A DNA stretch of 40,127 nt. Origin: an uncultured Lachnospiraceae bacterium. Its GTDB lineage: Bacteria; Bacillota; Clostridia; Lachnospirales; Lachnospiraceae. The stretch covers positions 1 to 40,127 of the forward strand of contig CACZXG010000056.1 in the NCBI GenBank assembly GCA_902785055.1. Reading direction: 5' to 3'. Made by a program: the position numbers and the translations under genes. This document shows positions 1 through 40,127 of the stretch, piece by piece. Numbering within the stretch: position 1 is the first letter of the stretch; each line of letters starts with the position of its first letter. Below the pieces are notes generated by a model. That model was not told where the DNA came from, made no database searches, and worked only from the letters and a program-made list of their open reading frames with translations.

Positions 1-22
1 TGCTGGTCTCGTTGTATGCCAT
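1..22 (-). CDS. 5' end of a leftward gene (partial)
   Basis: An ATG on the minus strand at 22-20 opens a frame reading MAYNETS before the window ends. It is preceded by a good Shine-Dalgarno (AAGGAGAAATCACT, minus strand, about 8 nt spacing). Only seven codons are visible, so the product cannot be identified. It is divergent from the excisionase/integrase operon, so the region 23-173 is a shared regulatory region. The mobile-element context suggests an element gene (inference). Confidence 0.5.
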
Positions 23-96
23 AGTGATTTCTCCTTAAACGTACAGACTATGGATGTAATTTATGATAACGCAATGGTCGTTACGATTCAATCAAA

Positions 97-193
97 ATAT
101 ACATGCATATCACTGTGATTGCTCTGTGTCAAATTTATACATGCATATTTTATTATATACATGTACATCTCAATTGACATATACATGTATATG
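97..193. repeat. Four palindromic operator-like repeats
   Basis: Four copies of an AT-rich palindrome with core ATACATGYAYAT lie at about 97-110, 135-148, 154-168 and 178-193. The last is a perfect 16-bp palindrome (CATATACATGTATATG) and falls exactly inside the spacer of the promoter at 174-202. Iterated palindromes over a promoter are typical of repressor operators. The repressor is not in the window and may be the leftward gene or another element gene (inference). Confidence 0.6.
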
Positions 194-202
194 TCATATA
201 AT
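174..202 (+). promoter_or_regulatory. Strong consensus promoter of the xis-int-mobC operon
   Basis: TTGACA at 174-179 and TATAAT at 197-202 are both perfect sigma-70/SigA hexamers, separated by exactly 17 bp. The spacer is almost entirely the 16-bp palindrome at 178-193, so a bound protein would block RNA polymerase. Transcription would start near 209, leaving an untranslated leader of about 250 nt before the first gene at 464. Confidence 0.8.
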
Positions 203-241
203 AATTATAGAAACAATCACAGAAAACAAAAAAATACAGCA

Positions 242-269
242 GTGCACGGGAGCGGCAACTCCCATGCAC
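242..269 (+). other. Leader hairpin
   Basis: An 11-bp inverted repeat with one mismatch (GTGCACGGGAG / CTCCCATGCAC, 6-nt loop) lies in the untranslated leader downstream of the strong promoter. It has no U-tract. It may be a structural part of a leader that controls excisionase/integrase expression. Confidence 0.4.
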
Positions 270-400
270 CCAGCAGGTGATACCAGCACCTACCAGCGGA
301 TCAATCCGCGCTGCATTTGTAAGTATACAATCGATCATTATTATTTTCAATGGATCGGCTCTATTCTTGTATTCGCAGCGTTTCAGGACTTGTCTTTCTG

Positions 401-431
401 CCGTGTAGAGCAAAAGCCTGCACGGTTTTTT
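401..431 (+). terminator. Possible attenuator ahead of the excisionase-like gene
   Basis: CCGTG (401-405) can pair with CACGG (421-425), followed immediately by TTTTTTG. This ends about 30 nt before the start codon at 464. The short stem and 15-nt loop make it a weak intrinsic terminator. Its place between a very strong promoter and the first gene suggests attenuation. Confidence 0.35.
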
Positions 432-463
432 GTTTTCCAAACTTAAAAGGAGAGGCAGTTACT

Positions 464-652
464 ATGAACGCAAACAAGAATTATCTGAACGCAGCCGATG
501 TATCCGCGTATATGGGCATCTCGATTCCTATGGCGTACAAGATCATCCGCAAGCTCAATGACGAGCTCAGGGCACAGGGTTTTATCACCGTGTCCGGCAG
601 GATCAACCGCCGTTACTTCGAACACAAAGTCAATGGCTTCAAGACAGCATAA
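464..652 (+). CDS. Excisionase-like helix-turn-helix protein
   Basis: This 62-residue protein begins with LNAADVSAYMGISIPMAYKI, a winged-helix/MerR-type helix-turn-helix like those of small excisionases and recombination directionality factors. The ATG at 464 is chosen because AAAAGGAGAGGC sits just upstream and because the protein then begins directly at the DNA-binding domain. It ends 12 nt before the integrase gene, whose Shine-Dalgarno (AAGGAGGA) overlaps its stop codon, so the two are co-transcribed. In elements of this kind such a protein biases the integrase toward excision. The exact family is inferred from size, fold and neighbour. Confidence 0.7.
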   Translation: MNANKNYLNAADVSAYMGISIPMAYKIIRKLNDELRAQGFITVSGRINRRYFEHKVNGFKTA

Positions 653-664
653 GGAGGAGACAGA

Positions 665-1753
665 ATGCCCGCATACAAAGATAAAAAGGCCAACACATGG
701 TATGTCAAGTTCAACTACAAGAACTGGAAAGGTGAGACGAAGTTCACCACAAAGAGAGGCTTTTCCACCAAGCGCGAAGCAACCGATTACGAAAACGAAT
801 ATAAGCTGCATATTGCCGGTAGTCTGGATATGACCTTTAAAGATTTCATAGAAGTCTATCGCGAGGACCGCTATCCAAGGATCCGTGTCAGTACCTCCGT
901 CAACAAGGATCATATTATTGATACAAAGATCCTGCCGTATTTCGGAAAATATAAGGTAACTGATATCCGGCCGAAAGATATTGTAAAATGGCAGAACGAG
1001 CTGCTCAGATACAGGAATCCCCGGACAGGAAAGCCTTACTCCAAGACCTATCTCCGCTCTGTACATAGTCAGATGAGCGCCATTATGAACTTTGCTGCCA
1101 AATATTATGATCTCGGCGAAAACCCGGTTTTGAAAGCCGGCAGTATCGGAATCAGCAATTCCGAGGAGATGCTGTTCTGGACTCTCGATGAATACCTGCT
1201 CTTTGCCGACGCCATTATGGAAGAACCCTTTTTCTACTATTGTTTTGAAGTTCTCTACTGGACGGGGATCCGTGAAGGTGAGCTTCTCGCATTGACATAC
1301 GATGATTTTGATTTTGTGAATAAGACCATTTCCATTACGAAGACCTATCAGGTCGTGAGAGGAAAGGAGGTCATCGGCCCTCCCAAGACCTCCAAAGGCA
1401 TCCGCATCGTGAGCATGCCCGACAGGCTCTGTGAGGAAATGAAGGACTATTTTGAAATGTGCTACGACAAAGGGAGCAGCCGTGCATTCGCCACTTCGAA
1501 GCATTCTCTGAAAAAAGCGATGAAGAGAGGCGCCGGTCAGGCTGGTGTCAAAGAGATCCGGATCCATGATCTCAGGCACTCTCACATTTCGCTGCTGATC
1601 AGTCTCGGATTCAGTCCGGTCGAGATTGCCAAGCGGGTCGGTCACGAGAGCATCACGATCACACTTCGATATGCCCACATGTTTCCGTCAGCGCAGAAGG
1701 ATATGATGGACAAGCTGAACCGCCTGACGAGCGATGAACCAGAGGAGGATTGA
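665..1753 (+). CDS. int: Tyrosine-type site-specific integrase
   Basis: This 362-residue tyrosine recombinase carries all the catalytic residues: R203 (in TGIREGELLAL), K244, H301 and R304 (HDLRHSH), H327 (RVGHES) and the nucleophile Y336 (LRYAHM). Residues 1-50 look like an arm-type DNA-binding domain (AYKDKKANTWYVKFNYKNW), residues 55-160 are the SAM-like core-binding domain, and the rest is the catalytic domain. The length is normal for integrases of Tn916-like or phage-like elements. It probably integrates and excises the element that also carries the excisionase and MobC-like genes. It appears intact. The att sites cannot be assigned from this window alone. Confidence 0.93.
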   Translation: MPAYKDKKANTWYVKFNYKNWKGETKFTTKRGFSTKREATDYENEYKLHIAGSLDMTFKDFIEVYREDRYPRIRVSTSVNKDHIIDTKILPYFGKYKVTDIRPKDIVKWQNELLRYRNPRTGKPYSKTYLRSVHSQMSAIMNFAAKYYDLGENPVLKAGSIGISNSEEMLFWTLDEYLLFADAIMEEPFFYYCFEVLYWTGIREGELLALTYDDFDFVNKTISITKTYQVVRGKEVIGPPKTSKGIRIVSMPDRLCEEMKDYFEMCYDKGSSRAFATSKHSLKKAMKRGAGQAGVKEIRIHDLRHSHISLLISLGFSPVEIAKRVGHESITITLRYAHMFPSAQKDMMDKLNRLTSDEPEED

Positions 1754-1754
1754 T

Positions 1755-2087
1755 ATGTCGGCAAAAAACAGAGATCGGCACGGCAGGTGGCGTTCTAGGA
1801 CTGTCGCCTTCCGGGTGTCCGAAGATGAATTCAGATCTATCGATGAAGCCGTAGCTTTATCAGGTCTTACCAAACAGGATTATTTGATTAGCAAACTGCT
1901 TGACCGTGATGTTGTAGTATATGGGAACCCCCGCGTCTTTAAAGCGTTAAAAACAAAGATGGATGCCATATATGAGGAGCTTCACCGTCTGGAATCCGCA
2001 GGTGAAGTCAGCGAGTCTCTTCAGGAGTCCATCGACATGGTTGCCAAGATATACAGCGGCATGACCGAGGCGCCTGAGAAACACTGA
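1755..2087 (+). CDS. MobC-like ribbon-helix-helix mobilization protein
   Basis: This 110-residue basic protein contains TVAFRVSEDEFRSIDEAVAL followed by SGLTKQDYLISKLL, the ribbon-helix-helix pattern of relaxosome accessory proteins (MobC family) of clostridial integrative/conjugative elements. The ATG at 1755 is preceded by GAGGAGG. The integrase stop codon ends at 1753, so the two genes are translationally close. Such proteins bind oriT and help the relaxase. No relaxase is visible here and it may lie to the left. A transcriptional regulator of the same fold is the main alternative. Confidence 0.65.
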   Translation: MSAKNRDRHGRWRSRTVAFRVSEDEFRSIDEAVALSGLTKQDYLISKLLDRDVVVYGNPRVFKALKTKMDAIYEELHRLESAGEVSESLQESIDMVAKIYSGMTEAPEKH

Positions 2088-2100
2088 TCCATATATAAAC

Positions 2101-2154
2101 AGGAGCCATACCTTCGAACTTACTCAGGAAGGTAAGCTCGGAATTATGGCTCCT
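2101..2154. other. 54-nt imperfect inverted repeat between convergent genes
   Basis: Two 23-nt arms (AGGAGCCATA...CTTAC and GTAAG...TATGGCTCCT) pair with three mismatches around an 8-nt centre (TCAGGAAG). The hairpin lies between the stop codons of the MobC-like gene and the leftward recombinase gene. It has no clear U-tract on either strand. It may be a bidirectional terminator, or, since its inner part is two short arms around an 8-bp spacer, a core site for a tyrosine recombinase. Confidence 0.5.
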
Positions 2155-2175
2155 CTGGTATGACCATACAGGTTT

Positions 2176-3636
2176 TCAATCCCCATAGTCACCAGTGTAT
2201 TTTTTCAGAATATCAATCGTCCTGCGCATCTCATATGATTTATATCCCTCACGTACCGTATACTCCACTTCCTCAGGATCATTGGTGATTGGTTTGATCT
2301 TCAATTTGTCGTATTTTTCCAAGGCATAGATCCGCGCCCGGACACATCCCGCGCTGCTCTCTATTTGGATCGTTTTGTTCCCCGAGAACCGCTCCTCATA
2401 AAAGACGGGCAGTGTGATCCGTTCATCTATCTTGTCATTAACGAGCGGGCGGTTTGCCATGCGTTCGCTTAATTGATGCAGCTTGCTGTCCGTATAGTCC
2501 GGTCTGTTGATATAGGGATCGTCGATACAGTGGCCCAGCAGATACTGGATGTCGGGATAGTCCACACCGAGGATCTTTAGGTGGGTCGCAAAATTCCGGC
2601 GCAGCAGATAGGCCGTGACGTTGCTTTCGCTGATCTCCAGCCTGGCGTTTTCTTCTTCCATCTCAATCTCTAATGTGGCAAGCACTTCCGATGCGATTCC
2701 GGCCTGCCTGAAGACCTTTTTTGCTTCTTCTGTCACATCGTCCGCTTTCAGCCTTTTGCCGATTTCTGCCGAATCATCATAAAGCGCACAAGCCGCAGCA
2801 ACTGGAATTCTGTTTATATCAACTTCAAGGCCGTTTTTTTCAATGATCTCTGTAACGATGGCTTTTCGCTCAAGCAGGAATGCTGCGACTCTACCCGGAA
2901 TGGGTATTCTTCTACCCGTATTCCATGTTTTGCCGCTTGACTGCAGGATACTCGTATTGGGGATCGTGGACTGCTTAATGACCGCAACATAGCAGCCGCT
3001 GTAATACGGAAGCTCATAGATTTCCCCGAAATCCAAGCCGCACGCTTCTCCGTCGCGGAGCCCAAGTGCAAACATTAACAGCAAGGCAATGCGTTTTCCG
3101 TTTACTTTGGGAGATTCCATCAGAATGGAAATGAGTGCCTTCTCCTGATCTATAGAAAGGGATCTTTTGATCTGCGTTTTCGAGCGGACAGCAATAGTCT
3201 CCCGCCCGAAGTTCAGTTCAAATTTCGTGCCCCACAGGAATCTGTCACAATAGCCCGCATTGGCAGCATGGAAGAATACCGAATAAATCAGATACTTGAA
3301 ATGGTTTATCGCGTTTTCCGAGTACTCGCACTTTACTCCTTTGTTGTCGTATCCGTCCTCCTGTATCCTGCGCAGCATCTCCTCACAGTCTTCTTTGGTG
3401 TAGGATGAAATGATCTTAGTATTGTGGTTATCAATGTGTGGCAGGATCACATTATTGTAATCACGATCGTATTTTTTCCTTGTTGTGTCCTTCCAAAATC
3501 TGGCAATCACTTTATAAAACTCTTCCAGTGTTCCGCAAAATGTCAGTGGAGTGATCATGACTCCATTTCTAATTCCAGTCTGTTCATCGCTGTGATACTC
3601 CCTGGCCCACTGGTCGGATATTAAGGGTCTACGCAT
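2176..3636 (-). CDS. Tyrosine recombinase, third gene of a three-gene module
   Basis: This 486-residue protein has a SAM-like core-binding region (about 35-140) and a tyrosine recombinase catalytic domain. Box I is FALGLRDGEACGL (R194), a lysine near K236 sits before GRRIPIP, and box II is LLRRNFATHL (R346, with the usual first His replaced by Y343). LLGH (H369) follows, with candidate nucleophile Y381 (RPDYTD). The catalytic domain carries a large insert (about 255-335) that canonical integrases lack. ATG at 3636 has a good Shine-Dalgarno (GAGGGAG). Its start overlaps the end of the 857-residue gene by 16 nt, so they are translationally coupled. It is unlike the integrase at 665 and may act together with the two upstream proteins. 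Confidence 0.8.
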   Translation of the reverse strand: MRRPLISDQWAREYHSDEQTGIRNGVMITPLTFCGTLEEFYKVIARFWKDTTRKKYDRDYNNVILPHIDNHNTKIISSYTKEDCEEMLRRIQEDGYDNKGVKCEYSENAINHFKYLIYSVFFHAANAGYCDRFLWGTKFELNFGRETIAVRSKTQIKRSLSIDQEKALISILMESPKVNGKRIALLLMFALGLRDGEACGLDFGEIYELPYYSGCYVAVIKQSTIPNTSILQSSGKTWNTGRRIPIPGRVAAFLLERKAIVTEIIEKNGLEVDINRIPVAAACALYDDSAEIGKRLKADDVTEEAKKVFRQAGIASEVLATLEIEMEEENARLEISESNVTAYLLRRNFATHLKILGVDYPDIQYLLGHCIDDPYINRPDYTDSKLHQLSERMANRPLVNDKIDERITLPVFYEERFSGNKTIQIESSAGCVRARIYALEKYDKLKIKPITNDPEEVEYTVREGYKSYEMRRTIDILKKYTGDYGD

Positions 3637-6194
3637 GGAAACTCCCTCTGCTCATAAGATGATATTGCTATCATAAAACCATGAGTGCTTTCTACGCGGA
3701 TTGTAATTGGCTCATTTACGACATCACCGCTTTCTGTAACACCCCTGACAACTTCAATTTCAGCGTACGGGACACCATCGCCGATTCCCTTGATAGTACC
3801 CGCTGCTGTTGATCTCTGGTAATCAGCTTGTTTTCTGGAGTCATAACATACCAGCCACCGGTCCAATTTCCGTGCCATGATCAGCTGCACATACGGATTT
3901 GTATAGTCACAATAGTGCTGTGAAAAAGTATCAGGCTTTTTAAGCCCCAGATAATAATTCAGCTCGTCCAATCCGAATCCGGCTTCATTAAGTGCCTTGT
4001 CGCGGAAGTTGGTCCTAAAAATGTCACCATTGTAGCTGTTTATGTCTGTTTCAATATCGTTTCCGTCTTTGCCCGGCAGAATAATCGGGAACTGCGGTAT
4101 TTCGGCAGCTTCAACAGCTTTCCTGCATTTCTCAGCAACGGCTGCAGGCTTGCAGTACACTGGTTTATGCCCCTTGCGCATATGTGCAAGGTCTTCGCGA
4201 GGTAAGATGATTGGATACTCTTCAAGCGTCTGGTCGTCCAGTTCCTCTTTTTTCAGGTAGTTCTTTCTGGCCTTTAGGATTCTGCCAAGCAATGCTGAGA
4301 TTGGAAGTATTCTGTATTTTTCCCAATTCTCTTCTACTACGTGATGTATTACCTTCCCGTTTGAATCAACAAATTTCGTTACAGAGAGTGTATAAATATC
4401 TATCTTGTCATCATAATGAAAGTCGCTCCATTGCAGTCCGCACACCTCTCTGATCGTAATACCAGTCATCAATCTGATCAAAGCAGAGAGGTAAATGCTG
4501 GACTTAACGCATAATGGCAGCAGGTATTTCACCATCCTTTGCTCTTCAGCCGTTTCAAAGCTGCGTTTGGTTAGTGCCTGCCGAACCTCTGCCTGGCGTT
4601 TAGTCGCTCTGTTCTGGGCGGCCGATATCAGGGGGAGGATTCTGTTTTCTGACAAATATCCCTGCTTCACGGCCTCTGTAATGACCAGATTAACCAGTTT
4701 GAGCAGCCTGAGCTCTTTCACCTCTTCTCCCTCTTCAAGCTGTTCTTCGATTGCTTTCCTGAACGCATCTCCTCTGTCTCTGTCAGGATATAGGTCGGAG
4801 ATTGCAGTCCCCCTGGAAAACAGTACTTCCATCGTATCGTCGTCATAAGAAGTGTTCTTCTGCAGCTCATACCTGAGACAAAACCATAGAGTTTTCAACG
4901 TTACTGACTCGCCGGTTTTAAGGTAGTTCTTTAAAATATCTGCTGTGATGGCCTCGCTCATCGATTTGCTGTAAGGAACCTTTTCCAATGCATCAATGAC
5001 TTGGCTGGCGGTCTTGGCACGGAGTCCCCTTTCAACTCTTGTTGTTAATGCTTTCCCACGGACTTCCGGCAGATGCGGATACTTGGTCGCCGCATAATAT
5101 GCCTTTGCATAGCAGCCGTTATGACCACGATACAGTGCATACGAAATTGGGATCTCCCGGCTGAAAGCATATAAGTCTGCTGACGTGTAATCGCTTTCCT
5201 TTTTCCCTTTTACTTCCTTATCTTCTTTGTCTTCTCCCGACTCTTCATTTGAAGCATTTTTCCAAAGCTGATTGAGCGTCTTGCAATTCATCAGTTCTTC
5301 CTGTCTGACGATCATTTTATGATCTGCCAGAGAAACCGTTTTCTCAGAACTGTTATATTCCATTTTCTGAACCGTCAGTTCCTGCTCCAAGACCAAGTCT
5401 TTTTTTTTACTTTCTATGCTGATCAGACACTTTTTTCTTGGTGTGGAATTGGATGCTTCGTTCGGCAGGATGACCATGCCCCGAATCACATAGCGGCCTG
5501 CTGACAACGCTTGCCAGAACAGCGACTCCTTATTGTCTATCAGTCTGGTCTGGATGATGCCATATATTCTTTCTACGCGAACAGTTCCGACATACTCCAT
5601 TATCTTCCGGAGTGACTTTTCATCGATATTCGTGGTGAAGATAATCATTACATCTGCACCGGCAACGTTGTGGATGTTTTCGATAGAGACAAATTCCGAG
5701 CGCTTGAATTGCTTTGAATAAAGGCTCGCCATCGTCTTGTCTATAACCGCGTAAGCAGTGTTCCTTCCGTTCTTCTCAACGGACTCCACCACAAACGGGC
5801 TCGGATTTATGATCAATACTCTCTGATCCGCGGCGATACTGTCCTGGACCAAGCTTAGAAAGACCCTTTCCAGCGCAGAATCATTGCGGTTCTTATTGCG
5901 GTAATAGATGCTCTTTATGACAGAAATAGGATTCTGCCTGTAAAGAGACATTGCGGAGACATTGAACAATGTCTCCGCTGCGCTGACTCCGCAGACCACG
6001 GGAGTGCCTTTTCTGATATGTATGCTCTCCCAAGGATTAACAGCCGTTTCCAATAGATCCGGATATGTAATAACATCATTGTAGTCCGTTAATAATTGGC
6101 TTAACGGGACTCCCATGGTCGTATATGTGTTTATTGCATCAGCAATTGTCCCATTAGTTCTTAGGGTAATTGACGCCAATTTCATATCTTCCAT
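3621..6194 (-). CDS. Large protein with degenerate tyrosine-recombinase C-terminus
   Basis: This 857-residue protein has a C-terminal third (about 545-790) that resembles a tyrosine recombinase. Box I is MTGITIREVCGLQW (R582). A box II-like FRTNFRDKAL (R727) lacks the leading His. The LGH motif is replaced by YLGLKKPD, and Y761 or Y764 may be the nucleophile. Residues 1-300 have alternating hydrophobic strands that look Rossmann-like, including RVLIINPSPFVV and DVMIIF, and then MVILPNEASNSTP, faintly reminiscent of N6-adenine methyltransferases (inference only). A charged linker (about 315-335) separates the halves. It overlaps the upstream gene by 13 nt and the downstream recombinase by 16 nt. 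The start may also be the ATG three codons further in, which has a better Shine-Dalgarno. Confidence 0.65.
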   Translation of the reverse strand: MEDMKLASITLRTNGTIADAINTYTTMGVPLSQLLTDYNDVITYPDLLETAVNPWESIHIRKGTPVVCGVSAAETLFNVSAMSLYRQNPISVIKSIYYRNKNRNDSALERVFLSLVQDSIAADQRVLIINPSPFVVESVEKNGRNTAYAVIDKTMASLYSKQFKRSEFVSIENIHNVAGADVMIIFTTNIDEKSLRKIMEYVGTVRVERIYGIIQTRLIDNKESLFWQALSAGRYVIRGMVILPNEASNSTPRKKCLISIESKKKDLVLEQELTVQKMEYNSSEKTVSLADHKMIVRQEELMNCKTLNQLWKNASNEESGEDKEDKEVKGKKESDYTSADLYAFSREIPISYALYRGHNGCYAKAYYAATKYPHLPEVRGKALTTRVERGLRAKTASQVIDALEKVPYSKSMSEAITADILKNYLKTGESVTLKTLWFCLRYELQKNTSYDDDTMEVLFSRGTAISDLYPDRDRGDAFRKAIEEQLEEGEEVKELRLLKLVNLVITEAVKQGYLSENRILPLISAAQNRATKRQAEVRQALTKRSFETAEEQRMVKYLLPLCVKSSIYLSALIRLMTGITIREVCGLQWSDFHYDDKIDIYTLSVTKFVDSNGKVIHHVVEENWEKYRILPISALLGRILKARKNYLKKEELDDQTLEEYPIILPREDLAHMRKGHKPVYCKPAAVAEKCRKAVEAAEIPQFPIILPGKDGNDIETDINSYNGDIFRTNFRDKALNEAGFGLDELNYYLGLKKPDTFSQHYCDYTNPYVQLIMARKLDRWLVCYDSRKQADYQRSTAAGTIKGIGDGVPYAEIEVVRGVTESGDVVNEPITIRVESTHGFMIAISSYEQREFPCVDP

Positions 6195-7156
6195 AACTTC
6201 GTATCCATGTTTTTCGTCAATGCATTTGCAGAGAAAATCAAAATCTGCTTAGCTGAATTGATCTTGCACCAATAACCTCCCCTACATCCCTCACATTTTC
6301 TCGGGTACAGCGGGCACTTCTCAGCGCACTGATCTTTTCCCATCATCGCAAATACGGCGGCAACTAATACATCCAGCGGTTCGCATCTGGGCTTGTATTC
6401 ATCGTAGGTTCCGTTGCTCCTTGCGCCGCCCCGAAAGAGTTTCTTTTTAATCTCTCCATAACAATTACTGACATCCAGACAAAACCTCACAAATGAATAC
6501 TCTTTAGTCTCTCCGTCATGCCAAAACATAGTCAGCCAGATCTCCTTTTGTTCCTTCATCATAACGATGATCCGTTCCGAGGTATCCGCGTCAAATTTCA
6601 AGCTGCCGACCCACCTTGCATCGATAATCCTCGCGCCGATCTTAACAAGGCCTTTTTTCTCCCAGACATGCTTTGCCCATTTATCAAAAATGACGAAATC
6701 CAGAAATCTATAACTTGATCCCATATAGGTGATATCTAAAGGGTTCTCATCATAAATGCCTGCCTTCACAAGCTGTATGAGCTGTGTAATTCTTTTGGGT
6801 TTGAATGGTGCATTTTCGGGCTCATCTTCTTCTCCACCGGTGGGAAGAGTAATGCCTACTCCGCTTCCACCGCCTCCAAGGCGTTTTTCAGTATTTTTGC
6901 TGAGCATTGCAATCAGCTCCTCCGGTGAAATATTTGTAAGCACCGGTGCAGATTTTTTGCCGTCATATGCCTGACATACTGACCGATGTACTTCTCCGTT
7001 TTGCAAGACAAAATGATATCTATCTGTTTCATTCGGAAACAGCTTCACATGCATCTTAGCGCCACAGTGTATGCACAGTACATCTTTCCTGCGCAGCTCC
7101 TCTCCTTCATCTGCAAAAACTCTTCTGCCGTTATACCAACCTTCTATAATGCTCAT
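6182..7156 (-). CDS. Cysteine-rich protein, first gene of the recombinase module
   Basis: This 324-residue protein belongs to no family I recognise. Near the N-terminus is a probable zinc finger (LCIHCGAKMHVKLF, then HRSVC). Near the C-terminus is a dense cluster C-x3-C-x6-C-x2-C-x6-C (DQCAEKCPLYPRKCEGCRGG), which could bind zinc or an Fe-S cluster. The middle has a glycine-rich linker (LGGGGSGVG) and a tryptophan-rich region. The ATG at 7156 is chosen because GAGGAGG lies 10 nt upstream; a longer frame to 7300 runs through AT-rich and hairpin DNA and is unlikely. It is the first gene of the leftward operon and overlaps the next by 13 nt, so it probably works with the two recombinase-like proteins, perhaps in DNA recognition. 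Confidence 0.6.
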   Translation of the reverse strand: MSIIEGWYNGRRVFADEGEELRRKDVLCIHCGAKMHVKLFPNETDRYHFVLQNGEVHRSVCQAYDGKKSAPVLTNISPEELIAMLSKNTEKRLGGGGSGVGITLPTGGEEDEPENAPFKPKRITQLIQLVKAGIYDENPLDITYMGSSYRFLDFVIFDKWAKHVWEKKGLVKIGARIIDARWVGSLKFDADTSERIIVMMKEQKEIWLTMFWHDGETKEYSFVRFCLDVSNCYGEIKKKLFRGGARSNGTYDEYKPRCEPLDVLVAAVFAMMGKDQCAEKCPLYPRKCEGCRGGYWCKINSAKQILIFSANALTKNMDTKLWKI

Positions 7157-7257
7157 TGATGTCTTACCTCCTCTTCTGGGCCATCCTTTACATATATACA
7201 TATATAAGATTTTCTCGGAAAACCTGCATTTTTGAGCCCAAAGCGTGACGTACATAA
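7157..7257 (-). promoter_or_regulatory. Probable promoter region of the recombinase module
   Basis: The 100 bp upstream of the cysteine-rich gene contain an alternating AT tract (7190-7206, CATATATACATATATA). On the minus strand TTTCCG and TATATA are spaced by 17 bp, a weak promoter match. The tract resembles the ATACATGYAYAT repeats at 97-193 but is not a clear copy. A promoter is expected here because the upstream side is closed by the terminator at 7258-7294. Confidence 0.3.
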
Positions 7258-7294
7258 AAAAGCACCTGCCGGCATACCACGGGCAGGTGCTTTT
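7258..7294. terminator. Intrinsic terminator (bidirectional)
   Basis: A perfect 13-bp stem (AAAAGCACCTGCC / GGCAGGTGCTTTT) with an 11-nt loop has A-runs and T-runs on its two sides, so it can act in either direction. It separates the mobile module from the guaA side. Confidence 0.75.
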
Positions 7295-7393
7295 CACCAT
7301 TCGTTATTGCTTGATAGGTGCCCTTATTAGCATCAGTTTTCCGACAAATATTCTTTTCAACCCCCTGTTTTTTTCTTCAAATTTGTCGGTATT

Positions 7394-7413
7394 TTGGGTC
7401 AATGTTGGGTCAA
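7394..7413. repeat. Tandem TTGGGTCAA pair next to guaA
   Basis: Two exact copies of TTGGGTCAA (7394-7402 and 7405-7413) are separated by 2 bp, an 11-bp period, just beyond the guaA terminator. They lie in about 130 bp with no gene. They may be a protein-binding site, or the remnant of a coding end or attachment region of the adjacent mobile DNA. Confidence 0.4.
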
Positions 7414-7426
7414 AAGGGCATAAAAA

Positions 7427-7464
7427 ATCCCCGGAAAGCCCATAAATAAAGGCTTTCCGGGGAT
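7427..7464 (-). terminator. guaA transcription terminator
   Basis: A perfect 14-bp stem (ATCCCCGGAAAGCC / GGCTTTCCGGGGAT, 10-nt loop) is followed on the minus strand by TTTTTTA, directly after the guaA stop codon. It is a textbook Rho-independent terminator. Confidence 0.9.
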
Positions 7465-7470
7465 CGTTAA

Positions 7471-8457
7471 TTATTCATACTCTACAGTAGCCGGGGGCTT
7501 GGGTGTAAAGTCGTAGAGGACGCGGTTGATACCGGGAACCTCTGTGATAATACGCTGAACAAGGTGGTCGATCAGCTCGTTGGGCAAATGCTCAACAGTA
7601 ACTTCCATGACATCGGTAGTGTTGATGGCACGGATGATGCAAGGCCAGTCGAAGGTGCGCTTGCCGTTCTTGACGCCGGTGGACTTGAAGTCCGGAACGA
7701 CGGTGAAGTACTGCCATACTTTGCCCTCGAGGCCGTTCTTGGCGAACTCTTCGCGAAGGATCGCGTCGGATTCGCGGACTGCTTCGAGTCTGTCGCGGGT
7801 GATCGCGCCGGGGCAGCGTACGCCGAGGCCGGGGCCCGGGAAGGGCTGGCGGTCAACCATGCTTGCGGGAAGGCCGAGCTCTCTGCCGACCATACGGACT
7901 TCGTCCTTGAAGAGGATCTTGACGGGCTCTACCAGCTCAAATCTGGAAGCGATATCTTCCGGAAGGCCGCCTGCGTTGTGGTGTGCCTTGATGCCGGCTT
8001 CGCTCTCGAGAATGTCGGGCCAGATGGTTCCCTGTGCCAGGAACTTCACGCCGTCGAGCTTTCTGGCTTCGTCAGCGAATACGTCGATGAACTCCTCGCC
8101 GATGATGTGTCTCTTCTCTTCGGGATCAGAAACGCCTGCGAGTTTGTCAAGGAAACGGTCTACCGCGTCGACATAGATGAGGTTCGCGTTCATCTCGTCG
8201 CGGAAAACTCTGATGACCTGCTCGGGCTCGCCTTTGCGAAGAAGGCCGTGGTTTACGTGAACGGAAATCAGCTGTTTGCCGACTGCCTTGATCAGAAGCG
8301 CTGCTACTACAGAGGAATCAACACCTCCGGACAGTGCCAGCAGTACCTTGTTATCGCCGATCTGCGCGCGGAGCTCTTTAATCTGCTCGTCGATGAATGC
8401 CTGCGCGAGAGCGGGAGTTGTGATTCTTTCCATATTTTCGGGTCTTCTCTCTGTCAT
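7471..8457 (-). CDS. guaA: GMP synthase ATP-PPase subunit (no glutaminase domain)
   Basis: This enzyme amidates XMP to GMP with ATP in purine synthesis. The 328-residue protein has the ATP-pyrophosphatase P-loop LLALSGGVDSSVVAALL near residue 40, the FPGPGLGVR motif and the conserved GuaA ending KPPATVEYE. Bacterial GuaA is usually about 510-525 residues with an N-terminal class-I glutaminase; here that domain is entirely absent, as in the split enzymes of archaea (GuaAa/GuaAb). The start at 8457 is set by AGGAGGAATCA just upstream, so this is not a misplaced start. Ammonia must come from a separate glutaminase subunit encoded elsewhere, or be used directly (inference). Its 3' end adjoins the mobile region. 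Confidence 0.92.
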   Translation of the reverse strand: MTERRPENMERITTPALAQAFIDEQIKELRAQIGDNKVLLALSGGVDSSVVAALLIKAVGKQLISVHVNHGLLRKGEPEQVIRVFRDEMNANLIYVDAVDRFLDKLAGVSDPEEKRHIIGEEFIDVFADEARKLDGVKFLAQGTIWPDILESEAGIKAHHNAGGLPEDIASRFELVEPVKILFKDEVRMVGRELGLPASMVDRQPFPGPGLGVRCPGAITRDRLEAVRESDAILREEFAKNGLEGKVWQYFTVVPDFKSTGVKNGKRTFDWPCIIRAINTTDVMEVTVEHLPNELIDHLVQRIITEVPGINRVLYDFTPKPPATVEYE

Positions 8458-8668
8458 TGATTCCTCCTGTATTAGAATAAATCTTCTTATTAACTATATT
8501 GTAACATTTTAACCGCTCCGGGGGCTTCGCACAATTCAAAATATTGACAATATTACCCCTCTGAAAACGCCATTAACTGACAGATTTTGCAGTATCGGCA
8601 AGATTGTGCGCCCGGTTCCGGGATCACAGTTCCCTTATCGCCGGCGGTTTATGTCCCCGGCCTCGGGA
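8458..8668. other. Intergenic region upstream of guaA
   Basis: This 211-bp stretch is AT-rich near guaA (TACAAT-like and TAAAAT-like hexamers on the minus strand) but has no convincing -35/-10 pair. I see no recognisable purine riboswitch core. Confidence 0.3.
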
Positions 8669-10186
8669 TCACAGCCCGTAGAGCTCTGAATATTTTGCCT
8701 CCAGATAGTCCAGGAAGTCGACCGGTGTGAACTCGCGCCCGGTGATGTCTTTGATCCATTCCTTGGGCGAGAGTCTGTCTGCCTTGTTAAAAACATGCCC
8801 GATCATCCAGTCGTTGAGCGGCGCAAAGTTTCCTTCGCGGATCGCGGCGTTTACATCCACTTCTTCCTTGAGGCGGTTGTAGTACATGGCGTTGTAGAAG
8901 TTGCCGATGGCGTAGGTCGGGAAATATCCGAAGCCGGAAGTCCAGTGCACATCCTGCAGGGCTCCTTCTCTGTCGGAAGAAGGGCACACGCCCAGGTATT
9001 CCTGATATTTCCTGTTCCAGAGCGCAGGAATATCTTCCACCTTGATCTCGCCCGCGAAGAGCGCTTTCTCGATCTCATAGCGGATGATGATGTGGAAGGT
9101 GTAGGTGAACTCGTCCGCCTCAGTGCGGATCAGCGAAGGGCTGACCGCGTTCACCGCCTCATAGAACTCCCTCTCGGAGACATCTGCCATCACCTGCGGG
9201 AACACCTCGCAGACCTTGGGATATACAAAGTGCACGAAAGCTTCCGACCGGCCGATCCTGTTCTCATAGAAGCGGGAGACCGACTCGTGCATGCCCAATG
9301 TTTTGCCGCCTATGATGAAGTGGTCGTGGTTCTCCTGGGGCTGGTTCTGGTCGAACAGCGCGTGCCCGCCCTCGTGAATGGTCGAATACATCGAGGACAG
9401 GAACCTTGTCGGATAATAATGCGTCGTGATGCGGGTGTCGAATCGTCCCATTCCCGCCGTGAAGGGATGCTCTGAGGTCGTAAAGGCGCCGCGGTTGAAA
9501 TTGAAGCCCATCTGTGTGAGGAGCCATTTTACCATCTTCGCCTGCTGCTCGTCCTCCACGCGCCGGCTCAGGAAGTCCGTGCGGATCTTCTTGGGGCTCT
9601 TGCGGATTTTCTCGAGCAGCGGGATCAGGCGTTCTTTGCAAGCCCCGAAGGTCTCGTCCAGCACATCCGAAGTCATGCCTCTCTCATAGTCATCCAGCAG
9701 TGTATCATAAGCAGTCTTGCCCGCAGCGTCCGCGCCGCGCAGCTCGATCATGCGCCGGTTTGTGTCCGCCACTTCTTTCAGGGAAGGCGCAAAAAGACTG
9801 TAATCGCCCGCTTCTCTCGCCTTGCTCCAGTTCACGAAAGCGCGGTTGAAAGTCAGCATGAACTCGTGCTGAAGCTCGGGTGTCACATTTTTGCTCTGCA
9901 GGTAATTCCTGTGCAGCTGCTCCGCCATCACCCGGTCCAGCTCCTCCAGTTCGCTTCTGTGCTCGTACAGGCACTCCGCCGCCTCGATAAAAGAAGGATC
10001 TTTGGTCAGTTTGTAGGACTGATTATTGAGAAAAGCCCAGACTTCGCCCTGCTCCTCCATCGCGTCGATGGGACAGATCGTCTCCTGATCGTAGCTCAGG
10101 ACGTTGACCGCGTGGTCGTATTTCTCGGCGAGCGCCAGGGTCTGTTTTACATGCTGCAGTTTCTGTTCCAGTGTTGTGTTTGCCAT
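8669..10186 (-). CDS. M32 family metallocarboxypeptidase (Taq type)
   Basis: This zinc carboxypeptidase removes C-terminal residues from peptides in the cytoplasm. The 505-residue protein is the usual length for the family. It has the zinc motif HEGGH (STIHEGGHALFDQN) with HESVSRFYENRIGRS downstream, and the family signature IRTEADEFTYTFHIIIRYEIE. There is no signal peptide. ATG at 10186 has an AAGGAGA Shine-Dalgarno 11 nt upstream. It lies 99 nt downstream of the DUF89-GNAT gene on the same strand and may be part of the same transcript. It probably recycles peptides; nothing in the context indicates a special substrate. Confidence 0.93.
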   Translation of the reverse strand: MANTTLEQKLQHVKQTLALAEKYDHAVNVLSYDQETICPIDAMEEQGEVWAFLNNQSYKLTKDPSFIEAAECLYEHRSELEELDRVMAEQLHRNYLQSKNVTPELQHEFMLTFNRAFVNWSKAREAGDYSLFAPSLKEVADTNRRMIELRGADAAGKTAYDTLLDDYERGMTSDVLDETFGACKERLIPLLEKIRKSPKKIRTDFLSRRVEDEQQAKMVKWLLTQMGFNFNRGAFTTSEHPFTAGMGRFDTRITTHYYPTRFLSSMYSTIHEGGHALFDQNQPQENHDHFIIGGKTLGMHESVSRFYENRIGRSEAFVHFVYPKVCEVFPQVMADVSEREFYEAVNAVSPSLIRTEADEFTYTFHIIIRYEIEKALFAGEIKVEDIPALWNRKYQEYLGVCPSSDREGALQDVHWTSGFGYFPTYAIGNFYNAMYYNRLKEEVDVNAAIREGNFAPLNDWMIGHVFNKADRLSPKEWIKDITGREFTPVDFLDYLEAKYSELYGL

Positions 10187-10285
10187 TTATCGTGTTGTCT
10201 CCTTGCATTAATTGTTTACCGCTTTTCCGGCACCAATCGCCGGATCTGTTCTGCGGCAGCCCCCGGCAGGTATATGCCTCGGGCG

Positions 10286-11686
10286 TCACCCGTCCAGCCT
10301 CATCTCCATCTCATGCCAGGGGTCGCCGCCCCACACAGAGTCCGAAATGCCCAGATCCCGGAATCCCATCTTCTCATACATGGGTACCTTCTCGTCGTGC
10401 GCCGTGAGCACCATCCTGTGACGTCCCTTGACCTGTCCCCAGATCGCATACAGCCGGATCAGTTCCTTCGCCAGGCCCTGCCCCCGATACGCCGGCAAAA
10501 CATCGAGTCCCATAAGGAAATCCGTCTGTGCCGCAGGATCGTGCAGCGTCATGTCCGTAAAGAATTCATCTTTGAATCGGTCTTCATCTGAAGATATTCC
10601 GTCCAGAAATCCTGCGATCTCCCCGGTCTTTCGGTCGACCGCCACAAGGAACTGCCCAGGCATCATTTTTACGCGCCTGTACATCTCTTCTTCCGGGCAC
10701 GCCTCATTAGGAGGAAAACAGATCCGCTCGATCGCGTTGATCTTCTCCGCTTCATCTGCCCGGACCTGCCGGAACTCGTACCGTTTCAGGAGTTCTTCGT
10801 CCCCATAAACCCCGAACAGGATCGCCGGATCCTCATGTGCCAGAATTCCCGTGAACTGCGGCACCTTGAAGCGGTCCATGAAGAGCATGCACTTGCACAT
10901 GAAGATAAAGAATATATTATACCCGCAGCCGTAAAGCGTCTCGTAGTTGGCCTGCCCCTTAGCAATGACCACGCCTGCGTGCGCGATTGCTTCCCGCGCC
11001 TCGCGGGACACCGTTCTGAGCACCGTTCCATCTGTCGCCGTACCATTGCCTATGCAATGTCCAAGCTTTGTAAGGCCGACCTGCTCCGCGTCCTCCAGTG
11101 TCGCGTCGTTGGCGACCGGCCCTCCTCTCACGATCACAGTGATCGACAGATCCGGGTTCATGCGGAGAATCTGGCGGAGCAATATTTTGTCCATAACAAT
11201 CTCACCGCAGTTGTCGGTGATGAGGACCAGTGTGCGGGCTGTCCCGGCTTGCTCCCGCAGCTGCTCCAATGCCTCCGCATCGACCGTGATATCCGGTGCG
11301 CGGTCGATCAGCTCCATGAGCTTGCTCTCCTCGACCTTGTCCAGCGCGGCAAAATCGATGAAATTTCCCATCATCGCGTACTGCACGGCGCTCTTAAGCG
11401 GATCCGCCGACGCTTCGACCCGCTTTTCCAGCTCCGGCTCGATCTCCAGCATCAGCGCGTTAAAATGGCGTTTGATCTGCTCGTAATCCATCTCTCCCTC
11501 GCCAAACAGGCGCTTCCTGAGCGCCTTGACCTCGTAGAAAACCTCCGGCCCGGTGGGCACCGCTCCCGTCTGGTCCGTGATCCTGACCAGCGTCTCCTGA
11601 TACTCCCTGATCAATTCTTCCGGAGCACCCTCGGGATAGTTATTCAGATGCTTGTTCAGCATACATTCTTTACACGCGCTGTTCAT
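10286..11686 (-). CDS. DUF89 (ARMT1-like) phosphatase fused to GNAT acetyltransferase
   Basis: Residues 1-290 are a DUF89/ARMT1-like metal-dependent phosphatase domain. It has an N-terminal CKEC pair, TDNCGEIVMDKIL (D158, N159, E162), VANDATLEDA (D195) and AKGQANYETL (K243, N247, E249). Members of the family hydrolyse damaged or unwanted phosphometabolites. Residues from about 303 to 466 form a GNAT N-acetyltransferase with the acetyl-CoA loop YRGQGLAKEL. The two domains are in one uninterrupted frame. The start codon overlaps the stop codon of the MBL gene by one base (TAATG), so the two are translationally coupled. The substrate of either half is unknown; the coupling suggests one pathway with the MBL hydrolase. 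Confidence 0.85.
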   Translation of the reverse strand: MNSACKECMLNKHLNNYPEGAPEELIREYQETLVRITDQTGAVPTGPEVFYEVKALRKRLFGEGEMDYEQIKRHFNALMLEIEPELEKRVEASADPLKSAVQYAMMGNFIDFAALDKVEESKLMELIDRAPDITVDAEALEQLREQAGTARTLVLITDNCGEIVMDKILLRQILRMNPDLSITVIVRGGPVANDATLEDAEQVGLTKLGHCIGNGTATDGTVLRTVSREAREAIAHAGVVIAKGQANYETLYGCGYNIFFIFMCKCMLFMDRFKVPQFTGILAHEDPAILFGVYGDEELLKRYEFRQVRADEAEKINAIERICFPPNEACPEEEMYRRVKMMPGQFLVAVDRKTGEIAGFLDGISSDEDRFKDEFFTDMTLHDPAAQTDFLMGLDVLPAYRGQGLAKELIRLYAIWGQVKGRHRMVLTAHDEKVPMYEKMGFRDLGISDSVWGGDPWHEMEMRLDG

Positions 11687-12858
11687 TACTTCCTCTTATA
11701 TCCCGTTACCATCGTCATAACAAAACACGCCACTGTTCCCCATGCAAAAAATCTATGCCATTTCATGTAGTCTCTCCTCTTCTTTTGTGCCGCTTTGGCG
11801 GTTTCTGTGCTCTTTATTGATTTTGCGTTTGCGGGTGATGTATTCGGCTCTTTATCCTGTGCAGGCTCCGCGGCTGCGGCTCCGGGGTTCCTTGCCGCCC
11901 CTGCGTTTGCGGCTTCGGCAGCTCTCATCTCCCCGTTCAGGACGCCGGCTTTCTCGCGCGGATTCCACATGATTCTCTCAATCCCCGTCCGAATCCTGAT
12001 CTCGTCTCCGCTGTGCACGTAGTACAGCTGGTTTCCCATCAGTTTCTTCATGGCATTGTAGGGCTCGACGCCTGTGCAGTGGCCGGTATAGAACACAGTT
12101 TTATACTGTCGAAGCGCCAGCGCCGTGTCGATGATCATGTTGATGTCCTCGTCCGAGTAGTTGTGCTTCTTCATCATGTGGAAGCCGCTGATCACATAGT
12201 CGGGCTCTTCTCCAAACAGCTCACAATACCGGTCCATGATATTGAGAATTCCGTGATGGGCACAGCCGGAAAGCAGCACTTTTTTGACCCTCTCGCTGAT
12301 CACGAGGCACTGCTCGTGGGCGAAGTCATCCTGGACAAATCCATCTTCCGTTTTCTTCTTCAGGCGCTGATTGGTGGACGGAATGACGTGTTCGCTTCCG
12401 ATTCCGGAGAAGAGGGAGAGTTCATCGTCAATGCGGTAGATTCCGGTTGATGCATCGGCTTCCTCACCGGCTTCCGGCTTGGCTTCCGCACTCACCTTAA
12501 TCACCTGCGGCAGCTCCTGAATTTCTTTTGCAAGCCCGATATAATGCGGCTCGCCATCCTTGTTCATGGAGTAATACTCTCCAAAGGCCGCTTCCGGAAC
12601 ATAAATCTTCGCGGTCGGATTGATCTTTGCAAAAGGAAGAATCCCTCCGCCATGATCGTAGTGTCCGTGACTGAGCACAACTGTATCCACCTCAGTCAGG
12701 TCGATGCCAAGTTTCTCCGCGTTCTCGAGCAGCAGACCGGTCTGTCCGGTGTCCATAAGAAGCTTATGTTTCTCTGTCTCAATATAAAAGCACAATCCGT
12801 GCTCGACGCCGCAGCCCGAGGCGCCTTCTGTGTTTTCGACAAGATTGATTATGCGCAT
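11686..12858 (-). CDS. Membrane-anchored MBL-fold metallo-hydrolase (COG1237-like)
   Basis: This 390-residue protein has the metallo-beta-lactamase motif LSHGHYDHGGG (H64, H66, D68, H69), LLMDTGQTG (D36), LLSGCAHHGILNIM and YTGHCTGVEPYNAM, the pattern of COG1237, the group that includes methanopterin-type phosphate synthases. After about residue 300 comes an alanine-rich low-complexity linker, then a basic stretch (KKRRDYMKWHR) and one membrane helix (FFAWGTVACFVMTMVTG) ending KRK. It is therefore probably tethered to the membrane by its C-terminus with the enzyme in the cytoplasm (inference). The ATG at 12858 is preferred over one at 12885 because AAGGAGG lies just upstream. It is the first gene of the leftward group. 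Confidence 0.87.
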   Translation of the reverse strand: MRIINLVENTEGASGCGVEHGLCFYIETEKHKLLMDTGQTGLLLENAEKLGIDLTEVDTVVLSHGHYDHGGGILPFAKINPTAKIYVPEAAFGEYYSMNKDGEPHYIGLAKEIQELPQVIKVSAEAKPEAGEEADASTGIYRIDDELSLFSGIGSEHVIPSTNQRLKKKTEDGFVQDDFAHEQCLVISERVKKVLLSGCAHHGILNIMDRYCELFGEEPDYVISGFHMMKKHNYSDEDINMIIDTALALRQYKTVFYTGHCTGVEPYNAMKKLMGNQLYYVHSGDEIRIRTGIERIMWNPREKAGVLNGEMRAAEAANAGAARNPGAAAAEPAQDKEPNTSPANAKSIKSTETAKAAQKKRRDYMKWHRFFAWGTVACFVMTMVTGYKRK

Positions 12859-13224
12859 TGGTACCTCCTTCTGATCTTCTTCCATGTGGCAACTGTGCGG
12901 CTCTTTTCGCCTGTAAATTCATACTAACCCAGTGCAAATCAATAGTATCAAAACGGCGGGAGGGGTGCAAGGGGAGGGGCACAGACGCACTGAGGGACTG
13001 CCTTTAAGCATTCGTCATGAGCGCCTTGACTTTTGTCTGTTCCGAGACTATGTTATTTTTATCGGAGCAGTTTCTTTGCTCCACAGCAGAAAATTCACTT
13101 CTTACATCCTATCTGATATTTCCTGCTGACAACAACCATTCACATCAGGCAGGGAATACCGGATTTGCATGTATTTGACATGTCGACTCCCTGTCTGTCA
13201 CACATCCAAGTCAGGAGGTACGGC
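12859..13224. other. Divergent intergenic region
   Basis: About 365 bp separate the MBL and Rpn-type genes. It holds the promoter at 13026-13054 and, just after its start site, a small hairpin (GGAGC 13064-13068 / GCTCC 13078-13082). A G-rich stretch (GGGAGGGGTGCAAGGGGAGG) lies near 12959-12978. No small open frame with a Shine-Dalgarno is convincing. Confidence 0.4.
13026..13054 (+). promoter_or_regulatory. Likely promoter of the Rpn-type nuclease gene
   Basis: TTGACT (13026-13031) and TATGTT (13049-13054) are spaced by 17 bp. The expected start near 13061 gives a leader of about 165 nt before the ATG at 13225. Confidence 0.5.
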
Positions 13225-14160
13225 ATGAGTTTCAACAATCAGTATTTTGACACCGTCGATGGTTCTTCTAACAGGAGTTCTTCCCTTTCCAAGTGGGAAA
13301 ACCTGACGATAAAGGACCGCTTTCTATTTGCCAAGGTAATGGGACAGAAGGAAAACTGTCTTCCCCTTCTGCAAAGGCTTTTCCCCGAACTCCAGATTAC
13401 AGATATCCGATACGTCGAAGCAGAAAAGACTGTAGAAGGATCCATTGACTCTAAGGCAGTCCGTCTCGATGTTTACGTGAGGGATTCTGACCAGCGCGCT
13501 TTTACGCTGGAAATGCAGGTATATGACAAAGGGAACCTTCCCATGCGAAGCCGTTACTATGGCTCAATGATGGATGAAAACCTGCTCGGCACCGGTCAGG
13601 ATTACGACGAGATCATGCCGGCTTACGTCATCTTCATCTGTCCCTTTGACTTGTTCGGGAAAGGGCTTCATCGCTATACTTTCATGAACTTCTGTAAAGA
13701 GGATTTCTCCATTCCGCTAGGAGATGGTTCTGCCAAAATATTCCTCAACACGAAAGGGACTGCAGACGATGTGTCAAAAGAAGTTTTGGCATTCTTAAAT
13801 TATGTTAATGGAATTGCTGCACCTGATGACGAATACGTTTCGCTGCTCGATCAGGCTGTAAAAAGGGCCAGAAAGAATGCTGTATGGAGGCGTGAATTCA
13901 TGAATTACGAGATGGAAATGAGATACGAGAGGAAAATGGCAAGAAAGGAAGGCCTCGCGGAAGGTCGTGCAGAAGGTGCACAGCTTAAACTGATTCAAAT
14001 TGTTGCAAAAAAAGTCCTGAAAGGAAAGAGTCTTTCAGTGATTGCATCTGAACTGGAAGAAACAGAGGACTCAATCAAGCCGATTTACGATTTGCTGGTT
14101 TCAACCCCCGGAGCAGCCCCGGAAGAGATTCTTGATCGCTTACAGGAAAAGATGTGTTAA
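13225..14160 (+). CDS. Rpn-family recombination-promoting nuclease / PD-(D/E)XK transposase-like
   Basis: This 311-residue protein belongs to the PDDEXK family of Rpn-like nucleases, often annotated as putative transposases and linked to RecA-independent recombination or phage defence. The nuclease core is RLDVYV (D82) followed by TLEMQV (E96, Q98), with an upstream YVEAEKTV strand. The N-terminal DRFLFAKVMG and the later RSRYYGSMMDENLL are also typical of the family. The C-terminal region (LAEGRAEGAQLK onward) is a helical tail as in the family. ATG at 13225 is fixed by AGGAGG six nt upstream; an upstream ATG at 13165 has none. It probably acts on host or phage DNA. Confidence 0.85.
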   Translation: MSFNNQYFDTVDGSSNRSSSLSKWENLTIKDRFLFAKVMGQKENCLPLLQRLFPELQITDIRYVEAEKTVEGSIDSKAVRLDVYVRDSDQRAFTLEMQVYDKGNLPMRSRYYGSMMDENLLGTGQDYDEIMPAYVIFICPFDLFGKGLHRYTFMNFCKEDFSIPLGDGSAKIFLNTKGTADDVSKEVLAFLNYVNGIAAPDDEYVSLLDQAVKRARKNAVWRREFMNYEMEMRYERKMARKEGLAEGRAEGAQLKLIQIVAKKVLKGKSLSVIASELEETEDSIKPIYDLLVSTPGAAPEEILDRLQEKMC

Positions 14161-14208
14161 AGGCCTGTTGTACCGGCCGCTGCCAATTTGATCAAGGGAG
14201 ATATCCAA

Positions 14209-15018
14209 ATGAGTACCTACGATCTGAAGCGACTTGAAGTCGCCATCCAATATATCCGGCGCATGTCAGACGGCAAAAACCCCGTCACCAACAGGCCCGC
14301 CCCGGAAAATGAAGTTCTTAACAACATGAACGTACACCGCTGCCTGAAGTTCATCGACGAAGTGCTGTCCGACGTCCACAAAAGCGGCGGAACTGTCGGC
14401 ATGGTCTCGCAGCGCGCCCTCAAACAATCAGTCTCAGAAATCTTTCCTTACGAGGCATTGGTGCAGTACCGGTATCTGCAAGACCAGCAGATCTCCTACT
14501 TCCTGAAACAGCTTGAGGAATATCTGCCGGAAGGTCAAAAAATACCCGTCCCCGCCACAACGATCACTTTGTGGATGCGCGAAAACGGATATCTGGAGAA
14601 AAAAGTTCTGGGTGACACAGGCAAGGAAAACTCCGTTCCCACCATAAAAGGCGAGGAACTCGGCCTCTATTCGGAGAAAGCCGGCACCTACCCTAATGAG
14701 TACTATCGAGTCTTCTATAATGAGAAGGCTCAGCGCTTCATCATTGACAACTTCCGCCGTATTCTGACCGAATCCGAGGAAATCCGCGACCGGAATCGCA
14801 GAGAGAAGAAAAAGGATGCTCCGCCGCGCAGCGCGCGGCAGAGCGCCCATTCAATAGGGGGCAGACCCTCCACAGATGCAGGCACAGATGGCACTGCCGG
14901 GGTCAGGCCCCAGGCTCCTGAGGCTTCAGAATATGCTCCTGTGCAAGACCTCCCTCAGGAATACTATGACATGCTTGCAGATGGGTGGGCTCCCTCGGAT
15001 GATGGGGTGCCGTGGTGA
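14209..15018 (+). CDS. Hypothetical protein with winged-helix-like domain
   Basis: I do not recognise the family of this 269-residue soluble protein. Residues about 90-190 (TITLWMRENGYLEKKV, then GEELGLYSEK and YYRVFYNEKAQRFIIDNF) resemble the small winged-helix modules of phage antirepressor-type proteins (weak resemblance, inference). The C-terminal 70 residues are a disordered Pro/Ala/Gly-rich tail that ends in acidic residues. The start at 14209 is favoured over a TTG at 14188 by AAGGGAG eight nt upstream. It follows the Rpn-type gene by 48 nt and may be co-transcribed. Confidence 0.6.
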   Translation: MSTYDLKRLEVAIQYIRRMSDGKNPVTNRPAPENEVLNNMNVHRCLKFIDEVLSDVHKSGGTVGMVSQRALKQSVSEIFPYEALVQYRYLQDQQISYFLKQLEEYLPEGQKIPVPATTITLWMRENGYLEKKVLGDTGKENSVPTIKGEELGLYSEKAGTYPNEYYRVFYNEKAQRFIIDNFRRILTESEEIRDRNRREKKKDAPPRSARQSAHSIGGRPSTDAGTDGTAGVRPQAPEASEYAPVQDLPQEYYDMLADGWAPSDDGVPW

Positions 15019-15197
15019 GTTGAATAGAGAAGTTATTGCTCTGAAAACCAGAGTGGTAGGTACAGGATGGCATTTTTAGAGAAGTATCGTCCACAGAGGA
15101 TAGGCAGAGTGGTGTGTCTTGCCTGATTTGCTAATAGGGCAGTGAAGAATTCGGCACAGCAGCTTATTTTCAACAAACTTACGTCCCTCAAAACGCA

Positions 15198-15237
15198 AGG
15201 TTTCCCAAAAAACTCCAGAGGTTTCCAAAAAACACCA
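15198..15237. repeat. Tandem 20-21 bp repeat
   Basis: Two adjacent units, AGGTTTCCCAAAAAACTCCAG and a copy that is one base shorter, make the CCAGAGGTTTCC motif seen here. The CCAGAGGT core is also the core of the palindromes at 34.4-37.2 kb, so the two may belong to one dispersed family. Confidence 0.45.
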
Positions 15238-15318
15238 GAGAAAAACCCAATTTCACGAGTGCTCATGGACGTAATTTCTTACAATCGACGTCTCTGTACC
15301 GAATCCCGCAGCAACAGA

Positions 15319-15348
15319 GGTCAGCCCCCTAACAAAAGGGGACTGACC
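15319..15348. other. Intergenic hairpin
   Basis: A 12-bp stem with one mismatch (GGTCAGCCCCCT / AGGGGACTGACC, 6-nt loop AACAAA) has no U-tract. It resembles the short palindromic elements scattered in Lachnospiraceae genomes (inference). Confidence 0.45.
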
Positions 15349-15357
15349 CGCAATAGA

Positions 15358-15391
15358 AAAGCCGCCGCACCTTCAAAGGTACGGCGGCTTT
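15358..15391. terminator. Intrinsic terminator after the DUF362 gene
   Basis: A 14-bp stem (AAAGCCGCCGCACC / GGTACGGCGGCTTT, one wobble pair, 6-nt loop) is followed by T-rich sequence on the minus strand. It sits 34 bp past the DUF362 stop codon. It could also stop rightward transcripts. Confidence 0.75.
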
Positions 15392-15424
15392 AATCATTCC
15401 ATTAATCAATCTGTCTCCGGTGTA

Positions 15425-16429
15425 TCACCCCACAAACGGCACCACATGCGTCACCGCATCCGCGGGCCGGATTCTGCACTCGTCATTGTCCAGATCGATC
15501 AACACATACTTGTTGTTGCCCATGCCGAGCTCCTTCATGTAGCTGAGCTGGCGATGCCCGTGTCTGGTCTCGATTCTCTCCACCAGGTCGTGGTGATCTT
15601 CTTCCTTGAGCGCATAGACGAGGTCTACGCTGGCCGTGTCCACTGCACAGATATCCAGGGACGCAAGGATTCCGATGTTGGGCGTCACGACAGGTGCTGC
15701 CGCTACGCCTTCGCAGTCGCAGGAAACGGACATGTTGCGCAGCACATTGATGTACGCGATACTTCCGGCAAAATAGTCAATGGTCGCCTTTGTCGACTCC
15801 GAAATACGCTCCATCAGCTCTTCCGTGCGGATGCCCCACATATCTCCGGAATCAGCTGTATGGATCCATTTTTTGCCCTCTTTGCCGTCCGCGCAGCCGA
15901 TACCGATGTTCTTGTTGGAGCCGCCGAAGCCGCCCTGAACATGGCCTTTGAAGTGGGTCAGTGCGAGGAAAGAATCATAAGTCGGAAGGGATTTTCCGAC
16001 AGACATTTCCGTGAACCACTTGCCGTCTTTGACGGGAAGCGTCGTCGTTCCGAACTCGTCCGTGATGTCCACGGGCGCGAAAGTCCAGCCGTTCACTTCC
16101 AGCGTCTTGCGATGCTTCTCGGTCGTGTCGCGGTCGCCCTCGTAGTAAGTGTTTGTCTCGATGATCGTAGCGCTGTCAAAGTCGCCCATCTCTTTCTCCA
16201 TAAGGTTCTGCACCCAGGGTCTGGGAATGATGTTCGGCCCGTGCTGCTCACCTGTGTGGAGCTTGATCGCTACTTTGCCATGAAGTACGCCGCTCACCTT
16301 CTTATAGATTTTCTCGAGACCTTCCGCAGAAAGATCTCTCGTAAAATAGACGATGGACTCACATCCGGTTCTGTTCTCATAGGGGACATAAAATTCGCCG
16401 CCCTTACCGGCTGTCATTCTCACTGCCAT
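15425..16429 (-). CDS. DUF362 domain protein
   Basis: This 334-residue protein spans the DUF362 family, whose function is not established. Recognisable stretches are VAIKLHTGEQHGPNIIPRPW, ALTHFKGHVQGGFGGSNKN and GCADGKEGKKWIH, and the late Cys-containing MSVSCDCEG. The ferredoxin-type 4Fe-4S pair found in some DUF362 proteins is absent. There is no signal peptide, so it is likely cytoplasmic. ATG at 16429 is preceded by AGGAGGAAACT. It is expressed leftward and separated from the upstream cupin gene by the 30-bp repeat array, so joint transcription is possible but would cross those hairpins. Confidence 0.85.
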   Translation of the reverse strand: MAVRMTAGKGGEFYVPYENRTGCESIVYFTRDLSAEGLEKIYKKVSGVLHGKVAIKLHTGEQHGPNIIPRPWVQNLMEKEMGDFDSATIIETNTYYEGDRDTTEKHRKTLEVNGWTFAPVDITDEFGTTTLPVKDGKWFTEMSVGKSLPTYDSFLALTHFKGHVQGGFGGSNKNIGIGCADGKEGKKWIHTADSGDMWGIRTEELMERISESTKATIDYFAGSIAYINVLRNMSVSCDCEGVAAAPVVTPNIGILASLDICAVDTASVDLVYALKEEDHHDLVERIETRHGHRQLSYMKELGMGNNKYVLIDLDNDECRIRPADAVTHVVPFVG

Positions 16430-16480
16430 AGTTTCCTCCTGTTTTGGTCAAAAGATCGATCGGCCCGACTCCCTCAGTCA

Positions 16481-16690
16481 GAAGCAAGTGTATCCGGCTT
16501 CCTCTGCCGGGAGCAGAAAGTTTCTGGCTCCGCTCGTCGGGAGCAGAGATTTGTTGGCTCCGCTCGGTGGGAGCAGAAATTTGTTGGCTCCGCTCGGTGG
16601 GAGCAGAAATTTGTTGGCTCCGCTCGGCGGGAGCAGAAATTTGTTGGCTCCGCTCGGTGCGGAGATTTAAGTTTCTCGCCCCTTCTGTCA
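16481..16690. repeat. 30-bp minisatellite of stem-loops
   Basis: At least five units of exactly 30 bp start at 16511, 16541, 16571, 16601 and 16631. Degraded units lie on both sides (16481 and 16661), and the period continues toward the end of the cupin gene. Three central units are nearly identical. Each unit can fold as GGAGC - 11 nt - GCTCC. The array lies between the cupin stop codon and the DUF362 Shine-Dalgarno, on the leftward transcript. Confidence 0.9.
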
Positions 16691-16704
16691 GGAACAGAGA
16701 GTTC

Positions 16705-17055
16705 TCAAGCGTAGACGATCACTGCCACCAGCTCGACAACTTCGTCAGTCTTGTTGGCAATCCCGTGGCCCTGTCCTGTAGGACAGATGGTTACGTCGCC
16801 CGCTTTCACAATGCGGATTACGTTGTTGTCATTGTACTCTGCGGTACCCTTCATAATGTAGAACAATTCCGCATCCTTCTCATGAATATGATAACCGATA
16901 CTGCAACCGGGATTCAACGTAATTTTGGCAAACAGTCTGCCCTTTTCGTTGAGTTCTGCCGGTCCGGTAATAAAGTTCGTGATCTGTACAGTTCCCTCAC
17001 CATCGCGCATATGTTCGCGGTATTCCACCTGACATTCGTGTTCTGTTCTGATCAT
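16705..17055 (-). CDS. Small cupin-domain protein
   Basis: This 116-residue single-domain cupin carries metal-binding residues in GCSIGYHIHEKDAELFYIMKG (H, H, E) and a second motif GDVTICPTGQGHGIAN (H). Small cupins of this type bind a metal and a small ligand such as a sugar or act as isomerases or sensors; the substrate is not predictable. ATG at 17055 is preferred to one 11 codons upstream because GGAGAACTATC precedes it and the cupin fold begins there. A promoter is visible at 17127-17155. Confidence 0.85.
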   Translation of the reverse strand: MIRTEHECQVEYREHMRDGEGTVQITNFITGPAELNEKGRLFAKITLNPGCSIGYHIHEKDAELFYIMKGTAEYNDNNVIRIVKAGDVTICPTGQGHGIANKTDEVVELVAVIVYA

Positions 17056-17126
17056 GATAGTTCTCCATTTCTCTGCTTTTAAATTCAAGCAGGTTTGTGC
17101 TCGGTTAACGTGTTTCGAATACGGGT

Positions 17127-17155
17127 ATTATACTACATTGGAGCAAGTGATGGAA
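17127..17155 (-). promoter_or_regulatory. Promoter of the cupin gene
   Basis: On the minus strand a perfect TATAAT (17132-17127) is preceded after 17 bp by TTCCAT (17155-17150). The start site would be about 65 nt upstream of the ATG. Confidence 0.6.
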
Positions 17156-17164
17156 CTAAGAAAG

Positions 17165-17201
17165 AAAACCGGCATTAGCTGATTGCTAAAGTCGGTTTTT
17201 T
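17165..17201 (+). terminator. Orphan intrinsic terminator
   Basis: A long stem (AAAACCGGC..TTAGC / GCTAA..GTCGGTTTT, 5-nt loop) runs into TTTTTT on the plus strand. No plus-strand gene precedes it, since the cupin gene is leftward. It may insulate the cupin promoter or end a short untranslated RNA. Confidence 0.6.
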
Positions 17202-17230
17202 ATTCGAGTGGCTGTGGGTTTGTGGTTTTC

Positions 17231-17359
17231 CTGCCGGTCGAGTGCCCCTGGTGAGGCTCCACAGCGGCACTTCAGCGGCAATTTGCTTGATTTATGGGCT
17301 TTCTGCCGGTTGAGTGCCCCTGGAGAGGCTCCAGCGGCACTTCAGCGGCAATTTGCTTG
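17231..17359. repeat. Direct repeat pair of about 58 bp
   Basis: Two copies (17231-17289 and 17303-17359), differing by a few bases and a 2-bp indel, contain CTGCCGG, GAGTGCCCCTGG and CAGCGGCAATTTGCTTG. The GTGCCCCTGG core also forms the hairpin at 18734-18769. There is no supported coding frame. Confidence 0.8.
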
Positions 17360-17425
17360 CACTCAAACGGCACCCAACCAGCACTCAAACGGCACCCAAC
17401 CGGCACTCAAACGGCACCCACGCGG
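17360..17425. repeat. 22-bp tandem repeat, three units
   Basis: Three contiguous 22-bp units start at 17360, 17382 and 17404. All begin CACTCAAACGGCACCCA and differ only at their last few bases. They follow directly on the 58-bp direct repeats in a 630-bp gene-free stretch. Confidence 0.85.
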
Positions 17426-17686
17426 CAGAAGACAAACAAATCAAGTCAAAGCCGGCAAATAGCACCTGTACTCCTCTTGTTTTTATTATCAGAGAGTGCT
17501 ATCTTTGTCTCATGTTTCATGCCTTGTCAGGCATGGACCACTTCTTTAAGAATCTGAAATTCATTGCGATTTCCGCAAAGTCCCAAAACGGTTGAGCAAC
17601 TATAAGAAAAGTCTTTTGGCGTCAATTTGTGATGCCTGATTTGTCATTTCAAAAAGGGGGGGAAGCCTATTACTATTAATGAATTA

Positions 17687-18694
17687 TTGAATGAGCAGGA
17701 AACCCTGCGGCAGATCCGGAAACATCATATGCAGAAGCTTTTTGCCTGGGATAATCCGCCGGGAATCCTTCTGTGTCACAAGCATGGAAATTGGATCCGG
17801 TGGCAAAAAAGGGAGCTCAAGAACGGTCATGCCATCACGACAGATCTTCGCAAAACTGAGACCGAACTCGCCGAAAAGCTGGCTGTTAATCTGTATCGCA
17901 TCATCTGCATCCAAACCATTCAGAAGCAGCTGAATGATATTGATAAATTGATCAGAAAACGATACTCCAATCGGCAGAGCAAGCTGGATGATATTGCACA
18001 AGAAGAAGAATCTCAATCGGAACCTGCAGATATGGCAAAAAATAGTCCGGGCGCCAGTATTTTGGCAGAGGGGGCAATTCGCAAGCTGTTTTACAGGGTT
18101 CGGAATTGCCCCGGCGAACCGGCAGATTTCTTTCATGTAGATTCGCCTTACAGGCAGCTCATTATTCATTTCCTGCGAAGAGAATATGCCGGTGTTATTG
18201 ATTGGTATAATGGAGATTTTCCGCAGAACCAAGAGCATCCGGAGAACTTACTGTATGAAGTGAAACTCGGGTACAAAGTACGCTCCAAATCCGAAGTGTT
18301 GATCGCTGACCGCTTGTATGATGAAGGGATTCTCTTTCATTATGAGGAGCTGCTTTACCTGACCGAGAGTGATCCTTATCCTGACTTTTATATTCTATTT
18401 TCGCCTTTGAAGAAGTATATCTGGGAGCATTTCGGGGCAATGGGCAAAAACAACTACTTCCATCGCACCAAGGGAAGAGTTCTTAATTACATGGATAGTA
18501 AGTGGTTTCCGGGGATCAATATGGTTACAACCTATGAGACAAAAGGAAATCCTCTAGAAGCATCGCAGGTCGATCAAAAGGTGAGTATGCTAAAAACCTT
18601 GTATCGGCTTGCATTCCCTGATCTGCCGCCGGATGAGTCTTTTAATATGTATGATCTTGCGGATTATGCTAAGCTCTACGAAATGGAAGATTGA
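17687..18694 (+). CDS. PD-(D/E)XK-like nuclease-fold protein of unknown role
   Basis: Counting from the TTG at 17687 the protein has 335 residues. The C-terminal part has a PD-(D/E)XK pattern: RSKSEVLIADRLYDEGI (E203), YPDFYILF (D233) and YIWEHFG (E247). The N-terminal half is helical and charged. No partner gene identifies its role; restriction-like or repair nucleases are the likely class (inference). The start is unclear: no ATG or GTG opens the frame, and the TTG lacks a nearby Shine-Dalgarno. A strong AAAAAGGGGGGG ends seven nt before an in-frame ATT at 17669, giving 341 residues. Use of ATT, or a small indel in the leader, should be considered. Confidence 0.6.
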   Translation: MNEQETLRQIRKHHMQKLFAWDNPPGILLCHKHGNWIRWQKRELKNGHAITTDLRKTETELAEKLAVNLYRIICIQTIQKQLNDIDKLIRKRYSNRQSKLDDIAQEEESQSEPADMAKNSPGASILAEGAIRKLFYRVRNCPGEPADFFHVDSPYRQLIIHFLRREYAGVIDWYNGDFPQNQEHPENLLYEVKLGYKVRSKSEVLIADRLYDEGILFHYEELLYLTESDPYPDFYILFSPLKKYIWEHFGAMGKNNYFHRTKGRVLNYMDSKWFPGINMVTTYETKGNPLEASQVDQKVSMLKTLYRLAFPDLPPDESFNMYDLADYAKLYEMED

Positions 18695-18733
18695 AGGCTG
18701 GTTAAGTTTCTTGTCTTGTATGGTTTGTCGCCG

Positions 18734-18769
18734 TTGAAGTGCCCCTGGAGACACTCCAGGGGCACTCAA
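18734..18769. other. Hairpin between convergent genes
   Basis: A perfect 13-bp stem (AGTGCCCCTGGAG / CTCCAGGGGCACT, 3-nt loop), extendable by three pairs across a bulge, lies between two stop codons. It has no U-tract. The arms share GTGCCCCTGG with the repeats at 17231-17359. Confidence 0.65.
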
Positions 18770-18782
18770 ATGGCAGAGTTAA

Positions 18783-20294
18783 TCACTCGCCGGGTTTTGC
18801 AGGCGGCTCGCTGCCGTCGCCGCCAGGGCCGGCGCTGCCGCTGCCACTTCCGGGCTTTTCAGGAGGTGTGCCTCCACCATGTCCGCCATGGCTCCCGGAA
18901 GAAGCAGTCTCAACTACGATCGCTTCGCCTTCGGAAACAGTGCCTTCAGCATACTCCTCTCCGTTTACGTACAGCTTGTGGCCATTTAAGTTGATGCTGC
19001 CTGCGCTGCAGGTAAGACTTGTGATATAGCTGTCGCCGGTAAGCGTCCAGGTTGAACCGTCCTCGATCTCCACATAGACATCGCCGCTTTCGCCGTCAGA
19101 ATTGATCGCGCCGCTGAAACTGCTGCTGTCTTTCAGATACAGGTTTAGGGAGGAAATGTCGTCCACGATCATGTCGCCGTCAATGTTTTGGCCCGAGGCG
19201 TTCATTGTCACATGGCCGCCGTTGCTGCCTTCGCTGCCCCAGCCTGCTGCCGCTGCGCGCAGGAATACGCCTTCCGAATCTTGGTTGACAATTGTCGCGC
19301 CGGTCAGGTCGATCGTCGCCGTCGTATTGTTGACGAAGAAAATGTCTCCGTTGAGGTTCGTGAGGGTTCCTCCGTTCATGGCAAAAGATGCAAGCCCCTC
19401 GTCCGCGTCGCCCGACATGGACTGGTAGATCATGACCGCCTGGTACCACTCAGACTTGCTGCTGTTCTTCGTAACATTGCTGGCTGTCAGGTTCACGTTG
19501 TTGAGGGTGACTGAGTTTTGACCTTCTACTACAACGCCCTGTGACGCTGTGGATTCCATCACCGCATCACTTACTGTGATATCCGCTGTGGAGTAGATGA
19601 CCGGGGAGCCGGTTCCTTCTGTCGTGTAACTGCCGCCGGTCACATTGACGGTTCCGCCGCCTCTGTCGGAGCGGATCGCCGCGGAGCTGTTGCCTGTTGT
19701 ATGGATCAGCAGGTTGCTGGCATTCATCGTGCCGTCTCCGGTGGTCATCAGGCCGCCCGAGCAGTTGCCGCTGGTCTCGATCACGGAGTCAGAAATGTTG
19801 ACTGTAGTGCCCTCGCCGTAGCTGAACACGCCGTTGGCGTGCTTGCCATCCGTGTTAACGGTAATCTCGCTGAGTGTCAGCGACCCTCCGTTGGTGGCAT
19901 AAATCGCCGCATTGGCACCATAGAAATCCGCCTCGTCGCCTTCCGCGTCGCCGGTTTTGACTACTGCGACATTGGAATAAGAAGCTTCTTCGCCGTCCGC
20001 TGTGATCGCGTGCTCTTCGTCGGTGCTGTTCTCAATAGTCTCGGTGATCTCAATTTCCTCTGCTGAGGGGATTTTTGCAGTTGTTGAACCGGAAGTTGTC
20101 CCATTCTGCGCCGCGTCGGACTGAACTGCACTGTCCTGCGCCGTGTCATTCTTGGTTGTCTCGGTCTGCTCCTGCGCTTCTGTCTCTACCGCGGCAGTTG
20201 TTGCTGCTGACGCCGCACTTGTCGTTCCGCATCCGCCAAGCACCAGGCTCATGATCATAAAGCTTGCTGCCATCATTGCTGTTGTCTTCTTCAT
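18783..20294 (-). CDS. Surface lipoprotein with beta-helix repeats
   Basis: The 503-residue protein starts with a lipoprotein signal peptide (MKKTTAMMAASFMIMSLVLGGC), with the lipobox cysteine at about residue 22, so it should be anchored in the outer leaflet of the cell membrane. A Thr/Ala-rich linker (about 25-85) follows. Then come repeated short strands rich in Gly, Asn, Thr and Val (GGSLTLSEITVN, GGTVNVTGGSYTT, VTLNNVNLT), the pattern of a right-handed parallel beta-helix. The C-terminus is a Gly/His/Pro-rich tail (GSHGGHGGGTPPEKPG). ATG at 20294 is preferred over upstream starts because the signal peptide begins there and GAGGAAAAG precedes it. It may be an adhesin or polysaccharide-binding protein; no catalytic motif is seen. 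Confidence 0.75.
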   Translation of the reverse strand: MKKTTAMMAASFMIMSLVLGGCGTTSAASAATTAAVETEAQEQTETTKNDTAQDSAVQSDAAQNGTTSGSTTAKIPSAEEIEITETIENSTDEEHAITADGEEASYSNVAVVKTGDAEGDEADFYGANAAIYATNGGSLTLSEITVNTDGKHANGVFSYGEGTTVNISDSVIETSGNCSGGLMTTGDGTMNASNLLIHTTGNSSAAIRSDRGGGTVNVTGGSYTTEGTGSPVIYSTADITVSDAVMESTASQGVVVEGQNSVTLNNVNLTASNVTKNSSKSEWYQAVMIYQSMSGDADEGLASFAMNGGTLTNLNGDIFFVNNTTATIDLTGATIVNQDSEGVFLRAAAAGWGSEGSNGGHVTMNASGQNIDGDMIVDDISSLNLYLKDSSSFSGAINSDGESGDVYVEIEDGSTWTLTGDSYITSLTCSAGSINLNGHKLYVNGEEYAEGTVSEGEAIVVETASSGSHGGHGGGTPPEKPGSGSGSAGPGGDGSEPPAKPGE

Positions 20295-20475
20295 TTTGTC
20301 TTTTCCTCGTCTTTCTATTGTTTTGTCCTTTATTTGGAATTGTTGTTTCCCTTGTATGAAAGAATCATATAACATCAAGCTTAGTCAAAACTTAGAAATG
20401 CACAAAAATCAGAAACATATGTTATGATAGGCAGGTATTCCGCATTATTCATCAAACACCATCAGAGGTCAACAT

Positions 20476-21102
20476 ATGAGCGAAAACAAAGTGATCGGTA
20501 AAGATATGAACAAATCTGAGGCAGACCAGGCCCTCGCCTGGGAAGAAATAAGCGTCGAGCACATCGTGCAGGACAAGTGGATCGACTTCCGCAAGGCAGC
20601 CTACCGCTTTCCGGACGGCACTACTTTCTCTCCCTACTACAACTACAGCCGTCGGAGTTATGTCGTGATCGTAGCCTCCGACGAAGAAGAAAATTATCTT
20701 TGCGTCCGGCAGTACCGGCATGGAATCAGACAGGTGACGACGGAGTTTGTGGCAGGCGGCATTGAGAGTTCGACAGGCCGCGAATATATTACGGCAGAAG
20801 ATGCGAAGACAACCCACGAGGATGCGCTGACCGCTGCAAAGTGGGAGCTGGAAGAGGAAACCGGATACACCAGCGATGAATGGGAGCACCTGATCACGAT
20901 TCCCTCCGCAGCTACAGTTGCGGACAATTATGCCTATATTTTCAGGGCAAAAAACTGCCGCCGCACCGGTGAACAGCACACGGACAGCACGGAATTCCTT
21001 CGCATGGTGAAACACAGTGCGGAGGAAATTGAAGAATTGATCGCGGCCGGAGGCTTCCAGCAGGCGATGCATGTCATGGCGTGGCTGTTGGCGCAGAGGT
21101 GA
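20476..21102 (+). CDS. Nudix hydrolase (ADP-ribose pyrophosphatase-like)
   Basis: This 208-residue Nudix protein hydrolyses nucleoside diphosphates linked to another group, probably ADP-ribose or a similar sugar nucleotide. The Nudix box is AAKWELEEETGYTSDEW, with the preceding glycine in FVAGGIESS. The usual Arg of REL is Trp, and there is an insertion between the glycine and the box. It begins with SYVVIVASDEEENYLCVRQYRHG, typical of the ADP-ribose pyrophosphatase branch. ATG at 20476 has AGAGG eight nt upstream. It is convergent with mtlD, with a shared terminator at 21153-21200. Confidence 0.85.
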   Translation: MSENKVIGKDMNKSEADQALAWEEISVEHIVQDKWIDFRKAAYRFPDGTTFSPYYNYSRRSYVVIVASDEEENYLCVRQYRHGIRQVTTEFVAGGIESSTGREYITAEDAKTTHEDALTAAKWELEEETGYTSDEWEHLITIPSAATVADNYAYIFRAKNCRRTGEQHTDSTEFLRMVKHSAEEIEELIAAGGFQQAMHVMAWLLAQR

Positions 21103-21152
21103 CGCAGGAAGCACTTCCGAAACAGGAATAATACAGCACTGGAACAAAAAAC

Positions 21153-21200
21153 CAGGCCCGCAGTATGTCCAATGGGGGATCAGAACATACTGCGGGCCTG
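21153..21200. terminator. Bidirectional terminator between Nudix and mtlD
   Basis: A perfect 16-bp stem (CAGGCCCGCAGTATGT / ACATACTGCGGGCCTG) with a 16-nt loop has TTTTTTG after it on the minus strand and ATTTATTT on the plus strand. It serves both convergent genes. Confidence 0.88.
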
Positions 21201-21260
21201 ATTTATTTAGGGGAAACTGATAGCACGGCCTTGCGGCAGTTTCTCATTGCTTACTCAGTT

Positions 21261-22415
21261 TCAAGCGAGTTTCTTGTACTCCTCGAGGATGACGTTGTAC
21301 ATGCGGCTGCCTTCCGCAACGCCGGTGTACTTGACTATCGCTGCTTCTACGCCGTTCTCTGCGATGAACTTCTGGAGCTCGTCCGCCTGCGGATCATCTT
21401 CCGCTTTGAACTTGAGCGCGCACGCAACGCCCTTGAGCAGGTGGAAGTTGTCCAGTCCGTACTCTTCGCACTGGTACGCGGGTCCCATGATACGGTCGTT
21501 GGGAGAGATCTTGCGGATGGGCTCGCGGGAGACGCGGGCGATGGGATCGACGACACCGGGAGTGGTGAAGCGCTTGATCATCATGGTCTCCATGTAGTTC
21601 ACGAGGTCCTCATGCGCAAATCCATACTTCTTCTCGAGAGCGGATGCGGACTCAAGCATCGCGCTGCGGATGTCGGGAAGCAGATCAGGATCACGGAGCG
21701 CGTCCTGCACGATCTCATAGCCCTTGATAGCCTGGCCATAATATCCTGCGATGGCGTGTCCGCAGTTGATGATGTAGATCTTTCTCTGGAGATACATCAT
21801 CAGGTCGTCCACGTACTCAGCGCCCTTGATGGGCTCGGAGTCGGGATCGATCAGTTTGCCTCTCTCTATGGCGAGCTCGAACGCGTCGCCGATCTCGATG
21901 CCTTCTTTGCCGTTGTGAACGCCGCCGAATACCATGCGGTCGACTGCTGTGTTGGGATATACGGCGATCTCGTCGATCTGCTCAGCAGTGAGAATGCCGG
22001 TCTCGATCATCGCTTTTTTGAGGATGTCTGTGCCCATGATCGCGTTCTCGCAAGCCATGACAGTGGTCTTGCCCTTGCCCTGCTCCAGTCTCTTTTTAAG
22101 GCCCTGGGTGAGGAGCGGTGCGATCTTGGGAAGGTTTGTAGCCATAACGGAAGTCGTGATGACTTCTGCGTCGCAGATCGCGTCGATGATCTTCTCAGGC
22201 TCCTTGATGTTGGAGTAAGCGACCACGTGATCGATGATCTTTTCCTCATAGTCGTGGTCGATGAGGAACAGCGGATACTGATGCTCTTTGTTTACGATAT
22301 CAACGAGGGCATCAACGACATCACCAAATACGATCTCATAACCGCTGTCGTGCAGAAGCTCTGCAATAAACCCTCTTCCGATCTTGCCTGCGCCAAAGTG
22401 TACTGCTTTTTTCAT
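21261..22415 (-). CDS. mtlD: Mannitol-1-phosphate 5-dehydrogenase
   Basis: The enzyme oxidises mannitol-1-phosphate to fructose-6-phosphate with NAD in the cytoplasm, the step after PTS uptake. The 384-residue length is normal. The N-terminal MKKAVHFGAGKIGRGFIAELL is the family's dinucleotide-binding signature. MVFGGVHNGKEG and the helix INCGHAIAGYYGQAIKG, with the catalytic-site Lys-type residues of long-chain mannitol dehydrogenases, are present. ATG at 22415 is preceded by AAAAGGAGAAC. It is last in the leftward order mtlR, mtlA, mtlD, with 249 bp to mtlA, and ends at a strong terminator. The frame is intact, unlike mtlA. Confidence 0.96.
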   Translation of the reverse strand: MKKAVHFGAGKIGRGFIAELLHDSGYEIVFGDVVDALVDIVNKEHQYPLFLIDHDYEEKIIDHVVAYSNIKEPEKIIDAICDAEVITTSVMATNLPKIAPLLTQGLKKRLEQGKGKTTVMACENAIMGTDILKKAMIETGILTAEQIDEIAVYPNTAVDRMVFGGVHNGKEGIEIGDAFELAIERGKLIDPDSEPIKGAEYVDDLMMYLQRKIYIINCGHAIAGYYGQAIKGYEIVQDALRDPDLLPDIRSAMLESASALEKKYGFAHEDLVNYMETMMIKRFTTPGVVDPIARVSREPIRKISPNDRIMGPAYQCEEYGLDNFHLLKGVACALKFKAEDDPQADELQKFIAENGVEAAIVKYTGVAEGSRMYNVILEEYKKLA

Positions 22416-22591
22416 ATTCTGTTCTCCTTTTTGGAGCGCACTTAACTAAGCCCAGCCCCAATCACATTTTTCGGGTTCCGAGGAATTCGTAAAAATATAC
22501 TAATTGTCAAAATCCTGATGTATTAAAAGTTATGTCGAAATGTTGTGCTTTCAGATATTCCGGACTGTGAACCGAACTCCCTTTTCAGGGG

Positions 22592-22625
22592 GAGCGCAGG
22601 CGCAGCGCGTTGGCCGCGCCTGCTC
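22592..22625. other. GC-rich hairpin between mtlA and mtlD
   Basis: A 10-bp GC-rich stem with a 2-nt bulge (GAGC..AGGCGC / GCGCCTGCTC), next to a smaller CTCCC/GGGAG hairpin, lies just after the mtlA stop codon. There is no U-tract. It may stabilise or process the mtlA-mtlD transcript. Confidence 0.45.
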
Positions 22626-22664
22626 ATGAGTTCAATTCTTCAGATGTGTGCTGTACTCGTTCAA

Positions 22665-24528
22665 TTACTTGAACAGGTCGTAGATCTCATCTACGCTGAG
22701 GTGGATGATGCGCTCAACCGCTTCTTCGGACTCGCAGGTTGTAGCGATCTTGCCCAGGGTCTCAACGTGATCATCGCCTGCGGAAGCAACTGCGATAACC
22801 AGCTTGACTGTCTCGCCATCGCCCCAATCGGTTCCATCGGGATAGGTCATGATCGCAAGACCGGAGTTCTTGATCTCGCCGATGACGCTCTCAACGCCGT
22901 GAGGGATTGCCAGGTTATTGCCGATCGCTGTGTTGAAGATATCTTCCTTCGCGATCATGCCGTCTACATACTTCTCAGTGACATAGCCGCTGTCCACAAG
23001 GAGCTTGCCGATCGCACGGATCGCGTCGTTCTTCGGAACGGGCTTGTTGTTCAGAATGATGTTCTTCTTCAGGAGCACGCCGCCGTGGAAGTCATGGCCG
23101 CCTGCGTTTGCAACGTTCTTGTTGGACTTGGCATCCAGGATCTCCTGAACGATCATGTCATACTCAGGAGCGTTCATGAAGTTGCTGATAGTGACGATTC
23201 TTGCGCTGGGAGCGGACTTTCTTGCGCGCTCAACCAGATCCTGGTGGCAGACTACAAACTTAACGCCTGCGGGAACTTCGGATACGGAGTAGTGGGAAAC
23301 CTTGATGTTTCCAAGACCCTTCGCCTCGAGCTTCTTCTGAAGGACTGCAGCGCCCATAGCGGAGGAGCCCATGCCTGCGTCGCAAGCAAATACGATTCTG
23401 TCAAGAGTTCTGAGGTCAACTTCGCCGCCGTCAGCGGTTGCAGCGTATGCGCCCTTGGAAGCAGCCTTCATGTTGCTCATCTGGCTCTGTGCGTCCTCAA
23501 GGCTTGCGCTGGAGTTGGACATCTTCACGATCGGAGAAGCGATCAGGAAGGAAACTGCGGTGCCGATCAGGAAGCTGATGATGACCATGAGCTGTCCGCC
23601 TCTGGGAGCAACTGCCAGCAGTGCCAGGATGGAACCGGGAGATGCAGGGCTTACAAGGCCGACGTTGAAGATGGTGTTGAAGAACATTGCCGCAACGGAG
23701 CCGCCGATGGTAGCGAGAAGCAGCAGGGGGTTCATCAGAACATAAGGGAAGTAGATCTCGTGGATACCGCCGAGTACGTGCACGATCAGAGCGCCGGGAG
23801 CGGAATCCTTGGTTGCCGGTTGCCTTGTCATTGGAGAACATCCAGTAAGCGAGCAAAACGCCTGCGCCTGCGCCGGGGTTGGTCTCAATGAGATAGAATA
23901 CGGACTTGCCGAGCTGCTCAACCTGCTGTGCTCCGAGAGGAGTGAAGATACCGTGGTTGATAGCGTTGTTCAGGAACAGGACCTTAGCGGGCTCTACGAA
24001 GATGGAGACCAGAGGAAGGAGACCTGCCTTGACCAGAATGTCAACACCGCCGGACAGAACTACCAGAACACCTGCCATAAGAGGGCCGATCAGGTAGAAG
24101 CCTACGATAGCGAGGAGCATGCCCAGGATACCAACGGAGAAGTTGTTGACCAGCATCTCGAAGCCTGCAGGGATCTTGCCTTCGACTGCCTGGTCGAACT
24201 TCTTGATCACCCAGCCGCCCAGAGGGCCTGCGAGCATAGCGCCCATCAGCATGGGATAATCGGGAGCGCCGCAGATAACGCCGACGCATGCGATCGCGCC
24301 CATGACCGCGCCTCTTGCGCCGCCGACCATCTTACCGCCTGTGTAAGCGATCAGGATCGGGAGCACATAGGAAAGCATCGGGCTGACCATTGTGGAAAGC
24401 TGCTCATTGGGAAGCCAACCGGTTGCAATGAACAGTGCTGTGATAAGTCCCCATGCGATGAACGCGCCGATGTTCGGCATGACCATTCCGCTGAGGAACC
24501 GACCGAAGGATTGAACTCTTTCTTTCAT
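22665..24528 (-). pseudogene. mtlA: PTS mannitol EIICBA, frameshifted by 7-bp duplication
   Basis: MtlA imports and phosphorylates mannitol. The first frame (24528 down to about 23815) encodes the EIIC transmembrane start, [20 protein letters not shown], through about residue 238 ([12 protein letters not shown]), then shifts. The rest continues in another frame: [20 protein letters not shown] of EIIC, the EIIB loop ACDAGMGSSAMG (phospho-Cys) and EIIA with NLAIPHGVES (phospho-His). The break is a tandem GGCAACC duplication (minus strand) at 23811-23824. Without one copy the gene is 1857 nt and codes for 618 residues, close to E. coli MtlA (637). All domains are otherwise intact, so the event is recent or reversible. 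ATG at 24528 is preceded by AAAGGGG. Confidence 0.9.
23811..23824. repeat. 7-bp tandem duplication causing the mtlA frameshift
   Basis: GGTTGCC occurs twice in tandem on the plus strand (23811-23817 and 23818-23824). One copy is expected from the protein alignment: [13 protein letters not shown] is continuous when a single copy is read. Confidence 0.85.
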
Positions 24529-24572
24529 GTTTTTTCCCCTTTCATAAAAGTGAACTTTGTTTCGATGATTTA

Positions 24573-24641
24573 ATTATAAACATAGCCAAAGTGACAATTC
24601 CACTAATACAAAATGGACTTTGTCATCATCAAAAGTGACAA
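24573..24641 (-). promoter_or_regulatory. mtlA promoter with MtlR operator
   Basis: On the minus strand a TATAAT (24578-24573) lies 45-50 nt upstream of the mtlA start, with no good -35, as expected for an activator-dependent promoter. Upstream is a 22-bp inverted repeat at 24620-24641, TTGTCA-N10-TGACAA. A half-site TTGTCACTTTGGCTATG lies at 24597-24581, over the -35 position. The arms match the TTGNCACA-type sites of MtlR activators. The pattern recurs upstream of the HAD gene at 26938-26959. Confidence 0.6.
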
Positions 24642-24696
24642 GATTTGAGGATTTAATCGTCGCTTTTCGGTCAAAATAGTGATTTCTCTCAATTAT

Positions 24697-24724
24697 AAAA
24701 AGGCCGCAGTTGTGCAGCCTTTTT
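24697..24724 (-). terminator. mtlR terminator
   Basis: An 8-bp stem (AAAAAGGC / GCCTTTTT) with a short inner GCA/TGC stem is followed on the minus strand by a T-rich run. It lies 25 bp past the mtlR stop codon and insulates the mtlA promoter. Confidence 0.8.
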
Positions 24725-24748
24725 CGTATAAAAATTATCTATATTTTG

Positions 24749-26842
24749 TCAACTTCTATCTAAATGGTCGAAGAAAAAGCACTTGAGTTCCCTGGCAAGT
24801 TCCGCGCGGATCTGGTCCTCTCTTCCGGTCTTGATCATCCTGAGGAAGTACTCATTGGTGACCATGGCGCCGCTGATACTGCCGAGGACTTCCGCGTGCA
24901 TGTTCCTGTCGTCGTCGATCGGCATGACCATGAGCAGGGCCGCCCGGATTCCCTTAAAGTAAGGATCTTTGAACTCTGCATCGCCTCTGGGCGTACAGCT
25001 GATAAAAACAGGTTCCCTGACCGCGCCGGACCGGCAGTGCAGAAGCGCGATCCCCAGTTCCGGGAAGATCTGCGAGTTGAGGCGTTCTCTCTCCTCGATC
25101 CCGTCTCTTAATGCCGCTGCCGCGTGCAGGCTGTCTGTTACCTGCATGGTCATGAACTGCAGCAGTTCGCGGAAACGGATATTCTCCGAGGTCTCCATCC
25201 TGCGGTAGCGCCGAATGATGCTCTTGATCTCCCTGATCAGGAAGTAGGCCTCGTCCAGCCTTCTGTTGAAAGGCGTCTCGGTCGTGTCCCTGCGGATGTG
25301 GGAGTAATCTTCGAGTTTGTACTCTATTTTGACCAGGTCCTTGGGAGGGATCAGGGGGCTCACCTGCAGGTAGTCCACAGGGAGCTGGTCCAGGTTCATC
25401 GTGGATACGAAGAAGTCCGTGTTCGAGATGATGTATTTGTTGATCTCGCCCTTGCCGTAGGCTTTGAGGATCGCCTTGTTTCCAAGCTTGTCCTTGAGCC
25501 TTGTCATCATCAGTCTCGCCACGCCGAATCCGCTGGCACATACAATGCCGATACTGACTTTGCGGGTGTACTGTTTGTTCTCTTTGACTCTCTCCTGCGC
25601 CGCGCCGAAGTGCATGGCCAGGAATCCGACTTCCGCCTCGTTGACCTCGTATCCGGTCTCCTCCGTGATCACGGCGGCCGCCCTGCGGCAGGCCTCGAAG
25701 ATCTCTCCGTACTCCTCTTTGATATCGTCAAGGATCGGGTTGTGGATCCGAAGACCGGTAGACAGTCTGACAAGGACCGGACGGAGGTGGACCAGAAGAC
25801 CTCTGAGGAATTCCTCGTCCTCCTTGAGTTCATCGGCGATGTCACTGTTGTAGACGTCGATCATCCTGTCGATCATCGAAAGGACCTGATCGTCTCCCAG
25901 ATCGCCGGGAAGCTCTTTCTCCTCCCCGGTGTAGGCCATCTTGGCGCCTCGGATGTGCAGGAGCACGTAGGAGAGCTCTCCTCTGGGGATCTCGATCTCA
26001 AACTCCTTCTCCATCGCTTCCAGAATGCGCACCGCCAGGTCGTAATCGTCCCAGAACTCGAGGTTTCCCATCTCCGGCGGAACACTGTTCAGGGCCGCGC
26101 CTTGCTGCAGTCTCTCGATGACAATGGATATATGGATGACCAGTCCCGCGTAGGCGCTGTCGGCGAGCTGCAGGATCTTGGGCTCGTTGAGTTGGCGAAG
26201 GACCTTGTCCACTCTGCGCACCGTGTCGCCCTCGAGCAGGGAATAGATCCCGCTGTCCGCGGCGTCAAGGAGCGCCTCCGCGAAGATCTCCCCGGTGATA
26301 TCGCCGCTGCTGTATGCGTCTGAATGACCCGCTGTCTCCTCGATGAAGCGGCGCATCGCCTCGCGGTAGTCTCTTTCATCACCTTCGAGGATAACGCCGT
26401 ATCCCGGCCTTCTGACGATGCCCAGATGGCTCTCTTCGAGCCAGTCGCAGAGCGCGTCCATGTCGCTTCCGGCCGTTGCCTCACTGACCCCGAGCATCTG
26501 GCTGTAATAGAAGAGCTTGCGCGGCGTCCTGTCTCTGAGAAGTTCAAAGAGAAGTCTTCTTCTCCTGCCGTCGCGGTCTGCCGCGTCCGGATACTGTTCT
26601 TCTCTTAAGTTCTCTTCCAGTTTGACGAGGTCCTCGACGTTTCCTTCCAGTATTACGCCCTTGCCCTTATAGTTCACAAGCTTCAGGTTGTATTTTCTAA
26701 TGCAGAGCTCAAGATACTCGAACTCTCTCTGCACTGTCCGCTTGCTGACGCCCAGCTCCTCAGCGATCTCCTGCTTTCCGATCGGCCCCCCATTGGCCAG
26801 CAGTATCTTCAGAATTTGTGAAATTCTGGGTGTAAATTCCAT
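24749..26842 (-). CDS. mtlR: Mannitol operon transcriptional activator (PRD family)
   Basis: MtlR activates the mannitol genes, and its activity is set by PTS phosphorylation. The 697-residue protein (start 26842) has two N-terminal helix-turn-helix domains (IGKQEIAEELGVSKRTVQRE, and a second near residue 100). PRD1 and PRD2 contain four candidate phospho-His (VIHIS, VLLHIRG, LLVHLRP, AMHFG). The EIIB-like domain has ASGFGVARLMM preceded by Cys, and the EIIA domain has ALLHCRSG (His). B. subtilis MtlR is about this size. ATG at 26842 is preferred over 26878 because GGGGGAAC precedes it, while the upstream ATG has a Shine-Dalgarno too close to be usable. The gene is upstream of mtlA on the same strand. 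Confidence 0.9.
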   Translation of the reverse strand: MEFTPRISQILKILLANGGPIGKQEIAEELGVSKRTVQREFEYLELCIRKYNLKLVNYKGKGVILEGNVEDLVKLEENLREEQYPDAADRDGRRRRLLFELLRDRTPRKLFYYSQMLGVSEATAGSDMDALCDWLEESHLGIVRRPGYGVILEGDERDYREAMRRFIEETAGHSDAYSSGDITGEIFAEALLDAADSGIYSLLEGDTVRRVDKVLRQLNEPKILQLADSAYAGLVIHISIVIERLQQGAALNSVPPEMGNLEFWDDYDLAVRILEAMEKEFEIEIPRGELSYVLLHIRGAKMAYTGEEKELPGDLGDDQVLSMIDRMIDVYNSDIADELKEDEEFLRGLLVHLRPVLVRLSTGLRIHNPILDDIKEEYGEIFEACRRAAAVITEETGYEVNEAEVGFLAMHFGAAQERVKENKQYTRKVSIGIVCASGFGVARLMMTRLKDKLGNKAILKAYGKGEINKYIISNTDFFVSTMNLDQLPVDYLQVSPLIPPKDLVKIEYKLEDYSHIRRDTTETPFNRRLDEAYFLIREIKSIIRRYRRMETSENIRFRELLQFMTMQVTDSLHAAAALRDGIEERERLNSQIFPELGIALLHCRSGAVREPVFISCTPRGDAEFKDPYFKGIRAALLMVMPIDDDRNMHAEVLGSISGAMVTNEYFLRMIKTGREDQIRAELARELKCFFFDHLDRS

Positions 26843-26937
26843 TTGTTCCCCCAAACTCAAAAATATTACATTTGTCATGTTCCCTATAAAACCTTATCAA
26901 ATAATTCCATGTAATTGAAGAAAAACAAAATGAATAA

Positions 26938-26959
26938 TTGTCACTTTGGATATGGACAA
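26938..26959. promoter_or_regulatory. MtlR-type operator upstream of mtlR and the HAD gene
   Basis: This 22-bp inverted repeat reads TTGTCACTTT-GGATAT-GGACAA on the plus strand and matches the mtlA operator at 18 of 22 positions in the same length. It lies about 95 bp upstream of the mtlR start and upstream of a TATAAA (26993-26998) on the plus strand. The spacing and orientation toward that -10 mirror the mtlA site, so it may activate the HAD gene. Confidence 0.55.
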
Positions 26960-27082
26960 AAGTTGAGCAGTGCTGTATTTTTGAAGTGTGAATATAAAAT
27001 CTTTATAAATTGGCAGAAGGGCTGTGTACGATCTGGCATCGTGTGCGGCCTTTTCTTAATTCAGATGCGGGAGGACACCCCT

Positions 27083-27811
27083 ATGCACTGTGATATGCGC
27101 TACAAAGCAGTTATTTTCGATATGGACGGAACGATCCTGGACACCTCTGAGGATCTGGCGGCGGCCATCAATTACGCTCTGGCAAAATTCGGACACCGAG
27201 GCGATTTTTCTGTGGAGGACGTGTGTCTCTTTTTCGGGAGCGGTGCGCACACAGCCGTTCAGCGCGCCCTGGCCCGGGAGGCCGGCATGAGCCGGGAAGA
27301 AATCCTGGAGATTGGCTCGGCGGTAAACGGCGCGGTCCCCGGCATTGACGAGGAGGAGGTACAGCGGATCCTCGCGGTCTATCAGCCCTATTATAAGGCG
27401 CACAACGCCATCCGCACCTGCGCTTATCCGGGGATCAGGGATCTTCTGGTCAGGCTCCGGGAAGCCGGTGTCCTCACAGCGGTGGTCTCCAACAAGCCGG
27501 ACAATTCGGTGACACAGCTGGCCGAGGACTATTTTGGCGGATTATTCGACCTGGCCATCGGCGAAACCGAGGGAATAGCGCGCAAACCGGCGCCTGACAT
27601 GAACTATCTGATCCTTAACAAACTCGGCGTGAGCGTCGAAGACGCCGTCTATGTCGGTGACACGGAGATCGACATCGCGACTGCCCGCAACACCGGTATG
27701 GACCTGATCATGGTGAGCTGGGGATTTCGGCCGGTCTCCTATCAGAAAGCGCTGGGCGCGAAGACGATCGTAGACAGCGCAGATGAGATATTTGCGCTGG
27801 TGTCCGGCTGA
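27083..27811 (+). CDS. HAD-family phosphatase (phosphoglycolate phosphatase-like)
   Basis: This 242-residue HAD hydrolase removes phosphate from a small metabolite, possibly a sugar phosphate. Motif I is FDMDGTILDT (nucleophile Asp and acid/base Asp), motif II is VVSNKPD, motif III is ARKPAPD (Lys) and motif IV is VGDTEIDI. The cap domain of the phosphoglycolate phosphatase type lies between motifs I and II. ATG at 27083 is chosen for GGGAGGACACC upstream. It is divergent from mtlR with an MtlR-like operator between them, suggesting a role near mannitol metabolism, for example removing mannitol-1-phosphate or another hexitol phosphate (inference). A terminator follows at 27850-27877. Confidence 0.88.
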   Translation: MHCDMRYKAVIFDMDGTILDTSEDLAAAINYALAKFGHRGDFSVEDVCLFFGSGAHTAVQRALAREAGMSREEILEIGSAVNGAVPGIDEEEVQRILAVYQPYYKAHNAIRTCAYPGIRDLLVRLREAGVLTAVVSNKPDNSVTQLAEDYFGGLFDLAIGETEGIARKPAPDMNYLILNKLGVSVEDAVYVGDTEIDIATARNTGMDLIMVSWGFRPVSYQKALGAKTIVDSADEIFALVSG

Positions 27812-27849
27812 AGCGGGCGATAATACTCGCCGGGCATACGACAAAAGCA

Positions 27850-27877
27850 GGGCTGCCGCATGAAAATGCGACAGCCC
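27850..27877. terminator. Bidirectional terminator (HAD / MscS)
   Basis: A 12-bp stem with one mismatch (GGGCTGCCGCAT / ATGCGACAGCCC, loop GAAA) is followed by CTTATTTT on the plus strand and CTGCTTTTGT on the minus strand. It serves the convergent HAD and MscS genes. Confidence 0.8.
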
Positions 27878-27898
27878 CTTATTTTCCTGAATATCTTC

Positions 27899-30895
27899 TT
27901 ATTTCACCGGCACGTTGTTCTCTCGCAGGGCCAGCAGCACCTCTCTGATGAGTGCTCTCTCAACCTTGTGATAGTTGTCCTCGTTACACTCCGCTATGAT
28001 CGACAATACTGCAAAACCCATCTCCACAGACAGGACGCCTTTGTAGAAGGGTCCGCTTATGATCTCGGGGTGCTTTGCCGCGATCTGGGGAAGGGTTTTC
28101 TTTATGATCTCTTCCGCATCTCTGAGCGCGTAGTTGACATCCACCTTGATCGTTACGGCGACCCAGGAATTCATCTTGGTGAGGTTGGTCACGCTCTTGA
28201 TGTCCTTGTTGCCGATGACCTTGACGTTGCCGCCTCTGCCGACCAGCCTTGTGCTGCGCACACCGACTTCCTGGACCATTCCCCTGTAGCCGTCAATATT
28301 AACGATATCGCCGACCTGGTACTCGCCCTCAAAGATCATGGACACTCCTGCGAAGATGTCAGCGATGAGGTCCCTCGCGCCCATGGAGACGCCGATACCG
28401 ATGACTCCGACGGAGGCCAGGATCGCGTTCGTATCCACGCCCAGATAGGACAGTGAGTAGTAAATAAATACCAGAATACCTATGTAATTGATCAGGTTGG
28501 AGAACAGCCTGCAGATCGTCTTTCCTCTGGAATTGAGCATCTTGCCGAGCGTATTGAAGACGAATCGGACGAACATCATTATGAGCACCAGTCCGCAGAA
28601 GAGCATTACGATGCTGGTCAGGGAGAATATGTTCAGTCCTCTGTTCCACTTTCCTGTCAAAACATAGTTGAATACAAGACCCGAATTTTCGCCTTCGGTC
28701 CGCAGAGTTATAAACATATTGATAAAGCTCAGGGCCAGCATGATCTCGAATACAACTATTGCTTTCCTCTCCGGCGTTGCATTTTTGGTCAAATGCCTGA
28801 TAACGGACATCAACCGGCTGCGAGAAAGAATACTGTCGTTCTTACTGTCTCCGCCCTCTGCAGGTTTCTCTGCCTGCTCGACTTTTTGGATCATTTCATT
28901 GCTGTAGCCGCTGATCAGATACAGGAACAGCACCGCGAAAACAAATATGAATCCCACCATGCATATAAAGCCATACCGGAATCCTCTGCTGAACACCAGG
29001 TCATTGGGCGTACACATATAGATAAAATCGCCGCTATCTGTCATCTTGGAGATGCATAGATGTTTTGCCCCATTGATCCTCTCAAAATCAGCAGCGTTGT
29101 CGCGGAACATGTGATTTCCAAAGCCCAGATCACTTGCGGGGAAAACGTAGTATGCAAATTCATCCGATGAGGTGTTGTTGATAAAGCCGTCTTCATGATC
29201 GATCACAAAGCTGAGCTTTCCGATAGGCGTAAGGCTTCTCAGAATCCGGTTGATCGTCTCATGCTCGTCTGCGTCTTCTTCCGGCTTCACTGCCAGGATC
29301 AGTACGCCGTACTGTCCCGAATTCGGATCGTTCATGCGAACGCCGTACTGCTCCAGCGTTCTTCCCGTAACCTCATCCTTAAAAGCACTGTGCACTATGC
29401 CGGGAACACCTTTCAGGATCCGCCTGAAGTCAGCGCTGGAAACCGGATGATCCGGATCTTCCTGCGCCAGCTCCATGTTGATGTAGTCCGCGCTTGTCCC
29501 GATCTCCTTGCCGTCCGAATCATAGAGCATTACATATTCAGCCCCGATGATCCGGATGAGCGCACTCAGGTCTTCCTTGTTATTGAGCTGCGGATTCTTC
29601 TCGATCAGTTCCGCCGTACGCCTTGCATATTCCAGATAAAGCGCTTTTCGCGCGTCGCTTCTCTTTTTCAGGTGGCCTTCATTATTATCAATTTTGGTAT
29701 CGATCACTGACAACGTGCCCTGGTCCCTGCTGATCTCCTTATAGATCGAATTCAATGAGCGGAAGAACAAGCTGGATCCGAACACGATGAGCGCTCCAAT
29801 GATCCCGTAGGACAGGGCAATTAGTTTGATCCTGCCCGGGGCGTATTTTTCCTTCTTCTTGTCTGTGATGAGGCCTGTTGTCATTTCCCCATAGACGGAA
29901 GTCAGCCATATGATGAATGTGACGGTCAGGATTATGATCACAAAAACGCCGGTGCCTGTCTCGTCGACGGCCTGAGTCAGAGCGTACCATTCGTGCGTCT
30001 TGATGATAAGAACGGAATCCAGTTCGGGCACTTCCCTGACAATAAAGCCTGTCGGATCATCTGCATTTTCAGCGGTCCATGCTCCGTTCATGGCAAGGAG
30101 TTCCTCGCGGGTGGAGGGAATCCCGTAATCGACCGCGTCTGCGCTCTCTTCAGAGTAAGTCATGGGAAGAAAGTACACGAGATCACTGTCCAGGTTATAG
30201 AAGTACTTGCTGTTTTCTCTGTCCGGACACACAAGCACAAGATCCACTCCGTAGGCTATTTCAATGCTTAAGAACTCTTCGTCGTAGTCGACATACTTGT
30301 CCACATAATTAAGCATCTCTCTGCCGTCAACGATCTCCGTATAGTAATAGGGTCCTTTGATGCGGCTGTAGACCAGTTTATCTCTTCTGTTTCCTTTCAT
30401 CGTAGGAGTAACATAGTCGAAGAGTCCCCCGTCGCTAAGTACCATATCCGGAAAGTTTCGAATTCCCGATCTCATTCCTTCACCGAGCAGAACTTCGCCA
30501 TTCTCTATTTTGACAATTCCGCCCTTACCCAGTTTGCCGACCGCGGCATCTCCCTGCTCGGAAACTCTGGCATAGCAGGCTCTTGCGGTCAGATCAGCTT
30601 TTCGCCGGCACTGATCGAAATACTCTGCAGTTGCCTCATCGATATTACTTGCGATCTCCTCGGCTGTCCTGAATATCCCTTCATACCGCAATTCCACGAC
30701 CGGTTCTTTCTCTACGCCGAGCATTTTCGACAAATAAGCAACGTAATTCGCAGCTTGCTGTGTTGACAGGATATTGATGATCAGCATTACTATCCACACA
30801 ATCATGCTCAGGATCACCGCGATCACAATACCCGTCACGCATTTCCGGACCGGATTTACAATTTTAATCTCCTTGCTCTCCGCTTTTTCCTTCAT
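27899..30895 (-). CDS. MscS-family mechanosensitive channel with large sensor region
   Basis: The C-terminal 260 residues are an MscS channel: pore helix region ASVGVIGIGVSMGARDLIAD, then GDIVNIDGYRGMVQEVGVRSTRL of the beta domain. Before them are several membrane segments and two large extracytoplasmic regions. The first follows an N-terminal membrane helix (about 18-42) and spans about residues 50-310. The second (about 395-640) has a Cache-like look with AEYVMLYDSDGKEIGTS (inference). The full length is 998 residues against about 286 for E. coli MscS. ATG at 30895 is preceded by GTGGAG; a GTG at 30907 is the alternative. It starts 16 nt after the cobA-hemD stop codon, so it is in the tetrapyrrole transcript, perhaps only by position. 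Confidence 0.85.
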   Translation of the reverse strand: MKEKAESKEIKIVNPVRKCVTGIVIAVILSMIVWIVMLIINILSTQQAANYVAYLSKMLGVEKEPVVELRYEGIFRTAEEIASNIDEATAEYFDQCRRKADLTARACYARVSEQGDAAVGKLGKGGIVKIENGEVLLGEGMRSGIRNFPDMVLSDGGLFDYVTPTMKGNRRDKLVYSRIKGPYYYTEIVDGREMLNYVDKYVDYDEEFLSIEIAYGVDLVLVCPDRENSKYFYNLDSDLVYFLPMTYSEESADAVDYGIPSTREELLAMNGAWTAENADDPTGFIVREVPELDSVLIIKTHEWYALTQAVDETGTGVFVIIILTVTFIIWLTSVYGEMTTGLITDKKKEKYAPGRIKLIALSYGIIGALIVFGSSLFFRSLNSIYKEISRDQGTLSVIDTKIDNNEGHLKKRSDARKALYLEYARRTAELIEKNPQLNNKEDLSALIRIIGAEYVMLYDSDGKEIGTSADYINMELAQEDPDHPVSSADFRRILKGVPGIVHSAFKDEVTGRTLEQYGVRMNDPNSGQYGVLILAVKPEEDADEHETINRILRSLTPIGKLSFVIDHEDGFINNTSSDEFAYYVFPASDLGFGNHMFRDNAADFERINGAKHLCISKMTDSGDFIYMCTPNDLVFSRGFRYGFICMVGFIFVFAVLFLYLISGYSNEMIQKVEQAEKPAEGGDSKNDSILSRSRLMSVIRHLTKNATPERKAIVVFEIMLALSFINMFITLRTEGENSGLVFNYVLTGKWNRGLNIFSLTSIVMLFCGLVLIMMFVRFVFNTLGKMLNSRGKTICRLFSNLINYIGILVFIYYSLSYLGVDTNAILASVGVIGIGVSMGARDLIADIFAGVSMIFEGEYQVGDIVNIDGYRGMVQEVGVRSTRLVGRGGNVKVIGNKDIKSVTNLTKMNSWVAVTIKVDVNYALRDAEEIIKKTLPQIAAKHPEIISGPFYKGVLSVEMGFAVLSIIAECNEDNYHKVERALIREVLLALRENNVPVK

Positions 30896-30911
30896 CTCTC
30901 TCTCCACGTCT

Positions 30912-32414
30912 TCACACGCTGTCGGATGTTCTCCACTTCTTGAGGTACTGCCGGATCCCTTCCACGCTGCAGGTATCCGGAGTGGCTGCTTTCCTCCCGG
31001 TCAGCTTCTCCAGCTCCGCTGCCGTGAGCGCGCCGATACACAGGGGCTGCATGTCGTCACTCAGCTCGTTATTCTTCAAATAGGCGCGCACGCCTCCGGC
31101 GCTTCCAAATATAACGAGATCGCAGGCGGAATCTGCGGCTTGTCTGTCAAAAGACAGAGCGCCCTGCAGATCAGGCTTTATGTACTGCGTCCGATAAACT
31201 GCGCAGTCCTTATATAGAATTTTCTCATTTTCCAGTTTATTTGTCAGTAGCGGATTTCCCTCTGCCGCCCGCAAAATCAAGACTTTTTCGTCCTTTCGGA
31301 CATTCCGCACAAGCGTGTCGGCAAGGGCCTCGGTGGTATATACTTCCGGGACCAGGTCCGCGTACAGGCGGGCCTCTTCGAGCGCCGCTGCCGTGCCCGG
31401 CCCGATACAGGCGATCTTCACTTGCGCAAGGGCCCGAATGTCCATCCTCCTGCGATCGATCTCCTCCAGGAAGATCCTGACTCCATTGGCACTGGTGAAG
31501 ACCAGCCAATCATATTCCGTCAGTTCCTGCTCTCCGGGGATCTCCTCCCTCTGCGAGATCACTTCGATGCAGGGGAACTCCCTTGCGTCAATCCCATCCT
31601 TTCTGAGGGCCGCTGCCACTTTCCGTGTAAAGGAGCGGGTGCCGACAATCAGAGCTGTGGGGGCTCCTGCGGGCGGCTTCCCGCCTGCAAGGTCTCCTGC
31701 GGGCGGCTTCAGGTGAATTGCGGCCGTCTTTCCGATCACGATCACAGCCGGTGCCTGCACCTTTTCCGCAATATTGGCGAGATTTCCGAGCGTTCCGTCC
31801 ACCCGCTTTTCATCCGGCATATAGGCGCGCGAGAGCACACTCGCCGGCGTTTCCGGGTCCATCCCGGCCTTCATGAGGCCCTTCGCGATCTCCCCGGCCT
31901 TACTGTGACCCATCAAAACAACCAGAGTCCCCTTTAACCCGGCCAAAGCAGTGAAAGATTCCTCTGTTTTGCCGGCTCCGTGTCCTGTCACCACGGTAAA
32001 AGAAGAAGCCATCCCTCTGTGCGTTACCGGAATTCCAAAGTGCTCGGGCGCGGAAATGCAGGTGCTGACGCCGGGAACCATCTCATAGGGAAGTCCGGCC
32101 TCCTGCAGCGCCAGCGCTTCTTCGCCGCCTCTTCCGAAAACGGTCGGATCGCCCCCCTTGAGGCGCACGACCCGGAGACCCTTGCGCGCGCGGTCGATCA
32201 GGAGCGCGTGGATATCTTCCTGTTCCTTTTTGTGAGAGTTCTTGCGCTTGCCCACACAGATCAGCTCGCATCCGGCGGGCGCCTGCTCAAGCAGGGTATG
32301 GTCCAAAAGATCGTCATAAACCACGACCTGCGCCCGGCGCACGGCCTCGAGCCCCTTCACTGTGATCAGCCCGGCCTCGCTTCCCGCGCCGACGATCCAC
32401 ACTTTTCCGTTCAT
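30912..32414 (-). CDS. cobA-hemD: Uroporphyrinogen-III methyltransferase / synthase fusion
   Basis: Residues 1-240 are the SAM-dependent uroporphyrinogen-III C-methyltransferase (GKVWIVGAGSEAGLITVKG, then VVRLKGGDPTVFGRGGEE and EMVPGVSTC), giving precorrin-2. Residues 255-500 are a uroporphyrinogen-III synthase (HemD), which cyclises hydroxymethylbilane. The two are joined by a Gly/Pro/Ala linker with an internal PPAG repeat. Such fusions are common in Clostridia. ATG at 32414 has GAGGGACACA upstream. It follows hemC by 56 nt on the same strand, so hemC, cobA-hemD and the precorrin-2 dehydrogenase supply siroheme or cobalamin from porphobilinogen onward. hemA, hemL and hemB are not in the window. 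Confidence 0.94.
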   Translation of the reverse strand: MNGKVWIVGAGSEAGLITVKGLEAVRRAQVVVYDDLLDHTLLEQAPAGCELICVGKRKNSHKKEQEDIHALLIDRARKGLRVVRLKGGDPTVFGRGGEEALALQEAGLPYEMVPGVSTCISAPEHFGIPVTHRGMASSFTVVTGHGAGKTEESFTALAGLKGTLVVLMGHSKAGEIAKGLMKAGMDPETPASVLSRAYMPDEKRVDGTLGNLANIAEKVQAPAVIVIGKTAAIHLKPPAGDLAGGKPPAGAPTALIVGTRSFTRKVAAALRKDGIDAREFPCIEVISQREEIPGEQELTEYDWLVFTSANGVRIFLEEIDRRRMDIRALAQVKIACIGPGTAAALEEARLYADLVPEVYTTEALADTLVRNVRKDEKVLILRAAEGNPLLTNKLENEKILYKDCAVYRTQYIKPDLQGALSFDRQAADSACDLVIFGSAGGVRAYLKNNELSDDMQPLCIGALTAAELEKLTGRKAATPDTCSVEGIRQYLKKWRTSDSV

Positions 32415-32470
32415 TGTGTCCCTCTTTTGCTTACATCATTGTTCGTGTATGAGCTCGCCGCGGTGCGGCG

Positions 32471-33301
32471 TCATTCTTCGTACATGAGGAGCAGGTCCGC
32501 ACTGTTCCGGCTGATCCGGGCGTGTATGCCCACCGCCGAGCGACAGTCGCACCTGAACCGGCAGAAGATCCCTCTCTCGATCTCATAGCGCAGGTAGTTC
32601 CCCGGCGGCGTGATCCGATCCAAAAGTTCCCGCATCTCTGCGTCCGATTCCCTGCACTCGCATGCCAGCATTCCCTGGCCTACAGCCGGGATCATCTCCT
32701 CCGGCTCGAGGATTCTGACTTCGAGCCCGCTCAGGTCCGCTCCGATGCGGTCCAGGCCGGCTTTGGCCAGCACGATCCCGTCGTACTCGCCGCTTCTGAG
32801 CTTCTCGAGCCTCGTTGTGATGTTGCCGCGGATATCTTTGAACTCTGCCTGCATGCCGAGCTTGTCGCTCAGGGCCCTTAGCTGGCTGATCCGCCGCGGG
32901 CTTCCCGTGCCGATGGTCAAAAGACTTTCTGAGGTTTTCCCGGTCGCCAGCGCTCCGGGGGTTTTCCCGCCTGCGCCCGAGCGCAGGATCAGGCAGTCTC
33001 TGGGGTCCGCAGCGTCCGGCATTCCCGCGATACAGAGCCCCGGCGCCATCTCGTAGGGCAGGTCCTTGACACAGTGGACCGCGATGTCAGCCTCTCCCGA
33101 CAACAGCGCTTTCTCCACATCCCTCACGAAGGGCCCGTTTCCGCCCAGCTCCGTGACACTGCTCTTTCTGTCCCGGTCGCCCTTCGTGCTCACGGTCAAA
33201 ATATTGACTTTATATCCTTCCTGTTCAAGCAGTTTTTTGACCAGCTCGTTCTGGGCCATAGCCAGACGGCTTCCTCTGCCTGCAATACATAGTTCTCTCA
33301 T
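32471..33301 (-). CDS. hemC: Porphobilinogen deaminase (hydroxymethylbilane synthase), short
   Basis: HemC polymerises four porphobilinogens into hydroxymethylbilane. The N-terminal RGSRLAMAQ, DIAVHCVKDLPYEM (catalytic Asp in KDLP), TGSPRRISQLRAL and DIRGNITTRL motifs are all present. The protein is 276 residues against the usual 300-315. The cofactor-binding GGCQ is CDCR here (RCDCRSAVGIHA), keeping the Cys but losing the two Gly, and the protein ends about 20 residues after it, so most of domain 3 is missing. Its start overlaps the precorrin-2 dehydrogenase stop by 4 nt (ATGA). The shortening may be a natural variant or damage. Confidence 0.9.
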   Translation of the reverse strand: MRELCIAGRGSRLAMAQNELVKKLLEQEGYKVNILTVSTKGDRDRKSSVTELGGNGPFVRDVEKALLSGEADIAVHCVKDLPYEMAPGLCIAGMPDAADPRDCLILRSGAGGKTPGALATGKTSESLLTIGTGSPRRISQLRALSDKLGMQAEFKDIRGNITTRLEKLRSGEYDGIVLAKAGLDRIGADLSGLEVRILEPEEMIPAVGQGMLACECRESDAEMRELLDRITPPGNYLRYEIERGIFCRFRCDCRSAVGIHARISRNSADLLLMYEE

Positions 33302-34002
33302 GTTGGTTCTTCTGTGTTTTGGTCGATTGTTCGCAGTGCTTCTGTGTTTTGCCCGGTTGTTCGCAGTGCTTCTGTGTTTTGCCTTATTATCCGGCTGATT
33401 TCTTCGTCGCTCAGACGGTTATCGCTCGCGATCAGTTCTGCGAGAAGCTGCCTGTACGCGGCTGCCCGCGCTTTCTGGTCCGGGATCCGCGCGCTGACTT
33501 CGCCGCGGAGGCCGCCCATCCTGGTCAGGATCGGGCCGATCTGGTCGGGAAGGATCTGCTCAATCTCTTTGCGCAGCTGCATCGCATAGGCGGGGCTTGT
33601 GCCGGAGGTAGAAATTGCTATCGTGAGGCTGTCTCTTTTGACAATGCTCGGGAAAATAAAGTCGCAGAACGCCTGATCATCCACCACATTGACCGGGATC
33701 CCGCGGCTGCGGCAGTCCGCGGCGACTTTGCGGTCAACTTTCCGGATTCCGGTCGCTGCCACCACAAAATCACCCAGTTCAAGATCCTCTTCGCGGTATT
33801 CTCTGCACAGAATCTGCACCTCGCCGACTACGCGGCGGGGCTGCACGGTGCGGACACCTTCTATCTGTGTGTGGGGCGCGATCACAATTATGTCTTGTGT
33901 AAAACGGCGGAGCCGGCTCACCTTCTCCAGTGCGACCGGGCCTCCGCCGATGATCAGAAATGTCTTATTGGTTATATCTAAGTATAGTGGGAAATAGCTC
34001 AT
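33298..34002 (-). CDS. Precorrin-2 dehydrogenase / sirohydrochlorin ferrochelatase-type
   Basis: The 234-residue protein matches the N-terminal half of CysG (Met8-like): FPLYLDITNKTFLIIGGGPVA (NAD-binding), VAATGIRKVDRKVA, VNVVDDQAFCDFIFPSIVKR and IAISTSGTSPAYA. It oxidises precorrin-2 to sirohydrochlorin and may insert iron to give siroheme. ATG at 34002 is preferred over 34020 because GGAGAAGG precedes it. The last 30 residues are a tandem 10-residue repeat (QNTEALRT...) not seen in the family, encoded by a 30-bp DNA repeat. It is the first gene of the hem operon and overlaps hemC by 4 nt. Confidence 0.9.
   Translation of the reverse strand: MSYFPLYLDITNKTFLIIGGGPVALEKVSRLRRFTQDIIVIAPHTQIEGVRTVQPRRVVGEVQILCREYREEDLELGDFVVAATGIRKVDRKVAADCRSRGIPVNVVDDQAFCDFIFPSIVKRDSLTIAISTSGTSPAYAMQLRKEIEQILPDQIGPILTRMGGLRGEVSARIPDQKARAAAYRQLLAELIASDNRLSDEEISRIIRQNTEALRTTGQNTEALRTIDQNTEEPT
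33309..33398. repeat. In-frame 30-bp tandem repeat at the end of the precorrin-2 dehydrogenase gene
   Basis: Three 30-bp units start at 33309, 33339 and 33369 and share CTTCTGTGTTTTG (plus strand), the last being partial. They encode a 10-residue QNTEALRT repeat at the protein's C-terminus. The 30-bp period equals that of the intergenic array at 16481-16690, though the sequence differs. Confidence 0.8.
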
Positions 34003-34501
34003 TCCTTGGACCTTCTCCATACAGCCGCGAAACTGTGCGGCAGCTTGCTTTATTCATTCTACCATTAATGCGGGGCTGCGTCTATTGCGGGTGAGGAGGG
34101 GAGACACAGGGGAGACACAGGTCGACGAAAACCACATTTTCCCCCATCTTAGTGGGGTTGTCCACCAAAAGCCTTCACTTTGAATCTTTCGGTGTAGAGG
34201 TTTGGTGGTATCACGTCCACTAAGAATCCATTCTAAGTTTCTTTCGTACGAAGAAAAAACAACGGCCGCTCCAACGAAAAGAAGTAATTCTTGTTGCTTA
34301 GTGGAGTCCGTCTTCAAAATTCCTCCGACAAAAGACAGCAAGCCCTGCATCTTAGTGGAATCCCCCCCTCAAAAGGCTTCCGACAAAAGACAGCAAGCCC
34401 TGCAACTTAGTGGAATCCACTCTCAAAAGGCTTCATCTGCCGGCAAAGCCACCCCAGCAACAGGTGCAAACCACCCCAGAGGTCTCTCAACCAGGTGCAA
34501 A
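34003..34501. repeat. Gene-free repeat region upstream of the hem operon and after bioY
   Basis: About 480 bp have no supported gene. A 55-bp unit occurs twice in tandem (34324-34378 and 34379-34433) and its core, CTTAGTGGAATCC with CAAAAGGCTTC, appears in degraded form at about 34150 and 34298 and inverted near 34215. Then a 31-bp unit (CAGGTGCAAA then CACCCCAGAGGTCTCT) occurs twice at 34461-34491 and 34492-34522, running into the bioY stop codon. The hem operon promoter should be here but is not clear by eye. Confidence 0.75.
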
Positions 34502-35113
34502 TCACCCCAGAGGTCTCTTAGACAAGCTCTCCTTCAGGATCACAGGGCGCAGCCGCAGCGCCGCTCCGGCCGCCAGCACGCACAGGATGAAATCCGGAAT
34601 AACTGTTGACAGAAACCACACAGTCACCAGCTCAATAAAGCCTATGCCAACGTCTTTGGATACCACGAAGTTGAACATGAAGTAATAGTAGACAAGCCCG
34701 CACAGATAGTAGGCCATCTCACCCCAGAAGGCGGCGAAAAGAAGCTTAAAGTAGCCACTGCCGGGCATGATCTCCGCTATTTTGCCGGCAACGTATGCTG
34801 CTGCGGCGAAGCCGATGAGGAAGCCAAATGTGGGCTTCATCAGGTACATGAGTCCACCGCCGTGGGCAAATACAGGCACGCCCGCAAGGCCGATCAGCAA
34901 GTAAACGCCTACGGCGGCGAGTCCGCGCTTGGAGCCGAGAAGGAAGCCCGCCAGCAGCGCGAAGAAAAACTGCAGGGAGAAGGTCACTTCCCAGATGCCG
35001 ATGGGAATCATGATCTTGATGAAGGCGCCAACGGCCATAAGGCTTGCGAACATGCCGCAATGCACAATATCAGCGGCGCTGATTCCGCCGGCTCTATTCT
35101 TTTTTTCGTTCAT
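34502..35113 (-). CDS. bioY: Biotin transporter S component (BioY)
   Basis: This 203-residue membrane protein is the substrate-binding subunit of an energy-coupling-factor biotin transporter. It has five to six hydrophobic helices and the BioY stretches FSLQFFFALLAGFLLGSKRG, GVYLLIGLAGVPVFAHGGG and KPTFGFLIGFAAAAY. ATG at 35113 is set by AAGGAGTTTCCT upstream; longer frames run through the palindromic repeat. No EcfA or EcfT gene is adjacent, so it must use a shared module (established for the family). The last residues (RPLG) and the stop codon come from the CCAGAGGTCTCT repeat. No biotin riboswitch or BirA site is evident. Confidence 0.92.
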   Translation of the reverse strand: MNEKKNRAGGISAADIVHCGMFASLMAVGAFIKIMIPIGIWEVTFSLQFFFALLAGFLLGSKRGLAAVGVYLLIGLAGVPVFAHGGGLMYLMKPTFGFLIGFAAAAYVAGKIAEIMPGSGYFKLLFAAFWGEMAYYLCGLVYYYFMFNFVVSKDVGIGFIELVTVWFLSTVIPDFILCVLAAGAALRLRPVILKESLSKRPLG

Positions 35114-35230
35114 AGGAAACTCCTTGTTGATTTTTGTTGGTTCGATAGTCATTATATTACCATTTTTCGTTTTGCGCGTCTGTTGCGCAGGCAACCTGGA
35201 AGGATAGCCCCTCCTGCGGCAAAGCCGGCA

Positions 35231-35288
35231 AAGAGACCTCTGGGGTAGTTTGTCCACACCTGTGGACAAACTACCCCAGAGGTCTCTT
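35231..35288. repeat. Perfect 28-bp palindromic hairpin between bioY and the ABC gene
   Basis: Two perfectly complementary 28-bp arms with a 2-nt loop contain GACCTCTGGGGTAGTTTGTC and its complement. The right arm is repeated at 35322-35344 next to the ABC gene start. It lies between two divergent genes. Confidence 0.9.
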
Positions 35289-35321
35289 GCATATTCCCCC
35301 CGTTCAGCTAGAATAAAAATG

Positions 35322-35344
35322 ACAAACTACCCCAGAGGTCTCTT
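35322..35344 (+). promoter_or_regulatory. Repeat copy that forms the ABC gene ribosome-binding site
   Basis: A 23-bp direct copy of the palindrome's right arm (ACAAACTACCCCAGAGG then TCTCTT) ends three nt before the ATG at 35348. Its AGAGG sits about nine nt upstream of the ATG and is the only Shine-Dalgarno candidate, so the repeat appears to supply it. Confidence 0.6.
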
Positions 35345-35347
35345 AAA

Positions 35348-37087
35348 ATGAAAAAAGATTATTCCCGCCCCAAACTGGCGATCTTCGCCTCATACATAGT
35401 TCCCCACAGGAAGGCCTTCGCCATTGATATGGCGCTGTCCGTCGGCATTGCCGCTGTGGACCTTCTCTTCCCTTATGTGTCGCGATGGTCCATGCGAAAT
35501 CTCCTGCCCGAAGGGCTTTTCAGGACTTTCTTCACTGTAATGCTGATCATGTTCGCGGCGTATTTGATACGCGCGGTGTGTCAGTATTTTGTCACGGTGG
35601 TCGGACACCGGATGGGCACCCTCGTCGAGGCGGACATGCGAAGAGACGTATTCTCCCACATGCAGGAGCTCTCCTACAGTTTCTTTGACAGCAACCGTAC
35701 CGGCGTCCTGCTCGCGCGCGTCACCAACGACCTGTTCGAGATCGTGGAACTTGCGCACCACGGCCCGGAGAATATCCTGACCTGCTCGCTGACGATCGTC
35801 GGGGCTCTGATCATCCTCCTGACGATCAACCCGCTTCTGACGCTCGTTCTCGTCGTCATGCTCCCCGTCTGGATCATCTTCAGCATGCGTCAGCGCCTCA
35901 ATATGCAGGCCGCCAACCGCGAGGTCAAGAAGCGCACAGGCGAGATCAATGCCGCCATCGAGAGCGGGATCTCCGGGATCCGCACTTCCAAGGCTTTTGC
36001 CAACGAAGCTGCCGAGGACCAGAAATTCGCAGCGGCGAACGAGGCCTTCAAGGCCAGCAGGATCTCCTTCTATCGCGCGATGGGTCTGTTCCACGCGGGG
36101 ATCGAGGCAACGGTCAGCCTGATGCAGGTCGCCGTCATTTCCTTCGGCGGCTTTTTGATCATGCAGGACAAGCTCAATTATGTAGACCTGATCACCTTTA
36201 CGCTCTACGTCTCCACTTTTACTTCCCCGATCCGCAAGCTTGTGCAGTTCATGGAGATCTATACACAGGGCATGACGGGTTTTGACCGGTTCGTGGAGCT
36301 CATGCGCACGCAGCCCGAGATCCAGGACTCCCCGAATGCCAAAATATTGACCGACGTAAAAGGCGACATCCGCTTTGAGGACGTCTCCTTCTCCTATAAT
36401 GACGGTACACAGGTCCTCGATCACGTGGATCTGCACATCGCGCCCGGCGAGACTGTCTCGCTTGTCGGCAGTTCCGGCGGCGGCAAGACCACCATGTGCC
36501 ACCTGATCCCCCGCTTCTACGACGTCACAGGCGGGCGCGTGACGGTTGACGGGAACGATGTCCGCGACCTGACCCAGGCGAGCCTGCGCGGCAGCATCGG
36601 AATCATCCAGCAGGACGTCTTCCTGTTCGCCGACACCGTAATGGAAAACATCCGCTACGGCCGCCCTGACGCGACGGACCGCGAGGTCGTGGAAGCAGCC
36701 ATCCGCGCCAGGATCCACGAGGACATTCTGCAGATGCCCGACGGTTACCAGACCAACGTCGGCGAGCGCGGCGTCGTACTCTCCGGCGGCCAGAAGCAGC
36801 GCATCTCCATCGCGAGGGTCTTTCTCAAGAACCCTCCCATTCTGATCCTGGACGAGGCGACTTCCGCCCTTGACAGTGTCACGGAGAAGCAGATCCAGGA
36901 GAGCCTGGATGTCCTCAGCAAAGGCAAAACCTGCCTCGTAATCGCGCACCGCCTCTCCACGGTCCGCGACGCCGACCGCATCGCCGTTGTCGACGGAATG
37001 CACATCATCGAACAGGGAAGCCGCGACGAGCTGCTGGCCCTCGGCGGCGCTTACGCGAAGCTTGAGAAGGCGCAGGAATTAGCATAA
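35348..37087 (+). CDS. ABC transporter, fused permease and ATPase (MsbA/exporter type)
   Basis: This 579-residue half-transporter exports a lipid, drug or peptide; as the usual homodimer or heterodimer it would have 12 helices. About 320 N-terminal residues carry six membrane helices, beginning AIDMALSVGIAAVDLLFPYV. The ATPase has Walker A VGSSGGGKTT, Q-loop IIQQDVF, signature LSGGQKQRISIAR, Walker B PILILDEATSALD and the H-loop LVIAHRLSTV. The substrate cannot be told from the sequence. It starts at 35348 with the repeat-derived Shine-Dalgarno and ends in the hairpin at 37093-37150. No partner half-transporter is adjacent, so it is likely a homodimer. Confidence 0.93.
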   Translation: MKKDYSRPKLAIFASYIVPHRKAFAIDMALSVGIAAVDLLFPYVSRWSMRNLLPEGLFRTFFTVMLIMFAAYLIRAVCQYFVTVVGHRMGTLVEADMRRDVFSHMQELSYSFFDSNRTGVLLARVTNDLFEIVELAHHGPENILTCSLTIVGALIILLTINPLLTLVLVVMLPVWIIFSMRQRLNMQAANREVKKRTGEINAAIESGISGIRTSKAFANEAAEDQKFAAANEAFKASRISFYRAMGLFHAGIEATVSLMQVAVISFGGFLIMQDKLNYVDLITFTLYVSTFTSPIRKLVQFMEIYTQGMTGFDRFVELMRTQPEIQDSPNAKILTDVKGDIRFEDVSFSYNDGTQVLDHVDLHIAPGETVSLVGSSGGGKTTMCHLIPRFYDVTGGRVTVDGNDVRDLTQASLRGSIGIIQQDVFLFADTVMENIRYGRPDATDREVVEAAIRARIHEDILQMPDGYQTNVGERGVVLSGGQKQRISIARVFLKNPPILILDEATSALDSVTEKQIQESLDVLSKGKTCLVIAHRLSTVRDADRIAVVDGMHIIEQGSRDELLALGGAYAKLEKAQELA

Positions 37088-37092
37088 CCGAC

Positions 37093-37150
37093 AAACGACC
37101 TCTGGGGTCATTTGTCCACATCTGGGGACAAACCACCCCAGAGGTCGTTT
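37093..37150. repeat. Second copy of the palindromic element, after the ABC gene
   Basis: Two 28-bp arms complementary at 25 positions (AAACGACCTCTGGGG / CCCCAGAGGTCGTTT outer part) enclose a 2-nt loop. It shares the CCTCTGGGG / CCCCAGAGG core with 35231-35288. It may terminate the ABC transcript but has only a short T-run (GTTTGACC). Confidence 0.85.
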
Positions 37151-37180
37151 GACCCCCCTGAACTCAAAAGGAGCCCCACC

Positions 37181-37873
37181 ATGGCAAATACCTACACTGA
37201 CCCCGTAAAGATCATCGAACTCAAGGAGTCAATCCTCGAGGACAACAACAAAGATGCACAGGATCTCCGCAGCGAACTGAAGGCGCAGAAGACCTGCCTT
37301 CTCAACCTCATGTCCGGGCCCGGCAGCGGCAAGACCACCACTCTCCTTGCCCTGAACAAATACCTCAGAGGCCGCCTCAAATGGGGTGTCATGGAGGCCG
37401 ACATCGACTCCGACGTAGACGCCAGGACGATCCTCTCCGCAGGCATCTCCGCTGTACAGCTGCACACCGGCGGAATGTGCCATCTGGACGCCGACATGAC
37501 GAGGCAGGGCCTGAAAGCCCTCTTTGAGAGCACCGATGAGCATCTGGACTTTGTGGTTCTTGAGAACATCGGCAACCTGGTGTGCCCCGCCGAATTCGAC
37601 ACCGGCGCGGCCATCAAAATGACAATTCTCAGCGTCCCCGAGGGCGATGACAAACCTGCCAAGTACCCTCTCATGTACGAGGAGTGCGATTTAATGGTTG
37701 TCAACAAAATCGACGCGCTGCCTGTGTTCGATTTTGACAAGGAGAAGGCGGAGCGCTATGCAAAACATCGCAACCCTTCAATCAAAGTATTCTACATAAG
37801 TGCCAAGACCGGCGAAGGCGTGGAAGCGCTGGCCGAAGAAATCATAAGACAAGTGCAGGCCTGGAACGCATAG
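37181..37873 (+). CDS. hypB: HypB-type nickel-insertion GTPase, copy 1
   Basis: HypB is a GTPase that delivers nickel to the [NiFe]-hydrogenase active site. The 230-residue protein has the P-loop LMSGPGSGKTTTLLAL, the metal site GGMCHLDADM (Cys-His) with a second Cys in ENIGNLVCPAEFDTGA, and the G4 motif NKIDALPVFD. The N-terminal metal-rich extension of some HypB proteins is absent. ATG at 37181 is set by AAAGGAGCCCCACC. It is followed 11 nt later by a second hypB. No other hyp or hydrogenase gene is in the window; other nickel or metal enzymes are possible clients. Confidence 0.92.
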   Translation: MANTYTDPVKIIELKESILEDNNKDAQDLRSELKAQKTCLLNLMSGPGSGKTTTLLALNKYLRGRLKWGVMEADIDSDVDARTILSAGISAVQLHTGGMCHLDADMTRQGLKALFESTDEHLDFVVLENIGNLVCPAEFDTGAAIKMTILSVPEGDDKPAKYPLMYEECDLMVVNKIDALPVFDFDKEKAERYAKHRNPSIKVFYISAKTGEGVEALAEEIIRQVQAWNA

Positions 37874-37884
37874 AGGAGACAAAC

Positions 37885-38580
37885 ATGGGAACTGTTAGAA
37901 CTATCAAAATAGAGGAAAGCGTTTTTGCAGACAATACCTCCTCGGCAGAGGCCATCCGCCGCATGCTCACAGACAAGAAAACCACCATGCTGAACGTCAT
38001 GTCCAGCCCCGGCAGCGGCAAGACAACGCTTCTGACCGCTCTGGTGAACAAGCTCAAAGATGAGCTTGCGATCCGCGTAATGGACGTTGATATCGAGTCT
38101 ACACTGGATGCCCAGCGCGTCGCGGACGCAACGGGCGTCGAAGCTCTGCAGATCCACAACGGCGGACTCTGCCACATCGATGCCGACATGGTGACCCGTG
38201 CGCTGAGCCAGTTCGCCCCGGAAGGCTCAGGAGTGCTCGAAGAAACTGATCTTCTCATCCTCGAGAACATCGGCAACCTCGTCTGTCCGGCCGAATTTGA
38301 CACCGGTGCCCATCGAAACGTCATGATCCTCAGCGTTCCCGAAGGCGACGACAAGCCCCTCAAATACCCCTTGATGTTCAGCGTCAGCGACCTGGTGCTG
38401 ATCAGCAAGATCGATACAATGGACTTTTTTGACTTCGACATGGATGCGGCAAAAAATCGAATCCTCCGTCTCAATCCAAAGGCCGAGATCCTGCCGGTCA
38501 GCGCCAAAACAGGCGAGGGAATCGATGCCGTCTGCGACTGGGTGCGGGATGTTGTAAAGCAGAACGGTTCGCGGCAGTAG
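37885..38580 (+). CDS. hypB: HypB-type nickel-insertion GTPase, copy 2
   Basis: This 231-residue paralog of the preceding protein keeps the P-loop VMSSPGSGKTTLLTAL, the Cys-His site GGLCHIDADM and the third metal Cys in ENIGNLVCPAEFDTG. The G4 motif reads SKIDTMDFFD, so the canonical Asn of NKxD is Ser, which should alter guanine recognition (inference). The first gene reads NKID. The two genes are 11 nt apart in one transcript and their sequences differ throughout, so this is an old duplication or paired subunits. GAGGAGA precedes the ATG at 37885. Confidence 0.9.
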   Translation: MGTVRTIKIEESVFADNTSSAEAIRRMLTDKKTTMLNVMSSPGSGKTTLLTALVNKLKDELAIRVMDVDIESTLDAQRVADATGVEALQIHNGGLCHIDADMVTRALSQFAPEGSGVLEETDLLILENIGNLVCPAEFDTGAHRNVMILSVPEGDDKPLKYPLMFSVSDLVLISKIDTMDFFDFDMDAAKNRILRLNPKAEILPVSAKTGEGIDAVCDWVRDVVKQNGSRQ

Positions 38581-38627
38581 GCAACAGGCGGGGATACGTA
38601 TCGGTATGTAAACTCTGTCAGAAAAAT

Positions 38628-38689
38628 GAGAGGCCGTGAAAGAATTGGATTGAATGATTTGTTCATTCTCCAGACTTTCACAGCCTCTC
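38628..38689. terminator. Bidirectional hairpin terminator after hypB
   Basis: A 15-bp stem with one mismatch (GAGAGGCCGTGAAAG / CTTTCACAGCCTCTC) has a 32-nt loop. T-rich sequence follows on the plus strand (TTTGATTTC) and TTTTTC on the minus strand. It lies between hypB copy 2 and the convergent cell-wall protein gene. Confidence 0.7.
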
Positions 38690-38726
38690 TTTGATTTCTT
38701 AAGTCCTTTTCAGGTCTTCAGTTTTA

Positions 38727-40127
38727 TCATTTATATCCCGGGATCCATTTTCCATCTGCGCCTACATAGTAATTTCCGATCCAGGTATTTTTTGCCATAG
38801 CTCCGCTTCCGGTGAGATAGTAATTACCAACCCACTTGTTGGCAGCCATAACTCCGCTTGCTTCCATGTAATACCATGTGCCGTTAATATTCTGCCAACC
38901 GGTCTGCATCGCTCCGCCTGCGCTGAAGTAATACCATGTACCGCCAATCTTCTGCCAGCCGGTCTGCATTGCTCCGCCTGCGCTGAAGTAATACCATGTG
39001 CCGCCAATCTTCTGCCAGCCGGTCTGCATTGCTCCGCTTGCGCCGAAGTAATACCATGTGCCGTTAATATTCTGCCAGTCGGTCTGCATTGCTCCGTCTG
39101 CGCTAAAGTAATACCACTTGTCGTTTATCTTCTGCCAGCCGGTCTGCATTGCTCCGCCTGCGCTGAAGTAATACCACTCTCCGCTGATTTTCTGCCAGCC
39201 GGTAAGCATGTAGCCGGATTCATTGAAGTAATAAGTAGTGCCTTTAATAGTCTCGAAAGTACCTGCAGGATACGAGCCATCACCGCGGTCATACCACCAG
39301 CCATTGCTGTTCTTCTTCCATTTGCCCTGCAGCTTGGGAATGGTTCTTTCTTCTTTGTGACTCTCATCATTGAGGCAGGTTCTGGTCTCAAGACCTTCCT
39401 CGTCTTCTGTCGCTTCTTTTTCGACAGTCCACTCGCCCCAGTTATGGCCCTTCGCGGCGACTACTGTATCCGCTTCCGTGATCTCCTGTGTGCCTTCGCT
39501 GTCCTTGTACAGCTTTTTGCACTTGCTGCAGGTCCAGTACTCGATGTTGCCGGCTTCGGTGCAGGTTGCATCTACCGCTTCCGTCTTCTCAAGGTTATGT
39601 ACATGGTTCAGCTTAGGGATTATTCTTTCTTCCGTGTGGCTCTCATCATTGCCGCAGGTCCTTCTCTCCAGGCCTTCCTCTTCCTCTGTTGCGGCCTTTA
39701 CAACAGTCCACTCGCCCCAGTTGTGGCCTTTTGCCGCTACTACTGTATCTTCTGCTGAGATCTCTGTTGTTCCCTGATCATCACCGAACAGCTTCTTGCA
39801 TTCGCTGCAGGTCCAGTACTCGGTGTTACCGGCTTCGGTGCAGGTTGCATCCTTCGCTTCGGTCTTCTCAAGAGAATGGCCCCTCGCTGCTACTACTGTA
39901 TCTGCTTCCGTTATCTCCTGTGTGCCCTCACTGTCCTTGTACAGTTTTTTGCACTTGCTGCAGGTCCAATATTCGATGTTGCCGGCTTCGGTGCACGTCG
40001 CAGCCACTGCATCTGTCTTGACCAGTTCATGTACATGGTTCAGCTTAGGGATTGTTTTTTCTTCCGTGTGGCTCTCATCATTGCTGCAGGTCCTTCTCTC
40101 AAGGCCTTCCTCTTCCTCTGTTGCTTC
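38727..40127 (-). CDS. Cell-wall-binding repeat protein (5' end outside the window)
   Basis: The frame is open to the window edge, so at least 466 residues are seen and the N-terminus, with any signal peptide, is missing. The upstream part has about 80-residue repeats with [33 protein letters not shown] (CxxC) and [12 protein letters not shown], each with paired cysteines like small zinc-ribbon or surface-repeat modules. The C-terminal 220 residues are about ten choline-binding-type repeats of 20 residues ([20 protein letters not shown]), which attach proteins to cell-wall teichoic acids or glucans. It is therefore an extracellular surface protein. Repeats within the gene are near identical, so recombination could change copy number. 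Confidence 0.88.

What the first reader, a model, noticed from the sequence alone, without database searches (positions are those of the whole stretch)
2176..7156. Three-gene recombinase module with a cysteine-rich partner
Three overlapping leftward genes (16- and 13-nt overlaps) encode a Cys-rich protein, an 857-residue protein with a degenerate tyrosine-recombinase C-terminus and a 486-residue tyrosine recombinase. Tight overlap implies equimolar synthesis and one complex. Known multi-recombinase elements (Tn554 TnpABC, RIT trios) have different sizes and lack this Cys-rich first gene, so this may be an undescribed mobile or genome-rearrangement system.
Basis: partly seen in the sequence, partly recalled or inferred. 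Interest (0 to 1): 0.78.

Follow-up and report, generated by a model that had tools for sequence, protein, structure and literature searches.

The report
Two-protein recombinase sharing one active site
Inside a mobile element parked next to the guaA gene sit two related DNA-cutting proteins that seem to have divided one enzyme's active site between them, one keeping the pocket and the other the attacking tyrosine, here with a zinc-binding helper; if true it would be an unusual kind of DNA recombinase.

Summary
In detail: three overlapping leftward genes encode a zinc-ribbon protein (CYS, 324 aa), a large protein (LARGE, 857 aa) and a tyrosine-recombinase-like protein (SMALL, 486 aa). They lie inside an element integrated at the 3' end of guaA. 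The site-setting integrase is most likely the separate Xis-Int-NikA cassette beside the trio: it sits at guaA without the pair in six other genomes. LARGE+SMALL recur as a pair (16 SMALL loci, 15 with a LARGE-like neighbour), beside unrelated integrases; a CYS-like protein was recognised in 5 of 16, gene order varying. Main result: the active site looks divided. In 16 SMALLs (median identity 22%) Arg-I, Lys, Arg-II and His-III are 16/16, but the nucleophilic tyrosine is not conserved. In 15 LARGEs (18%) the only invariant residue is a tyrosine at the nucleophile position; Arg-I is absent in all 14 that cover it. A pair outside the alignments (L115) fits too. I infer an obligate heteromer in which LARGE donates the tyrosine to SMALL's pocket. 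In passages I read, the main recombinases of Tn554, SE, GInt and the archetype RIT keep their tyrosine. No biochemistry; substrate unknown; the window's own SMALL has a nearby tyrosine; a DNA-binding regulator is the main rival.

The parts
2176..3636 (-). SMALL: tyrosine-recombinase-fold protein, 486 aa; keeps Arg194 (ArgI), Glu197, Lys236, Tyr343 (at the usual His position), Arg346 (ArgII), His369 (HisIII); Arg378 sits at His+9 where the nucleophile normally is; Tyr381 is at His+12 in a mostly Y/F column
3621..6194 (-). LARGE: 857 aa; methyltransferase-like Rossmann domain about residues 104-265, degenerate tyrosine-recombinase domain with Cre-like fold about 541-755 and Tyr761 just after it as the one residue invariant in 15 homologues; ArgI position is Thr580, HisIII position is Leu751
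6182..7156 (-). CYS: zinc-ribbon protein, 324 aa (Cys28, Cys31, Cys61 invariant in 5 aligned relatives; more Cys near the C-terminus)
   Evidence: two relatives (L059, L124) hit CoiA_N weakly and L059 hits DruB; the window protein itself hits no Pfam family
7471..8457 (-). guaA (GMP synthase, host gene); the element joins its 3' end
   Evidence: named from its sequence and its relatives
7471..7482 (-). presumed attachment core GAGTATGAATAA at the guaA 3' end (GAGTGGGAATAA in relatives; in G343 the guaA-end sequence recurs 26 and 51 kb away)
7394..7413 (.). two TTGGGTCAA repeats 11 nt apart just outside guaA, in the place of paired repeats seen in some related elements; presumed Int arm sites
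   Evidence: read from the sequence
464..652 (+). Xis-like protein (ICEBs1 Xis model 6.7e-13, below its curated cut-off)
665..1753 (+). Int: complete tyrosine integrase of the Tn916/Tn5801 type, the likely integrase of this element
1734..2087 (+). NikA-like mobilisation protein

Best explanation
The trio is an accessory DNA-breaking-and-rejoining module carried by an integrative element at guaA. SMALL and LARGE descend from a common tyrosine recombinase and now form an obligate heteromer with one composite active site per pair. SMALL binds and activates the scissile phosphate with Arg-I, Lys, Arg-II and His-III; LARGE inserts its tyrosine (Tyr761) in trans as the nucleophile, as Flp does between identical subunits (recalled) and as the bipartite Leishmania topoisomerase IB does between different ones. 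LARGE's methyltransferase-like domain and the CYS zinc ribbon probably add DNA or protein contacts. The element's entry into guaA is done by the ordinary Int/Xis cassette; the pair most likely does a second strand-exchange or strand-passage job on element DNA. Shown: the residue pattern, the folds (SMALL fairly, LARGE weakly), the pairing, the guaA context. Inferred: the trans active site, the heteromer, the DNA substrate and the job.
For: Residue counts on alignments of 16 SMALL and 15 LARGE: SMALL ArgI 16/16, Lys 16/16, Tyr of YxxR 16/16, ArgII 16/16, HisIII 16/16; LARGE Tyr761 15/15, ArgI 0/14 (one row lacks the region), HisIII 1/15, ArgII 8/15. Invariant columns in SMALL are G192, R194, E197, K236, R242, R257, Y343, R346, G368, H369; in LARGE Y761 alone. 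7 of 16 SMALLs have no Tyr from His+6 to His+15; 18 ordinary Ints from these and related loci keep ArgI, HisII and Tyr 18/18. A pair not used in those alignments (L115) fits: its SMALL keeps R, K, YxxR and H with no Tyr in the 18 residues after GH, its partner keeps the Tyr and has no ArgI. L170, a relative of L130, fits except that its SMALL has a Tyr in the Y/F column. 15 of 16 SMALLs have a LARGE-like neighbour gene. One SMALL homologue (L125) carries a clear C-terminal GyrA-type DNA-wrapping domain (1.5e-15) and another (L126) a weak match to it (0.0071), which fits an enzyme acting on DNA. The Int cassette is at guaA without the pair in 6 genomes.
Against: The window's own SMALL has a Tyr (Tyr381) three residues past the usual spot, and 5 of 16 SMALLs have Tyr in that column, so some SMALLs might act alone. 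MrpR, a dead tyrosine-recombinase repressor, keeps its Tyr and Lys, the Tyr mattering for DNA binding (PMC10516654, passages), so an invariant Tyr need not be a nucleophile. LARGE Tyr is at +10 in 14 of 15 and +11 in one; 14 of 18 ordinary Ints have +9 and 4 have +10. The most distant LARGE rows are placed by weak evidence: L127b, L128, L130 match the 7-sequence LARGE profile at 6e-9 to 3e-8 in a set of seven proteins, L129 not at all (it is tied in through L130, BLASTP 2e-43), so their tyrosine column rests on the alignment. Arg194/Glu197 were demanded by the DNA pattern in six of the 16. No complex was predicted; the LARGE model is weak (pLDDT 53). No substrate site or rearranged DNA was found.
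Confidence: 0.5

Rival explanations
1. LARGE and SMALL are exapted, catalytically dead recombinase-fold proteins that bind DNA as regulators or silencers of the element, like the phage repressors MrpR and SroF.
Against: SMALL keeps the catalytic set apart from the Tyr in 16 of 16 distant homologues, whereas MrpR lost most of it; no obvious reason for two regulators to lose complementary halves.
Confidence: 0.22
2. The trio is an autonomous Tn554/SE/GInt-like transposon that hopped into the guaA element.
For: Two recombinases of unequal size plus extra proteins is the Tn554/SE plan (PMC10214605, passages); the pair sits beside unrelated integrases, and in L127 no Int relative was found in the 18 kb fetched.
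Against: The main recombinases of those elements are reported with RHRY; here neither protein has a full conserved set. No convincing terminal inverted repeats: in L127 one 15-nt pair at 87% flanks the genes, one of 9 pairs found there; none of the window's 18 inverted pairs frames the trio. One LARGE match in the window's genome.
Confidence: 0.14
3. The trio is a defence or anti-competitor system carried near the integrase.
For: The CYS relative L059 matches the N-terminus of Druantin DruB (5.4e-6); in L058 the two genes after SMALL resemble a Fic protein (SoFic 4.5e-42) and a PtuA-like ATPase (1.1e-38).
Against: The seven LARGE or SMALL proteins given to PADLOC (window LARGE and SMALL, L046 LARGE and SMALL; L061 LARGE, L063 LARGE, L126 SMALL) match no model at E<=0.1; the window's own CYS gives only E 0.03 to an effector model.
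Confidence: 0.1
4. LARGE/SMALL are the guaA-site integrase and Int is the passenger.
For: Five of 16 pair loci lie beside guaA (window, L046/L060, L058, L059, L130).
Against: The Int/Xis cassette is at guaA without the pair in 6 genomes, and 11 of 16 pair loci show no guaA in the stretch or contig looked at, three of them with a different Int family (L061, L062, L064).
Confidence: 0.04

Closest known systems
Tn554 family and strand-biased circularising elements (SE)
   Different: There both recombinases are reported to carry RHRY; here the large one lacks Arg-I and His-III and the small one lacks a conserved tyrosine. The third protein here is a zinc-ribbon protein. No terminal repeats found. 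Their sequences were not compared directly.
GInts (ginABCD)
   Same: Several recombinase-fold proteins in one operon, one of them (GinC) catalytically incomplete; all four genes needed for excision and integration (PMC5385486, passages).
   Different: GinA and GinB are reported with RHRY; here neither member has a complete conserved set. Not compared by sequence here.
RIT elements (RitABC)
   Same: Three adjacent overlapping genes (PMC3414803, passage).
   Different: Three recombinases; in the archetype 315-410 aa and all with catalytic tyrosine (PMC10214605, passage), although PMC3414803 notes that not all RitB proteins keep the conserved residues.
Gamma-Mobile-Trio (GmtX/Y/Z)
   Same: A trio with a long integrase-like protein (GmtZ profile of 784 positions), in cargo-carrying islands (PMC12715929, PMC12039261, passages; other details recalled).
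   Different: No NCBIfam Gmt model was hit by the trio or its relatives. The original paper was not in the library.
Leishmania bipartite topoisomerase IB
   Different: Eukaryotic topoisomerase split into two unlike pieces; here the split lies between two paralogues that each keep a recombinase-like fold.
Tn5801-like elements at guaA
   Same: The surrounding element: 3' end of guaA, short core repeat (PMC4844618, passages), Tn916-type Int.
   Different: The passages I saw mention no LARGE/SMALL pair.

Membership tests
Tn554 / SE two-recombinase transposons | both recombinases carry the RHRY catalytic set | tested here: not met
   LARGE ArgI 0/14 and HisIII 1/15; SMALL has no conserved Tyr. Definition from PMC10214605 passages.
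Tn554 / SE two-recombinase transposons | terminal inverted repeats framing the genes | tested here: inconclusive
   Ungapped repeat search of window 1-7600 and L127 5200-11000 gave only chance-like pairs; the far end of the window's element is off the contig.
GInt | ginABCD operon with three recombinase-fold proteins, GinA and GinB complete | tested here: not met
   Only two recombinase-fold genes in the window trio (CYS has no such match) and neither has the full set at the aligned columns; GinABCD sequences were not compared directly.
RIT | three recombinase genes in a row | tested here: not met
   CYS has no recombinase match; sizes 324/857/486 aa.
Gamma-Mobile-Trio | proteins match GmtX/GmtY/GmtZ profiles | tested here: inconclusive
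   No Gmt hit for the window trio (E<=1), 6 LARGE, 8 SMALL, 10 distant proteins (E<=5). Only the GmtZ model was seen to be in the library (weak hit of Int, 0.021); distant relatives could be missed.
Tn5801-like integrative element (the carrier) | insertion at the guaA 3' end with a short core repeat | tested here: inconclusive
   Window joins guaA at the expected place; the guaA-end core recurs far from guaA in G343 (33 and 28 nt) and as 12-mers, which could be chance, in G241 and G185; not in G257, G261 or G1065. The second copy for the window itself would be off the contig.
Tn5801-like integrative element (the carrier) | Tn916-type Int plus Xis | tested here: met
   Int: Arm-binding, SAM-like and integrase domains above cut-off; Xis: ICEBs1 excisionase model 6.7e-13 but below its curated cut-off.
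Tyrosine recombinase (SMALL) | fold and Arg-I, Lys, Arg-II, His-III | tested here: met
Tyrosine recombinase (SMALL) | conserved nucleophilic Tyr in the same chain | tested here: not met
   Y381 column: F 8, Y 5, S 1, P 1, K 1; R378 column, at the usual His+9 spot in the window: R 10, K 4, V 1, N 1
Composite-active-site recombinase | Tyr donated in trans by the partner | not testable with these tools
   needs a complex structure or mutant mixing; residue pattern only

The most novel reading that the evidence does not exclude
A bacterial tyrosine recombinase whose single active site is obligately divided between two paralogous proteins, the catalytic pocket on one and the nucleophilic tyrosine on the other, maintained over a family so diverged (about 20% identity) that little else is conserved, and recruited repeatedly as a second recombination or topoisomerase-like engine beside unrelated integrases, in some branches joined to a methyltransferase-like or a gyrase DNA-wrapping domain.
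Probability: 0.45. Interest if true: 0.87.

Novelty: new variant of a known kind. Interest (0 to 1): 0.74.

Why it matters
Flp showed that a tyrosine can be donated in trans between identical subunits (recalled). Here evolution seems to have fixed that arrangement by giving the two halves of the active site to two different genes. Such a recombinase would be inactive unless both partners meet on the DNA, and each cleavage would have a genetically assigned owner. That would make the question of how strand order and directionality are set in tyrosine recombination testable with simple mutants. It would also explain some proteins of gut and rumen bacteria now annotated as hypothetical (both members of the Aristaeella pair carry that label).

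Tried and rejected
LARGE/SMALL as the guaA integrase: disfavoured, the Int cassette is there without them. Far attachment site of the window's element: not found; the contig begins at window position 1 and the guaA-end pattern occurs once in the genome. Far end in L058, L059, L060: no second guaA-end copy with up to 3 mismatches in the stretches held; one search found nothing of 12 nt or more except one A-rich 12-mer in L059. Viral contigs: three related-loci scans for LARGE and SMALL, one pattern scan and one for Int gave no relative. Phage records: none for LARGE or L063 SMALL. Plasmids: only the Aristaeella lactis record; CYS none. LARGE in 146 relatives: 6 with a match at E<=0.001, namely the window, G011 and four weak hits in ORFs of 381-514 aa read as ordinary integrases and not pursued. 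CYS in 392 genomes of the order: own only. Profile A1 in 391 genomes of the class: 48 with a match; all listed places other than the window cover under 200 of 978 positions, in ORFs of 182-514 aa, read as ordinary integrases and not pursued. SMALL profile A2 in 148 genomes: own plus 5 partial hits. Wider SMALL profile A8 in 177 and 170 genomes: mostly partial hits to what look like ordinary integrases; one new clear member, G1194 (L170). No PDB sequence relative of LARGE; SMALL matches Tn1549 Int and XerD. BLASTP of window CYS against the L046 CYS is not significant (best E 1.8); kinship of the CYS proteins rests on neighbourhood and the shared C..C...C pattern. A regular expression for the ribbon found 3 of the 5 (window, L059, L124); L060/L046 and L063 were recognised by eye, so the count of 5 of 16 is not a uniform test. 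The best SMALL fold matches (ranks 1 to 3) have rmsd of 13-16 Angstrom, I think because the two domains are set differently. Papers: 8 searches; the two aimed at split or trans active sites listed no bacterial heteromeric split-site tyrosine recombinase; subscription journals are mostly absent from that library, so this is no proof of absence from print.
Full report
What is there. The window is a whole contig (40,127 bases) of a Lachnospiraceae-type genome; the family name is inferred from a same-genus relative, G011, whose contig C74 has the length and coordinates of record DGRU01000048.1, Lachnospiraceae bacterium UBA4380. On the minus strand lie CYS (6182-7156), LARGE (3621-6194) and SMALL (2176-3636), overlapping by 13 and 16 nt. 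Upstream on the same strand is guaA (7471-8457). On the other side, on the plus strand, are Xis (464-652), Int (665-1753) and a NikA-like protein (1734-2087).

The carrier. Int is a complete Tn916-type tyrosine integrase. Matches at E<=1e-70 were found in 60 of 295 genomes of the order, the window's own included. I fetched 20 stretches from 8 of those genomes. guaA was present in 6 genomes (G257, G343, G261, G185, G241, G214), each time with Int and Xis close by. No LARGE was found in the 20 stretches with the first profile; with the wider profiles every hit in the six guaA genomes is one of the Int ORFs themselves, and the only pair is in L115 (G092), where guaA was not seen. Absence holds for the stretches fetched, not for whole genomes. 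In G343 a 33-nt and a 28-nt stretch starting in the guaA end recur 26 and 51 kb away; 12-mers of the same core recur in G241 and G185, which could be chance; none was found in G261 or G1065, and in G257 the three repeats start past the guaA stop. The 3' end of guaA with an 11-bp core repeat is the Tn5801 site (PMC4844618, passages). So Int, not the trio, most likely sets the site, and the trio lies between the guaA junction and the Int cassette. L046 and L060, 99.6% identical over 9,717 bases, differ at the guaA end and are identical in the next stretch, which puts the pair inside the element.

A recurrent pair. Relatives came from: LARGE protein searches (G011/L046; Aristaeella lactis record NZ_CP069422, L045), one DNA-pattern scan of genome contigs with a SMALL motif (8 contigs: six new loci, plus L053 and L055, which carry the G011 element), and a SMALL profile in 250 genomes of one family (6 genomes, 8 places, one of them the known L063). 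Counting L046/L060/L053/L055 as one, the main set has 16 SMALL loci. A LARGE-like gene is next to SMALL in 15 of 16; the exception, L124, is a SMALL that lacks its N-terminal part. LARGE precedes SMALL except in L129 and L130 (and in L115 and L170, outside the main set). In L127 the LARGE region is spread over two ORFs; in L062 and L125 only an ORF of about 300 aa matches LARGE, the small ORF before it does not. Pair loci beside guaA: window, L046/L060, L058, L059, L130 (5 of 16). The same Int family is present in these five; a fragment of it lies on the Aristaeella record; L061 and L062 have an Int 51-54% identical to that of L064; L125 and L126 have more distant integrase relatives; L124 has a 56-residue Int-like fragment. 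L063, L127 and L129 showed none in the stretches fetched; L128 has an ORF that I read by eye as a large serine recombinase (not tested).

The divided active site. I aligned 16 SMALL and 15 LARGE sequences and read off the recombinase catalytic columns. SMALL: Arg-I 16/16, Lys 16/16, Tyr in place of the usual His-II 16/16, Arg-II 16/16, His-III 16/16. The tyrosine is not a conserved feature: the column that in the window lies nine residues after His-III reads R 10, K 4, V 1, N 1, and the column three residues later F 8, Y 5, S 1, P 1, K 1; 7 of 16 have no Tyr from +6 to +15. LARGE: Tyr 15/15, at +10 in 14 and +11 in 1; Arg-I 0/14; His-III 1/15; Arg-II 8/15. As control, 18 ordinary integrases of these and related loci give Arg-I 18/18, His-II 18/18, Tyr 18/18, the Tyr at +9 in 14 and +10 in 4. 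SMALL has ten invariant columns, six of them catalytic-site columns; LARGE has exactly one in 15 sequences, the tyrosine. Median pairwise identity is 22% and 18%. Profile comparison puts both with Int (99.4% and 98.6% probability) and scores highest between the two (99.7%, E 6e-27), so they look like paralogues that lost complementary parts.

Bias check. The DNA pattern demanded GLR..EACG, so Arg-I and Glu197 were selected in the six loci it added. Lys, Tyr343, Arg-II, His-III and the LARGE tyrosine were not asked for. The most distant LARGE rows are the weakest: L127b, L128 and L130 match the seven-sequence LARGE profile at 6e-9 to 3e-8 in a set of seven proteins, L129 does not match it and is tied in only through L130 (BLASTP 2e-43). 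Two pairs outside the alignments served as a test. L115 (fetched because of its Int): SMALL keeps R, K, YxxR and GH and has no Tyr in the next 18 residues; its partner (BLASTP 4.5e-32 to the L129 partner, no match to the LARGE profile) keeps the Tyr in SDSYTSFTSP and has no Arg-I. L170, a relative of L130 with an N-terminally cut SMALL: partner Tyr kept, Arg-I absent; SMALL keeps R, K, YxxR and GH but also has a Tyr in the Y/F column. L130, L170 and the window's own SMALL (Tyr381) are therefore weaker cases for the split.

CYS. Five CYS-like proteins share C28, C31 and C61: window, L046/L060, L059, L063, L124. Two of the five (L059, L124) give weak CoiA_N matches (0.0011 and 0.0015, below the curated cut-off) and L059 matches DruB (5.4e-6); the window's own protein matches no Pfam family. 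Overall identity to the window protein is 16-25%, so common descent is plausible, not proven.

How it most likely works. The two proteins meet on DNA; SMALL's pocket holds the phosphate and LARGE's tyrosine attacks it. Neither acts alone. The carrier's own integration is Int's work, so I place the pair as a second strand-exchange or strand-passage enzyme on element DNA, for example resolving multimers or tandem copies, which seem to occur at guaA (six Int copies, three with internal stops, within about 131 kb in G343). That last step is a guess. The precedents are Flp (trans donation, recalled; PMC4499138 was seen in a listing only) and Leishmania topoisomerase IB (PMC2492870, abstract in listing).

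Compared with what is known. Tn554 and SE recombinases and GinA/GinB are reported with RHRY, and the three recombinases of the archetype RIT with a catalytic tyrosine (PMC10214605 passages; PMC5385486 and PMC3414803 passages); PMC3414803 notes that not all RitB proteins keep the conserved residues. SE Tfp and GInt GinC are incomplete recombinase folds, but beside complete ones. I found no report of an obligate split in a bacterial tyrosine recombinase in the searches named under Tried and rejected.

Verdict. I call it a new variant of a known kind, with about an even chance that the composite active site is true.

Noticed in passing
G343 C1 2721547-2852474; G257 C2 38912-77782; G261 C54 85379-126440: Several Int homologues, some with internal stops, spaced about 8-60 kb apart near guaA, as if guaA elements had stacked in tandem.
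   Followed up: partly
window 97-196: Three near-copies of ATATACATGTATAT-like palindromic sequence upstream of xis, a possible operator.
   Followed up: no
L125 8528-11233; L126 4649-7864: SMALL homologues with a C-terminal gyrase-A-type DNA-wrapping domain, clear in L125 and weak in L126, a pairing I do not recall from any recombinase.
   Followed up: partly
window 464-7300 compared with L060: The Xis-Int cassette points towards guaA in the window, L058 and L059 but away from it in L060, L130 and the pair-free elements, so the cassette has flipped relative to the junction.
   Followed up: no
L058 3017-5262: After SMALL, in the same direction, a Fic-domain protein (SoFic 4.5e-42) and a PtuA-like AAA ATPase (1.1e-38).
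   Followed up: no
window 22665-24528: Two overlapping ORFs in different frames that together look like one mannitol-type PTS permease, so possibly a frameshift (read by eye).
   Followed up: no
window 37112-38580: Two adjacent HypB-like GTP-binding proteins (read by eye).
   Followed up: no
L127 6600-8239: LARGE is encoded as two ORFs overlapping by 4 nt, with the tyrosine on a separate 156-residue protein.
   Followed up: no
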